Source: a virus. Taken from it: 49,305 nt of DNA. Position numbers and translations under genes: made by a program. Where the stretch lies: IMG/VR virus record IMGVR_UViG_3300001351_000015, positions 1 to 49,305 of that record; one strand, given 5' to 3'. Positions 1 to 49,305 of the stretch are shown here, in pieces. Numbering within the stretch: the first letter of the stretch is position 1; every line of letters starts with the position of its first letter. The notes beneath the pieces were generated by a model that worked only from the letters and a program-made list of their open reading frames with translations, was not told where the DNA came from and did no database searches.

Positions 1-182
1 TCACTAGTTGGCGCTTGATACTGTTTTACTTTTTGCATGTTAGTAAATCCTTATTAAATTTGAGATGTAAGTATTATATAGCATACTAGTTAAATATCAA
101 TACCCTAGCTAAGATAGTTCATTCTTTTGTACAAGCTAAGAGGTTTTAGTTTACTTCTGATAATGTATAATATGAAACAATC

Positions 183-222
183 GGGGGCCCCTAGCAACCT
201 AGAAGGCCGAAGGGGTTGCCCC
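183..222. other. GC-rich foldback element in the leader
   Basis: In an AT-rich neighbourhood, 184-191 is a perfect GGGGCCCC palindrome, 194-199 (GCAACC) pairs with 214-219 (GGTTGC), and 211-215 with 219-223 can form an alternative AGGGG/CCCCT hairpin. Several mutually exclusive stems are therefore possible. A TATAAT at 166-171 lies directly upstream. There is no long T tract after it, so it is not a typical intrinsic terminator. A 5' leader RNA structure or a packaging/terminus element are both possible. Confidence 0.4.
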
Positions 223-271
223 TATCGCGGGGAGCTCTTTATACATATACACCGCCCATGTGTGTGGGGGC

Positions 272-398
272 ACTTTTGCATGCATCTTAGAGTATCATTG
301 ACCACAGAGCTAACAGGTATAGACATCTTTAAGAAGAACTTCTGAGCGAGAGAACTTTTACATGCATCTTAGCTAACCCGTACAACCACAGCTAACAG
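272..398. repeat. two imperfect 45-base direct repeats
   Basis: Copy 1 is 272-316 and copy 2 is 354-398, offset by 82 bases. The first 19 bases of each copy differ at one position (ACTTTT, then G or A, then CATGCATCTTAG). Both copies end in a shared ACCACAG..CTAACAG block, with a two-base insertion in copy 1. The middle ten or so bases differ. A shorter relative of the first half (ACTTTTTGCATGTTAG) lies at 28-43. Conserved ends with a variable middle fit a pair of protein-binding sites or promoter copies. Confidence 0.55.
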
Positions 399-509
399 AA
401 CCATGTCCAAAAAATTTTTTGAAAAACCATATAAGCCTTTTATACAAAACTAGACGGCTAGCTAACGTCATCACCAAGGAGACACCCACCTAACTAAAAA
501 CCTAAATCA

Positions 510-536
510 TTTACCAAAACTGACTTGGCCTATAAT
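510..536 (+). promoter_or_regulatory. candidate promoter of the structural operon
   Basis: A perfect TATAAT -10 box lies at 531-536, with a weak TTTACC at 510-515 at a short 15-base spacing. Transcription would start near 543, about 20 bases before the first gene's ATG at 565. The -10 box is good and the -35 box is poor, so a phage-modified or activator-dependent promoter is possible. Confidence 0.35.
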
Positions 537-564
537 GAAGTTATGATTTCTCCTGTATTATATT

Positions 565-1215
565 ATGACGCAACCACTCCAACCTTCTCAACCAGACCAA
601 GCACACCTCTCATTAAAGCAGTCGAGTCCAGTTCAGAATCTATCAAATCTGATGGGGGCATGTGGCTTCCACCAAGAGGAAGCGGTCGAGCGTATGATGA
701 CAGCTGGGTTAAAAGCAAACAAGAATTTTTCGCGTGAGCAAGCAGAGATTGAAGTATATGGTTACGCCAATTCAGAAGAAGGAGAGTTAGAAGCATTAGC
801 TCAGATCAAGCGCCTTAGAAGATCTGGTATAGTATCGAGGACAACTCAGCTAGCTACGTTGAAAGGGATGGTCTTAGATTACGAGAACGGGGTTTATAAG
901 AAAGGGCTCACAGCTTTGACTGTTCTTAAGGCGATGGAGTTATTAAATAAGATGAACGGTTACGAAGCTCCAGAAGTTCACGAGCACAAACATGAACACG
1001 AGCATGAGATAGTTACATTCCCAGTAGTCGAGCAACCATTTAAGGGAGAGCTTGAACCTTTACAAGTTACGGACATGGACGAAAACGTAAGAGCAAAGAG
1101 AAATGAAACTATGACTCAAACTCAAACCAACACAGACCACACCCAAACCACAGAGATAATTGATATAGAACCTTCAAGTCCAAGCGAAGGCTTGACCATG
1201 GAAGATGATTGGTAG
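565..1215 (+). CDS. probable terminase small subunit
   Basis: This 216-residue protein is probably the DNA-recognition subunit of the packaging motor. Residues about 25-130 are helical. The segment around ALTVLKAMELLNKMNGY resembles the end of the helical core of many phage small terminases, where a conserved 'K(A/M)-ELL-K' helix precedes a variable tail. A histidine/glutamate-rich stretch (HEHKHEHEHE, around 140-148) and an acidic C-terminus ending MEDDW follow; acidic tails in this family contact the large subunit. It is the first gene of the rightward operon, but unusually 12.7 kb upstream of the large subunit. The start follows an ATTATG context without a clear ribosome binding site. The assignment rests on pattern only and a general DNA-binding protein is possible. 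Confidence 0.5.
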   Translation: MTQPLQPSQPDQAHLSLKQSSPVQNLSNLMGACGFHQEEAVERMMTAGLKANKNFSREQAEIEVYGYANSEEGELEALAQIKRLRRSGIVSRTTQLATLKGMVLDYENGVYKKGLTALTVLKAMELLNKMNGYEAPEVHEHKHEHEHEIVTFPVVEQPFKGELEPLQVTDMDENVRAKRNETMTQTQTNTDHTQTTEIIDIEPSSPSEGLTMEDDW

Positions 1216-1263
1216 AATTTTAAATCAAGATTATAAGCACTCACAACCAAAAGGTTTTATATT

Positions 1264-1536
1264 ATGCTAAGAGATTTACAGTACATCGAATGCGTTACGC
1301 GCCTAGCTAACCCTAAATTTGATGAGTCAAAGTCTATAGACGAGAATAAATTAGCGGGTCAAGAGAAGTTTGTAGATCAAATTATCTACGTTCAACCCCA
1401 AGATATTACAATGTTTTACCGCCTGCACGATGAAAACGACACAGCGTGTGCTTTTGTTAGAGGGATGACAGACCTTCCAGTAGCTGTAAAAGGCGTTAAC
1501 TTAAAGAAATTAGCGGGAGCAATTAAGAATTTTTAA
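1264..1536 (+). CDS. hypothetical protein, 90 aa
   Basis: The family is not recognised. The protein is soluble, without membrane segments, with mixed alpha/beta composition and a C-terminal lysine-rich helix (VNLKKLAGAIKNF). Its start is supported by an AAGG ten bases upstream and the ATTATG start context shared with several other genes in this window. It sits between the presumed small terminase and the virion genes, separated from the next gene by about 100 bases that hold a strong hairpin. Confidence 0.6.
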   Translation: MLRDLQYIECVTRLANPKFDESKSIDENKLAGQEKFVDQIIYVQPQDITMFYRLHDENDTACAFVRGMTDLPVAVKGVNLKKLAGAIKNF

Positions 1537-1567
1537 ATAAAGTAGAATAAAATAATAGACACTTCAC

Positions 1568-1609
1568 TACCACGTGCTTGACGTATCGTCTACGTTAAGT
1601 ACGATGGTA
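1568..1609. promoter_or_regulatory. long inverted repeat / hairpin between genes
   Basis: The left arm 1568-1585 pairs with the right arm 1591-1609 over 18 base pairs, counting two G-U wobbles and a single bulged A at 1604, closing a five-base loop (TCGTC). There is no T tract afterwards, so it is not a standard terminator. It lies in the gap between the genes ending at 1536 and starting at 1639. A processing or stability hairpin in the mRNA, or a protein operator, would fit. Confidence 0.6.
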
Positions 1610-1638
1610 TCAATACGTACCCACATTAGCTTTAGATT

Positions 1639-1947
1639 ATGTCAATCACTCCAAGCCAAAAACGAAACCACGAAGGCAAGACTAAGTTTAAAGGCTCAGT
1701 CTCAGGTGAGGTGTTAACCTCTGGAACTGATGAAGTTATTGCTATGCAAGATGGTGCTGGTAACGACGTGGTAGTAGGTGGACTATCTATCGTATGCACT
1801 GATGCTCTGGGCATAAAGTTAAATGAAGAGACAAATGTTCATCAATTTGCTGCTGGCGACAAGTTTACCTTTGAGGGTATAGATATCAGAAAGATTACAG
1901 TAGTAGAAACAGCTGTGACTATTAACTACAAAGGGTTACACTACTAA
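1639..1947 (+). CDS. hypothetical probable virion protein, 102 aa
   Basis: The family is not recognised. The protein is predicted to be beta-rich, with glycine/threonine/valine-rich strands throughout (for example KFKGSVSGEVLTSG and NDVVVGGLSIVC), which suits a small structural or fibre-associated protein. Its stop codon overlaps the start of the large adhesin gene (TAATG at 1945-1949), so the two are probably translationally coupled. Its start has the ATTATG context and no obvious ribosome binding site. Confidence 0.55.
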   Translation: MSITPSQKRNHEGKTKFKGSVSGEVLTSGTDEVIAMQDGAGNDVVVGGLSIVCTDALGIKLNEETNVHQFAAGDKFTFEGIDIRKITVVETAVTINYKGLHY

Positions 1948-4241
1948 TGAAATTTGGCTACACTAATGGGTTTGGTGTAGGTAGTGGAGTTACAGGCTAC
2001 CCTGAAGAAGGTGGAGTCGAACCCACTATTTTAAGAATCAACACCGAGAACGCAGGCACATCAGCCTCAGACTCTTTCACGTTAGCTCTTAAGTCAGACC
2101 AGACTTACGACTTTACAGTTGATTGGGGTGACGGTAACATAGAGGCTATAACTAGCTCTACTAACCAAGTTCACCAGTATGACACAGCTGGGTTCTACGA
2201 CGTTAAGGTTATTCCTCAAGAAGATGGCACAGGCTTTCCGGGTTTCTATTACGTGGGAACAAACGACGACACTAAGATAACTCAGCTTAGGCAGTGGGGT
2301 GGGATTAAATTCTCATACTTCGCTGACTCATTCTGGGGTTGTAGCAATATGGAAATGTTAGCTACTGATGCATGTGATGTTGACGCAGTGGAAAGTATGT
2401 ATAGAGCATTCAACTTCTGTTCTTCTATGGTTAACCCACCTATATTTAAAAGCACTGCTAACGTGACCACGATGGGTCTTATGTTTGGTAGCTGTACTGG
2501 TTTAACTGCCCCTGCTGTCACATCAAACCTTACTAATTGTACTGTTGTAACAAGCATGTACTCAGGGTGCACTAGCCTCGCTAGTTTCCCAGTCATGGAT
2601 TTCTCTTCGTCTTCTGTTATAGCGGCGGCAACCTTCTTAAATGGGTGCTCTAGTTTAACTGGCGCGGCTCCATCTTACGATATGAGTAGCTTCACTTCTG
2701 CTAATAAATTCTACTCTAACTGTTCAGGTATTACTTCTATACCTTATTGTGATACTGGTTCAGTAACAACTGGGTCAGGTTTGACTCAAATATTCAATGG
2801 TTGTTCGAGTGTAACTACTTTCGGTGGTCTTAACTTCGCAGGTATCAATGGTTCAGCTGGTGGATCTCACTTCACTGGGTGCTCAAGTGCCACAACCATA
2901 TCAGCTCTAGATAATATGACAAATGTAACGAGTGGGTTTACATTCAATGGAATGTCTTCTATGACAAGCTTCCCAGCTGTTGATGTATCTTCATTTACTA
3001 ACCTAAGTGACTTCTTCAAAAATTGTTCTTCAATGGTTACTGCTCCATCACTGACTACTACAGCTTGCACTGATATGGGGTATATGTTCTATGGCTGTAC
3101 TCTCTTGACCACTGTGCCTGTTTATGATACGGCGGGAGTGTTGAGCATGGATTATTGCTTTCAACTTTGCACCTCACTCACAACAAACCCTGCTTGGGAT
3201 TATTCTGATGTGACTAATCCAAGAGCTATGTTCTTGAGTTGTTCAGGTCTTACTAGTGCATCAGCAATGGATTTCAGTTCTGCAACTACTTTGTCTAGCT
3301 TGTTCGCTTACTGCTCAGATTTAACTACATGTGGAACATTAACTACATCAACTTCGCTTACTGTATTAAGTAGCTTATTCAATGGCACTGGAATTATAGA
3401 CGCTCCAACAATAACAGTCACAAGCAACGTTACGAACTGGGCTAGCATGTTCTTGAACTCGTACGTTGAGACTTGCCCGACTTACGACACAAGTGCGGCA
3501 ACTGATATGAACCAGATGTTTAAAGATATATATAGTTCAACTCTAGACATACCTGCTTTCGATTTCTCCAATGTCACTAACCTATTAAGGTTTGCGCCAG
3601 GATTAACCGCTGGATCAAGAGGTGCTAGGAGTCTACCAGCTATCAATGCTCCAAATTGCACAACTGCTTACCTCATGGGATACACAAATCCTAATTTGAC
3701 TAGTGTCGGTACGCTTACGATAGGTGGTGCGTCTACTTGTAATTGCTCATATATGTTCTGGGGAAGTGCTAACTTGACTGGTTCAATAACAATGGTGGCT
3801 GGATCTGGTGTAAACAATATGAGTTACTCTTTTAGGGGGACTGGTATAACAGGAATCACATTAACTGGAACGTCAGGAGTTACTAGTTTTATAGAAGCTT
3901 TCTATCTAGCCTCAAGTTTAGCTAGTGTCAATTTAATTGATACAAGCGCGGCGACCAACTGTACTGGCATGTTTAGGTCTTGTACTGCGCTTGAAGGGTT
4001 TGCTATGCCAACCTTTGACCTTGGCGCAATGACTACAGGTACACTTATGTTCAGCGGTTACGCTATGACAACAGCAAGCTGGGATGATTTGCTAGTAGCC
4101 ACAGAAGCTAACAACACTGACCTAGACTGTACTTGGCATGGTGGTAATGCTACCTACACAGCTACGGGTGAAACTGCTAGAGATTTACTAACTGGAAGAA
4201 CTCCGGGCTGGTCAATTACAGACGGTGGATTGGAGCCATAA
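1947..4241 (+). CDS. tail adhesin with BspA/DUF285-type repeats
   Basis: A 764-residue protein that is probably a receptor-binding tail fibre. Residues about 45-95 hold a PKD-like beta domain with the signature VDWGDGN. From about 120 onward come repeats of roughly 22-24 residues in the style M(F/Y)xGC(S/T)xL-xxP-xxDxS, at least fourteen of which carry a cysteine at the same place; this is the pattern of DUF285/BspA-like leucine-rich repeats. That family is best known from bacterial surface proteins, where it mediates adhesion. The C-terminus (about 715-764) matches the usual DUF285 cap with DLDCTWHGG. Stop and start overlap the next gene (TAATG at 4239-4243). Its role as virion adhesin is inferred from its place among fibre genes. 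Confidence 0.75.
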   Translation: MKFGYTNGFGVGSGVTGYPEEGGVEPTILRINTENAGTSASDSFTLALKSDQTYDFTVDWGDGNIEAITSSTNQVHQYDTAGFYDVKVIPQEDGTGFPGFYYVGTNDDTKITQLRQWGGIKFSYFADSFWGCSNMEMLATDACDVDAVESMYRAFNFCSSMVNPPIFKSTANVTTMGLMFGSCTGLTAPAVTSNLTNCTVVTSMYSGCTSLASFPVMDFSSSSVIAAATFLNGCSSLTGAAPSYDMSSFTSANKFYSNCSGITSIPYCDTGSVTTGSGLTQIFNGCSSVTTFGGLNFAGINGSAGGSHFTGCSSATTISALDNMTNVTSGFTFNGMSSMTSFPAVDVSSFTNLSDFFKNCSSMVTAPSLTTTACTDMGYMFYGCTLLTTVPVYDTAGVLSMDYCFQLCTSLTTNPAWDYSDVTNPRAMFLSCSGLTSASAMDFSSATTLSSLFAYCSDLTTCGTLTTSTSLTVLSSLFNGTGIIDAPTITVTSNVTNWASMFLNSYVETCPTYDTSAATDMNQMFKDIYSSTLDIPAFDFSNVTNLLRFAPGLTAGSRGARSLPAINAPNCTTAYLMGYTNPNLTSVGTLTIGGASTCNCSYMFWGSANLTGSITMVAGSGVNNMSYSFRGTGITGITLTGTSGVTSFIEAFYLASSLASVNLIDTSAATNCTGMFRSCTALEGFAMPTFDLGAMTTGTLMFSGYAMTTASWDDLLVATEANNTDLDCTWHGGNATYTATGETARDLLTGRTPGWSITDGGLEP

Positions 4242-4462
4242 TGAGTATAATCACACCAAATGAAGACGGTAAATCTGATTGCTCGGATGAGCATTGGGTT
4301 ATTAGACACAATGGAACTGAGTTACTTCAATTCGAGTATCATGAGGGGAGAGTGACTACTCCAGATACTTTGGAATGTTTCGACGATGAAACAGAAGCTA
4401 GAGAGCGCGTAGCAGAACTAGGACTCACTGACCCAGATGGATTGCTTGATGAGAACGATTAG
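4241..4462 (+). CDS. small acidic hypothetical protein, 73 aa
   Basis: No known family. The protein is acidic, with a central beta stretch (HWVIRHNGTELLQFEY) followed by a helix (DDETEARERVAELG). It is coupled by TAATG to the adhesin gene upstream and its 3' end overlaps the start of the receiver-domain gene, making it the first member of a compact three-gene cassette (4241-5301) between two tail fibre genes. It might be a partner of the receiver protein, but only gene order supports this. Confidence 0.55.
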   Translation: MSIITPNEDGKSDCSDEHWVIRHNGTELLQFEYHEGRVTTPDTLECFDDETEARERVAELGLTDPDGLLDEND

Positions 4463-4907
4463 AGTAGCTGCCTTAGATGACCAGAAGGATATTCTGTTTG
4501 CACTAGAGATGCACGTAGCTCAGTACAACAAGAAGACTACTGACGGGATTCACGTAGAACTAGATCCTTACTCAGATCCTGATGAGTTCTTAGCAAACTA
4601 CAACCACGACCTAGCAGTACTTGATATCGACCTAAGAAATCCAGAGTTAGATGGGTTCGACGTAGCTAGATTAGCCTACAAGATCCACCCTAAAGGGAAC
4701 TTTATCATGAGAAGTTCTAGCATAACAGAGGAAGATGAAGATAATCATGAATGTTTGATGGGGAAAGTAACAGGATCTAACTTTGTTAGCGAACTAGTGA
4801 AACGTTACTTAGATATGTCGGTCAGCTTGAAGACTAGGATATCTAATAAAATAGAGGTCTTTGACCAAGCTAGGGTTTTCTCAAACGCGCATGCACATGC
4901 AATTTAA
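4449..4907 (+). CDS. CheY-like receiver (REC) domain protein
   Basis: This is a stand-alone response-regulator receiver domain. Counting from the ATG at 4449, the N-terminal strand is followed by the acidic pair D10-D11 (ALDDQ), the strand AVLDIDL contains the predicted phosphoacceptor D59, the loop 'PELDGFDVA' follows as in CheY, the serine run SSS at 89-91 sits where the switch Ser/Thr lies, and K106 (MGK) matches the conserved lysine. Thus all five hallmark REC positions are filled. The last 30 residues form a helix and a short tail with no DNA-binding domain. An in-frame ATG four codons upstream (4437) is an alternative start. It overlaps both neighbours. No histidine kinase is present in the window, so phosphorylation, if any, would come from the host. 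REC genes are rare in phages, and its place among virion genes is unexpected. Confidence 0.75.
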   Translation: MRTIRVAALDDQKDILFALEMHVAQYNKKTTDGIHVELDPYSDPDEFLANYNHDLAVLDIDLRNPELDGFDVARLAYKIHPKGNFIMRSSSITEEDEDNHECLMGKVTGSNFVSELVKRYLDMSVSLKTRISNKIEVFDQARVFSNAHAHAI

Positions 4908-5301
4908 TGACGAAGAGGAAACAAAGGTACATACGGTGTTTGAAGGATTATCAGATGAAGAGATTGCTAATAACGCAAAGCTAGAATCTCGTATTAAGAA
5001 AGTTGTTAACAGCTTACCTATGCCTCAAAAGCACAGAGAGCTAGTCAGTGAGATCATAATTCAATTAGCTAACGAGCTAGTAGATGATAAGCTAAAGAGA
5101 TTTGGTGAGAGGCTTGGAACCCTAGAAGAATCTAGGAAAGATGACAAGCACGAACGTGAGATGAAAGACAAGGACCAAGACGGCGTGATGGAGAAACTAG
5201 AAGAGAGGTTGGAAGGTAAGGTTCAATCAGCTATCTACGTGGTTTCAGTAGTTGGGTTCTTTGTTGTCGTGGCAGCTACCATCATAGCAGCAGTGTTGTA
5301 A
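4891..5301 (+). CDS. coiled-coil protein with C-terminal membrane anchor
   Basis: A 136-residue protein from the ATG at 4891 (a second ATG lies at 4897; an in-frame TTG at 4861 is less likely). Residues 20-105 are highly charged and helical and likely form a coiled coil. The last 26 residues (about 111-136) form one strongly hydrophobic segment with no charged residues after it, typical of a tail-anchored membrane protein. The gene begins inside the end of the receiver gene and ends one base before the collagen-like gene. A helical KHREL motif with H48 loosely recalls a histidine phosphotransfer helix, but this is speculation. A holin or membrane-tethering role is an alternative. Confidence 0.6.
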
Positions 5302-5302
5302 G

Positions 5303-5932
5303 ATGCCTACTAGATTAAGATCCACTAGCCAGAGTGACATTAATATGGCGCTCAGTGAACTTGAGCGTGAACTCACAAACAAGGTAAGGGATCTTAGAGA
5401 CCAGATTAAAAGAGAGCTAACCCACTCAGGTAGCTCTAGTTCACCTCCGGGCTCAGCAGGATCTGACGGATCATCAGGGACTCAAGGTCCACAGGGTGAG
5501 ACAGGTGAGACAGGTGAGCAAGGGCCTCAAGGATTACAAGGACCAGCAGGAGTAGACGGTGCTGACGGTCAGACTGGACCTCAAGGCCCAGCAGGTCCGA
5601 TAGGTCCACAAGGACTGCAAGGTAACACAGGACCACAAGGAGCTCAGGGTTTAAGTGGTGTAGGAAGTACAGGACCAGTTGGACCTACTGGACCAGTCGG
5701 ACCTCAAGGCCCAGCAGGGGCTAGTGGCTCAGCGTCAGATGAACTAAGGAAGTCTCACATTGACTCTGTAGATAGCAACTTAACATACTTTGGGTCAGCG
5801 CCTATAGGTTCATTAGATACAGAAGCAGTTTGGACAATCTTTAGAATAGATGAAACCAACTACCCGTCTATAAGAACTAACGCGGTAGCTAACAGTCAAT
5901 GGGCGAACGTGGAGATATTAACTTATAGTTAG
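5303..5932 (+). CDS. collagen-like tail fibre protein
   Basis: A 209-residue fibre protein. Residues 1-45 form a helical, probably trimerising, coiled coil. About 50-145 consist of Gly-X-Y triplets of the GPQGxQG type with GPAG, GPVG and GETG units, interrupted near GLSGVGS. The last 60 residues are a small globular head that includes [13 protein letters not shown]. Collagen-like triple helices occur in many phage fibres, where the repeat spans a rod between attachment domain and tip. The next gene starts immediately after its stop, so the two are likely co-translated and may form successive fibre segments. Confidence 0.8.
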
Positions 5933-6898
5933 ATGAAAGGTATCCCATTCAAACGAGAGACTTTACAAGATGTCCACGACAACTCCGACAACGGAGTCAT
6001 CGTAGGAAGTATTCAGTGGGATGAGTTCAGATATTTAGACACTGAGACAGGCGGCCAGAATAATACACTTATCGGTGAGCTGTGTGGATTTACTAACACA
6101 GGTGTTAATAACACAGGTGTTGGTGAGCGAGCTCTAGAGAATCTTTTGGGTGGTGGCGCTAATACTGGTCTTGGAATGAGGGCGCTTAGAAATGTTACTA
6201 CAGGAAGCTTCAACACTGGTATTGGAGCTGAAGCCCTTCATGGAATAACGACAACTAACGATAATGTTGCTGTAGGCTACCGAACCCTAAGAGAAACTAC
6301 TGGCACAGGTAACTTCGGAATGGGAACCAACGCTCTTAGGTTCAACACCCAAAGTTATAACATGGCGATTGGCGATAGGGTTATGTATAGTAATATCAAT
6401 GGAGTGAATAACACCGCCGCAGGTTATCAAGCTGGTTATTACAATCTTGGTTCTAGTAATGTGTTCCTCGGAAGAAGAGCAGGATTTAATGAGACGGGTT
6501 CAAGTACACTATATATTGAGACAAGCGAAAGATCAGACCCATTAATATATGGGAATTTTAGTACTAGAGATATAAAAATAAATGGATCTCTAGAAAATAC
6601 TCAATCGGTTAGACACAGCGCAATCGAAACAGTCACAGCTTCTAGTGACACTTTGGGTGATACGAACTTCATAGTCTTATGTGACTGTTCGAGTAACGCC
6701 ATTACAATTAACCTACCAACTGCCGTAGGTAATGAAGGCCTTACATACAAGATAAAGAAAATAGACAGCTCTTCAAATGTAGCTACTATTGATGGTAATG
6801 GCACAGAGGAAATAGATGGAGCTTTGACGATGGACTTAGAATATCAACACGAAGTTGTCGAGCTTGTATCAGATGGCGCAAACTGGTGGATAATATAA
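5933..6898 (+). CDS. tail fibre protein with beta-roll repeats
   Basis: A 321-residue fibre-like protein. Residues about 40-190 hold six or seven units of 22-24 residues of the form N-NTGxGxxAL-xxxTTG (GANTGLGMRAL, SFNTGIGAEAL, DNVAVGYRTL, NNTAAGYQAG). Such repeats form left-handed beta-rolls like those in trimeric adhesin heads and many phage fibres. The C-terminal 90 residues are a separate beta domain with ITINLPTAVGNEGLTYKIKK, a pattern common at the ends of phage tail fibres. Its ATG directly follows the stop of the collagen-like gene. Confidence 0.7.
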   Translation: MKGIPFKRETLQDVHDNSDNGVIVGSIQWDEFRYLDTETGGQNNTLIGELCGFTNTGVNNTGVGERALENLLGGGANTGLGMRALRNVTTGSFNTGIGAEALHGITTTNDNVAVGYRTLRETTGTGNFGMGTNALRFNTQSYNMAIGDRVMYSNINGVNNTAAGYQAGYYNLGSSNVFLGRRAGFNETGSSTLYIETSERSDPLIYGNFSTRDIKINGSLENTQSVRHSAIETVTASSDTLGDTNFIVLCDCSSNAITINLPTAVGNEGLTYKIKKIDSSSNVATIDGNGTEEIDGALTMDLEYQHEVVELVSDGANWWII

Positions 6899-6899
6899 A

Positions 6900-8057
6900 A
6901 TGACTGAGCTTAGAAAAGGAATACATGGTGTTGTTTCGGATGATAATTCATCTACTACATTAATCACTAATGGAAGCAACTTCACTGGATCATGGGAAGA
7001 AGTTACGCAATATCAAGCTATAGTAGTCGCGGTCAAGACAGATCAAGACGGATACTTTGAGGTTCAGTATAGCCCAGACGGTATTAATGTTGACTCTACT
7101 TTAACCAAGCAGTATCGAACAAGTCAAATTGAAGCGCCTCATAGATACACTAATACTAGAAAATATTGTAGAGTTATCTTCTATAATAACTCTGGAACAG
7201 ACCAAACATATTTTAGGCTTCAAGTTACGCTTGGCGAGAGGAATGATTTAAACACCACTCTTAATTCAACCTTAGCTCAAGACTTTGATTCTGTGAGCGT
7301 TAGACCATCGGATTTTCATGCTGAAGTAGCACTAAACAGAAGACAAGGGGCATCTACTTGGAATAAGTTTGGGTATAATCTAGATGTTGATTCAGCTTCC
7401 CCAGAGTTAATAGCCTCATGGGGTGGAACATTTCAGTATCTAACCACGGGTGAAACTATTGATGTCGTGTCTAATGACACAAATGATATTAACACTACAG
7501 GCACAGGGGCGCATGGTGTTGTTGTGTATGGAGTAGATGAGAACTGGGAAGAGCAGGTAGAAGTTGTCTTCCTGAACGGAACTACAACTGTTACCACCAC
7601 ATCCCAATGGATCGGAATAAACAGAATCGCAGTCTATTTAGCTGGCAGTGGTCAGAAGAATGCTGGGACCATATCAGTCACAGCAACAACCGCAGGTTAT
7701 GATATGGCAGAGATGCCAGCCGAACAAGGGACTAGCCAGCAGATGATATTTTATGTACCAGCAAAGCATCAATTTTTACCTGAGTGGTTACACTTCAATG
7801 CTCTTAAAACTTCAGGTGGTAGTAAGCCAGAAGTTAATGTGTTGGGTTATGTCTACTCGGATGTGTCGAACGCTGAGTATGAAATATACAGAGGAGCTAT
7901 GGATATCTCTATAGTAAATGATATTGATGTCGCTCCACCTGTCCCATTCGTTGTGGGTGAGAAAAGCATATTGTGGTTTAATTGTGACACCGACACAAGC
8001 AACACCAGTATTAAAGGACGATTTTCAGGCGAATTAGTAAGGGACGTTGACGGGTAA
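6900..8057 (+). CDS. probable virion/tail protein, 385 aa
   Basis: No family is recognised with certainty. The N-terminal 120 residues look like a beta-sandwich (GSWEEVTQYQAIVVAVKTDQ ... GYFEVQYSPDG ... DQTYFRLQVTL), as seen in phage baseplate or fibre-attachment proteins. Middle and C-terminal parts are also beta-rich, with alternating hydrophobic strands and no transmembrane helix. The gene sits between the fibre gene ending at 6898 and the small gene it overlaps by one base (TAATG). A structural tail role follows from composition and neighbours only. Confidence 0.5.
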   Translation: MTELRKGIHGVVSDDNSSTTLITNGSNFTGSWEEVTQYQAIVVAVKTDQDGYFEVQYSPDGINVDSTLTKQYRTSQIEAPHRYTNTRKYCRVIFYNNSGTDQTYFRLQVTLGERNDLNTTLNSTLAQDFDSVSVRPSDFHAEVALNRRQGASTWNKFGYNLDVDSASPELIASWGGTFQYLTTGETIDVVSNDTNDINTTGTGAHGVVVYGVDENWEEQVEVVFLNGTTTVTTTSQWIGINRIAVYLAGSGQKNAGTISVTATTAGYDMAEMPAEQGTSQQMIFYVPAKHQFLPEWLHFNALKTSGGSKPEVNVLGYVYSDVSNAEYEIYRGAMDISIVNDIDVAPPVPFVVGEKSILWFNCDTDTSNTSIKGRFSGELVRDVDG

Positions 8058-8380
8058 TGGCATTAGTTTTAAAAGCAGGTAAATCATATTCAGCATCGTT
8101 AGGTGATGCCTTCGGGTTTCCTATGGTTGGCTCGGACTTCTATGCTGTGATTGACCAAGTGGAATACAACAAGGCAGAGAAGAGATGTTCGTTCTCAGTT
8201 CTGATCTATGCAGATTCAGTCTCTCGTACTGCTAACAAGAATCCAATGGACGTTGCTTCTTTTCATTTCGATGAGGCTAAGTTCAATGAACATGTTGGGA
8301 ATGACGGAATGACGATCCCAGAAGCTTACGCTTACACTTTAAATCAAACAGGGTTTGCGCACTGGGAGTCTGATGAGTAA
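8057..8380 (+). CDS. hypothetical protein, 107 aa
   Basis: Not recognised. This is a soluble alpha/beta protein with no signal peptide or membrane segment. A beta hairpin near YAVIDQVEYNKAEKRCSFSV is followed by a helical C-terminus rich in aromatic and acidic residues. It is coupled to the upstream gene by TAATG and overlaps the following gene by eight bases, so it is part of the same translation unit as the tail proteins. A small accessory baseplate protein is a reasonable guess. Confidence 0.5.
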   Translation: MALVLKAGKSYSASLGDAFGFPMVGSDFYAVIDQVEYNKAEKRCSFSVLIYADSVSRTANKNPMDVASFHFDEAKFNEHVGNDGMTIPEAYAYTLNQTGFAHWESDE

Positions 8381-9392
8381 TGAGCTAGGGATACCGGCAT
8401 TACCTACAGGACTAACACTGTTGGGAAAAGTATATGCGGCTGATGCAACACAGGAAGGATCTAACGTATCCATGACTGAGGGTGCTAGTGGTGTTTACAA
8501 AGGTGACTTTTCTCTAGCTGCTGTAGCTGATGGTGAGTACATGATTAGCTACGAGACAGCTACTAAGAAATACGGATATGGGTTTTTATTCGTTCGCAAC
8601 AATGCTTCGGTATCTCAGTATGAATTTGAGAAGAAGTCTGAAGCTGATACTAGACAGACTGCTTTGATCACAGAGATCGACGCAAACGAAACCAAGATAG
8701 ACGCTCTAGAAACTAAGGCTCAGGCTGACACAAGGCAATCTACCCTTGTGTCTGAGCACGATGCAACTCAAACGGATATTGCGAATCTAAATGATTTGTC
8801 TGTAGATGATGTCTGGGATGAGGTGATTGATAATGTAAATCACAACACAGCCAAGTCAGCAGGAAAGAGATTGCGACAGGCAGGCACTTCTCTTGCTGTA
8901 GAGGGTACAGTAGATGATGTCTCTCCAACTACAGGGTCTTTTGTTTCTGATCTCACTCAGACAAATTCAAGCTTTTATGCAGACCAGACTTGCATTTTTG
9001 TCGATGGAGATTTAGAAGGTCAAGCTAGAGTGATTACTAGCTATGACTCTGGAACTAAGGTTTTGACATTTGATGAGCCTTGGACTGTGGCTCCAGCTAA
9101 TGGTGATGAGTTTGAAATCAAGGCAGATCATATACATCCAGTATCTCAGATTCAAGATGGATTAGCTACTCAGGCCAGTGTTGATTTGATTGAAACTAAG
9201 GCTCAAGCTGATGCTAGGCAAGCTACCTTAGTAGCTGACATTGACGCTACTGAAACCAAAGCAGAAGCTGATATCAGACAAGCTATATTAGAAGCTGACA
9301 TATCAGCACTGGATGTTAAGCTCACTGACGTTCAACTTAAACAACTGACTAAAGAATTTTATAAACTAGTAGAAGGATATGAGGATAGCTAA
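8373..9392 (+). CDS. coiled-coil tail protein with ETKAQAD repeats
   Basis: Counting from the ATG at 8373, this is a 339-residue protein; an in-frame TTG at 8355 is less likely. The first 90 residues form a beta domain. Two helical regions (about 90-140 and 260-320) carry repeats of the type ETKAQADxRQxxL, at least four copies, typical of trimeric coiled-coil stalks. Between them lies a beta domain (about 160-245) with FVSDLTQTNSSFYADQ and GQARVITSYDSGTKVLTFDEPW, a domain seen in many phage tail and baseplate proteins. It overlaps the following membrane protein gene by one base (TAATG). Confidence 0.6.
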   Translation: MSNELGIPALPTGLTLLGKVYAADATQEGSNVSMTEGASGVYKGDFSLAAVADGEYMISYETATKKYGYGFLFVRNNASVSQYEFEKKSEADTRQTALITEIDANETKIDALETKAQADTRQSTLVSEHDATQTDIANLNDLSVDDVWDEVIDNVNHNTAKSAGKRLRQAGTSLAVEGTVDDVSPTTGSFVSDLTQTNSSFYADQTCIFVDGDLEGQARVITSYDSGTKVLTFDEPWTVAPANGDEFEIKADHIHPVSQIQDGLATQASVDLIETKAQADARQATLVADIDATETKAEADIRQAILEADISALDVKLTDVQLKQLTKEFYKLVEGYEDS

Positions 9393-9925
9393 TGCTTGAC
9401 GCAGCCCTAAGTCTAGCCACTGCTTCGGGTGGTGGCGCAATCCTTGGTCTAATTGGCAACTGGATTGCAGGAAGTGTTGAGAAGCACAAGATGACCCTTG
9501 AGGCTGCAAGGCGGTCGAATCAACAAACGATAGATGGAATCAGAGATCATGCTAAAGAATTTAAAATCAGTGAGGCTTATAAAGTTATTAGAAGACTCAA
9601 GATCTGGGGCTTTGAATGGACTCATGAATATACGAAAATCCCTAAAGCTATTAATCCTCCCTTTGCTTCTAGCGTCTTGCTCATCACGTGGACCTACTGT
9701 GCATGCACCCTCGTCTGCTTCTTACTTGGGGATATCATCGTTGCAACACAAAATCCAACAGCTGAACCAACAGTCACGTCATGGGCATGGGGTGCATGGA
9801 GCCAGCAACATTCAAATGACACTATCTCCGTGGTCACGTTCGCGAGCGTGGGAACGTATATGGCACACTTTCTCGCTTTCATCTTATCTGCCGTCATCAC
9901 AGGAGTCGTCCCTAAAAGAGGTTAG
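9392..9925 (+). CDS. membrane protein, possible holin or inner-membrane lysis protein
   Basis: A 177-residue protein with a glycine-rich hydrophobic N-terminus (about 5-28), a charged helical stretch (about 30-85), and two hydrophobic segments near 90-117 and 147-172. It resembles a group of phage proteins encoded near tail genes that begin with a GA(I/V)LGLIGN-like segment and are variously called holins or structural proteins. A second reading frame inside this gene encodes a lipoprotein (9624-9983), the arrangement classically seen for Rz/Rz1 spanin pairs. A holin role, or an inner-membrane spanin-like role, is therefore plausible, although canonical Rz has only one membrane segment. Confidence 0.5.
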   Translation: MLDAALSLATASGGGAILGLIGNWIAGSVEKHKMTLEAARRSNQQTIDGIRDHAKEFKISEAYKVIRRLKIWGFEWTHEYTKIPKAINPPFASSVLLITWTYCACTLVCFLLGDIIVATQNPTAEPTVTSWAWGAWSQQHSNDTISVVTFASVGTYMAHFLAFILSAVITGVVPKRG

Positions 9926-9983
9926 TGGTGGAAACATCAGTTCCTCTGGTAACATAGACCCCAGCAAGGAGCTACCAAAATGA
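9624..9983 (+). CDS. nested Rz1-like outer-membrane lipoprotein (candidate o-spanin)
   Basis: This 119-residue frame starts inside the membrane protein gene, shifted by one base. It opens with a textbook lipoprotein signal: basic MNIRKSLK, the hydrophobic run LLILPLLL, and the lipobox LASC, with C19 as the lipidation site. The mature part is polar and serine-rich without further membrane segments. The frame continues 58 bases past the stop of the overlapping gene, and its own stop overlaps the next start (ATGA at 9980-9983), filling what would otherwise be an odd gap. The lambda Rz1 gene is nested in Rz in the same relative frame. Mature Rz1 proteins are usually shorter and richer in proline, and the ribosome binding site is weak, so some doubt remains. 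Confidence 0.55.
   Translation: MNIRKSLKLLILPLLLASCSSRGPTVHAPSSASYLGISSLQHKIQQLNQQSRHGHGVHGASNIQMTLSPWSRSRAWERIWHTFSLSSYLPSSQESSLKEVSGGNISSSGNIDPSKELPK
9966..9971 (+). promoter_or_regulatory. strong ribosome binding site inside the lipoprotein frame
   Basis: AAGGAG lies eight bases before the ATG at 9980. It is embedded in the last codons of the nested lipoprotein gene and fixes the start of the 1298-residue fibre gene. Confidence 0.7.
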
Positions 9984-12900
9984 CGTTAAGCCTATCTTTA
10001 TTCCCTCAAGTACCGCCATCTCGTACTGCTCTTACTAGTGCAGAGGTCAACGAGTACATAACAAACATAACTTGGGCTAACTTTCAGGCAGTTAAAACAC
10101 TGCTAGATTCGGTAGAGTCTCAACTTAACCTGCTTCCTGTTACTACAAGAAGCGCGTCTCTCCCTGATTCTGCTAACTTATTAGACAGATGGGTGGATAC
10201 AAGCTCCAACGATCAAGAGAAAATATGTACTAGTGCCTATGATTCAGGTGAAGGTGAAGCTGGGGACTGGACAAGCATGAGAGATTCAGCTACGTTAGCT
10301 GTAGCTCAAACAGCTGTCTCAGATGCAGCAGATGCTAAACTCCTTAACGCTGCTGATTACCCTAGTGCCTACACTCAGGACTGGCTATTCGTTAACACAG
10401 CCACAGGTGCTGTTTCAGTTTGTATTGAAACTTACGACGCTTCATTCTTAGGTGACAGAGCTACAAAGTTCCAAGCACTGGTAGATCAATCATCAGCCAC
10501 AGCTATAGGAAGTTTACAGGCAGCAGTAGATAATTTCTCAGCAGATGGCGTGATATCTAAGATTGAGAAGCGAGCTCTTCAGGGTGAGTGGACTCAGATT
10601 CAATCTAATAAAGCATTAGCTGATGGACTGGCTACTACTTTAGGTCTTGAAGCTGATGCTGATTACTTAGCACTAGTCTCATCTTACACCGTCCTAGATG
10701 GCTACCTAAATACAACACTACTTATCTTTGATGACCTAGATTCTGACACTAGCCTTACAGGTGCAGGCAGTACAAGGACTGAATGGAATACAAGATGGGG
10801 TGATTTCTACACTAAGATGGCTACATTCTCAACGACTGTAAGTGGTTCTCTTAAGACAGATATCAACAACGTACAATCTGATGAGACCATAACTGAAGCA
10901 GAAGCTAGAGATTATGAGCTCAGATGGAACTACGAAGTTCAGAACTACGCTCAGCACCTAAGCACTATTGATAAGCTAGATGCTTCAGGGTCTATTGATA
11001 AGATCACGAATGCTGAATGGCTAGCTTATGACTTAGCTTACAACAACATGAACACCTACCTGAATACTCAGTTAGATCTGTTCAACGTAGTAGCTTTCCC
11101 TTATCAGTTAACCACAGGTAGCAGTTCAGCTACTGAGTGGAAGGCTTATTGGAATGCGCTATCAGAAGCGGAGAGAGCAGTCTCAGATCTAGTTAATGGT
11201 ACATTCTCAACTCAGATTGATTCATTAGCTGATGATGGAACTATCTCAAAGGGTGGTGAAAAGATCCTAGCTACTCAAGCTTGGGGTGGAATCTACGGTA
11301 CTGATGGACTGGACGGTGAATATGCACTCCTAACCAACAGAGCTAACTCATTAATCTCAGCAGGGAACACTACATTAGAAGGCCCAAGAGATTCATTAAC
11401 TCTAGCTTACACAGGGCTTAAGGCTTACTTAGATGGGCTAACTGATTTTTACACCACTACTGTAGACACTGTTGTTATCAACGCAACATGGGATTCAACT
11501 TGGAATTTATACTACACTAAATATGCCGCATTGGATAAAGCTGCTTCTGATATCGCAGACACTGATATCGGCTTGGTATCTGGTCTCGTTAATGATGAAG
11601 CTATCACAGCGGGAAAAGAAAAGCAAGAGCTTATTGAGCTCTTTGATAGAATCACCCTTGAAAAGACCAACATGGTCACGAGGTCAGCAGTTGGAATTGG
11701 CGCAGACAACACAACATACGTTACGGCTTATGATGATCTCAAGACTTTTCTGTATGGTTTGTTTGTTGACACAGGCGATGGTGCTTTATTTAATAACAAA
11801 GATCTAGGGGCTACATCAGTTAACAGATCTGTATGGAAGCAGAAGTTTGATACCTATTATGAGAAGCGTGAAGAACTAGAAACTTCTATCATCCAGAACA
11901 ACGTAACAAATCTTAACAGAGACAGTGCAGCTATTCCTAACATGGCGACAGATGGGACTATTAGCTCTGAAGAGAAGTACGTAGCTAAGACTTATTGGAA
12001 TGTGATCTTCGGTGCTGATGCACTACCTGATGACGACGGTGAACATGATGCTTTATCTACTCAGGCTACAGCATTAAGTGTTACTCAATCTTATATTGAT
12101 AACTTCGATGACGCTTTCATTAGACTATGGAACTTTCTAACAGATGATAGCCATGGTGCTCCTCTGTCTGAGACTACTACATTAGATCTCTTTGATGACA
12201 TGGGTGCTGATGCAACTCTCGATGCACCCCAGCAATCTTACTGGCAACAGTACTGGTCTGAGTATTACAATCAAAGAGACACCATCACTCAACAGATTCA
12301 GACTGCACTACAGGCAGACCTAGACGCTAAGCTACCTAGAGATGGATCATTAGCTATGCTAGGTGGCCTTAACATGGGAGGTTTCATAATCTCTAACATG
12401 GCTCAAGCAGCTGGAACAGGTCAGGCAGTAGAGTTCGACCAGATGAACGCAGCTATCTTGGTTGAGACCAACGCTAGAACAACAGCAATAGGAGTTCACG
12501 CAGCTTTAACAGCATCACATGGCGTGACAGAAATAGCAGGACTCAATGAAGTCCAGACTTTTACTAATAAAACCCACACATCACCTGATATCAACACACC
12601 TGATATTGACGGTGGAACTATTGATGGTGCTATTATTGATGGAGCTTCTAATTCATTCCCTGACTTTGCAGTTAATCAAGCAACTACTAGCTTAACCCCT
12701 GCCAGTAACACAACATTCCCTTCTACTCTAGCAGTCAAGACTTATGGTGACGCTAACTGGGGTGGTGGTGGAGGTGGCGGGGGCGCTTCAGGTACAGGCA
12801 GTAAGATGCATACTGTCACACTAACAGATAGTCAAACAGGGACTAACCAAACATGGACATCTCCTTTGATAGGGACTAGGATTGATGTCACTGATCCTGA

Positions 12901-13876
12901 ATATTCTAACTCAGCTTTCAATTATGAGTTTGTCATAAACACAGATGGTGGGTCTAGCAGGATGGCTTTTGTGACTGGTGTTATATCAAAAGACGCAGGA
13001 GGAGAACCTTTTGTTACTTTCTCTACGAACACACAACATGTATCAGGTATAACTAATGGGATGGTTTTTGATGTTAGTTCAGCAACACTATCCACTGATT
13101 TAGCTCAAACACCAGCACTTGTCAGAGTAGAGACAGCTAGCTCCCCTGCTATAGATGACTTGGTTATCATTAGAGACGATACAGCAAATGAGCTATGCTT
13201 TAAAATGGAGGTGACATTCGACACTAGTATCACAGATCACAGAACTACATGGGTCATGAATGGGATAAGGCAATATTCCGGTACTGATATTGTTAGTTCT
13301 CAAGGCGTTTCTGCTATTGGAATGGAAATCCAAAGCGCGGGGTCTACACCTCAAGAATACGCATGTTTTATCGGTGAAGCTCAAAACCATGCAGGTAAGA
13401 CACAATGGGATAGTGCATTAGTGGGCACAAGGATAGATATAACTGATGGTGCATACTCTGCATCAACTTTTAATCTAGACATAGTAGGTCATATTTTAAT
13501 AGAAGACACCCAAGTACCTTTTATGGAAGTGTCAGGTACAATAAAGAAACAAGCAGGTGGTGAGCCTTATATTGTATGGCAAGGGTCAGTGGATAACTGG
13601 TCTGGTGTAGGTCATGCAGCCGCTGACATGGTAGGTGACACTGTGACATTAGATGCAGATTATTCAGAGATAGATTTATCTTATAGGTCATGGGTTGGCA
13701 CTAGCTTTGGATCTGAGTTCAGAATAAGCAGAGTTCATGACTCTGATGAGCTATGTTTTAAACTATCTTTTCTAGCATCATCCAGCAGAACAGATGTACT
13801 ATTTGGGTTTAAGGTATCAGGCACTAAGACCTATGGAGGTACGGATATTGTATCTTCTAATGGTACAGAATTTTAA
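9980..13876 (+). CDS. large tail fibre / tail-tip protein, 1298 aa
   Basis: Four regions can be seen. Residues 1-180 are a mixed attachment region. About 185-780 holds five or so helical repeats of 100-120 residues, each opening with D-G/E-x-I-S/T-xxEK and containing a LxxYL...W...YY helix pattern, as in J-like or central tail proteins. About 785-925 is a short linker with LNMGGFIISNMAQ, typical of phage fibres, and an eight-glycine hinge near residue 930. The end is two homologous beta domains of about 165 residues each, both carrying a GTRID(V/I)TD motif near the start and GTDIVSS near the end, so an internal duplication created the tip. A strong AAGGAG precedes the ATG. It lies directly upstream of the terminase gene. 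Confidence 0.65.
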   Translation: MTLSLSLFPQVPPSRTALTSAEVNEYITNITWANFQAVKTLLDSVESQLNLLPVTTRSASLPDSANLLDRWVDTSSNDQEKICTSAYDSGEGEAGDWTSMRDSATLAVAQTAVSDAADAKLLNAADYPSAYTQDWLFVNTATGAVSVCIETYDASFLGDRATKFQALVDQSSATAIGSLQAAVDNFSADGVISKIEKRALQGEWTQIQSNKALADGLATTLGLEADADYLALVSSYTVLDGYLNTTLLIFDDLDSDTSLTGAGSTRTEWNTRWGDFYTKMATFSTTVSGSLKTDINNVQSDETITEAEARDYELRWNYEVQNYAQHLSTIDKLDASGSIDKITNAEWLAYDLAYNNMNTYLNTQLDLFNVVAFPYQLTTGSSSATEWKAYWNALSEAERAVSDLVNGTFSTQIDSLADDGTISKGGEKILATQAWGGIYGTDGLDGEYALLTNRANSLISAGNTTLEGPRDSLTLAYTGLKAYLDGLTDFYTTTVDTVVINATWDSTWNLYYTKYAALDKAASDIADTDIGLVSGLVNDEAITAGKEKQELIELFDRITLEKTNMVTRSAVGIGADNTTYVTAYDDLKTFLYGLFVDTGDGALFNNKDLGATSVNRSVWKQKFDTYYEKREELETSIIQNNVTNLNRDSAAIPNMATDGTISSEEKYVAKTYWNVIFGADALPDDDGEHDALSTQATALSVTQSYIDNFDDAFIRLWNFLTDDSHGAPLSETTTLDLFDDMGADATLDAPQQSYWQQYWSEYYNQRDTITQQIQTALQADLDAKLPRDGSLAMLGGLNMGGFIISNMAQAAGTGQAVEFDQMNAAILVETNARTTAIGVHAALTASHGVTEIAGLNEVQTFTNKTHTSPDINTPDIDGGTIDGAIIDGASNSFPDFAVNQATTSLTPASNTTFPSTLAVKTYGDANWGGGGGGGGASGTGSKMHTVTLTDSQTGTNQTWTSPLIGTRIDVTDPEYSNSAFNYEFVINTDGGSSRMAFVTGVISKDAGGEPFVTFSTNTQHVSGITNGMVFDVSSATLSTDLAQTPALVRVETASSPAIDDLVIIRDDTANELCFKMEVTFDTSITDHRTTWVMNGIRQYSGTDIVSSQGVSAIGMEIQSAGSTPQEYACFIGEAQNHAGKTQWDSALVGTRIDITDGAYSASTFNLDIVGHILIEDTQVPFMEVSGTIKKQAGGEPYIVWQGSVDNWSGVGHAAADMVGDTVTLDADYSEIDLSYRSWVGTSFGSEFRISRVHDSDELCFKLSFLASSSRTDVLFGFKVSGTKTYGGTDIVSSNGTEF

Positions 13877-13894
13877 ATTATATTATGAATTATT

Positions 13895-15340
13895 ATGCCA
13901 CAAAAGATTATATGGAAGCCAAACCCCGGACCTCAGACGGATGCGTTCTTAGCGCAGACTGATGAGGTCTTCTATGGTGGAGGGCGTGGGTCAGGAAAAA
14001 GTTCTTGGCTCTACGGTAAAGTAGTAGATCACGTACAAAGATATCGAGGGAAGTCTAAGATGATCTTCTTTCGTGAGAACTTTGATGACCTAGCTGACCT
14101 TATAGATAAAGGTAAGGACATATTAGAAGAGCATGACCTAGCTACTTTTGTGTCAGGTCAGACCAGAACCTTCAGATTCAAAGGCCCTTTCGAGGGTGCG
14201 TGGCTCAAGATGAGACAAGTGGAACACATTGATGATGTAAAAAAATATAAGGGTCACGAATACACATTGATCGGATTCGATGAGATCTGTGACTTCAAGC
14301 TCCCGTTTGAGACACTTCATGATACTTTTATGGCTACGCTTCGTAACCCCCATGGAATCAAAGGGCAGGTTATATACACAGGAAACCCCGGAGGTTTTAA
14401 CCACAACGCCGTTAAGGAATATTTCATAGATCCATGGCCTACTGGTAGAAGGATCATACAGAATGAGTACGGTCAGACTAGAGTATTCTTTCAGTCTACG
14501 GTATTGAACAATCCAATGCTAGCTAACGACGAAAACTACATGCGCCAGCTAGAAACTATCAGAGATCCTGCATTAAGAAAGGCTTGGCTCTACGGTGATT
14601 GGAACGTAGCACTAGGTGCAATGTTCGCTGACGTATGGGATAAAACCAAACACCAATTAGATTTCTCAATAATGGATAGTGATATCCCTGTCCACTTCCC
14701 ACGCTATCGCTGTCTTGACTGGGGTAGTTCTACTCCTTTCAGCTACCTAAGATACTTCATATCTACTGGTGAAACACTGAACAACGGGATGTGGTTTCCT
14801 AAAGGTGCTATCGTTTTCTACGCTGAGTATTATGGGTGGCAGCCCGGAATGAAGAAGAACGAAGGGCTTAAGCTTTCCTCTGAGCAGGTGGCTACGGAGA
14901 TTAAGAGGCAAGAAGTAGCGTCAGGTTATCACCACTTAATAGAAGCAGGCCCTGCGGATACCCAGATCTTCCAAGTTCTAGATGGTACACCTATCTATGA
15001 TTCATTCTTTAAGCATGACATTAAATTCGCGGCAGCTAACAAGGCAGCGGGTACGGATGCAGTAGGTTGTGAGAGAATCAGGACCAGACTAGTAGGGTAT
15101 GACGACCACCCAGCTCTGTTCTTTACTAGAGATTGTGTCAACGCCATAAGAACTATACCTTCTTTGGCTAGAAATAAGCTACATCAGGATAAACTAGCAC
15201 CATATCAAGAGGATCACAGTTTTGACTGCGTTAAGTATGTGTGCTTGGCAGCTGAGAAATTACCTGATACTCAGGCAGATATAGTACAAACCAAAACATA
15301 TCAAGACGAGTTCTTGAGACAACTGAATGAAGAGGACTAA
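13895..15340 (+). CDS. terL: terminase large subunit
   Basis: The 481-residue packaging motor ATPase-nuclease, which pumps genomic DNA into the prohead and cuts concatemers. The ATPase shows a Walker A GGGRGSGKS (28-36), Walker B TLIGFDE (124-130) and the coupling motif YTGNPGG (161-167). The RNase H-like nuclease domain shows LDWG with D275, a second acidic site GPAD near D355, and HSFDCVKY with D444. Length and motif order are those of a complete large terminase. The ATG at 13895 lies ten bases after an out-of-frame ATG at 13885. It abuts the portal gene, as usual, but the presumed small subunit is far upstream. Confidence 0.93.
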   Translation: MPQKIIWKPNPGPQTDAFLAQTDEVFYGGGRGSGKSSWLYGKVVDHVQRYRGKSKMIFFRENFDDLADLIDKGKDILEEHDLATFVSGQTRTFRFKGPFEGAWLKMRQVEHIDDVKKYKGHEYTLIGFDEICDFKLPFETLHDTFMATLRNPHGIKGQVIYTGNPGGFNHNAVKEYFIDPWPTGRRIIQNEYGQTRVFFQSTVLNNPMLANDENYMRQLETIRDPALRKAWLYGDWNVALGAMFADVWDKTKHQLDFSIMDSDIPVHFPRYRCLDWGSSTPFSYLRYFISTGETLNNGMWFPKGAIVFYAEYYGWQPGMKKNEGLKLSSEQVATEIKRQEVASGYHHLIEAGPADTQIFQVLDGTPIYDSFFKHDIKFAAANKAAGTDAVGCERIRTRLVGYDDHPALFFTRDCVNAIRTIPSLARNKLHQDKLAPYQEDHSFDCVKYVCLAAEKLPDTQADIVQTKTYQDEFLRQLNEED

Positions 15341-15342
15341 GC

Positions 15343-17493
15343 ATGCAGGGTAATTCAAACGTAATACTACCAGCTCATGTACAGGGAATTAGCAAACCCA
15401 AAGACACTAAAGAGCCTGAAAGTTCTCTGTTCGTTACACTAAGTAGACTTCTAGAATCATGGAAGACTTACAGAAAGAATACAGTCGAAGGTGATTGGAA
15501 CAGAGCCTTTGATAACTTCAAAGGAAAGTTTGATGACAGCTTAGATAAATCATACGGTCAAGGCTCAGGGTGGAGATCAAAAGCTTTCTACCCATTGACT
15601 GAACAGAAGGTGATGGGTGCTCAAAGCCAGTTACAAGATATCTTATTCAAAGGCATGGCCTTCCCTTACAACATTAAGAACTCTCCGATCCCAGATAACC
15701 CAGAGCTATCAGGGCTTACTAAGGATCCAGCTAACAAAACAATTGACCCTAACGCACCTGATAAATCAGCAGAGATAAAAGCTTTTGAAGAGAGAATGAA
15801 GAACATGAAGAAGGTTCTTGATGATCAATTAGTAGAAAGTGATGCAGCTTCTGTAGGGTTGATGAGTATATTTGATGGGGCTTTGTACGGCTCATCATTT
15901 TTCGAGTGCCCTAAAACTGTCAGAAAGAAAAGATATATATGGGATAAAGGAAAGAATGGGAACTACACTAAGAAAGAAAAGTTTGAAGACGTACCTACTG
16001 TAGAGAGATTAGATCCTTGGGATTGCTGGGCAGATCCAGAGTGCCAAGGTAATATCCAAACAGGGTTAGGTTTCTTCCACAGACAGAAGCTATCTATAGT
16101 AGATGTGCAAAAACTTTATAACCTAGTCTTCGACGTAAAGACAGAAGGCACAGCAACAGGAACTGAATCACATGATTATATCTACAATAAATCGGAGTTC
16201 GATGCACTCCTTTCAGATATCACCGATAACGGATACAAAGGACATAGGCCAGAGGTCAACTCGGCGACAGATCCAAAAGAAGCAGAAGAGAACAGAGTCT
16301 ACCATGTGTACACCTTTTCAGGAGCAGTTAAGAATAGCCTTCTTAAGGAGTTCATGGAAGTAGAAGGTAGAGATGAGTTTCATTCAGAAGCTATCATAAC
16401 TTTCTGCAACGGTAGGGTTATCAAGTCCGTACTGAATCCTTATCCCGGAGGTAGGAGGCCTTACCACATGTCTCCATGGACAAGAATACCCGGAAGTCCT
16501 TACGGTAGAGGCGTAGCTGAGAAGATCTTTGACGCTCAGAAGAACGTGAACCGTTTGATGAGAATGTACATCGACAACAAGAGGTTATCTGGAAACATGA
16601 TGACAGCTATCGACAAGAAGAAGCTGGCCAAGGGATCTAAGCTAGATGTCTACCCCGGAAAGAACTGGGAATTTGACGGTGGCTATGCAGAGAATGACGT
16701 GAACAAAGTCTTACAACCTATCTTCTTTCCTGATGTAACTGATGGTGTGCTTAGTGCAATCAGTACCATGGTTGAATGGGCAGATGTTAGTTCAGGTGTA
16801 CCAAGAATCTTAGAAGGAAACGCAGGCGCGTCTAGTTCTACAGCTTTCTCGGACAATCAAAGACTGATGGCAGCTAGTAAACAGCTTGGTCTAGTCTTAA
16901 AGAACTTTGACATCTACGCTTGGGTTCCAATAGTAGAATCTTTCTATGATTGGAACATGGAGTTCAATAAGGACACCACTATTAAAGGTGACTTCTCTAT
17001 TGTGGCTACTGGTTTCTCTACGTTTGAAAGTAGAAACATGAGAAAGGCTGAGCTAGAAAGAATCATGATGATCAGTCCACAGGTTCCAGAGTTAGCGGAA
17101 AGAGTTAAGCCTGAACCACTAGTGAATGACTGGAGTGAAGCAGCTGGTGTAGATCCAGAAAGATATTTGTTAACTGAGAAAGAAGTGATGGCTAAGAGCC
17201 AATCACGTCAGCAAGAAGAAGTAGCTCAGGTCCAAGGCCAACTACAGATGCAATCAGAGATGGCTGCAATGGAGCATGAGCGCAAGAAAGAATTACTCAT
17301 ACTAGAGAATCAGGTTAGTGGTGCAGTAAGAGCAGAGCTTGAGAGTATGAAGTCCCAGACTAAACTACTAGTGCAGCAAACGAAAGAGCAACATGAAAAG
17401 CTCATAGCTTTAGCTAATATAGAATCCAAATCAAAGGAAAAACCAAATGGAAGAGGAAACAAAAATAGGGGCGGTAGAGGAAATCCTCAGTAA
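15343..17493 (+). CDS. portal protein (head-tail connector)
   Basis: A 716-residue portal, which forms the dodecameric ring through which DNA enters and leaves. Typical features are ERLDPWDCWADPEC (about 225-240), the core segment PGSPYGRGVAEKIFDAQKN followed by a long helix with NVNRLMRMYIDNKR (about 385-425), and a glutamine/glutamate-rich coiled coil at about 620-690, the place of the portal barrel. The C-terminus is a short glycine/arginine-rich tail (GRGNKNRGGRGN) which lies where the next gene overlaps in another frame. The position after terL supports the call. Its size fits portals of short-tailed phages. Confidence 0.85.
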   Translation: MQGNSNVILPAHVQGISKPKDTKEPESSLFVTLSRLLESWKTYRKNTVEGDWNRAFDNFKGKFDDSLDKSYGQGSGWRSKAFYPLTEQKVMGAQSQLQDILFKGMAFPYNIKNSPIPDNPELSGLTKDPANKTIDPNAPDKSAEIKAFEERMKNMKKVLDDQLVESDAASVGLMSIFDGALYGSSFFECPKTVRKKRYIWDKGKNGNYTKKEKFEDVPTVERLDPWDCWADPECQGNIQTGLGFFHRQKLSIVDVQKLYNLVFDVKTEGTATGTESHDYIYNKSEFDALLSDITDNGYKGHRPEVNSATDPKEAEENRVYHVYTFSGAVKNSLLKEFMEVEGRDEFHSEAIITFCNGRVIKSVLNPYPGGRRPYHMSPWTRIPGSPYGRGVAEKIFDAQKNVNRLMRMYIDNKRLSGNMMTAIDKKKLAKGSKLDVYPGKNWEFDGGYAENDVNKVLQPIFFPDVTDGVLSAISTMVEWADVSSGVPRILEGNAGASSSTAFSDNQRLMAASKQLGLVLKNFDIYAWVPIVESFYDWNMEFNKDTTIKGDFSIVATGFSTFESRNMRKAELERIMMISPQVPELAERVKPEPLVNDWSEAAGVDPERYLLTEKEVMAKSQSRQQEEVAQVQGQLQMQSEMAAMEHERKKELLILENQVSGAVRAELESMKSQTKLLVQQTKEQHEKLIALANIESKSKEKPNGRGNKNRGGRGNPQ

Positions 17494-17689
17494 CGAGGAG
17501 ATCCTTAGCCTAGCCACTAGGCCCGAAGTTAAGAAACTAGTCGAGTACTTAAAAGCTAGACTAACAGAAACTAGGGCTACAGTAGACACTGTTAGTCAGA
17601 CGAGCCTGCCCAACTTACAGGGCAGGATCATAACACTAAAAGAAATTATAGACCTATTTGAGGATATTATAGATGAGTCAAGGAGTTGA
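17447..17689 (+). CDS. small helical protein between portal and scaffold, 80 aa
   Basis: Family not recognised. The protein is acidic and fully helical (EEILSNEEILSLATRPEVKKLVEYLKARL), with a heptad-like leucine/isoleucine pattern. It starts inside the portal gene (47 bases overlap), where a GGAAAA-type purine run precedes the ATG, and its end overlaps the scaffold start by 17 bases. Small helical genes between portal and scaffold occur in many phages and may help assembly; here that role is only inferred. Confidence 0.55.
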   Translation: MEEETKIGAVEEILSNEEILSLATRPEVKKLVEYLKARLTETRATVDTVSQTSLPNLQGRIITLKEIIDLFEDIIDESRS

Positions 17690-18719
17690 TAATGCCGGAA
17701 GCGGAGAACAAACCCAAGCCAACCAAGAAGAAGGACCAAGCCAAGGGAGTCTCACCGACGCCCAAATCTTCGCCCAAGAAGCAGCCAAGCTCACCGAAGG
17801 CGGTGACCTCGGAAGCGGAAACCAAGAAACCAAAATCGACAGAATCGACAACAGCTTCGACCAAGCCCCAGCTGAAAGAAGTGAAGAAGCCCCAGCCGCA
17901 GAAGCCCCAGCCAGTCCAGAGCAAGAGCAGGAGCCGACGAAACCGGAGGTAGATTCAGCCGACGGAGTAGAAGGCGACGACAAAAAAGAGCGCAACAGTT
18001 GGAAAGAGTGGAAGACTAAGTACGAGAAAGAAGCTCAGGATAGAATTGATTTAGAGAACAGGCTAGCTGCCCTAGAGCAGCAAGCTAACACTAATAAAGA
18101 GGAACCGGAGGCAGCTAAGGAGCCAGAGGCTGAACCTGAAACACCTTTCGAGGCGACACAGGAAGTTAAAGATTTACTTGACTACACTCCGGGTCTTAAA
18201 GAATACATGCAGCACGAGATAACAGAGGCTGCAAAGTCCATGACTCGTGAGATCATTGATAATAAATTATCTGAAAGAGACGCTCAGGCTACCCAAGCAC
18301 AAGAGCAAGAAGTCGTCAAGAAAAATGAGTCTACATTTTGGGATAGTGTAGGTGATTGGTTCGGATCTGAGTACCCTGAACTCAGTCTTTTGGATGTTAG
18401 AAACTCCCCAGAGTTCAATGACTGGCTGAGTTCTAAGAAGAACTGGGTTGACTCCCAGTTAAAATCTGCCTCAAGTGCAGATGACATATCAGGTGCGAAA
18501 ACAGTTTACTCTCAGTATGTAAACACCATGATGCCACAAGCATCAAAGGCTACAGAACCAGAAGTAGACACAGCAAAAGATGATAAGCTTGCTGCTGCTA
18601 GGACACCTAGCATGGCTAGCAGCCCACCTACTAACTCTGATGAGCTAGGTTCGGAATGGGATAAATCCGTTGCTGCCATTAAAAAGAAACAAAACTCACA
18701 AGTTCGCACTACAATTTAA
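17673..18719 (+). CDS. probable scaffolding protein
   Basis: A 348-residue acidic, glutamate/glutamine/alanine-rich protein located directly upstream of the major capsid gene, the usual place of the scaffold that shapes the prohead and is then lost. Residues about 100-145 form a coiled coil and about 165-215 another helical stretch. The last 30 residues carry lysines (IKKKQNSQVRTTI), as in scaffolds whose basic end binds the coat protein. Up to about residue 95 codons end unusually often in C, unlike the rest of the gene. This is exactly where a second frame encoding a basic protein overlaps (17692-17952). Confidence 0.7.
   Translation: MSQGVDNAGSGEQTQANQEEGPSQGSLTDAQIFAQEAAKLTEGGDLGSGNQETKIDRIDNSFDQAPAERSEEAPAAEAPASPEQEQEPTKPEVDSADGVEGDDKKERNSWKEWKTKYEKEAQDRIDLENRLAALEQQANTNKEEPEAAKEPEAEPETPFEATQEVKDLLDYTPGLKEYMQHEITEAAKSMTREIIDNKLSERDAQATQAQEQEVVKKNESTFWDSVGDWFGSEYPELSLLDVRNSPEFNDWLSSKKNWVDSQLKSASSADDISGAKTVYSQYVNTMMPQASKATEPEVDTAKDDKLAAARTPSMASSPPTNSDELGSEWDKSVAAIKKKQNSQVRTTI
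17680..17685 (+). promoter_or_regulatory. strong ribosome binding site for the overprinted frame
   Basis: AAGGAG sits six bases before the ATG at 17692 and inside the first codons of the scaffold gene. Its spacing is ideal for the +1-shifted frame and useless for the scaffold start at 17673, which instead has GAGGA some ten bases upstream. Confidence 0.6.
17692..17952 (+). CDS. candidate overprinted lysine/proline-rich basic protein, 86 aa
   Basis: This frame lies inside the scaffold gene, shifted by one base. It starts with ATG two bases after the stop of the 80-residue gene and has AAGGAG at an ideal spacing. The protein is nearly all Lys, Pro, Ser, Thr, Glu and Gln, with KKK clusters and the ending SRSRRNRR, so it is strongly basic while the overlapping scaffold is acidic. 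The shared stretch has codons unlike the flanking scaffold, as expected when two frames constrain each other. Low complexity also allows a chance open frame, so this needs comparison with relatives. A DNA-binding or prohead-internal protein would fit the composition. Confidence 0.45.
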   Translation: MPEAENKPKPTKKKDQAKGVSPTPKSSPKKQPSSPKAVTSEAETKKPKSTESTTASTKPQLKEVKKPQPQKPQPVQSKSRSRRNRR

Positions 18720-18731
18720 TAAGACAAGACA

Positions 18732-19793
18732 ATGCCAGAACAAAATCAATACGGTGAAGTTACACAACGCACCGCCAACTCAGGCGCATTAGGTGTAAAA
18801 GCCAGTGCTAACCTGATCTTCGATTCAAAGAAGAGAATGATGTTACCAAAGTGGGGCAAGAATGAAGACATGCCTATGAACTCTGGTAGAACTATGCAAT
18901 GGCGTAGATACCACAACATCGACACTGGTTTAAATCCGATCATCGGTGACCAGAACCCTACATCAGTTAAGATGGCTTGGACTGATTTCACTACAGACTT
19001 ATACCGTTATGGTGGTGTAGTAGATCTTCCTGAGCACATGCTTAAGTTGCATGAAGACGACTTACTTAAGATCGGTGTAGATTTAATGTCTTACGACCTT
19101 TTCCGTAAGATTGAAACTTTGACTTACAACGTGGTCAAGAATGGTACAAACGCTATCTATGCAGCTGGTGCAGCCAACCGTGCAGGTATCGTTAACACTA
19201 TTACTGATACTGACATCGAAGCAGCTATCGCTACATTAGAAGAAAACAACGCAGTTGAGATCGAAGACTTAGTTACTTCATCTCCTAACTACGAAACTCT
19301 TCCAATCCAAGCTAGCTTCATCGCTTACTGTCACACTAACCTTGGTCAGGCAATTCGTAAGCTTACTAGCTTCATCAGTGTTCAACACTACGCTGGTCAG
19401 ACTGCTACACTTCCGGGTGAAATCGGATCTGTTGGTGGAAAGATTAGAGTGGTTTGCTCTAACATCGCTATGCCTTGGGAAGAAGCAGGTGGCAATCCTG
19501 CTACTAACGGCATCCGTGGTTTAGGTGGTGCAGCTCACGTTTATCCTTTTATCATCTTTGCTAAAGATGCTTTCGCTTGTACTAAGTTAGCTGGTGCTGA
19601 CAGTATGAAAGTTATGATCCACAAGCCATCTGAAAATGGTGATAGCTATGACAAGCTAGGATTAAAAGGACACATCGGTTACAAAACTTGGTTCGCTTGT
19701 ACTATCTTGAACAACGACAACTTGTTACGTATTGAGTCTGGTGTATCAGCTTACACTGCTGCTGCTGAGAATGCAGCTGGACCGGCATTCTAA
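18732..19793 (+). CDS. major capsid protein, N4-gp56 family
   Basis: A 353-residue coat protein. Its segment order fits the N4-gp56-type family of HK97-fold capsid proteins: an N-terminal arm, MPMNSGRTMQWRRYHNI (about 47-63), the long helix with LTYNVVKNGTNAIYAAG (about 135-155), and near the C-terminus LGLKGHIGYKTWFACTILN followed by LLRIESGV. The well-expressed nature of the gene is suggested by consistent use of C-ending codons in Tyr, Asn and Ile. It follows the scaffold by 12 bases and is followed by a small structural gene and a strong terminator. Confidence 0.88.
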   Translation: MPEQNQYGEVTQRTANSGALGVKASANLIFDSKKRMMLPKWGKNEDMPMNSGRTMQWRRYHNIDTGLNPIIGDQNPTSVKMAWTDFTTDLYRYGGVVDLPEHMLKLHEDDLLKIGVDLMSYDLFRKIETLTYNVVKNGTNAIYAAGAANRAGIVNTITDTDIEAAIATLEENNAVEIEDLVTSSPNYETLPIQASFIAYCHTNLGQAIRKLTSFISVQHYAGQTATLPGEIGSVGGKIRVVCSNIAMPWEEAGGNPATNGIRGLGGAAHVYPFIIFAKDAFACTKLAGADSMKVMIHKPSENGDSYDKLGLKGHIGYKTWFACTILNNDNLLRIESGVSAYTAAAENAAGPAF

Positions 19794-19819
19794 TTAGATA
19801 CAACAAAGGATAAAATAAA

Positions 19820-20131
19820 ATGGAACACTTCGTACAAGAAACAGCGACTAACGCTATCATGAACATCGAGCTAGGGTTTATCCCTAGCAAGGTGGTCATC
19901 ACTAACCGAACTTCTCTAGCTCGTCTAGAGTGGAACGAAAACCTACCAGCTGGTAACTTCTATAAGACAGTTGCTGCCGGTACTAGAACACTAGAAACTT
20001 CTGGTGGTATCACTTTAATTGATGGCTCTGATAAAGAGTCAGCTCTAGGACAAGGCTTTGTAATCCCTGTTCTTGCTGATATCAACGACGCTGCCGAGAT
20101 CTTAGACATCGAAGCAATCGAAGTTATCTAG
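19820..20131 (+). CDS. small capsid-associated protein, 103 aa
   Basis: Not assigned to a known family. The protein is mostly beta, with IELGFIPSKVVITNRTSLARLEWNE near the start and alternating strands later. It lies 26 bases after the coat protein, with AAGGA nine bases before its ATG, and shares its transcript up to the terminator at 20149. Placement and composition suggest a head decoration or minor head protein, made in large amounts with the coat protein. Confidence 0.55.
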   Translation: MEHFVQETATNAIMNIELGFIPSKVVITNRTSLARLEWNENLPAGNFYKTVAAGTRTLETSGGITLIDGSDKESALGQGFVIPVLADINDAAEILDIEAIEVI

Positions 20132-20148
20132 TTAGGACTTCCTAGCCC

Positions 20149-20190
20149 AAAAATAAGGTCTGCTTACTTAGTAAGTGGGCCTTATTTTTT
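20149..20190 (+). terminator. intrinsic terminator after the capsid genes
   Basis: 20149-20167 pairs with 20171-20189 over 19 base pairs with three G-U wobbles and a TTA loop. The outer ten pairs are AAAAATAAGG with CCTTATTTTT, and the stem ends in a run of six T. The A-rich left arm makes it potentially bidirectional. It lies 17 bases after the stop of the 103-residue gene and would end the head-gene transcript. Confidence 0.9.
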
Positions 20191-20199
20191 AGCTGAAGT

Positions 20200-20227
20200 T
20201 TGACATCACACCTAAGTTTTATAACAT
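20200..20227 (+). promoter_or_regulatory. candidate promoter for the tail-assembly genes
   Basis: A perfect TTGACA lies at 20200-20205, just after the terminator, with TAACAT at 20222-20227 (16-base spacing) or TATAAC at 20220-20225 (14-base spacing). It would start transcription about 15-20 bases before the ATG at 20253. Confidence 0.45.
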
Positions 20228-20252
20228 CTCACCATTATTAATAGGATATATT

Positions 20253-20816
20253 ATGCAACCTAACCCCTTAATGAACCCTAAGAAACGTAGGGCTAAGAAG
20301 AAACACCCAGCATCCACAGGACTTATGGGTGACCTAGATTCCAGACGTTGGATCATTATCAGGTTAAGAAACAACGGAGCCACTGACGCTCAGTTCCCTT
20401 TACCAGTTACACACAACACACATCGTATTGTCTTCAACAGAGACGAGATGGTAATAGCACCTGCTTATTACTTAGATGTTATTAAAGATGCATCACTACT
20501 TCGTTATGAAGATGTAAACGAACACCCTACTGTAGCTAAAGGTCAGCTTCAATCTACTGATCAAGCTGTATGGGTGGGTCTTGAATATCAAGTTGAGACA
20601 CATGAGATCCCTGAAAAGTACCAGTCAATGCAGGGCATCTGGGAGTTCGCAGAGATGGTTATGTCTGAAGAAGACCTACCTCCAGAGCTTGAACCTTTCC
20701 GTTACGCAAGGCTAGGGCAGCAGTCTTACACTAAACATAATGAAGACTTCGATAGAATGATGCAGGAAAAGTCAAAGAAGAGACAACCTGCTAATGCCAA
20801 CAATAACAAAAAGTAG
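20253..20816 (+). CDS. hypothetical virion-module protein, 187 aa
   Basis: Not recognised as a known family. The N-terminal 20 residues are very basic (NPKKRRAKKKH), the middle is beta-rich (RRWIIIRLRNNGATDAQF, THRIVFNRDEMVI), and the C-terminal tail is basic and glutamine/asparagine-rich. Possible roles are a DNA-binding internal head protein or a neck protein. AGGA precedes the ATG, which has the ATTATG context. The 3' end overlaps the next gene by 23 bases. Confidence 0.5.
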   Translation: MQPNPLMNPKKRRAKKKHPASTGLMGDLDSRRWIIIRLRNNGATDAQFPLPVTHNTHRIVFNRDEMVIAPAYYLDVIKDASLLRYEDVNEHPTVAKGQLQSTDQAVWVGLEYQVETHEIPEKYQSMQGIWEFAEMVMSEEDLPPELEPFRYARLGQQSYTKHNEDFDRMMQEKSKKRQPANANNNKK

Positions 20817-22686
20817 ACTACAAGGTATCGCACCTAACAGGACCGACTTCGAGGGCAGAGCTCTCGAAGCCGAGAATGTGGATCTGTCAGGTGGTGGTAT
20901 CAAACAAATCAAAGCGCCCTCATTTGTAGAAGCAGGTCACACCGGAGAGATCTGCTTCCACAAACAAGAATGGGTATCAGGTGATCACAATTATATTTCG
21001 ACTGATGTAGATAGCATACCTGCACTAGTCTTCAAGACACCAGAAGATCAATGGAAGATCAATGTAAACAACATAGGTGAATACGATTTATGGATCGATA
21101 AGCCTAGTAGTTTCATCATTGAGTCTGACCTAGCACCAGTACCGAACGCCCCAACTTTATCTGATGAAGGCGCAGGTGATATAGAATCTGGTGATTATGA
21201 ATACTTTTTTTCTCACGCTCTGATAGATAACGACACCGGAGATGTGATAAAAGAATCTGAGAAAACTGCTGGTGTTCCTATTACAGTGACCAGTGGCTCA
21301 GTTAAAATACTAAGAGGATCTACCACAGGTATGAACCCTCTATTAAAACTCTTAATATACAGACGACAGGTTGGTGAATCTTACGTCAGGCTTGTAGATA
21401 CAATCAGTATTCAACAGGCAGTTGAGTACGATACCAAGTCTAACGTAGATCTAGGATCTCCAGTAGCACCTGAAGAAACCATAGCAACTAAGAAAGACTT
21501 TCGTTACGTGGTGGTGTGGGTTAGATACCTAGCTGGTTGGGAGCATGAGAGCATCCCTTCAGATCCAGTAGCCATAAGTCAATACGGTGATGGGGTTAAG
21601 ATATCTCTTACCGAGGGTTTCCCTGCCGGCGTAGTAGGGTGGAGAATCTATAGGTTATCTCTTACTAATACAGAATCTACCACAAGCTTTCAGTTAGTGG
21701 CAGACCTTGATACAAGTGAGACAGAATATGAGGACACTAAAGAAAACGTAGAACTAGGGGAAGCTTTAGGTTCTAACTACCGATCAGACAACGGGAACCT
21801 AGTCACAGCTGGGATACCTGACGAGCAGTTTGATGGGATGGCTGGTCCTTTTAATGGTTTCTTCGTAGGGTGGATAGGTCGAGACCTCTACCTTAGTGAG
21901 CCCGGTAACCCTGCATGGTGGCCGGGATCCTACGTTACCCAAGCTAACTACGATATCAAAGCAGTCCTTCAGTATGGACCTAACATTTCTATTGTGACTA
22001 CAGGTGGCGTACAGTTTGGTTACGGCACACACCCAGACTCATTCGTTCTATCTCAATCAGAGCATGGAGCAGGTGGAGTAAGCCGTACAGCTACGGCAAG
22101 AAACTTCTACTTAGGTTACGACGGCATCTACGCTATCACAGAATCTGGTGCATCTTTATTTACTAATGACTTCGACGCTGAATACTTCGAGGCTATTGAT
22201 CACGAGAATAGCTGGATGGTTATTGAGAATGAGAAGATGATCTTGTTTCACCCTGAAGGTGGGCTAGTGTTTGATATCAGAAGTAGCCAGTGGTCTACCT
22301 TATCTAAGGAAAGGCACACGTTCAACGCTGTGTGGGAAACAGGTGGTCATGTATATGGGGTTCGAGATAATAATATTGTTAAGATCTTTGGTGATGACCC
22401 AGCTAACATAGATTACACAGGAGTAGATACCTTTGCAGAGGTGGACTACAAACGAATAGAAGCTATCAGGTTCAGTGGATCTGGTCAGCTTACTTGCTCT
22501 TTATATGATGAAGATAATAATTTTCTTATCAGTGGATACCTAGATTTAGATACCGGAGTCCGGTCAGATAAGACTATCTACACCCCAGCGTGGACAGAAG
22601 TAGAGTCAATTAGGTATAAGTTATCTGGTAAAGGTGAGATACGCAGTATCATGTTCGATCTAGAAGCCGCTAATACTAGGAAGTAA
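20794..22686 (+). CDS. probable tail/neck protein, 630 aa
   Basis: A beta-rich protein starting SRLQGIAPNRTDFEGRALEA with ENVDLSGGGIKQIKAPSF soon after. This kind of start is common in large tail proteins of short-tailed phages that follow the capsid genes. The middle has repeated fibronectin-like strands (GWEHESIPSDPVAIS, AGVVGWRIYRLSLT), and the 380-530 region looks like a propeller (RDLYLSEPGNPAWWPGS, RNFYLGYDGIYAITESGASLF). There is no membrane segment. It is coupled with the genes on both sides. A tail tube or knob role is likely but not proven. Confidence 0.55.
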   Translation: MPTITKSRLQGIAPNRTDFEGRALEAENVDLSGGGIKQIKAPSFVEAGHTGEICFHKQEWVSGDHNYISTDVDSIPALVFKTPEDQWKINVNNIGEYDLWIDKPSSFIIESDLAPVPNAPTLSDEGAGDIESGDYEYFFSHALIDNDTGDVIKESEKTAGVPITVTSGSVKILRGSTTGMNPLLKLLIYRRQVGESYVRLVDTISIQQAVEYDTKSNVDLGSPVAPEETIATKKDFRYVVVWVRYLAGWEHESIPSDPVAISQYGDGVKISLTEGFPAGVVGWRIYRLSLTNTESTTSFQLVADLDTSETEYEDTKENVELGEALGSNYRSDNGNLVTAGIPDEQFDGMAGPFNGFFVGWIGRDLYLSEPGNPAWWPGSYVTQANYDIKAVLQYGPNISIVTTGGVQFGYGTHPDSFVLSQSEHGAGGVSRTATARNFYLGYDGIYAITESGASLFTNDFDAEYFEAIDHENSWMVIENEKMILFHPEGGLVFDIRSSQWSTLSKERHTFNAVWETGGHVYGVRDNNIVKIFGDDPANIDYTGVDTFAEVDYKRIEAIRFSGSGQLTCSLYDEDNNFLISGYLDLDTGVRSDKTIYTPAWTEVESIRYKLSGKGEIRSIMFDLEAANTRK

Positions 22687-23177
22687 TGTTAGGTCCAGTT
22701 CTCAGTGATATTTGCAGGGACGAGAACTTTATAGAACTCGTCAAGAATGCTGAGATAATGGATGTTATTAAGTTCGAGGATGAGATAAGACATTCAGAAC
22801 TTAATGAAGCAGCTCAAATAAATTCTCAGTACATGGAGAATGAAATAGTTAATGGCATGTATCGTAGAACTTTGATGATGCCTGCCAATAAGATTATAAC
22901 AGGTGCACTTCATGTAGCTGACTACATGGACATCATGATCTCAGGTCACATCATGGTTAAGTCTTTCATGGTTGATGGGTCAATTGAATCATCAGAAGAA
23001 CTAGAAGGTTTCAATATAATGAGGGGCGTAGCTGGTAGAAAGAGAGTAGCTTACACTTTAGAAGATACTATTTGGCAGACTGTTGAGAGAACCACAGCAT
23101 CAAGTGTCAGAGAAGCAGAAGAGGAATGCTTGGTTTATGATATAAGAGACTGGCCCGGAGAAGATACCAATGTCTAG
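22686..23177 (+). CDS. cupin-fold protein, virion module
   Basis: A 163-residue protein whose central part fits a single-domain cupin: MYRRTLMMPANKIITGALHVADYM has the R-xxx-PA...TG-xxH pattern, then ISGHIMVKSFMVDG, then a glycine turn and a terminal strand AYTLEDTIWQTVERTT. Similar small cupin-like proteins are found in the tail genes of several phages, with no established enzymatic role. The usual metal site is only partly present (H near 76, no clear HxH). The gene is coupled by TAATG upstream and overlaps the next gene by eight bases. Confidence 0.5.
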   Translation: MLGPVLSDICRDENFIELVKNAEIMDVIKFEDEIRHSELNEAAQINSQYMENEIVNGMYRRTLMMPANKIITGALHVADYMDIMISGHIMVKSFMVDGSIESSEELEGFNIMRGVAGRKRVAYTLEDTIWQTVERTTASSVREAEEECLVYDIRDWPGEDTNV

Positions 23178-24465
23178 TGCAGCAGTAATCACAGGTGTAG
23201 TGGCAGCTGGTACAGCAGCCTATCAAGCTTCAGCAGCGGAAGATGCAGAAGATAGAGAATACGCAGCTAATCAAGCTAGGTTAAATATATCTAAGCAAGA
23301 TCGTAAGAGACTAGAGAGGCTTATACGTAAACTACCCCAGCAAGAAAGAGAGAGTACAGCTAATCTATTACAAACTTATGCTAAGCAAAGAGAGAATGTA
23401 AAGGAAGCTAAGATCAGAGGGGATCAGAGTGCAGCTCAACTATTTGATGTTCATACAGCTCAAGTTAAAGAAGCACTAAAGCTTCAGTTTGCTAAACTTG
23501 GACAAGATCATGGTGAGTTCTTAGCTGAGATCAATGGCCTTCAAGATAAATATTCAGATGAATTGAAAAAAGATCAAAGGATTAACGCACTTAATAAGAA
23601 GATATATGAAGACCAGACAGCTCAAGGTTTCCAGTTAATCAAAGATGGTAACGATGCTTTCCAAAAGCAAGTTGCATTTATTAAAGAGACTGGCTTTGAT
23701 AAGAAGTCAGCTGGCATTATAGCTGAGGCTGAAGAGAAAGCTAACCAAATCAAGAGGCAGACAGCTAACATTGAAGCCCAGATAGGTAAAGGTGGTTCAG
23801 GATCTAGAGAAGCAGCTACTGCTTTTGAAGCTATCAGAACTATAGCCGGTGTCAAGCAAGCTGCATCTGATGCTTCTGATGATACATTAGCTAAGGCAGC
23901 TGACTTCGCTAAAGTTGGAGAGATGCTAGCTGGTAGAAGGACTGAGGTTCTAAGAGCTACTGAGGGTCAAGAGCAGATAGCATTAGACTCTAAGTTTGAT
24001 GAGGCTAAGTTAGCAGCCAATGAAGAGTTCAGAGGTCAGAGGACTGCTATTGAATTAGGTGGTCAACAGCAACAACAGATATTAGAAAGAGAAAGACTGA
24101 ACACTCAGAACTTAAGAGATGAAGGTCTTATCCGAGAGCTTGGTGCTTTAGATACAGCAGAGGCAGCAGGTAAAGAGGCTTTGGTGGAAAGGACTCAGAA
24201 CTTAGAGAGGTCATTGACAGCTGGAGTAGTGGAGCAGGGAAGATCACTAGCTGATGTTTATGGTAACATGGCAAGATCGGAGAACGTAAGAGCTAACACT
24301 CTGAATCAGCAAGCTCAGGCTTCATTCGCTAGTCTAGGATCTATGTTAGCTTCAAGTTCAATCTTTGATAAGAAACCTACAGCTACCCCAGATCCTAATG
24401 CAATACCTAAGAATACTAACGGCACTATTAAAGACAGTGCATTCTCACTTAACTATAGACCTTAA
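23170..24465 (+). CDS. internal virion protein, coiled-coil, 431 aa
   Basis: The N-terminal 25 residues are small and hydrophobic (AAVITGVVAAGTAAYQAS), as expected for a glycine/alanine helix that inserts into a membrane. The remainder to about 400 is almost wholly helical and charged, rich in Q, E, K and A. This build resembles the proteins of short-tailed phages that are stored in the particle and ejected with the DNA. No enzyme motif is visible. It sits just ahead of a second protein of the same build and the giant 2049-residue protein. Confidence 0.55.
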   Translation: MSSAAVITGVVAAGTAAYQASAAEDAEDREYAANQARLNISKQDRKRLERLIRKLPQQERESTANLLQTYAKQRENVKEAKIRGDQSAAQLFDVHTAQVKEALKLQFAKLGQDHGEFLAEINGLQDKYSDELKKDQRINALNKKIYEDQTAQGFQLIKDGNDAFQKQVAFIKETGFDKKSAGIIAEAEEKANQIKRQTANIEAQIGKGGSGSREAATAFEAIRTIAGVKQAASDASDDTLAKAADFAKVGEMLAGRRTEVLRATEGQEQIALDSKFDEAKLAANEEFRGQRTAIELGGQQQQQILERERLNTQNLRDEGLIRELGALDTAEAAGKEALVERTQNLERSLTAGVVEQGRSLADVYGNMARSENVRANTLNQQAQASFASLGSMLASSSIFDKKPTATPDPNAIPKNTNGTIKDSAFSLNYRP

Positions 24466-24467
24466 TC

Positions 24468-25730
24468 ATGTCGTTTACTTTAGCATCAGCATTATCAGGG
24501 TTCACTCAGGGATTCGCAGGTAAGCGTGAGCAACTTCGTCAAGAAGAACGCTCAGACGCTAGACGTGCGGAAGACCTAGGGTTTAAGGAAAGAGCAGAAG
24601 CTCGTGCTGATAGACAACTAGGTTTACAAGAACAGACTACAGCTCAGAGCCTAGAACTAGGAGAATTAAAAAAAGAGGATTTACTATCTGACAGAGAGCT
24701 GAAGCAGAAGAAACAAGAATTTGCACTAGCTCAGATTGATGATGAGTTATCTTTTATTAAAGACCCTAAAGTTAAACAACTCATGAAGAAGCTTAAGATG
24801 GGTAACCTTCAGCTACAAGACAAGGAAGTCAGGTTAAAAGCTATGGATTCCATTGATAGATCTTTCGCTGAGAATGGATTAGACACAGCACTACCCCCTG
24901 AATCACTTAAGCTATTAAAAGAATTTATGCAGATGCAGAAGTTTGCAGGCGTAGGTAGTACTAGGGGTGAGATGTCTAATACCTTTGGTGCAGACCCAAC
25001 CAAGATAACTAACTCTATCGAGACCATGGCTACCACCTACGGAAAGATGAAGGAGCAACTAGCTATGTTCCAAGGAAGTCCAGAAGAAAAGCAAGTCCTG
25101 AAAAATAGCATAGCTAACGTAGCTAGCTCTCTAGAATCAATGTCTCAACAGATGAGCAGTGGTAGGTTAACTAGTCAGAGCTTAGATGGTTACGTTAATA
25201 CAGCTCAGGATATTATGGAGAAGGGGTTCTCTGATATGGATATGGTAACTTCTATTCCAGACAGAGATGAGAATGAATCATTGTTCAACCAAGTTTCAGG
25301 TGCTCTAGATACTGAAGAACCTGTAGTGCAAGCACCTACATCAGCTGCTCAATCACTTGGGAATGCGATGGAAAGTCAAAGAGCACAAGAAGATATACAA
25401 AGCTTGGGTGCTGCACAGCCAGAGATCCAAGAACAGTTACCTCAAGCCCCACAAGCTGGGGATGAGAAACCTATTAAGAGGGCTTTTGTTAGCACAAACC
25501 CTTTCTCTAATTCACCAGCAGAAGAAGTAGCAGAGATAGAAATTAAGAAATCTATTCTACCTCAAGGGCCTGTAGATGCTCGACAGATGCAGAATGTGTA
25601 TAAGCCTATGATCAACGAGAAGCTTGCTAAAGTGGACGAGTGGTTAAAAGAGGCAAGGCAAGAACTAGGTGAGAATCCTTCCCAGCGTGAACTCACTATA
25701 TGGTTTAGAAACAAAGCTGGTGGGAATTAA
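24468..25730 (+). CDS. internal virion protein, coiled-coil, 420 aa
   Basis: This has the same build as the preceding gene: a short hydrophobic start (SFTLASALSGFTQGFAGKRE), then long charged helices to about residue 110, a further helical part with LNLM-type heptads and a glutamine/proline-rich stretch (about 285-330). The C-terminus PSQRELTIWFRNKAGG is compact. Two such proteins in tandem followed by a giant protein is a common order for ejection proteins. Start and stop are two to eight bases from the neighbours. Confidence 0.5.
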   Translation: MSFTLASALSGFTQGFAGKREQLRQEERSDARRAEDLGFKERAEARADRQLGLQEQTTAQSLELGELKKEDLLSDRELKQKKQEFALAQIDDELSFIKDPKVKQLMKKLKMGNLQLQDKEVRLKAMDSIDRSFAENGLDTALPPESLKLLKEFMQMQKFAGVGSTRGEMSNTFGADPTKITNSIETMATTYGKMKEQLAMFQGSPEEKQVLKNSIANVASSLESMSQQMSSGRLTSQSLDGYVNTAQDIMEKGFSDMDMVTSIPDRDENESLFNQVSGALDTEEPVVQAPTSAAQSLGNAMESQRAQEDIQSLGAAQPEIQEQLPQAPQAGDEKPIKRAFVSTNPFSNSPAEEVAEIEIKKSILPQGPVDARQMQNVYKPMINEKLAKVDEWLKEARQELGENPSQRELTIWFRNKAGGN

Positions 25731-25738
25731 ATACTCAT

Positions 25739-28700
25739 ATGAACGTACTAGGTAAACACACTAACAGAACTAGGTACAAAGAATTAGCGAAAGCTAAGGG
25801 ATATAATGATCAAGAAGCTGATGATCTTTATGCTGACTTTGTAGTTAATAAACTTAGTAGTTCAAGAGAACTTAATCCTGAAGTCAGGACGGCACTAGGT
25901 AACGTAGGTGTCAGAGGTTCACATCCTGCTGGTCAATACTCATCTCAAGTTACACAGGCACTGGGATCTATCGGATTAGATGAGAATGATCACATAGGTA
26001 ACCTAGCTAAAATGTCTAAGGATCCTAACTACGATGTACTATCAGATGATAACTTCTTAACATCTCTTACTTCTGAGAGTTCTGATGTGGTATCACAAGC
26101 TCTTACTGGGGCTAACATCAAGACAGCTGAAGAGATTGAAGAGGAGACGAGAGGCCCATCCACTTGGGAGTCTATCAAGAAAGGTCTATGGAATGATGCA
26201 GGATTTGTCACAGCCACCGCAGGTTTAGCTGCTGAAGCAGTGAATGAGTTCGCTGATTCTGAATCACTTGGTGCTGCCAGTGATACATTACTTCGTTGGG
26301 CTGACACCAGCTTTGAGAATGCAGAACAATTTAAACAAGCTGAAGGTACGTTCGGGTGGATATCTGATCTTGTACTACAGCAATTACCTACGGCAGTTCT
26401 TACATTGGGCTCAGGTGTTGTAGCTAAGGCGGGCGCTAAGGCTTTACTTGGTGCAGGAACTAAGAGAGCTGCAAGAGAAGCACTGGAATCTAGCTTAGGT
26501 AAAAGCCTGAGCAAAGATCAATTAGATAAAATCGTTACGGATGAGTTAGTTGATAAGGTATCTACTCAAGCAACTAAGGGTGCTTACTATAACCAAGGCA
26601 GAGATGCAATCCAATCTCTATTAACTAAGAAGTTTAAAGATAAGGCAATCAGTACAGCCAGTGATGTAGCTAAGGCGACAGGTGGTAGAAACTTAATAGC
26701 CAACACCATAGCACCTATCGTAGGTACAACCACTGCATCTTATGCAATCAACACCGGATCAATGTACAATGAACTGGACAATCTCAGGCAACAAGGTGAC
26801 AGAGAAGTAACCTTTGGTGATGTAGGTTTACTTGGTTTAGCAGGCGCAGCAGTAGAAGCTATACCATCTCTATATTTCCTAGAGAAATTTGGCATCCTAT
26901 CCCGTCCTAACTTCGTAGGTAAGCTACTTAAGGAAGGCATGACCGATCCTAAGAAAGCAGGGATCATAAGAAAGGCTGGCTCAGTTAGCAAGGGTGCAGC
27001 ATTAGAAGGATCAACCGAAGCTTTCCAAGGTATGGTAGCTGAAGAAGCAGGTAGAGAGTTTATCAATTCACTTGATAGGATGTCAGATCAAGAGGAGTTA
27101 GAGATTCTTCCATACCTTCTTAGAGAAGATGCATTAGCTAGATATGCTGAAGAGTTCTTAGCTGGTGCAGTAGTGGGTGGTATCTTTGATGTCGCCGGTA
27201 AAGCTATCGGACCTAAAGAAGATAAGTCTAAAGCTCAGATACTAGAAGAGAAAAAAGCTTTCCTAGAGAAAGAGAAAAGGATAGACCCTATTGGTGCATG
27301 GACTGCATCATCAAGAGTTAAGCCAGATACGAAACCAACCCCAGCACCTGATCAAACACCTGCAAATCTAAGTGAGTCTAACTTAGATGAGGCTATAAAG
27401 AATGAGGAACTACAGAAAGATAATCAAAGATCTCAGCTTATAGCTACCCTGTCTAAGCAGCTACCACAAGCTCAGGCAGACCAAAAGGCAGCGGAAGATA
27501 AAGCTATTGCACCTGCACTAGAAAGTCTTAAGACTTCTGAACTACAGAACCTAGCAAAGAGAGAGCTTGAAACTTTAGAAAATCAAGAGCCTACTAGTGA
27601 AGAGCAACTATATCGTGAATCTCTTCAAGAGCTAGAAGAAGAGAACCCATCTGTGACTAGCATAGCTGAGGTTAACAAGCTAGCACAAGAGAGGACGGAA
27701 CGTAAGATCCAAGAGAAGGCAGACATCACTGAAGCTAGAAAGAAAGAGTTGATTGATCTAGTAGGTGAGACTGTCGGTGTCGAGAAGACCAGTGATCAGC
27801 AGAACAAAACTATCAAGAGTAGACTTAAAGGTAGAGAGAAGAGAGGGGCAGATCAAATACTCAGTCAAGAGTTAGATGGTGAGTTCCAGCAGGAAGTCAC
27901 AGAAGAGGTGACACAGGATCCAGTAGTTGATGAAGTAATTCAAGAGGAAGCTTTACCAACTCCAGAGCCTGAAGTAGTACAGGAACCTGTACAAGAAAAG
28001 GTAGAGCCTGAAGTAGTAGAAGAGGTTGATACTGAAAGAGAAGAACTAGCAAGAGAGCAACAAGAGATCGAGAACTTACCACTAAAGCAGAAAGGAAGAA
28101 GGATTCCTGAGTTCACAAAGAAACTTAATCAATACATTCAAGCTAAAGATTTAAAGATATTACCATCTAGGCTAGCTACACAGCTAAGGTCTGAGGTTAA
28201 ACCAGCTAAGATTACTGAGACTGTTGATCAAGGAGCCATTAATAAGTCAAGAGCTCTAGAGTTTGCTAGTGCAGTTAGAAGCGCGGGCACTCAGACAGAA
28301 ATATCAATAGATAAGAATGGTAATGAGACTAAGGTACTAGCTGTTGATAACATCATCAAGTCATACGCCAGAGAGCAAGGGTTGAATCCTGATGACACTG
28401 GTGCGGTAGCTCAGCATGCATTAGATACAGCAGGCCCAGAGCTAAGAGTTACTAATCCAGTAGCTCACCAAACACTAGAGAACTATGCTAGAGCCGTTAG
28501 TTATACTAAAGGTACGCCTACGTCTTCATCTCAAGTAGAGGCAACTCAGAAAAAATTAAATGATGCACCAGCTCTATCAGAAGGTGCAGCTTTATCTATC
28601 AACGAAAGAACTAACCCTGATGACCCACGTATGACAGACACAGAAATCAGGGAGTACTTAGATACTCAACCTGTTGATGTGTTAAGAGAGATGGATGTTG

Positions 28701-31700
28701 AGATCACAGACACCAAGACTTTTCAAGAGCAGTTCCTTGATAATGACCAGAGTGTTGATTGGAATGGTGCGGTGGTTGATGGTAAGATCTACCTTAACCG
28801 TGATAACATTACTGAATCTAATATCGAGAAGGTATTATTCCACGAAGGTTTAGGTCACGCAGTAGCTGAGAAAGCTTTAGGTACTGAGAACTTCAACCGA
28901 GTTATGGGTGAGATCATCCGTGAGCTTAGAGAGTTCAGCAGATCTAACTTAGATCACAAGCTTCCTGATGGCAGAAGCTTAAGAGAGTTAGTGAACTCCT
29001 ACACTCAAGCATATCAGAACGACCCTAACCTAGAAAAGAAACTAGCAGGTGAGATATGGGCTAACTACATCGAAGCTCATGCTGATGGTTCATTACATAA
29101 CAGGTCACTGATATCTAGAATACTAGAAGCGGTGAAGAAGTTTATCTATGGTGACAGATTTGCAGTGGCAGATACTGAGGCTGCGAGACTAGTTCGTAAG
29201 GCTAAGGCTAATGCGTTAGATCTTAAGAACCCTCAACCTAGTTTTCCTACTGATAACAAATCACCTTCTGAGCTTTACTTCTCATTAGATGCAACCAACA
29301 ACAAAGCTAATAAAGATATAACTCGAAGCTTGTTCTCATCAATCGTCAACAACTGGATGCCATCAATCAAGAACTTTGAGATCAATCCAGTATCTAGGAT
29401 GCTTTCAATGCCTCAATGGTTGGTGAAGAAACACCCAGCTCTTAGAAGGATCTATGATTCATTGGTTAATTCTACTAGAACTGAGACCGTGTTGAAGCAA
29501 GAGATATTAAAGAACTTGAATGACTACACCAATGCAAACAAAGTTGACAGTGTAGCTGTAGACAAGGCATTAGTAGCTGGTGATAAAACAGGCACAGTTT
29601 ATGGGAGTGCTAAAGAAGCAGGACTTACAGACGAGCAGTTCAGATTATATCAGACTGTTAGAACAGAGCTTGATGGTGTGAAGGATAAGCTAATAGGGAG
29701 TATGGAACTTTCAATAAGCTTGATTGATAAGAAGCTAGCTGCATTATCAGAAGGGGCTAATAATATATCAGCTCAGGTTCTTAATAAGAACAAGAAAGAG
29801 ATCTTGGCTAGTATCAAGAACTTGAGAGAAGCTGAAGGATACATCCCACGTGTAAGACATGGTAGCAAGTTGATCAGTTACGTAGATGCTAACAACGTGA
29901 CAAGGATGGATCAAGTTCAGTACGACGATGGCACTAGACCAAACGATAGAACAAGAGAGTATAATAAAGTTCTTAGTCAGATGGTAGCAAGGCTAAAGTC
30001 TGAGGGTGCAACTGGTGTCAAAGTGATTGATAACAAGAACACACTAGAGAAGGCCATGGATGATATCAACAAGAGTGACGTTGATATCTTTGTAGCTTCA
30101 TATCTACAGGATAAAGGCGACAAGATACCTGATGAGATAAGCGAAGCCATGAAGAATATCTTATACGCTAATACTTTCAGTAAGCATTTCATTAAGAGAA
30201 CTAGGCTTAGTGATAGTGGGACAACTCAAGAGATTGATGGTGAATCTACTACTGCTGTTCCGGGGTATCAAGAGACTGACCTTAGTGGTGTCCTAGCTGA
30301 TTATGTATCAGGGTTTGCAAGCAAGCATGCAAGAGAGAAATCATCTCATCAGGTTAGAGAGATCATGACTGAGACAGATCCAGAGTCAGGTGAATTAGTT
30401 TTCGATCCTCACAAGAGGCCATCAGAATATAGGTATGCGCGTGAGCTACTAGATAACTCCAACCGTAGTAGGGATGGAATGGACAGAGTGGTGAACTACA
30501 TGAACGCAGGTGCTTTCCAGATGTGGATTGGCGGGCGTGTTACTTCAGCTGTTTGGAATGGTATGCACATTCACATGTTTGGTGCGTCACTTCTTAGGAC
30601 TAACCTTGGTGTCAAAGCTAACCCACTTGAATTGAGTAAGCAATTTGTAGGTGCGCACAAGAAAGCAGCACAGTATCAGGTAGCGAGATTCAAAGCTAAA
30701 GGCCCAGTGAGCCCTGAGCAAATGGGGATATCATCTACTGATACTGAAGCTCTCGCAGAACTAGACGCTATGAACAAAGCTTATGATGTTGTGAGTTCTC
30801 AGACGTTAGCTCACCAGAGTTATTCAGATATGATGGACAAGGATGCAAGCTGGATGAAGCAGAAGTGGAATGGCTATTCTAAAGTAGCTGGATCAATGAT
30901 GCATCAGGTTGAGGTATCTAACAGACTAGCCTCAGTGCTAGCTCACTTCAAGCACAAAGGAAATCTTGATGAAGCTCTTAACTTCTCTGATGACTTGAAT
31001 GCTAACTACGATAAGTTCAATATGCCTAAGTGGTTACAAGGGTCAGGTGCTTCTAAGTTCATCCAACCTATCGCTTATACTTTCGGTACTCACGTACAGA
31101 ATACTTATGAGATGATGTGGCACATGTATCAAAATGACAAACAAGCATTAGCTTATGGCTTTGCTATGATGGGTTTGATCGGTGGACTACCAGCTAAAGA
31201 AGGCTTTGAAGCTTTCATGAAACTGTTTACAGGTAAGGATCTTGAGCAAGAGATTGAACAGTACGCAGGTAAAGGAGCAGCACATGCAGCTAGAACAGGT
31301 GTATTATTCTCAGCTCTGGGTGTGGATGCAGGTAGATCTCTTCAGCTTAGTGCTCCTCCTATCTTCAATCTAATAGGTACATTGATGGGAACTAACCAAG
31401 AGACAGCTGTGCTAGCTCCGTTCAACAATATGCTTAAGGCTTATAGAGGTGATCAACCGGGTTACAAAGCTATACCAGTTAAGTGGGCGCAGTCAATTGC
31501 TCAAGGTTATGATGGCATGACTGACTCAGTTAAGGTAGGTAGAAGCAGAGTACATGGCGCTGATGGCAGACCAATGAAGTTAAATGGTGGTGAGGCGTTG
31601 CTGCAAAGTATGGGCTTTGTACCTATGAGATCTTCTGACGCTAGTAGAGAAATCTTTTCTGAATCAGAGTTGAACAGATACTGGACTGGTTACAAAACTA

Positions 31701-31888
31701 AAGTGCTTAACCAATTGCAGTACGCAGAAACACCAGCTCAAAGGATTGAAGCTTTGAAGGGCATGAGAGAATATAATAAAGATCTTGCTGATATAAAAAG
31801 AAATGGTTACAATTTCTTAAAAGCTAAGCCAGCCAAGGCTAGTGATATCAAAGAGGACCGAGGCATCAGACAGTTGAGAGGTGAGTAA
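25739..31888 (+). CDS. giant polyvalent internal virion protein with metallopeptidase motif, 2049 aa
   Basis: By far the largest gene in the window. Residues 1-450 are helical with alanine/glycine-rich segments that may act as membrane helices (for example 210-240 and 360-385). About 500-800 is a long charged, glutamate/glutamine-rich coil. At 1035-1040 lies HEGLGH followed by AVAEKALG, the HExxxH-type signature of zinc peptidase domains found in phage 'polyvalent' proteins. The 1250-2049 part includes a helical module ending KFIQPIAYTFGTHVQNTYEM, of the kind seen at the C-terminus of such proteins. These are packaged and delivered to the host with the genome. A peptidase role in wall passage or host takeover is inferred; the lack of a proven third zinc ligand leaves this open. 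Confidence 0.6.
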   Translation: MNVLGKHTNRTRYKELAKAKGYNDQEADDLYADFVVNKLSSSRELNPEVRTALGNVGVRGSHPAGQYSSQVTQALGSIGLDENDHIGNLAKMSKDPNYDVLSDDNFLTSLTSESSDVVSQALTGANIKTAEEIEEETRGPSTWESIKKGLWNDAGFVTATAGLAAEAVNEFADSESLGAASDTLLRWADTSFENAEQFKQAEGTFGWISDLVLQQLPTAVLTLGSGVVAKAGAKALLGAGTKRAAREALESSLGKSLSKDQLDKIVTDELVDKVSTQATKGAYYNQGRDAIQSLLTKKFKDKAISTASDVAKATGGRNLIANTIAPIVGTTTASYAINTGSMYNELDNLRQQGDREVTFGDVGLLGLAGAAVEAIPSLYFLEKFGILSRPNFVGKLLKEGMTDPKKAGIIRKAGSVSKGAALEGSTEAFQGMVAEEAGREFINSLDRMSDQEELEILPYLLREDALARYAEEFLAGAVVGGIFDVAGKAIGPKEDKSKAQILEEKKAFLEKEKRIDPIGAWTASSRVKPDTKPTPAPDQTPANLSESNLDEAIKNEELQKDNQRSQLIATLSKQLPQAQADQKAAEDKAIAPALESLKTSELQNLAKRELETLENQEPTSEEQLYRESLQELEEENPSVTSIAEVNKLAQERTERKIQEKADITEARKKELIDLVGETVGVEKTSDQQNKTIKSRLKGREKRGADQILSQELDGEFQQEVTEEVTQDPVVDEVIQEEALPTPEPEVVQEPVQEKVEPEVVEEVDTEREELAREQQEIENLPLKQKGRRIPEFTKKLNQYIQAKDLKILPSRLATQLRSEVKPAKITETVDQGAINKSRALEFASAVRSAGTQTEISIDKNGNETKVLAVDNIIKSYAREQGLNPDDTGAVAQHALDTAGPELRVTNPVAHQTLENYARAVSYTKGTPTSSSQVEATQKKLNDAPALSEGAALSINERTNPDDPRMTDTEIREYLDTQPVDVLREMDVEITDTKTFQEQFLDNDQSVDWNGAVVDGKIYLNRDNITESNIEKVLFHEGLGHAVAEKALGTENFNRVMGEIIRELREFSRSNLDHKLPDGRSLRELVNSYTQAYQNDPNLEKKLAGEIWANYIEAHADGSLHNRSLISRILEAVKKFIYGDRFAVADTEAARLVRKAKANALDLKNPQPSFPTDNKSPSELYFSLDATNNKANKDITRSLFSSIVNNWMPSIKNFEINPVSRMLSMPQWLVKKHPALRRIYDSLVNSTRTETVLKQEILKNLNDYTNANKVDSVAVDKALVAGDKTGTVYGSAKEAGLTDEQFRLYQTVRTELDGVKDKLIGSMELSISLIDKKLAALSEGANNISAQVLNKNKKEILASIKNLREAEGYIPRVRHGSKLISYVDANNVTRMDQVQYDDGTRPNDRTREYNKVLSQMVARLKSEGATGVKVIDNKNTLEKAMDDINKSDVDIFVASYLQDKGDKIPDEISEAMKNILYANTFSKHFIKRTRLSDSGTTQEIDGESTTAVPGYQETDLSGVLADYVSGFASKHAREKSSHQVREIMTETDPESGELVFDPHKRPSEYRYARELLDNSNRSRDGMDRVVNYMNAGAFQMWIGGRVTSAVWNGMHIHMFGASLLRTNLGVKANPLELSKQFVGAHKKAAQYQVARFKAKGPVSPEQMGISSTDTEALAELDAMNKAYDVVSSQTLAHQSYSDMMDKDASWMKQKWNGYSKVAGSMMHQVEVSNRLASVLAHFKHKGNLDEALNFSDDLNANYDKFNMPKWLQGSGASKFIQPIAYTFGTHVQNTYEMMWHMYQNDKQALAYGFAMMGLIGGLPAKEGFEAFMKLFTGKDLEQEIEQYAGKGAAHAARTGVLFSALGVDAGRSLQLSAPPIFNLIGTLMGTNQETAVLAPFNNMLKAYRGDQPGYKAIPVKWAQSIAQGYDGMTDSVKVGRSRVHGADGRPMKLNGGEALLQSMGFVPMRSSDASREIFSESELNRYWTGYKTKVLNQLQYAETPAQRIEALKGMREYNKDLADIKRNGYNFLKAKPAKASDIKEDRGIRQLRGE

Positions 31889-33043
31889 ATGAGCGAAACA
31901 CTAGGTGAAACATTAACCTTTCTTAACGTACTGGTCAGTGACCCGAACAACCAGAAGTGGAGCTACGATATAAAGAAGCTGTTCGTTAACAAAGCTTACA
32001 AGTCTGTGATAGCTAGTGAGACACTAAGCTACATAAGAGAATCTGATATCCAGATAAGGGATGAGGAGTATGAGTACTTCTTTCCTACTGATATGCTAGA
32101 GCCTGTAGCTATATTGATGCAGGACTTAGAAGGTTCTGTAGTTGTTAGCTCAAGCTGGAGATCATTATTAGGTGAGAGTATCGAAGGTGGCATAGCTTCT
32201 TTCCCTGCTGAGTCTACTCAGTTCTGGCAGTTAGCAGCTAATGGATCTGGATACATCACACTAAGAGATATCGTAAGTGATAACAAGTTTATCTTCTCAC
32301 CTCACTACGATGCTAACAACAATGCGTCAACTGTGACCAAGCAGATAGCACTACCTGATTCAGCATCAGTAGGTGACATCTGGGTAGACACCTTAGACGA
32401 TAACAAATACGTGTACAAAGCTACGGAAAACTACAACGTCCTAGCCGAGCAAGCAGCTTACACGATTCCAAATAACGTACTAGCAGGTAGCACAGACCTA
32501 GTATTCACCTACGATATTGCAGGCGCTAAGTATGTACAAGTGGTGCTTAATAATCTTGGTGCTTCTGGTGTATCAACACTAACCATAACTGGTGACGCTG
32601 ATGACAGGTCTAATCCCCTGACTTATACTTATGATTTGTATGAGTCACAGAGTTCAAATGATGCAATCATATCCCTGACCACTGGTGATATGACTGTTAC
32701 TGGTTCTGATGCTACTAATGCTACGTTTATCCCTACCTCTGCGTCGCTCATAAACCCTAGTGAATCTAAGTGGGAGCCACAGTACATACATGTTAGGTAC
32801 ACGGCAACATTTCCCGCGCTCGTAAATGATGTAGATGAGTTCAGACCAGAGGTTCCTGTACTTGTTAGAGAGGAAGATGCGATAGCTTATAAAGCTGCCT
32901 ATGATCTTATGAGCACCATGAAGGGTGATCAAATGATAGCTATCATGGCAAACAAATATAAGAAAGAGTATCAGAATATCTTAGAGAGGTCGCACAGCCA
33001 TAGAGTTGGCAATGGACCTCCTAATGATTTATTCCCTGTCTAG
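31889..33043 (+). CDS. connector/adaptor-like virion protein, 384 aa
   Basis: The last gene of the rightward arm; its ATG abuts the stop of the giant gene. The N-terminal 100 residues (LTFLNVLVSDPNNQKWSYD, LFVNKAYKSVIASETLSYI) and the C-terminal helices (AIAYKAAYDLMSTMKGDQ, KYKKEYQNILERS) resemble halves of phage head-tail adaptor proteins. Between them lies a beta insertion (about 150-285), perhaps a fibre-attachment domain. Its stop codon overlaps the convergent gene's stop. The assignment is by pattern and position. Confidence 0.5.
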   Translation: MSETLGETLTFLNVLVSDPNNQKWSYDIKKLFVNKAYKSVIASETLSYIRESDIQIRDEEYEYFFPTDMLEPVAILMQDLEGSVVVSSSWRSLLGESIEGGIASFPAESTQFWQLAANGSGYITLRDIVSDNKFIFSPHYDANNNASTVTKQIALPDSASVGDIWVDTLDDNKYVYKATENYNVLAEQAAYTIPNNVLAGSTDLVFTYDIAGAKYVQVVLNNLGASGVSTLTITGDADDRSNPLTYTYDLYESQSSNDAIISLTTGDMTVTGSDATNATFIPTSASLINPSESKWEPQYIHVRYTATFPALVNDVDEFRPEVPVLVREEDAIAYKAAYDLMSTMKGDQMIAIMANKYKKEYQNILERSHSHRVGNGPPNDLFPV

Positions 33044-33294
33044 TAGTTATACAACTCTTGATCACGCTTTAGATTATCTGGTCGTTCATCAACAAACTTG
33101 GTGAACTTCCAGTACTTACCTTGGCATATGTGAACTAGTGTGTTTTTCTTAGACTCCTTAGTATTTTCAAAAGGCTCAGAGAATTGAGCGCACCATGTAC
33201 CACAGGCTCTGCCTTGGTATGGACACTTAACTTCTGTCTTACCTTCTTTCCTAAGTAAAAAGAAATTTCCGCTTGAGTCTAGGCCACCGATCAT
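33040..33294 (-). CDS. small cysteine-containing protein, 84 aa
   Basis: The last gene of the leftward arm. The N-terminal half contains C-x5-C-x3-C (KCPYQGRACGTWC), followed by a later HICQGKYWKF segment, so a metal-binding fold is possible although no standard zinc finger is formed. AAGGA precedes the ATG, which starts five bases after the polymerase stop. Similar small proteins are often found next to phage polymerases; no function is known to me. Confidence 0.55.
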   Translation of the reverse strand: MIGGLDSSGNFFLLRKEGKTEVKCPYQGRACGTWCAQFSEPFENTKESKKNTLVHICQGKYWKFTKFVDERPDNLKRDQELYNY

Positions 33295-33298
33295 AATA

Positions 33299-35293
33299 CT
33301 AGTCCTTGATATAAAATGGATTGATCCACCCCTTGCTTTCGATGGGTAAGCCCGTGGCCCATGCTGGTGGAGCTTTCATTATTACTCCCATTTCCTTATA
33401 GCAAGCATCCGCTTCTTCTAACTTACTCATTCTTACAGCCTCATCATGAGTGTGCATGCAAGCTGGGATATTAGAAGATCTCATTCTGTTAAGGATGTTA
33501 CGTAGGATACAGGAAGAGAAGCCTTGAACAATGTGACCTGTGATTGATCCACCCCACACTCTAGTTCTGTACCATCCGGTAGTTCCTTGAGACATGTAAG
33601 TGATCTCTGGGTTTCCGAACTTCCCTTCTTCTACTCGTGCGCCCCAGTAAGTCAGGACTCTGCCACTAGGTAGCCTCAGTCTCAGGTGCTTACCGTCGTG
33701 CATAAACTTGACTGGGTTCGTAGGTGTAGCTACCTTATAGACTTTACCTTTTCTCTGGCAAGCTTTGATAGCTGCATCACCAACAGCAGACCAGAAGGCT
33801 GGTACTTCAGGGAACCATTCTTTATATAGGTGCAAGCAAGTCTCAGCTAGTTCTTTAGATATGGGCCTGCCATAACTCTCACATAAACCCATGAAAGTTT
33901 TAACCCCTACACCATAGCCGGTACTAAGAATCCCTTGCTTGCCCATGAATCTGTCAGAGTTAATCTTGTTGGCGAATATCATATAAGGTTCTTCACCAAT
34001 CCCTTTATCAAAGTCCGTGAAGACACTAAGACCTTTAGCTCCAGCCACCCACAAAACCCCTCGTGCTTCGATTGCGCTAAGGTCACGCTGAACGTAAGTG
34101 TAACCTTCGGGTGCAGCTAAACTAGATCTCACTGAAGAAATCAAACCATCAAAGACCCTGCCATTAGTTAGAGAAGCTACCCTCTCTACACTACCAGACT
34201 TGATTGCTTTCCTCACGTCAGGTAAAATCCACTTGCCATCCTTTCCGGGCTCCGCTATAGACTTCACACCCCTAGGTAAGTTCTGAAGTTGAACACCCAA
34301 GCTAGTCCACCTCCCAGTTCTAGCAGCACCATGGAAACAGTACTGACCTCTGAGCTTTGAGTCATCTGAAGTCTGATGAGCGAATGCATCAAACTTACTG
34401 ACCGAAGCTGAGCCAATCCCTTGAGCCTTAGCTTCAAGAACTTCTCTAACTTCTGGGTCTAGTCCGGGGGTTAGTAGATACTTGGCTACGTGCTCCTTGT
34501 CCGTGCTCTTCATCTCAAGCCCTCGCTGTATTGCAAACTTCTTGATCTGTGCAGGGGACTTGAGGTTGATAGGCATAGACTCTAAGATCCTAGTAGTCTC
34601 TTGCTCTACCATGATGGCAGCTTTCTGTACTAGCTCAGTGTCAACGTGCATACCCTCTTGATTGATCCTTAAAGTCTCTTGATAGTTCTCCACCTCTTCA
34701 TCAGAGAAAGGAGTACATAATTCTAAGAGCTCAGCTTCTGCATAGATGTCACCATCACAGTATGTTACCAATCTTTCAAACATCTCGACCGAGTAAGGAA
34801 ACTCACCTGTCCTCTTATCAGGTTTGCACATCTTAAGCATAAGCCTATGACCTTCATCATCCTTGGGGGATTTCAAAGGCACAGCTTTAGATACTTTCTC
34901 TAAGCCTCCGGGTAATCCGTTAGCTAAGCCTAAAGCTTTGAGGCAGTAAACTTGTTCAGGTTCCACGGGATCCATACCCCATAACCTAGTCATAGTTTGA
35001 TTGGTCATGTTCACTTCAAACTCTGCGTTGTAAGCAAATAGAAATTCGTCTTCTCTTATTCCGAACTTATCTTTATCAAATTCCTCAAAGGTATCGAACC
35101 TCCATACTCTCTTAGATTCTAGATCTACTTTAAATTTATTCTTGTCTTCGTCGAAGTAAACATCTACCATAGCAAAGCACATAACTTCGGTAGATGAATG
35201 ACGGGCATAGTTGTAACTACCAGCTAGCCCTAGGTCTACTGTTGATCGTGTTTCATAATCAAGTAGTACGCCAATACGTTTCTGGTTTTCCAT
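33299..35293 (-). CDS. family A DNA polymerase with 3'-5' exonuclease
   Basis: The replicative polymerase of the phage. From the ATG at 35293 it has 664 residues; an upstream in-frame start reaching 35392 would add a non-conserved extension inside the resolvase gene. The exonuclease shows D12 and E14 (LLDYETRS), NAEFE and the Exo III motif YCDGD. The polymerase shows motif A RDLSAIEAR, motif B around RFMGKQGILSTGYG and motif C HTHDEA. Length is typical for phage polymerases lacking the 5' nuclease domain. It overlaps the upstream resolvase gene by 35 bases. GGAAG lies before the ATG. Confidence 0.92.
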   Translation of the reverse strand: MENQKRIGVLLDYETRSTVDLGLAGSYNYARHSSTEVMCFAMVDVYFDEDKNKFKVDLESKRVWRFDTFEEFDKDKFGIREDEFLFAYNAEFEVNMTNQTMTRLWGMDPVEPEQVYCLKALGLANGLPGGLEKVSKAVPLKSPKDDEGHRLMLKMCKPDKRTGEFPYSVEMFERLVTYCDGDIYAEAELLELCTPFSDEEVENYQETLRINQEGMHVDTELVQKAAIMVEQETTRILESMPINLKSPAQIKKFAIQRGLEMKSTDKEHVAKYLLTPGLDPEVREVLEAKAQGIGSASVSKFDAFAHQTSDDSKLRGQYCFHGAARTGRWTSLGVQLQNLPRGVKSIAEPGKDGKWILPDVRKAIKSGSVERVASLTNGRVFDGLISSVRSSLAAPEGYTYVQRDLSAIEARGVLWVAGAKGLSVFTDFDKGIGEEPYMIFANKINSDRFMGKQGILSTGYGVGVKTFMGLCESYGRPISKELAETCLHLYKEWFPEVPAFWSAVGDAAIKACQRKGKVYKVATPTNPVKFMHDGKHLRLRLPSGRVLTYWGARVEEGKFGNPEITYMSQGTTGWYRTRVWGGSITGHIVQGFSSCILRNILNRMRSSNIPACMHTHDEAVRMSKLEEADACYKEMGVIMKAPPAWATGLPIESKGWINPFYIKD

Positions 35294-35732
35294 AATGTTC
35301 TTCCATAATATAAACACAAACAGCAAGTGAATCCCACATGTGTTTGTAAATCTTGTAAAGTGGATTACCTTTCTTTGTCGCTTCCTTGCCACCCCATCTA
35401 TCTATTAGGGCTGCTCTGGTTGCTGACTTAGGTAGGTTCCTTTTTCCACACAGATGGTGTATAATCTGTGGTCTTGTCTGTTCATAAAGTTTGGCTTCCG
35501 GTAGCATAACTGCCGAAAGCCTACCGCATTCGTGACCTGTTCTAAGAACGTCCTCGCCTACGGCATTACCATAGCAGGCTACCCATTCATAGCCTAGTAC
35601 ATCATACTCCTCCCATCTTACTATATCTTCAATAACTTTATTATCATCCCATATGTTCATGATAGGTTTGTTATCTTCGATGATGGTTAGTGCTGACTTC
35701 CTAGGTCCGGGGTCTATGCCTGCTATGATCAT
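35259..35732 (-). CDS. RuvC-like Holliday junction resolvase
   Basis: A 157-residue RNase H-fold nuclease, from the ATG at 35732 that overlaps the upstream stop (TAATG). The first strand AGIDPGPRKSALTI carries the catalytic D7, the YGNAVGEDVLRTG segment supplies a glutamate, and the C-terminal helix HMWDSLAVCVYIM provides the last catalytic aspartate. These are the features of phage RuvC-like enzymes that cut branched DNA before packaging or during recombination. The neighbouring polymerase and helicases agree with this. Confidence 0.75.
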   Translation of the reverse strand: MIIAGIDPGPRKSALTIIEDNKPIMNIWDDNKVIEDIVRWEEYDVLGYEWVACYGNAVGEDVLRTGHECGRLSAVMLPEAKLYEQTRPQIIHHLCGKRNLPKSATRAALIDRWGGKEATKKGNPLYKIYKHMWDSLAVCVYIMEEHYGKPETYWRTT

Positions 35733-36049
35733 TATAACTGCTTCCAAATAGATGGTGTTGCAATACTTAGTACATCAGCCTTCCAGCCAATAGAATTTAC
35801 TACGCTGTTTTCTACTTGTAGGCCAGTCTTAAATATAATCCTTGGTTCACTCAGATTATACAGCTCTTTACCTTTCATAAAAGAATCCATGATCCAGCTA
35901 GCTGCTATATCTACTTCGGGTCTGGTTAGTATATGGGTTTGATACTTGGTAGTGTCCAGCATACAAGACTTTAAGTATAGCATCTCTATCCTAGAGAAGT
36001 GACAGTGTTGATTTAAATAACAGAAATCACCATGTGTTGTAGCAGTCAT
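35732..36049 (-). CDS. hypothetical protein, 105 aa
   Basis: The family is not recognised. The N-terminal third is rich in His, Cys and aromatic residues (HGDFCYLNQHCHF), which could bind a metal. The rest is a mixed alpha/beta domain ending TPSIWKQL. The start overlaps the stop of the 58-residue gene (ATGA) and the stop overlaps the resolvase start (TAATG), so it is part of a tightly coupled unit. Confidence 0.55.
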   Translation of the reverse strand: MTATTHGDFCYLNQHCHFSRIEMLYLKSCMLDTTKYQTHILTRPEVDIAASWIMDSFMKGKELYNLSEPRIIFKTGLQVENSVVNSIGWKADVLSIATPSIWKQL

Positions 36050-36222
36050 GCTTTCATCCTCTCAATAAATTTATTCAACTCATCAACCATCTGATTAGCA
36101 TGCTTCAAGTCTGCTATTCTAAATGATACAGTTTGGTTTGTCCCATTTGTTCTTGAAGATAAGTATGCTTTGTGTGTAAATCCTACCTCTTCTACATACA
36201 CTTCTACTATCTCGTCGCTCAT
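36046..36222 (-). CDS. small hypothetical protein, 58 aa
   Basis: A short gene that is easy to miss. It starts with ATG at 36222, overlapping the upstream stop (TGATG), and ends with TGA overlapping the next start (ATGA). The protein is acidic at the N-terminus (MSDEIVEVYVEEVG), has a central beta pair and a C-terminal amphipathic helix (DLKHANQMVDELNKFIERM), which looks like a real folded protein. It fills an otherwise empty 172-base gap in a coupled operon. Function unknown. Confidence 0.7.
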   Translation of the reverse strand: MSDEIVEVYVEEVGFTHKAYLSSRTNGTNQTVSFRIADLKHANQMVDELNKFIERMKA

Positions 36223-36434
36223 CACTTAGCCTCTACTCTAAGCTCAGAAAAGAAAGCATCTATCACTGTAGCTTCTGGTGAGTCAGCAGACTTAAACTTA
36301 TTATAAGTCCTAGCCTCGAAGTAGCACTGAACTAATGATATCATGAATATAATAAAAACGAAAAAACCGAATGCAAGTGCTAGCCCTATAAGCGCACCAT
36401 ATTCTTTATCTAACTTCTTTATAAACTCTTTCAT
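36222..36434 (-). CDS. small single-pass membrane protein, 70 aa
   Basis: A basic N-terminus (MKEFIKKLDKEYG) is followed by one hydrophobic helix at about 14-37 (ALIGLALAFGFFVFIIFMIS) and a polar C-terminal tail with an acidic end. The start overlaps the upstream stop (ATGA). Small membrane proteins in early phage regions may interfere with host membranes or exclude other phages; nothing in this sequence specifies which. Confidence 0.6.
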   Translation of the reverse strand: MKEFIKKLDKEYGALIGLALAFGFFVFIIFMISLVQCYFEARTYNKFKSADSPEATVIDAFFSELRVEAK

Positions 36435-36916
36435 TTCTCTGCCCTTATCTTATAAGCCATGCGATACATCATCCTAACAATAGCGTGAGCTAATGGGTGA
36501 CAGTGAGACTCTTCATCTTCTGTATTACTATCAAAGTAATGACGAAGTATTGATTTGTCATTGTTCTTTAAGAACACAGGTGCATGCTCTGTACCTATAT
36601 CCTTAGCCCAATTGTTAACACCGTACTTATCAGCACCTAACTCTACTACCTTATAGACCTGCTCCATTACATCAGCTAGTTCTACTAGTACTAGTCCGGG
36701 GCCAAGCTTGTCTTCACCAAAGTTATTAGACTGAGGGCCATCTTGTTCATTCTCTTCAAGGATAGCATCGACTGCTTCAATAACCTCCTCTTCTCTTGCG
36801 TGGGTTCTAGCTCCACACTCTTCACATATAATTAATCCCGTGTCTTCTTCAGGTTCGAGCCACCTATGCTCACCTGATTCTGATACACTGCATGGGTTGT
36901 TTGCTTCTATATCCAT
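36431..36916 (-). CDS. DUF5664-type (MazG-like) protein with an N-terminal zinc ribbon
   Basis: A 161-residue protein. Residues about 10-42 include the pair CEEC with a preceding cysteine and EHRW, resembling a zinc ribbon. The C-terminal part fits the dATP/dGTP-diphosphohydrolase-like DUF5664 family: ELGADKYGVNNWAKDI, then SILRHYFDSNTEDEES, then HPLAHAIVRMMYRM, which carry the usual Asn-Trp, Arg-His and His-x2-His positions. Members occur in many phages; some hydrolyse purine dNTPs. A nucleotide-pool role would suit the replication operon. The start overlaps the stop before it (TAATG). Confidence 0.6.
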   Translation of the reverse strand: MDIEANNPCSVSESGEHRWLEPEEDTGLIICEECGARTHAREEEVIEAVDAILEENEQDGPQSNNFGEDKLGPGLVLVELADVMEQVYKVVELGADKYGVNNWAKDIGTEHAPVFLKNNDKSILRHYFDSNTEDEESHCHPLAHAIVRMMYRMAYKIRAEK

Positions 36917-37128
36917 TAATCTCTTCCTCTCTCTATAAGTCCGGGTACTTTACAAATATACTCAGCTCTAGCACCTACTGATTGCTGAGTTCCTATACAT
37001 GAGGCACATATCCTGTCACCCCTATGTTGTGATATTCTCATAACCCCACACTTGGGGCATGATCTTTTCTTTTTCTTTTCAACTGGTCTCACCAGTGAAT
37101 AGAAGTAAGCGTCGTGGTCATGTTGCAT
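36916..37128 (-). CDS. small zinc-finger protein, 70 aa
   Basis: A C-x2-C...C-x2-C zinc site (CPKCG and CASC, about 24 and 41) sits in a basic protein with a KKKKR run before it, suggesting nucleic-acid binding. The start is the ATG at 37128, chosen because AAGGAG lies directly before it at 37135-37140; an in-frame upstream ATG at 37164 lacks such a site. The stop overlaps the next start (TAATG). Specific function unknown. Confidence 0.65.
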   Translation of the reverse strand: MQHDHDAYFYSLVRPVEKKKKRSCPKCGVMRISQHRGDRICASCIGTQQSVGARAEYICKVPGLIERGRD

Positions 37129-37156
37129 TGTTATCTCCTTCTTGATATCTTGTATC

Positions 37157-37306
37157 TTATTCAAACTTCCTTATGCGCCACCCTAAATAGAAAGCAACTG
37201 CACATCCAAAAGACTTTATCATGAATAGAACATATGCAGGCAGCTCATGTTCTACATTGATAAACTTTATTTTAAAAAACATTAGGTCTAGTGTGTACTC
37301 AGTCAC
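37157..37306 (-). CDS. very small membrane-associated protein, 49 aa, GTG start
   Basis: A gene too short to be found easily. Its GTG start at 37306 overlaps the upstream stop (GTGA) and is preceded by a strong GAAGGAGG seven bases away. The protein begins MTEYTLDLMFFKIKF and has a hydrophobic segment PAYVLFMIKSFGCAVAFYLG (about 24-42) with a basic end (WRIRKFE), so a single membrane helix is likely. Function unknown. Confidence 0.6.
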   Translation of the reverse strand: MTEYTLDLMFFKIKFINVEHELPAYVLFMIKSFGCAVAFYLGWRIRKFE

Positions 37307-37707
37307 GCTATCCCCTCCTTCTCCATGAATGCTTCTCTCGCCAAGTAAGCATCATACTCTTCTTTATGAGAACTGATCCATACTTGTTTACCATGCAGGT
37401 ATGCAGTAGCTTGCCACCTACCTTTCTTTAAGTACACACCATCATGATTGCTAGTCTTCTCAAACGTCTTACCTTCAAACAACTTCTGATATAAACGCTC
37501 AACACTAAACTGTTTCTGCTTACCATCTCTGTTAAGGTTGACGTAAGGGAATCCATGTTTCTTCTTGAACTGGTTAAGTATCTTACCTTGCCTATAAACT
37601 TGGTTACCCCATAGCTTAACGTAACGAGGCAGGCTTTTAACCTGCTTGTCACTAGACAGTTGGTACATCCCTTCATAGTCGGGTATGTCTATCCACTTAA
37701 CTTTCAT
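37303..37707 (-). CDS. NUMOD4/AP2-type protein lacking an HNH core
   Basis: A 134-residue protein. The start WIDIPDYEGMYQLSSDKQVK is a clear NUMOD4 motif, the DNA-reading module of many phage HNH homing endonucleases. The C-terminal half (GVYLKKGRWQATAYLHGKQV...) resembles an AP2 DNA-binding module. The stretch between them, where the HNH catalytic residues (HxxxN...H) should lie, is short and has only NHDGV, so cleavage activity is doubtful. It could be a remnant or a repurposed DNA-binding protein. It overlaps the preceding gene by 11 bases. Confidence 0.6.
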   Translation of the reverse strand: MKVKWIDIPDYEGMYQLSSDKQVKSLPRYVKLWGNQVYRQGKILNQFKKKHGFPYVNLNRDGKQKQFSVERLYQKLFEGKTFEKTSNHDGVYLKKGRWQATAYLHGKQVWISSHKEEYDAYLAREAFMEKEGIA

Positions 37708-38035
37708 TTAACTCTCTGTACCTAGCTAGTGCTTTCTCTATACCCTGTCTGATGCCATTATATAAATTAGAATAAAGTAATCCTCTATCATTTATACTGT
37801 AAACATCATAAACCTCTGCATTCATAAAGTAAACTACCTTGTTAATAGGTGAGTTCGTATCAATAAGTATGGATGTTATATAGTCAGGGTTAAACAACTC
37901 ACCTCTTCTGTAACCTATCGAGAATATCATCCCGTCTTTTTCAAACTCATTCCCTATATTTTTATTTATACTATCAAGCGTTTTCTCTAAACACTTCATA
38001 GAATCTTCTAATCTTTTTTCTGTATCGTCTTCCAT
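37697..38035 (-). CDS. hypothetical protein, 112 aa
   Basis: The first 35 residues form a charged helix (EKRLEDSMKCLEKTLDSI), followed by a beta-rich domain with SIGYRRGELFNPDYI and KVVYFMNAEVYDVYS and a final helix. No family is recognised and no metal or nucleotide motif is visible. It is coupled to both neighbours (TAATG upstream, an 11-base overlap downstream). Confidence 0.5.
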   Translation of the reverse strand: MEDDTEKRLEDSMKCLEKTLDSINKNIGNEFEKDGMIFSIGYRRGELFNPDYITSILIDTNSPINKVVYFMNAEVYDVYSINDRGLLYSNLYNGIRQGIEKALARYRELNES

Positions 38036-38214
38036 TATCTTACGTCTAACTCCTTGATCAATCCGTTTAGTGATTCAGTATGGTCTCGCTTAGCTTTGAT
38101 TAATGCGAACCTAATATTTGATTTGTCATATTCTGATAGCTCACCCTTACCTATTGGTTCAGCCACCCTTAGAATATCATGACATAATGTTCTTACCTTT
38201 GCTACGTTACTCAT
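38035..38214 (-). CDS. small helical protein, 59 aa
   Basis: From the ATG at 38214, which overlaps the upstream stop by eight bases; an in-frame start at 38289 would lie wholly inside the upstream gene. The protein is basic and helical (NIRFALIKAKRDHTESLNGLIKEL), without a recognised family. The stop overlaps the next gene (TAATG). Confidence 0.5.
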   Translation of the reverse strand: MSNVAKVRTLCHDILRVAEPIGKGELSEYDKSNIRFALIKAKRDHTESLNGLIKELDVR

Positions 38215-38521
38215 CTTCGCCCATCCTAAAACTTGTGTTAAATTCTTCCCACTGCTGGTGGTACTCTTCATATTCCTCATCGGTTTCAAAACATCTTACC
38301 TCACCATCTTCGATGACACCCTTAGCTTTAGTTATAAAAGAATCTAATACAGCATCAGCTAGTGCTACTGCTTTGATCTCTATATTATCTCTTAGGTATT
38401 CGATGTAGGATGTTTTTAATTCTTCAAGCATTGCAACCACACCTGCTTTGTGTGCAGTCACTGCTTCTGTTACGTGCTCCTTGATGAGTTGTTTAACCTC
38501 ATCACTATCTTCTTCGCTCAT
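38207..38521 (-). CDS. acidic helical protein, 104 aa
   Basis: Starting at the ATG at 38521; a longer frame to 38545 would begin inside the terminator stem at 38540-38565. The protein is mainly helical (VKQLIKEHVTEAVTAHKAGVV) and strongly acidic toward its end (DEEYEEYHQQWEEF). The family is not recognised. It is the first gene after the terminator behind the ssDNA-binding protein gene, so its expression depends on readthrough or a nearby promoter. Confidence 0.5.
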   Translation of the reverse strand: MSEEDSDEVKQLIKEHVTEAVTAHKAGVVAMLEELKTSYIEYLRDNIEIKAVALADAVLDSFITKAKGVIEDGEVRCFETDEEYEEYHQQWEEFNTSFRMGEDE

Positions 38522-38536
38522 ATAGTTTACCGTATA

Positions 38537-38570
38537 ATAAAACACCCTACCGAAGCAGGGTGTTTAATGT
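38537..38570 (-). terminator. terminator behind the ssDNA-binding protein gene
   Basis: 38540-38548 (AAACACCCT) pairs with 38557-38565 (AGGGTGTTT) around an eight-base centre, giving nine perfect pairs, with the T-rich end on the - strand. It lies 25 bases after the stop of the DUF2815 gene (ending at 38590) and just before the start at 38521. It would separate the replication genes from the downstream small genes and the polymerase, at least partly. Confidence 0.8.
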
Positions 38571-38589
38571 TAAGAATTAATTAGTTAGC

Positions 38590-39210
38590 CTAGAAGCCGT
38601 CATCGCTTTCAGCTGCATCTTGACTACCTGCATACTGATCGTCGAAGTCGTCACCACCGCCACCACCGAAACGCTCACCGTCCTTGACGAACTGCATTGC
38701 ATTGAGATAGATAGTAATCCCTTTGATCATTACCTCTTCCTCTCTGCGCTCACCGTTCTCAACTATGGTTTGATTCTCTGTCTTTTCATATACTCCCGGT
38801 GTTAGGTTAGCTCTCACTACACAACCACCATAAAATACAGAGCCTTCGATGTCAACTTTGTTAACGTCCTTAAGTCTTGGCTTCTGAGTAGACTTAGCTG
38901 TGATGTGGTAGTTACCTGCTTCATAACCACCATATCCTTTAGCTGCGTATTTGTCAGAAGGTTTCCAAGGATACTTAATATCCTTTGTGCTATCAGTACC
39001 GAAGTACTCCTTAGCTAATTTCTTACAGCCTGCTATAAGAGATTGCATGTTAGGATCTTTCGGGTCACCAAATAATAAGTCTGCTTTATACTTATCATCT
39101 GAGTACTGACCTCCAGAGTCTGGTGTATCTAAGTGAGAGAAGCTAAGTCTAGCCTCGCCTGTAATTAAACGGTCACCATATCTGTTTTTCTTGTCTGCTT
39201 TTTTAGCCAT
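38590..39210 (-). CDS. DUF2815-type single-stranded DNA-binding protein
   Basis: A 206-residue protein of the DUF2815 family, whose members act as phage ssDNA-binding proteins. Marks are GEARLSFSHLDTPDSGGQYSDD near the start, WKPSDKYAAKGYGGYEAGNY, PGVYEKTENQT, and IKGITIYLNAMQFVKDGERFGGG. The C-terminus is acidic and glycine-rich and ends DDGF, the kind of acidic tail ending in phenylalanine by which SSB proteins contact partners. AAGGA precedes the ATG. It lies next to the DUF2800 nuclease gene and helicases, as is typical for this family. Confidence 0.8.
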   Translation of the reverse strand: MAKKADKKNRYGDRLITGEARLSFSHLDTPDSGGQYSDDKYKADLLFGDPKDPNMQSLIAGCKKLAKEYFGTDSTKDIKYPWKPSDKYAAKGYGGYEAGNYHITAKSTQKPRLKDVNKVDIEGSVFYGGCVVRANLTPGVYEKTENQTIVENGERREEEVMIKGITIYLNAMQFVKDGERFGGGGGDDFDDQYAGSQDAAESDDGF

Positions 39211-39219
39211 GTTGATTCC

Positions 39220-40455
39220 TTAAAAATCGTTGTTGCTTGGATTGTTAGATGTGCTATACTCATCATCAAAGTCACCGTCATTTGATGATGATACTTCTGA
39301 CCTTGGATCACTCTCGTCTACTAGTACTATAGCTGGTACTCCAGACATGATCATAGGCTGGATAAGATTCTTATGCTTACCCATTTTCTTTTCAAGTTGG
39401 TTCGGGGTTATTAACTTCCGTGTTGTCTTGAAGATGTCATCTTCCTTTACTCCTGCTTTCAGTGCGGTAGATACTACCATCTCTTCACTGAAGGAGCCTG
39501 ACCAGCTTCGGTTAGATTTCCTACCCTCCACCAACTTAGTACCCGGAACTGCGTTACCGTCCTGAGCTTTAGCGTAGGCATTCTTACATACCTCATCTAA
39601 GAACTCAACGATCTTCTTCTTGTTCCTCACAATATCTTGTATCACCACCTCGTCTAGCTTATTGATTGGCTTTACAGATTTCATTGACTCACCATCCTTA
39701 GCACACGGCAGTGCATCGAATAGCTGGTCACCTAATACTGGGCACTGATGCTTGTTCGGGCAGAACTTACACCAGCTTCCATCATGATAATCATCTTTAG
39801 TTAAATCTTCAGGTTCGTAACTGTTGACTAACTCTACTGTATTAATAATTTCTGCCTTATGGTCTTTGAGTTCTGACACTGACCAAGTGTGTTCCTTAAT
39901 ATAATCTCCATCCATACTGTTAGGCTGAACACATACAGTTACTACTGACTTTAATCCTTTGAACTGACTGAGCATAGGGACACCGTAAGTAGGGAACTGC
40001 AAGCTATCACCACCAACAGGCATGATACCATTCTTATAATCAATTATGTAAAGAGTGTTGAAGTCAGGGTCATAACCTACACAGTCAATATATCCTGTCG
40101 TCTTCTCTCCATTAGCGTTAGGTATCCAAGGCATAGATACTTTGCGCTCTACTTCTAAGTGTGATAGGCCAAGACCTAACACATAATCTACATACATCTC
40201 TACTGCTTCGACCATATCTTCGTCGAACTCTATGTCGATACCTTCACCTTCACATGGCTTAGTACCTACAAAGTCTTTAACCTTGTCACCATTCATGATA
40301 CATAACTCACCTACCTTGTGAGCTACAGTACCTTTGTCAGCGTGAAAGGTACTACCACCTGATGGTTCATGCTGGGCTGCCACAACGGAAGCCCAACAGT
40401 TAAGGTATCTATCAGCATTGGATGCCCTGAACTTAGTACCAAGAGTCTTAGCCAT
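39220..40455 (-). CDS. DUF2800 nuclease with Fe-S cluster, RecB/Cas4-like
   Basis: A 411-residue PD-(D/E)xK exonuclease-type protein. The start shows the NADRYLNCWAS...KGTVAHKVGE pattern of this family. The nuclease core has TGYIDCVGYD followed by LYIIDYKNG, with the D-x-K catalytic pair. Cysteines C20 and C229, C232 and C238 (WCKFCPNKHQC) match the four-cysteine Fe-S 'staple' of RecB/AddB/Cas4 nucleases. The C-terminal 30 residues are acidic and asparagine-rich, ending NNDF. DUF2800 genes regularly sit with DUF2815 genes, and a recombination or DNA-processing role is accepted. Confidence 0.8.
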   Translation of the reverse strand: MAKTLGTKFRASNADRYLNCWASVVAAQHEPSGGSTFHADKGTVAHKVGELCIMNGDKVKDFVGTKPCEGEGIDIEFDEDMVEAVEMYVDYVLGLGLSHLEVERKVSMPWIPNANGEKTTGYIDCVGYDPDFNTLYIIDYKNGIMPVGGDSLQFPTYGVPMLSQFKGLKSVVTVCVQPNSMDGDYIKEHTWSVSELKDHKAEIINTVELVNSYEPEDLTKDDYHDGSWCKFCPNKHQCPVLGDQLFDALPCAKDGESMKSVKPINKLDEVVIQDIVRNKKKIVEFLDEVCKNAYAKAQDGNAVPGTKLVEGRKSNRSWSGSFSEEMVVSTALKAGVKEDDIFKTTRKLITPNQLEKKMGKHKNLIQPMIMSGVPAIVLVDESDPRSEVSSSNDGDFDDEYSTSNNPSNNDF

Positions 40456-40459
40456 GGTA

Positions 40460-41044
40460 CTACTCTAATGCCATGATAGCAGAGTAAGCTTTAGGGTAAT
40501 CCTCGATAGCAACTTCGTCTGCCTTAGCTGCACCTGTTGCTTCGGTTAATGCTTCCTTAAGTTTGTTACGTGCATCAGTAGACCCACCTAACTCACCAAA
40601 TCTTTTAGTCATTAAGTCTCTGAGTTCTGGTGCTGATGTGATCGGGCATTCTTCTACTGCCTCGGTTGCTTCAGCACTTCCATCACTGTCTGCCTCTGCG
40701 TCGATGGCGGTGTCGCTTGTATCCCCTGCCGTGCTATTGCTTTCATCAGCTTTTGTTGCATCCTCATCGCTTGCTGTAGTTGGCTCTGGTTCTGGGGCAG
40801 GCTTAGGCTTAGCCTTTGACTTGCGCTTAGCTTTTGGTTTGACTTCGGGATCCTCCTTAACTTCTTCTTTCTCTTCTTTAGGAGTCTCAGGTGTCGGTGC
40901 TTGGTGCGCTACATCTGGTGTGTAACTTTGTGATGTTTCTTTCATCACCCACTCAGCATATTTAAGTTTGCCGTATGCTTCACCCACTGCTTTAGTGGCT
41001 TCTTCCATGGCTTTGTTTCTTTCTTCTGTTGTGTTGAATTTCAT
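40460..41044 (-). CDS. acidic linker protein with C-terminal helical domain, 194 aa
   Basis: From the ATG at 41044; an in-frame TTG lies five codons upstream. An N-terminal helix (about 1-35) is followed by a basic KAKRKSKAKPKPAPEP stretch (about 65-85), then a long acidic, serine/alanine-rich region, and a compact C-terminal domain (about 135-194, SAPELRDLMTKRFGELG ... IEDYPKAYSAIMALE). Such a C-terminal helical domain is found in several phage proteins encoded beside replication genes. The unstructured linker suggests a bridging protein, perhaps for the nuclease and helicase. Function unproven. Confidence 0.55.
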   Translation of the reverse strand: MKFNTTEERNKAMEEATKAVGEAYGKLKYAEWVMKETSQSYTPDVAHQAPTPETPKEEKEEVKEDPEVKPKAKRKSKAKPKPAPEPEPTTASDEDATKADESNSTAGDTSDTAIDAEADSDGSAEATEAVEECPITSAPELRDLMTKRFGELGGSTDARNKLKEALTEATGAAKADEVAIEDYPKAYSAIMALE

Positions 41045-41063
41045 AATATTAATTTCCAAAGGG

Positions 41064-41096
41064 TATATAAATTTATAGGTTGTTGTATTTAGTCAA
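41064..41096 (-). promoter_or_regulatory. candidate promoter for the downstream replication genes
   Basis: On the - strand, TTGACT (41091-41096) is followed by TATAAATTTATA (41066-41077), an AT-rich palindrome. No spacing gives a good consensus pair (13 bases to TATAAA; 21 to TATATA), so the promoter is tentative. It lies in the only gap between the SNF2 gene and the 194-residue gene. Confidence 0.3.
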
Positions 41097-41101
41097 GTGT
41101 A

Positions 41102-42526
41102 TTAATCTGTAATCTGTGAAATCATATCCATCTTATCTACTACAGCAGATAGGATACGACTATCAAGAGATCCAGCGTGGACAAGGTACTGAATAAGGAC
41201 GGGGTTAACCGCACCTATCCTATGTATCCTGTCCTCTGCCTGAACATTCTCAGCCGGTACATAACTGGCTTCGACTATCATGCAGGTATCAGCTTGTGTT
41301 AGTGTAAGACCTACACCAGCTGCAACTATAGAGCCTACGAATACTCGAAGGTCTCCATTCTGAAAGTCCTCTACTACTTCATTCTTTAATGCATCGTTCA
41401 TTCCTCCATAATATTTAGATGCTTTGATTCCTAGTTTGTTAAGTTGATCAGTCAACTCTTCTACTACTTCTCGATGGTGAGCGAACAGTACTAACTTGTT
41501 AGGTAATACTCCTAGCTCTTCCATCTCTTTTATATAAGCCATCACTGGTTTGATCTTAGATAATCCAAGGCGCTTTCGGATCTCATGAACATCAGGAAGT
41601 TTCATCTTCGCCATCTGTTCCATAGCTCTTACTGCCCACTTCAAATCACTATCGCTTTCTAGTGTGTCTATATCCATTGCCTTCATCAGTTGTTTGTTAG
41701 CTACTGATGATGTGGTATTTGATTCTAACTCTATCACCTGCCTTCTCTTAGGTGGTAGTTGGTGTAGAACTTTCTTCTTTAATCTTCGTAGCATAACACC
41801 GGGCTTACCACCTGTGCCATCCACTAGCTTAGACCTTAGCTCTGGTAGGTTCTTAGCACCAACAGCTTTGTACCTACCGAAGTTATCCATGTGAGCGTCA
41901 CAATATCTCTGCTCGAATGCTGTCTTAGCAGGCCATGAGTCCATGTCTAAGTGTCGTATCATTGGGAAGATATCTGAAGGCTTGTTCAGTATGGGTGTGC
42001 CACTCATCATGACAATGTAATCACCTTGGATACCTAAGTTCTTTACCCATGTAAACTTACCTGTCGGTATGCCCATGTCATCTAGTACATCTTCTCTATA
42101 GATACAGTAGATTAAGTTCTTACCTCTCAATGATTTAGCACCACCCTTCAGAGCATGGCACTCATCAAATGCAACCAGCCCCCACTTCCTGTTAAGCACT
42201 CCTACTCTCTGCTTACCTTTAGGTGGTGGTTTGTTTTGTGAATCTCTGGTCGCTTGTTGATAGCTCATGAAATGTAAGGGGCAGTCAGTTGGCCCACCCC
42301 ACATGGTCCACTCCTTAGCCCAGTTAGTTCTAAGAGAGGCGGGGCATATAATAAGTATGCCTTTCTTTCTTAGTGTCGGAGGCATAGCCTTGGCTGCGCA
42401 AATTACTTGAGCTGTCTTACCTAGTCCGGGGTCATCACCTAAGAATAACTTGGGTTGTCTTAAGATCCTATCCACCCCATCCTTCTGGTAGTCCATCAGA
42501 TCGTTGTAGCCTAGACTAGAACTCAT
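41102..42526 (-). CDS. SNF2-family DNA helicase/translocase
   Basis: A 474-residue superfamily 2 ATPase. Motif I is DDPGLGKT (31-38), motif II DECH (121-124), motif III MSGTP (174-178), and motif VI QAEDRIHRIGAVNP lies near the end, with RIHRIG as in SNF2/SMARCAL1-type proteins. It uses ATP to move along duplex DNA and can remodel or anneal forks; phage members usually sit with DUF2815, DUF2800 and polymerase genes, as here. Its start overlaps the preceding ssDNA-binding protein gene by 11 bases. Confidence 0.9.
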   Translation of the reverse strand: MSSSLGYNDLMDYQKDGVDRILRQPKLFLGDDPGLGKTAQVICAAKAMPPTLRKKGILIICPASLRTNWAKEWTMWGGPTDCPLHFMSYQQATRDSQNKPPPKGKQRVGVLNRKWGLVAFDECHALKGGAKSLRGKNLIYCIYREDVLDDMGIPTGKFTWVKNLGIQGDYIVMMSGTPILNKPSDIFPMIRHLDMDSWPAKTAFEQRYCDAHMDNFGRYKAVGAKNLPELRSKLVDGTGGKPGVMLRRLKKKVLHQLPPKRRQVIELESNTTSSVANKQLMKAMDIDTLESDSDLKWAVRAMEQMAKMKLPDVHEIRKRLGLSKIKPVMAYIKEMEELGVLPNKLVLFAHHREVVEELTDQLNKLGIKASKYYGGMNDALKNEVVEDFQNGDLRVFVGSIVAAGVGLTLTQADTCMIVEASYVPAENVQAEDRIHRIGAVNPVLIQYLVHAGSLDSRILSAVVDKMDMISQITD

Positions 42527-43016
42527 CTTCTTCCCCTGCTCCCATCATCACACCATTGAGGTATAATGATATACCTTTCTTCGTCACCTTGTTAGATCCC
42601 ATAGTGCCATTAGGCATACGGAAAGAAACTTCCTCAGTCTTAGAGAAGAACATAGGTCTGAGGTTAACACTGACACCCATGTTCTCACTGAGTATAGTAG
42701 GTTTAACCCTTGCCTTATCAGCATCTAGTACAGGTGGTTGCTTCCTTGAGTTAGCTTTGATATGTACTAACCCATCAGTATCATTAACCTTCCAAGGTAT
42801 ATGAAATGGTTTCACTCCCTTGTTGTTCTGATCAAGTAACCTTTGTATGATTCCTTGAAGTGCAGCCCATGATTTATTGTTAGCTCCTACTGTATAGTAC
42901 AGCGAGTACCTATCATATTTATCAGGGGTGGTAATGAATAGTGTGCTTATCGTACCACCACTTAAGATAACTGATGGTCCATAGATGTTAGTGTTGTCTG
43001 GCTTTGAGTTGTTCAT
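42516..43016 (-). CDS. second DUF2815-like ssDNA-binding protein
   Basis: A 166-residue protein sharing the build of the DUF2815 protein at 38590-39210: a middle with NKSWAALQGIIQRLL and KPFHIPWKVND, then KKGISLYLNGVMM, which matches KGITIYLNAMQF of the other. It ends with an acidic GEEDEF tail, again phenylalanine at the last position. It therefore appears to be a diverged paralogue or a shorter family member. It is coupled with the SNF2 gene. Whether it works alone or with the other binding protein is not clear. Confidence 0.65.
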   Translation of the reverse strand: MNNSKPDNTNIYGPSVILSGGTISTLFITTPDKYDRYSLYYTVGANNKSWAALQGIIQRLLDQNNKGVKPFHIPWKVNDTDGLVHIKANSRKQPPVLDADKARVKPTILSENMGVSVNLRPMFFSKTEEVSFRMPNGTMGSNKVTKKGISLYLNGVMMGAGEEDEF

Positions 43017-43674
43017 AAATATATTCCTCCAATATTCTAGTCATAATAAAACTAACAGATACAGGGTACTTATTAATAGTTTCCTTTAAGTCTTTAATAA
43101 GATCATGTGCTGTGATTGTTAGTCGTTTTGTTTTCACACTCCTTAGCTTCCTCATCTTTGTGGAAGCTGTAAAGAATGATGGACTCAAGACACCTTCGTT
43201 GTATAATTCTATAGCGTCTTTCATGTAGGATCTGACTGTCGTATTCTCTATTGCAGCAGTCTCCTTTATAAAGTTAACGTCGTCCTCTGTCATAGTGAGG
43301 TTGACATTCTTCTTGATAGTTCTTTCTTCTCTGATCTCATTGGTCTGTTGACTGATCCATTTACCTAAGCACATACCCATCAGCCTAGACAATGGGATGT
43401 CAATGTGCTTAGCTGCTAGGTAGTAGTCTTGGAAGTCTATAAGATCTATGTTAGTATTGATTCTTCTAAAGCGTTCTTCATTAATAGAAGTGTGGTGCTT
43501 ACCAAACCTCATAGCCCTATCGAATCCATACCTAATCTTCCAAGACATCTCATGTATGTGAACCTTGGCTAACCTCATCATGTCACAGGTGTTATACTTA
43601 CTGAAGATCCTTATGTTATTGTACAGCTTAATGTAAGACCGAGGTACAGATACTGTTGTGATAGCCAGTATCAA
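42988..43674 (-). CDS. protein with two ribbon-helix-helix motifs, 228 aa
   Basis: Two segments match the ribbon-helix-helix pattern of a strand and two helices: KKNVNLTMTEDDVNFIKETA with ENTTVRSYMKDAIELY (about 121-157), and VKTKRLTITAHDLIKDLKET followed by VSVSFIMTRILEEYI (about 180-218). Such motifs bind DNA as dimers in Arc/MetJ-like repressors. The N-terminal 100 residues are basic, with no family recognised. A role as regulator of early genes is likely. The start at a TTG (43674) overlaps the primase-helicase stop; a plain ATG occurs 31 codons later, so the exact start is uncertain. Confidence 0.5.
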   Translation of the reverse strand: MILAITTVSVPRSYIKLYNNIRIFSKYNTCDMMRLAKVHIHEMSWKIRYGFDRAMRFGKHHTSINEERFRRINTNIDLIDFQDYYLAAKHIDIPLSRLMGMCLGKWISQQTNEIREERTIKKNVNLTMTEDDVNFIKETAAIENTTVRSYMKDAIELYNEGVLSPSFFTASTKMRKLRSVKTKRLTITAHDLIKDLKETINKYPVSVSFIMTRILEEYIYEQLKARQH

Positions 43675-46172
43675 AAGTCTTCCCCGTCTGCGGTCAATGC
43701 TTTAAGTGCTACCTCATTAATGGTTACACCTTTCCACATAGACTGACCACCTCTTCTCATCTCACGTTCAGGTACTTGAACTATCCTTAGCTTATTGATG
43801 AAGCCATCCTTAGTACCAGTGTGGCTGATACCTGCATCATCTGCCCAGTCTAACCAAGCACTGTACATATCATCAACAGCAGTCCACTTACCAGCAGTGT
43901 GGGATAGTATGTCATCAGCGAAAGCACCAATAGGATTGAGTGTTCTCTTCATACGGTACACATCTTCGAGTCCTTCCTTCGGCATCATAATATAACCACG
44001 AGATACATAGCTCATGATACCTTCGATGGCCCAGTTAGCTATGCCACTTACCTCACTCAGTAGGATAGAGCCAAGGTCATTACGTCCCGGTCTATCTGGT
44101 GTGTGAAACCTGCGATCAAATCTAAAGGGTAGAAGTCTAGCAAGCAGTGCGTTACCAGAGTCCTTCATCTGTGGTACATCATTACAGATTAACATGAACC
44201 TAGCTGATAGCTTAACTGAATACTGATCTTGAAACTTAGCGTTGATCTGTTGAGGATCACCACCTGATATACTCTTAATAACTTCAAGAGATCTATCACT
44301 TCTACCTGTTGGTTTGTGTGCATCAGGTATTAAAGCTAAGCTCTTACCAACCAGTGGTGCTATGCCATGCTCAGTACTAAGAGAGTTGAGGTTGGTAGTG
44401 GTACAGTTCTGCTTACCTACCAGCTCTTCGATTACATTCTGAATGGTAGACTTACCTGCTCTAGGTACACCATGTAGTATGCCTACCTTGTGCTGACTAG
44501 TATCAGGTATCATCACATGCCCCATCCATTCCTTCAAGGCCAGTGATCTATCACTAGTCTCGCTATCCCATATAGATGCTAAGAACTTACGCCACTCATC
44601 ACACTTAGCATTAGGATCGTAGTCATACCTAAGCTTGATGGTAGTGAACAGGTCAGAGTGGAAAGGTTTAAGGCTGGTAGTTTTGTTACCACCTGTCCTT
44701 AAGTATTCTTCCACATCGAACATGCCATTCTTAAACACGATCAACTTACGTGGGTCACTTGGATATCCAGCCGGTGCTTTACCTGACTTCCAGAAAGGCA
44801 TGGACTGGACAGGATAATACAAGTAGTTCTTTAAGAAGCTCATCATATTTTCTATCGTTGATCTAGTAGCATTCATGAAATGATTCTGTATTACATTCTT
44901 TACTGATGCTTCAGCAACAGGACACCATACATTATCACAGTACATGTAGAAACTTGTATCTAATTTGATGAGGTTGAAGTCACCACCCTCATACTCAGGA
45001 GCATAAGGTGGTTGGAACAACTGCCAGATAGCTGCCATGTTCGGGCTCTCTTTAGGGTTGGGTTGTTCTTCAGGGCACACCATAGCTGAAGCATTGGATA
45101 CACCTGCACCTACCGTAGACCCTGCGTTACCAAACTCATCCTGACTTAGTACGTTACTGTTAATGCCTTGAGCTAATGGGTTAGCTGTTGACTCAGGTTC
45201 AGGTGCTGACTCAGGCTCAAAGCTTTCTGCCTCCTCTACCTTGGCAGCGTTAGCTAACCTGTCTGCCTTAGCTGCTGCACTAGCTTCCTTTCTTCTGCGT
45301 GTCTTCCATATACTAGAGCACATAGCATCCACCTCTTCTTCATCTAGCATAGGGTCACACCTATTCTCATTGATCTCGTTCATGTCATCCATCAGGTTTT
45401 GTAACTGATAGTTGTCATCGAAGTCATGAGTGTGTAGTATCTTACCAGCTATACGACTCAGCTCTTGGTTACGTCCACCTTCAGAGATAGGTTCATCACT
45501 GTATGGATCCACATTGAATAGAGCATGAGGGTTTTCAGCAAACCATTCAGCACCCTTAGATTCCCCATCATACTGAGTCACTGTCTTAACAGGCCAGAAG
45601 TTAGGGTCACATACATAAGCCAGTAATCTAGGTGGCATGTCAGGTGTGTCATCAGCTAAGGTCTCACCGAAATCATTATCATATTTATAAGATGCACCAC
45701 TAGCGTGAACAGTTGGTGGTACTACTAAGTACCTCGGCTCTGCTCCTTCACTGGTGTCAGCTATTAAGTCTACACCTATGTGCATACCACCAATGCTTGA
45801 CATCAGTAGCTTGCCCTCATCTGCTAGATATGGGTGAGTGAAGTAATAATGATTGCCGTTGCCTGTCTTAATACAGATGCCTTCATTAAGTTCTTCCTTC
45901 CATTCCTCGTAGAACTCGGTAGCTTCAGGGTGTTTATAGTCAAGGTCAATTGCAATGATGCCTTGTTCTTTACCAACTATCATGCCGACACCACACCCAC
46001 CGTGGTTGTTGTGTGCATTGTATAAGTTAGTAAGTATCTGGTCTGTTGTTTTGCTAGCACATTTGAACCACCCATTCTTCAGTGGTCGTTTACTTTTATT
46101 TACTAAAGGGAAAAGTTTTCTTCCCTTAGATGCGACAGGTTTCACCTCTGCCTCAAAACTTTCGATGTCCAT
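43671..46172 (-). CDS. primase-helicase (Prim-Pol plus SF3 helicase)
   Basis: An 833-residue replication initiator. The N-terminal half (about 10-190) fits the AEP-type bifunctional primase-polymerase domain: FPLVNKSKRPLKNGW, IIAIDLDYK with D76 and D78, KTGNGNHYYF with H108. A charged linker with alanine/proline stretches (about 295-370) follows. The C-terminal helicase part has GVPRAGKST (568-576), LALIPDAH (612-619) and LICND with an arginine finger in RLLPFRFDRRF (679-689), as in superfamily 3. The ATG has AAGGA ten bases upstream and the ATTATG context. It primes and unwinds DNA for the family A polymerase. Confidence 0.88.
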   Translation of the reverse strand: MDIESFEAEVKPVASKGRKLFPLVNKSKRPLKNGWFKCASKTTDQILTNLYNAHNNHGGCGVGMIVGKEQGIIAIDLDYKHPEATEFYEEWKEELNEGICIKTGNGNHYYFTHPYLADEGKLLMSSIGGMHIGVDLIADTSEGAEPRYLVVPPTVHASGASYKYDNDFGETLADDTPDMPPRLLAYVCDPNFWPVKTVTQYDGESKGAEWFAENPHALFNVDPYSDEPISEGGRNQELSRIAGKILHTHDFDDNYQLQNLMDDMNEINENRCDPMLDEEEVDAMCSSIWKTRRRKEASAAAKADRLANAAKVEEAESFEPESAPEPESTANPLAQGINSNVLSQDEFGNAGSTVGAGVSNASAMVCPEEQPNPKESPNMAAIWQLFQPPYAPEYEGGDFNLIKLDTSFYMYCDNVWCPVAEASVKNVIQNHFMNATRSTIENMMSFLKNYLYYPVQSMPFWKSGKAPAGYPSDPRKLIVFKNGMFDVEEYLRTGGNKTTSLKPFHSDLFTTIKLRYDYDPNAKCDEWRKFLASIWDSETSDRSLALKEWMGHVMIPDTSQHKVGILHGVPRAGKSTIQNVIEELVGKQNCTTTNLNSLSTEHGIAPLVGKSLALIPDAHKPTGRSDRSLEVIKSISGGDPQQINAKFQDQYSVKLSARFMLICNDVPQMKDSGNALLARLLPFRFDRRFHTPDRPGRNDLGSILLSEVSGIANWAIEGIMSYVSRGYIMMPKEGLEDVYRMKRTLNPIGAFADDILSHTAGKWTAVDDMYSAWLDWADDAGISHTGTKDGFINKLRIVQVPEREMRRGGQSMWKGVTINEVALKALTADGEDF

Positions 46173-46367
46173 AATATTAATCCTTCAAATAAAACCTTCA
46201 CATTTGCTAAGAGAAAGAGAGAAGGTGCAACTAACATGCAAGAAATTACACCCCCTCTCTGTCCTCAGCACGGTGGAAGGAAGTCACCGCGTCAACCTCA
46301 GCGCCCTGAGTTGCCCCACTTGCGTGAGCAGGGTCACCCACTTTAGGACGCTAAGTATTTTTACAAG
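46173..46367. other. structured intergenic region before the primase-helicase gene
   Basis: This 195-base gap is the longest in the leftward arm. A GC-rich island at about 46250-46345 contrasts with the surrounding AT-rich sequence and contains two clear hairpins: 46269-46291 (CACGGTG with CACCGCG, one G-U pair) and 46293-46313 (CAACCTCAG with CTGAGTTG, one bulge). A 34-codon open frame with no start context (RPKVGDPAHASG...) crosses the island on the - strand. The AT-rich flank at 46173-46250 leads to the primase-helicase ATG. An RNA element, a small gene or a replication origin are all possible. Confidence 0.5.
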
Positions 46368-47663
46368 CTAGTACTTCATCGGTTCTGAAGCCAATGATAT
46401 TACCTCTCTGTCTCTAAGTCTTTGTAGATCATTCACTGCACTTGCGTATCCATTAATGTATTTAATAAGCCTCGTCTCAAGCTCATGCAATCTAGTATAA
46501 GACGCAGTTAAGAAGATGATTCTTCCTGTCCTCTGCACCTCTAAGATAGTACATCGTCTTTGCTGTGAGACCTCTGTGCAGTACACAAACACTACGTCAT
46601 CCGTATCATTTGAAGTGAACTGCTTGGTTAAATCCTTTCGGCCTTTACCTAATAGTTTTCTTAGCAGTATCTCAGGCATTGACATATGGTAGGTACATCT
46701 CTTACCCCTACCTAGTACAGACCAGAGAGTAGAAGTTTCATCCTCGTGACCAGAGTTAACCCTGTGATTATACATTGGTTGCTCATGGTTTAGTTGGTAT
46801 GCTATGTCAATACCACCCTCAGCTGTATCAATGTGAGATCTCATTGACATGTTATCCTTCAAGCAGAACTCTATTGAATCAGGGTTGCCTAACTTCTTCA
46901 AGCTAATCAAAGCAGTCTTACTAATAGTGAATGCTATCTGACTTACGTGTTCTTTGTTACCACTGTCAGTAATCCTCGTCATCACCATGTCATACAGTGG
47001 CTTGGTATCAAAGGGGTGCATTAAATATATACCATCATGTAAAGACTCTGATATATAGTCAGCACCTAAGTGGATGTTAACATCATTCAGATTTCTTTTA
47101 TTAATCTTCTTCCAAGTAGCGTCATGAGATACGTTGTTATAGTTACTGCTCACTACAGTACTAAGAATGTTTAATAACTTCTCAGGTTTATAGTAAGTGT
47201 GGTAGGCAGAGGTAGGGTAGAACCTATCATCCACTGCCATTTGTTTATCTCGATGCCTGTCTTTATACATGTCAACAGTACGGACACCTGAATCACCAAT
47301 TAATATGTTGAACTCTGTGCTCCCCCTCTGACTACTCTCTAAATCATACTTCATTATCAGTGGCCTGTTACCACTGATAGCTTTCAGTAAAAAAGGGAAC
47401 TGATACCTTGGTATGTAACATGTACTATTTCTTATGATGTCTTTAAATTGTGTGAGTTGTAGCTGTCTTTCTGCAACATCTACTAAATCACGTGGCCCCA
47501 TTACTATGTTATCTGCTATGCTCTCTGTCTGCATCACAATACAGAACTGGTCAGGGTAAGACTTGCATGAGATAACTAACTCGTCACCTTCTATGTAGTA
47601 GTTTAGTTCATATGATTCAGTCTTCACAAACTCATAGAGCATACTGGCTACGCATGTTAACAT
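46368..47663 (-). CDS. unknown protein, 431 aa
   Basis: No family is recognised. The protein is soluble with alternating strands and helices, containing FPFLLKAISGNRPLIMKYD (about 90-110) and a middle region (about 240-300) IAFTISKTALISLKKLGN ... EFCLKDNMSM which loosely recalls the strand-helix-strand order of a sliding-clamp domain. That resemblance is weak. It overlaps the upstream gene by seven bases and has an AAGGAG-type site before the ATG. It lies between the vWA protein and the primase-helicase, so a replication role is plausible. Confidence 0.5.
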   Translation of the reverse strand: MLTCVASMLYEFVKTESYELNYYIEGDELVISCKSYPDQFCIVMQTESIADNIVMGPRDLVDVAERQLQLTQFKDIIRNSTCYIPRYQFPFLLKAISGNRPLIMKYDLESSQRGSTEFNILIGDSGVRTVDMYKDRHRDKQMAVDDRFYPTSAYHTYYKPEKLLNILSTVVSSNYNNVSHDATWKKINKRNLNDVNIHLGADYISESLHDGIYLMHPFDTKPLYDMVMTRITDSGNKEHVSQIAFTISKTALISLKKLGNPDSIEFCLKDNMSMRSHIDTAEGGIDIAYQLNHEQPMYNHRVNSGHEDETSTLWSVLGRGKRCTYHMSMPEILLRKLLGKGRKDLTKQFTSNDTDDVVFVYCTEVSQQRRCTILEVQRTGRIIFLTASYTRLHELETRLIKYINGYASAVNDLQRLRDREVISLASEPMKY

Positions 47664-48967
47664 ACTACCTTCTCCTTTCTAATAAGTTTACAATCTGTTT
47701 CACCTTTGAACCATGAGTGAGGGAAGTCACTGTCTACTGTGAAGTCATGGTCACCTACACATGGAGTGTGTAGTACCAGTGTAGGTATGGTTGGTTTGTC
47801 AGGCCAGTAGATACAGCAATCAGATATGAATACTATACTATCACAGTCAGACTTCTCATAGATCTCATCGAAAGCTGGAGCCATGTTACTACCTCCACCT
47901 CCATTGATAACTATTGAACTTAAATCTAGTTCACCAGCTCCAAAGGATTGAAAGGTTACCTCACCGTCACAAGTTACCAAGTCAATAGCGAATCCCTCTT
48001 GATTAATATCCTCAATCGTTACTAAGCAGTCAGGTAGTTGATCTCTCATTGAACCACTAGTATCAAGGATGATACCTAACTTAGGTCTAGTAATCTTAGA
48101 TCTTCCCGGAGATAAGATACCACCTTGATACCTGCGGTTCATCTTAGTCCAGTCATCTCTATAATCAAAGCCATCATCAGCACCTACAAATTCTCTAACC
48201 TCTGGCTCCCATTCAGTAGGTTCACGGTTACTTCTAGCTATCTCAAGCTCAGCGTTAATACTATTAGCACTCTTACCTGATACACCTCTCTCTTCAGAGT
48301 CTTTCATCTCCTCTTGTAGCTGATGGTTTCTCTGCATCGTAGAAGCTAAGCGGGTAGCTTCACCTGCTTTCTTTTCTATCTCATCTCTCATTGCATTAGC
48401 TTCTGTGTCGTCACCTTCAGGGAACTCAACGTCACTGCCACCTGATCCAGCTTCACCAATGTTACCTTCTTGATCCTCGTCACCTTGGCCTTCACCATCA
48501 CTACTGTTATCACCTTGATCCTCTTCACCAGTTTCTTGGTGTAACTTCTCAGCTACAAACTCCATAGTCTTACCAATGAATCGGTCTTCTCTTACTGCAT
48601 CTTCAGGTACATCTAACCCTACCTTTAATAGCATGTTGTTTACACAGTGGTCCATAGCTAGGTTACATATCTTAGCACCCCACTTACCGACTGCTGCCTT
48701 ACCCCTACGAGCACAGTGAAACAACATGATGTGTCCAATCTCATGAAGGTAGACGAACAAGAACTTGCTGCTGCTTAGACTAGCTGCCCACTTAGGGTTA
48801 AAGAATATCTTCAACCCATTGGTAGCTGCCGTTGGTATATCATCACGAGCCTCCACCTTATAGTAGCGTGAGTAAGCTGTCATGTAAATTAGCTTGGTGT
48901 CCTTAGTCATGGACACCCTAGCTTTATCTACTAGTAATTGTAGTGCTCTATCTTCATAAGATTCCAT
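47657..48967 (-). CDS. metallopeptidase-like protein with vWA domain
   Basis: A 436-residue protein of the DUF2201-like type. The N-terminal domain shows HEIGH (75-79), a zinc-binding motif, with H84 and AMDHCVN (104-110) downstream. An acidic, glycine-rich linker (about 145-195) and a helical region lead to a vWA domain whose metal site is DTSGS (302-306) with GGGGSNMAP further on. Such proteins are normally encoded beside a MoxR-type AAA ATPase and act with it on target complexes, and the cut gene upstream may be that partner. Similar pairs are known in N4-like phages. The start follows TAGGAG. Confidence 0.75.
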   Translation of the reverse strand: MESYEDRALQLLVDKARVSMTKDTKLIYMTAYSRYYKVEARDDIPTAATNGLKIFFNPKWAASLSSSKFLFVYLHEIGHIMLFHCARRGKAAVGKWGAKICNLAMDHCVNNMLLKVGLDVPEDAVREDRFIGKTMEFVAEKLHQETGEEDQGDNSSDGEGQGDEDQEGNIGEAGSGGSDVEFPEGDDTEANAMRDEIEKKAGEATRLASTMQRNHQLQEEMKDSEERGVSGKSANSINAELEIARSNREPTEWEPEVREFVGADDGFDYRDDWTKMNRRYQGGILSPGRSKITRPKLGIILDTSGSMRDQLPDCLVTIEDINQEGFAIDLVTCDGEVTFQSFGAGELDLSSIVINGGGGSNMAPAFDEIYEKSDCDSIVFISDCCIYWPDKPTIPTLVLHTPCVGDHDFTVDSDFPHSWFKGETDCKLIRKEKVVC

Positions 48968-48970
48968 AGC

Positions 48971-49305
48971 CTATGCTCCTAGTACTGCACCATACCTAGA
49001 CTCATCACCTATTAGGTACTTGAATCCGGGCCATGTTGTCATTACTTTCATAGGGTTAACGATGTTACCCTCGTTGACTAGTCTGGTTCTTAATAGATCC
49101 AAGTAGACTGACACCATCTCAGGGTCAACCCTAGCTAGTAGCTTAGCCACTGCCTCACTAGTACCCATGTCAGTGAGCTTAGCTTCTCTAATGATACAGC
49201 TATACTCTTCGTATGGATTACTTGGCCAGTCAGCAGTACCATTAAGCAGTGCCATACGATCAGGTATATCACAGTTCATCAGAGCTACGAAGTCATGAGC
49301 TCTGA
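48971..49305 (-). CDS. C-terminal part of a probable AAA-type ATPase (cut by the window edge)
   Basis: The open frame runs to the right edge without a start, so only the last 111 codons are seen. An internal ATG at 49279 is not the true start, since the frame stays open beyond it (RAHDFVALMNCDI). The fragment is helical, with SNPYEEYSCIIREAKLTDMG, which would suit the lid domain of a MoxR-like ATPase. This is inferred mainly from its place directly upstream of the metallopeptidase-vWA gene; no Walker motifs are within the window. Confidence 0.45.
   Translation of the reverse strand, partial: RAHDFVALMNCDIPDRMALLNGTADWPSNPYEEYSCIIREAKLTDMGTSEAVAKLLARVDPEMVSVYLDLLRTRLVNEGNIVNPMKVMTTWPGFKYLIGDESRYGAVLGA

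Follow-up and report, generated by a model that had tools for sequence, protein, structure and literature searches.

Receivers encoded by phages

Stand-alone receiver (REC) domains encoded near tail-fibre genes have been published as CheY-like proteins in the Alteromonas phages V22, A5 and P24 (PMC10579305, PMC7289586). In the available passages of these papers, the genes of V22 (gp30), A5 (gp11) and P24 are placed in a shared host recognition module and regarded as a class II auxiliary gene (PMC10579305, PMC7289586). The REC of phage R8W has been published as the DNA-binding regulator PhoB (PMC8228385), while the cREC domains of jumbo phages have been tied to NAD+/ADP-ribose enzymes (PMC7824862). 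In the searched passages of the open literature on these phages, no mention of a pairing between a REC and a membrane coiled coil was found. No published link between phage receivers and lysis cassettes was found in the open literature consulted, in which the R8W paper treats the gene as PhoB.

Receivers had been described as rare in phages in the original prediction, and overall this holds: a tblastn search with a bacterial REC matched 218 of the 50,697 phage records, and unannotated or plainly bacterial-looking records are numerous among these matches. Nevertheless, Alteromonas phages repeatedly carry a stand-alone REC near a fibre gene; a single such REC is present in cultured Alteromonas phages from several families. 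One REC per genome was found in the eight records matching PF00072. As a separate observation, in Stenotrophomonas phage Bhz63 (L106:3992-5538) the gene of a PhoP-like response regulator precedes one whose annotation names a sensor-kinase-like domain (PRK11100 superfamily). This is an apparent two-component pair in a phage, although its second gene has no Pfam match.

Genomic context of the locus

The window, the whole stretch of DNA analysed here, comprises 49,305 bases and is a linear, possibly incomplete viral contig. Its + strand holds the terminase, portal and major capsid genes (13895-19793), and the replication genes lie on the - strand. The portal protein is about 26% identical to the portals of Roseobacter CRP phages and HMO-2011. 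The source is an uncultured tailed phage.

Table 1. Genes of the receiver locus and related features of the window
Feature	Position	Strand	Evidence
Conserved protein, probable small terminase subunit (TerS)	565..1215	+	position; TerS label putative
DUF285/BspA-type repeat adhesin, probable fibre	1947..4241	+	PF03382 E 1.3e-33; LRR_5, PKD weak
Small acidic protein, 73 aa	4241..4462	+	ORF and codon usage
Stand-alone receiver-like (REC) protein, 152 aa	4449..4907	+	sub-threshold PF00072, shuffle tests, alignments
Tail-anchored coiled-coil membrane protein, 134 aa	4897..5301	+	hydropathy and heptad scan
Collagen-repeat tail fibre protein	5303..5932	+	PF01391 E 2.3e-14; phrog_5073 tail fibre E 3.4e-30
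Multi-TM protein, candidate holin	9392..9925	+	conserved in L008 and G006

The three small overlapping genes predicted between the adhesin and the collagen-repeat fibre were all found at the expected positions, and the codon usage of each matches that of the long genes of the phage in the listed frame and in no other. The acidic gene shares 1 nt with the end of the fibre gene and 14 nt with the beginning of the REC gene; its product gave no match in a Pfam search and no convincing match in a PHROG search. An alternative in-frame ATG for the REC gene is possible at 4437. The coiled-coil gene, which begins inside the 3' end of the REC gene, would encode 136 aa if started from the alternative ATG at 4891. 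Its description as a tail-anchored coiled coil was borne out by the heptad scan and by a single C-terminal TM segment at residues 115-133. Searches for relatives of this protein found none. The small phage membrane coiled coils of the XhlA/DUF2951 type likewise combine a coil and a TM segment, but the window protein has no significant family match.

The multi-TM protein encoded further downstream shows 43% and 26% BLASTP identity to its counterparts in the related contigs L008 and G006, and has no Pfam match. Comparison by hhalign with GTA_holin_3TM-type proteins was negative, and its homology to 3TM holins is not supported. An alternative-frame ORF at 9534-9983 (+) overlaps this gene and encodes a lipobox-like motif, SCSS[QR], after a hydrophobic stretch. 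The same type of ORF overlaps the multi-TM gene at L008:5349-5744 and at L020:300-833 (-). In all three contigs it is possibly an embedded o-spanin-type lipoprotein gene; shadow conservation from the main frame may also explain it. The gene directly before the multi-TM gene in L008 (4992-5261, +) encodes 89 aa, and its product weakly matches a phospholipase A2-like family (PLA2G12, E 0.003).

Comparison with described receivers

The window REC resembles the Alteromonas CheY-like genes in being encoded downstream of tail-fibre genes and in lacking an output domain. Like the RECs of V22 and A5, it stands alone, has about 150 aa including a C-terminal extension, and is encoded on the structural-gene strand. 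In the V22 and A5 loci, as in the window, the REC also adjoins a small TM coiled-coil gene, and no phage kinase exceeds the cut-off. Unlike in V22 and A5, the coil gene of the window is downstream of the REC and its product is C-terminally anchored, and no fibre chaperone, spanin or endolysin was found beside the REC. Like the cREC domains of jumbo phages, the window REC is divergent and lies outside two-component operons (PMC7824862), whereas no NAD+/ADP-ribose enzymes were seen in the window. Stand-alone CheY-like genes near phage fibres are already known, and the window REC is a divergent further example.

Evidence for a receiver domain

The product of 4449-4907 scored 16.6 bits against PF00072 (Response_reg; E 0.0089), below the curated cut-off of 30.2 bits. 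An HMM made from 80 bacterial RECs gave 13.5 bits, a score reached by only two of 18,891 shuffles. With an HMM from eight phage RECs the score was only 2.9 bits, which 719 of 18,520 shuffles equalled or bettered, and a specific kinship to the Alteromonas-phage RECs is not supported by this result. A five-motif REC pattern, composed after the window sequence had been inspected, matched the window gene, all eight other phage RECs and 79 of the 80 bacterial RECs, compared with 0.1% of shuffles.

A full set of REC residues had been predicted, and part of it stands. D10, D11 and D59 fall on the catalytic Asp positions of RECs in nearly all alignments of at least three sequences, and S89 falls on the conserved Ser/Thr in many, although not all, multi-sequence alignments. 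The position of K106 is ambiguous. Its assignment as the REC lysine needs a β4–β5 stretch about five residues below the usual length, MAFFT mostly places K106 elsewhere, and the residue that follows it is Val instead of Pro. Further features are a two-residue insertion after D59, a short helix 4 and a C-terminal extension of about 28 aa.

Structure prediction of the receiver alone had been proposed as a check. Single-sequence AF2 gave no fold (pLDDT 35). When REC rows were supplied for the N-terminal half only, pLDDT rose to about 87–92 over residues 1-60, and the model comprised confidently predicted β1–β4 with helices, while β5 was not confident. The conserved Lys of known receivers sits just before helix 5. 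With helix 5 beginning at residue 111 in the guided model, K106 lies directly ahead of this helix, which favors it as the conserved Lys. Foldseek with the guided model returned RECs as the best matches, a result biased by the REC rows in the input. Because its alignment biases it toward a receiver, the guided model was given little weight.

No close homologues of the window REC were found in the viral contigs, genome contigs and phages searched. Its best tblastn match among the 50,697 phage records, a weak one (E 0.1), was an OmpR-type response regulator receiver, probably of bacterial sequence, in an unannotated record.

The sub-cut-off Pfam score, the failure of the phage-REC HMM and the absence of a fold in the unaided AF2 run could mean that the protein is not a receiver and that its motifs arose by chance or reflect a distant Rossmann-like resemblance. 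We consider this quite unlikely, given the rarity of shuffles that reach the bacterial HMM score, the fit of the REC motif spacing, and the clear REC that a related phage carries at the syntenic position (see below). Judged from its sequence, 4449-4907 probably encodes a divergent stand-alone REC domain, supported more weakly than the original prediction implied.

The corresponding slot in related phages

Alignment searches with terminase, major capsid and TerS-like sequences identified about a dozen related contigs, most of them short. The relative with the longest comparable fibre region is G006 (L007, L021). Its genes follow the order TerS-like gene, small gene, large fibre, REC and two small TM coiled-coil genes, and its REC exceeds the PF00072 cut-off with 33.5 bits. 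The window protein encoded at 565..1215 is 39% identical to that of L021:7691-8269 (-), which anchors the synteny. The G006 REC occupies the same slot as the window REC; no BLAST alignment was obtained between the two proteins.

In L008 the order is fibre, coiled coil and collagen gene, with the REC absent. The coil ends in a segment that is only weakly hydrophobic, and it showed a weak DUF2951 match (E 0.004). As L008 keeps a coil in this slot without a REC, the receiver is an optional part of it.

Other features of these relatives were recorded. The large terminase subunits of L005, L006 and L008 contain an intein-like insert after GGGRG that starts with CVHPDT; the window terminase is without it. 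Longer match spans indicate that L011 and L012 probably have the same insert. The DNA polymerase of another relative, G009 (L022:12585-15695, -), also has an intein-like insert (LLSC VAEGTPVLTSVGW ... VHNCNYG).

Pairing of the receiver with a membrane coiled coil

In all ten phages examined (the window, G006, PB15, XX1924, H4/4, R8W, R9Y2, A5, V22 and V19), an immediate neighbor of the REC gene encodes a small membrane-anchored coiled coil. In PB15 and XX1924, the 'response regulator' is a stand-alone REC and the coiled coil next to it has a C-terminal anchor, as in the window. The order there is fibre, membrane protein, coiled coil and REC. An M15 peptidase in PB15, or a DUF5675 protein in XX1924, comes next, ahead of a 3TM holin. 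These loci differ from the window in having the coil upstream, a 3TM holin after the REC and, in PB15, the peptidase. An IMG/VR search for relatives of the PB15/XX1924 REC found none. H4/4 and R8W have a long fibre, an annotated holin, an N-anchored coil, the REC and a membrane protein. Their 'PhoB' proteins, at 153 aa, leave no room for the DNA-binding domain of a PhoB-type regulator; they are stand-alone RECs adjoining a TM coil and a holin, and the TM coil neighbor is shared with the window.

R9Y2 has an N-anchored coil, the REC and a GH108 lysozyme. The order in A5 is fibre, chaperone, a coil with a weak N-terminal anchor, REC, a spanin-like protein, a 2TM protein and an endolysin. V22 is arranged similarly, with a papain-like amidase ahead of the coil and no annotated endolysin beside it. 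In V19 the coil and REC genes form a unit of two, and the neighbors on either side are on the other strand. The V19 protein (L113:2998-3450) is a pseudo-receiver in which the phosphoacceptor Asp, Ser/Thr and Lys have all been lost, although its coiled-coil neighbor is kept. All other phage RECs examined, that of the window included, have the three key Asp residues.

Most of the coil proteins cannot be aligned with one another, and their anchors are N-terminal or C-terminal. By a crude filter, TM coiled-coil genes numbered one of 47 genes in the window, two of the 61 sampled from V22 and one of 26 in PB15. The filter thresholds were fixed after the examples were known, the V19 coil falls under them, and the Alteromonas cases share ancestry; for these reasons no P value is given for the pairing. 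The adjacency across the Alteromonas phages may reflect common descent. The pairing of REC and membrane coiled coil is well supported.

No counterpart of the 73-aa acidic gene was seen in the other phages examined. The recurring unit therefore looks like a pair rather than the three-gene cassette originally proposed. The prediction that the window contains no kinase gene agreed with an HATPase_c search, which found none in this linear, possibly incomplete contig. More broadly, no histidine-kinase ATPase (HATPase) exceeded the cut-off in the nine REC-bearing records searched, a set that excluded R8W. A5 gave one sub-threshold HATPase match, within an 854-codon frame.

Proposed role and alternatives

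Endolysin, holin or spanin-like genes are close to the pair in most Alteromonas phages. Together with the location on the structural-gene strand, this suggests that the pair acts late and at the membrane. We tentatively propose, as a plausible reading that falls short of probable, that the REC is a late switch, phosphorylated by the host, which acts with its paired coiled coil and alters the timing of lysis according to host state. The REC would be made late in infection together with the fibre genes. Host histidine kinases or acetyl phosphate would phosphorylate D59, no phage-encoded donor having been seen. The phosphorylated REC would change shape, and this would alter how it binds its putative partner, the coiled coil on the cytosolic side of the inner membrane. 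The coiled coil would then modulate lysis, via holin or spanin timing, in line with host state. A role in lysis timing through the adjacent membrane protein had been among those originally suggested; the adjacency in ten of ten phages favors action through that protein.

Of all these loci, the window offers the weakest link to lysis. No endolysin was identified in the window and no holin or endolysin beside the pair; the candidate holin gene lies 4 kb downstream. With no endolysin or proven holin adjoining the pair, the lysis step would here be an analogy to the other phages.

Alternatively, the REC may be a phosphoryl sink that draws phosphoryl groups off host kinases, or a decoy that mimics CheY, and so dampen two-component or chemotaxis output late in infection, the coil merely positioning it near membrane kinases. 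Sequestering of phosphate signals had also been suggested originally and is possible. A stand-alone REC without an output domain and the lack of any phage kinase over the cut-off are consistent with it, as is the published reading, in the passages available, of a CheY-like class II auxiliary gene. Nevertheless, the REC sits among late fibre and lysis genes rather than early takeover genes, and the paired V19 receiver has no phosphoacceptor. On balance this explanation is rather doubtful.

The V19 pair also shows that phosphorylation is not essential in every case, because its receiver lacks the phosphoacceptor Asp. The REC fold could instead serve, independently of phosphorylation, to bind or scaffold the coiled coil. 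The retention of the pair in V19 despite a degenerate site points in this direction, as do the ambiguous Lys, the Val in place of Pro after K106 and the short helix 4 of the window REC. The three key Asp residues kept in the window and in all other phage RECs examined except V19 argue against it, and this explanation is unlikely. Both the sink and the scaffold are live rivals of the lysis-timing switch, and V19 favors the scaffold in at least one case.

Genes directly downstream of fibre genes often encode fibre chaperones or maturation factors, and tuning of fibre assembly, a further original suggestion, drew purely positional support: in both G006 and the window the REC lies directly 3' of a fibre gene, and in A5 and V22 it lies within the host recognition module, after a true chaperone. 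Such an accessory role is very unlikely, since A5 and V22 already have a separate dedicated chaperone, other genes separate REC and fibre in PB15, XX1924, H4/4 and R9Y2, and fibres vary widely whereas the REC and coil persist.

Implications

The published labels 'CheY', 'PhoB' and 'auxiliary metabolic gene' lack a tested mechanism. The recurring membrane coiled-coil neighbor, often with lysis genes nearby, offers a concrete candidate partner for these receivers. A wider generalization, rather doubtful at present, is that a stand-alone receiver with a membrane coiled coil may be a widespread phage device that senses host phosphorylation and sets the timing of lysis, having been repeatedly acquired or rebuilt in unrelated phages. 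The cultured phages with laboratory hosts (PB15, R9Y2, R8W and V22) make the lysis-timing idea testable now. If it is true, virulent phages would tune the moment of lysis via the two-component signaling of their hosts.
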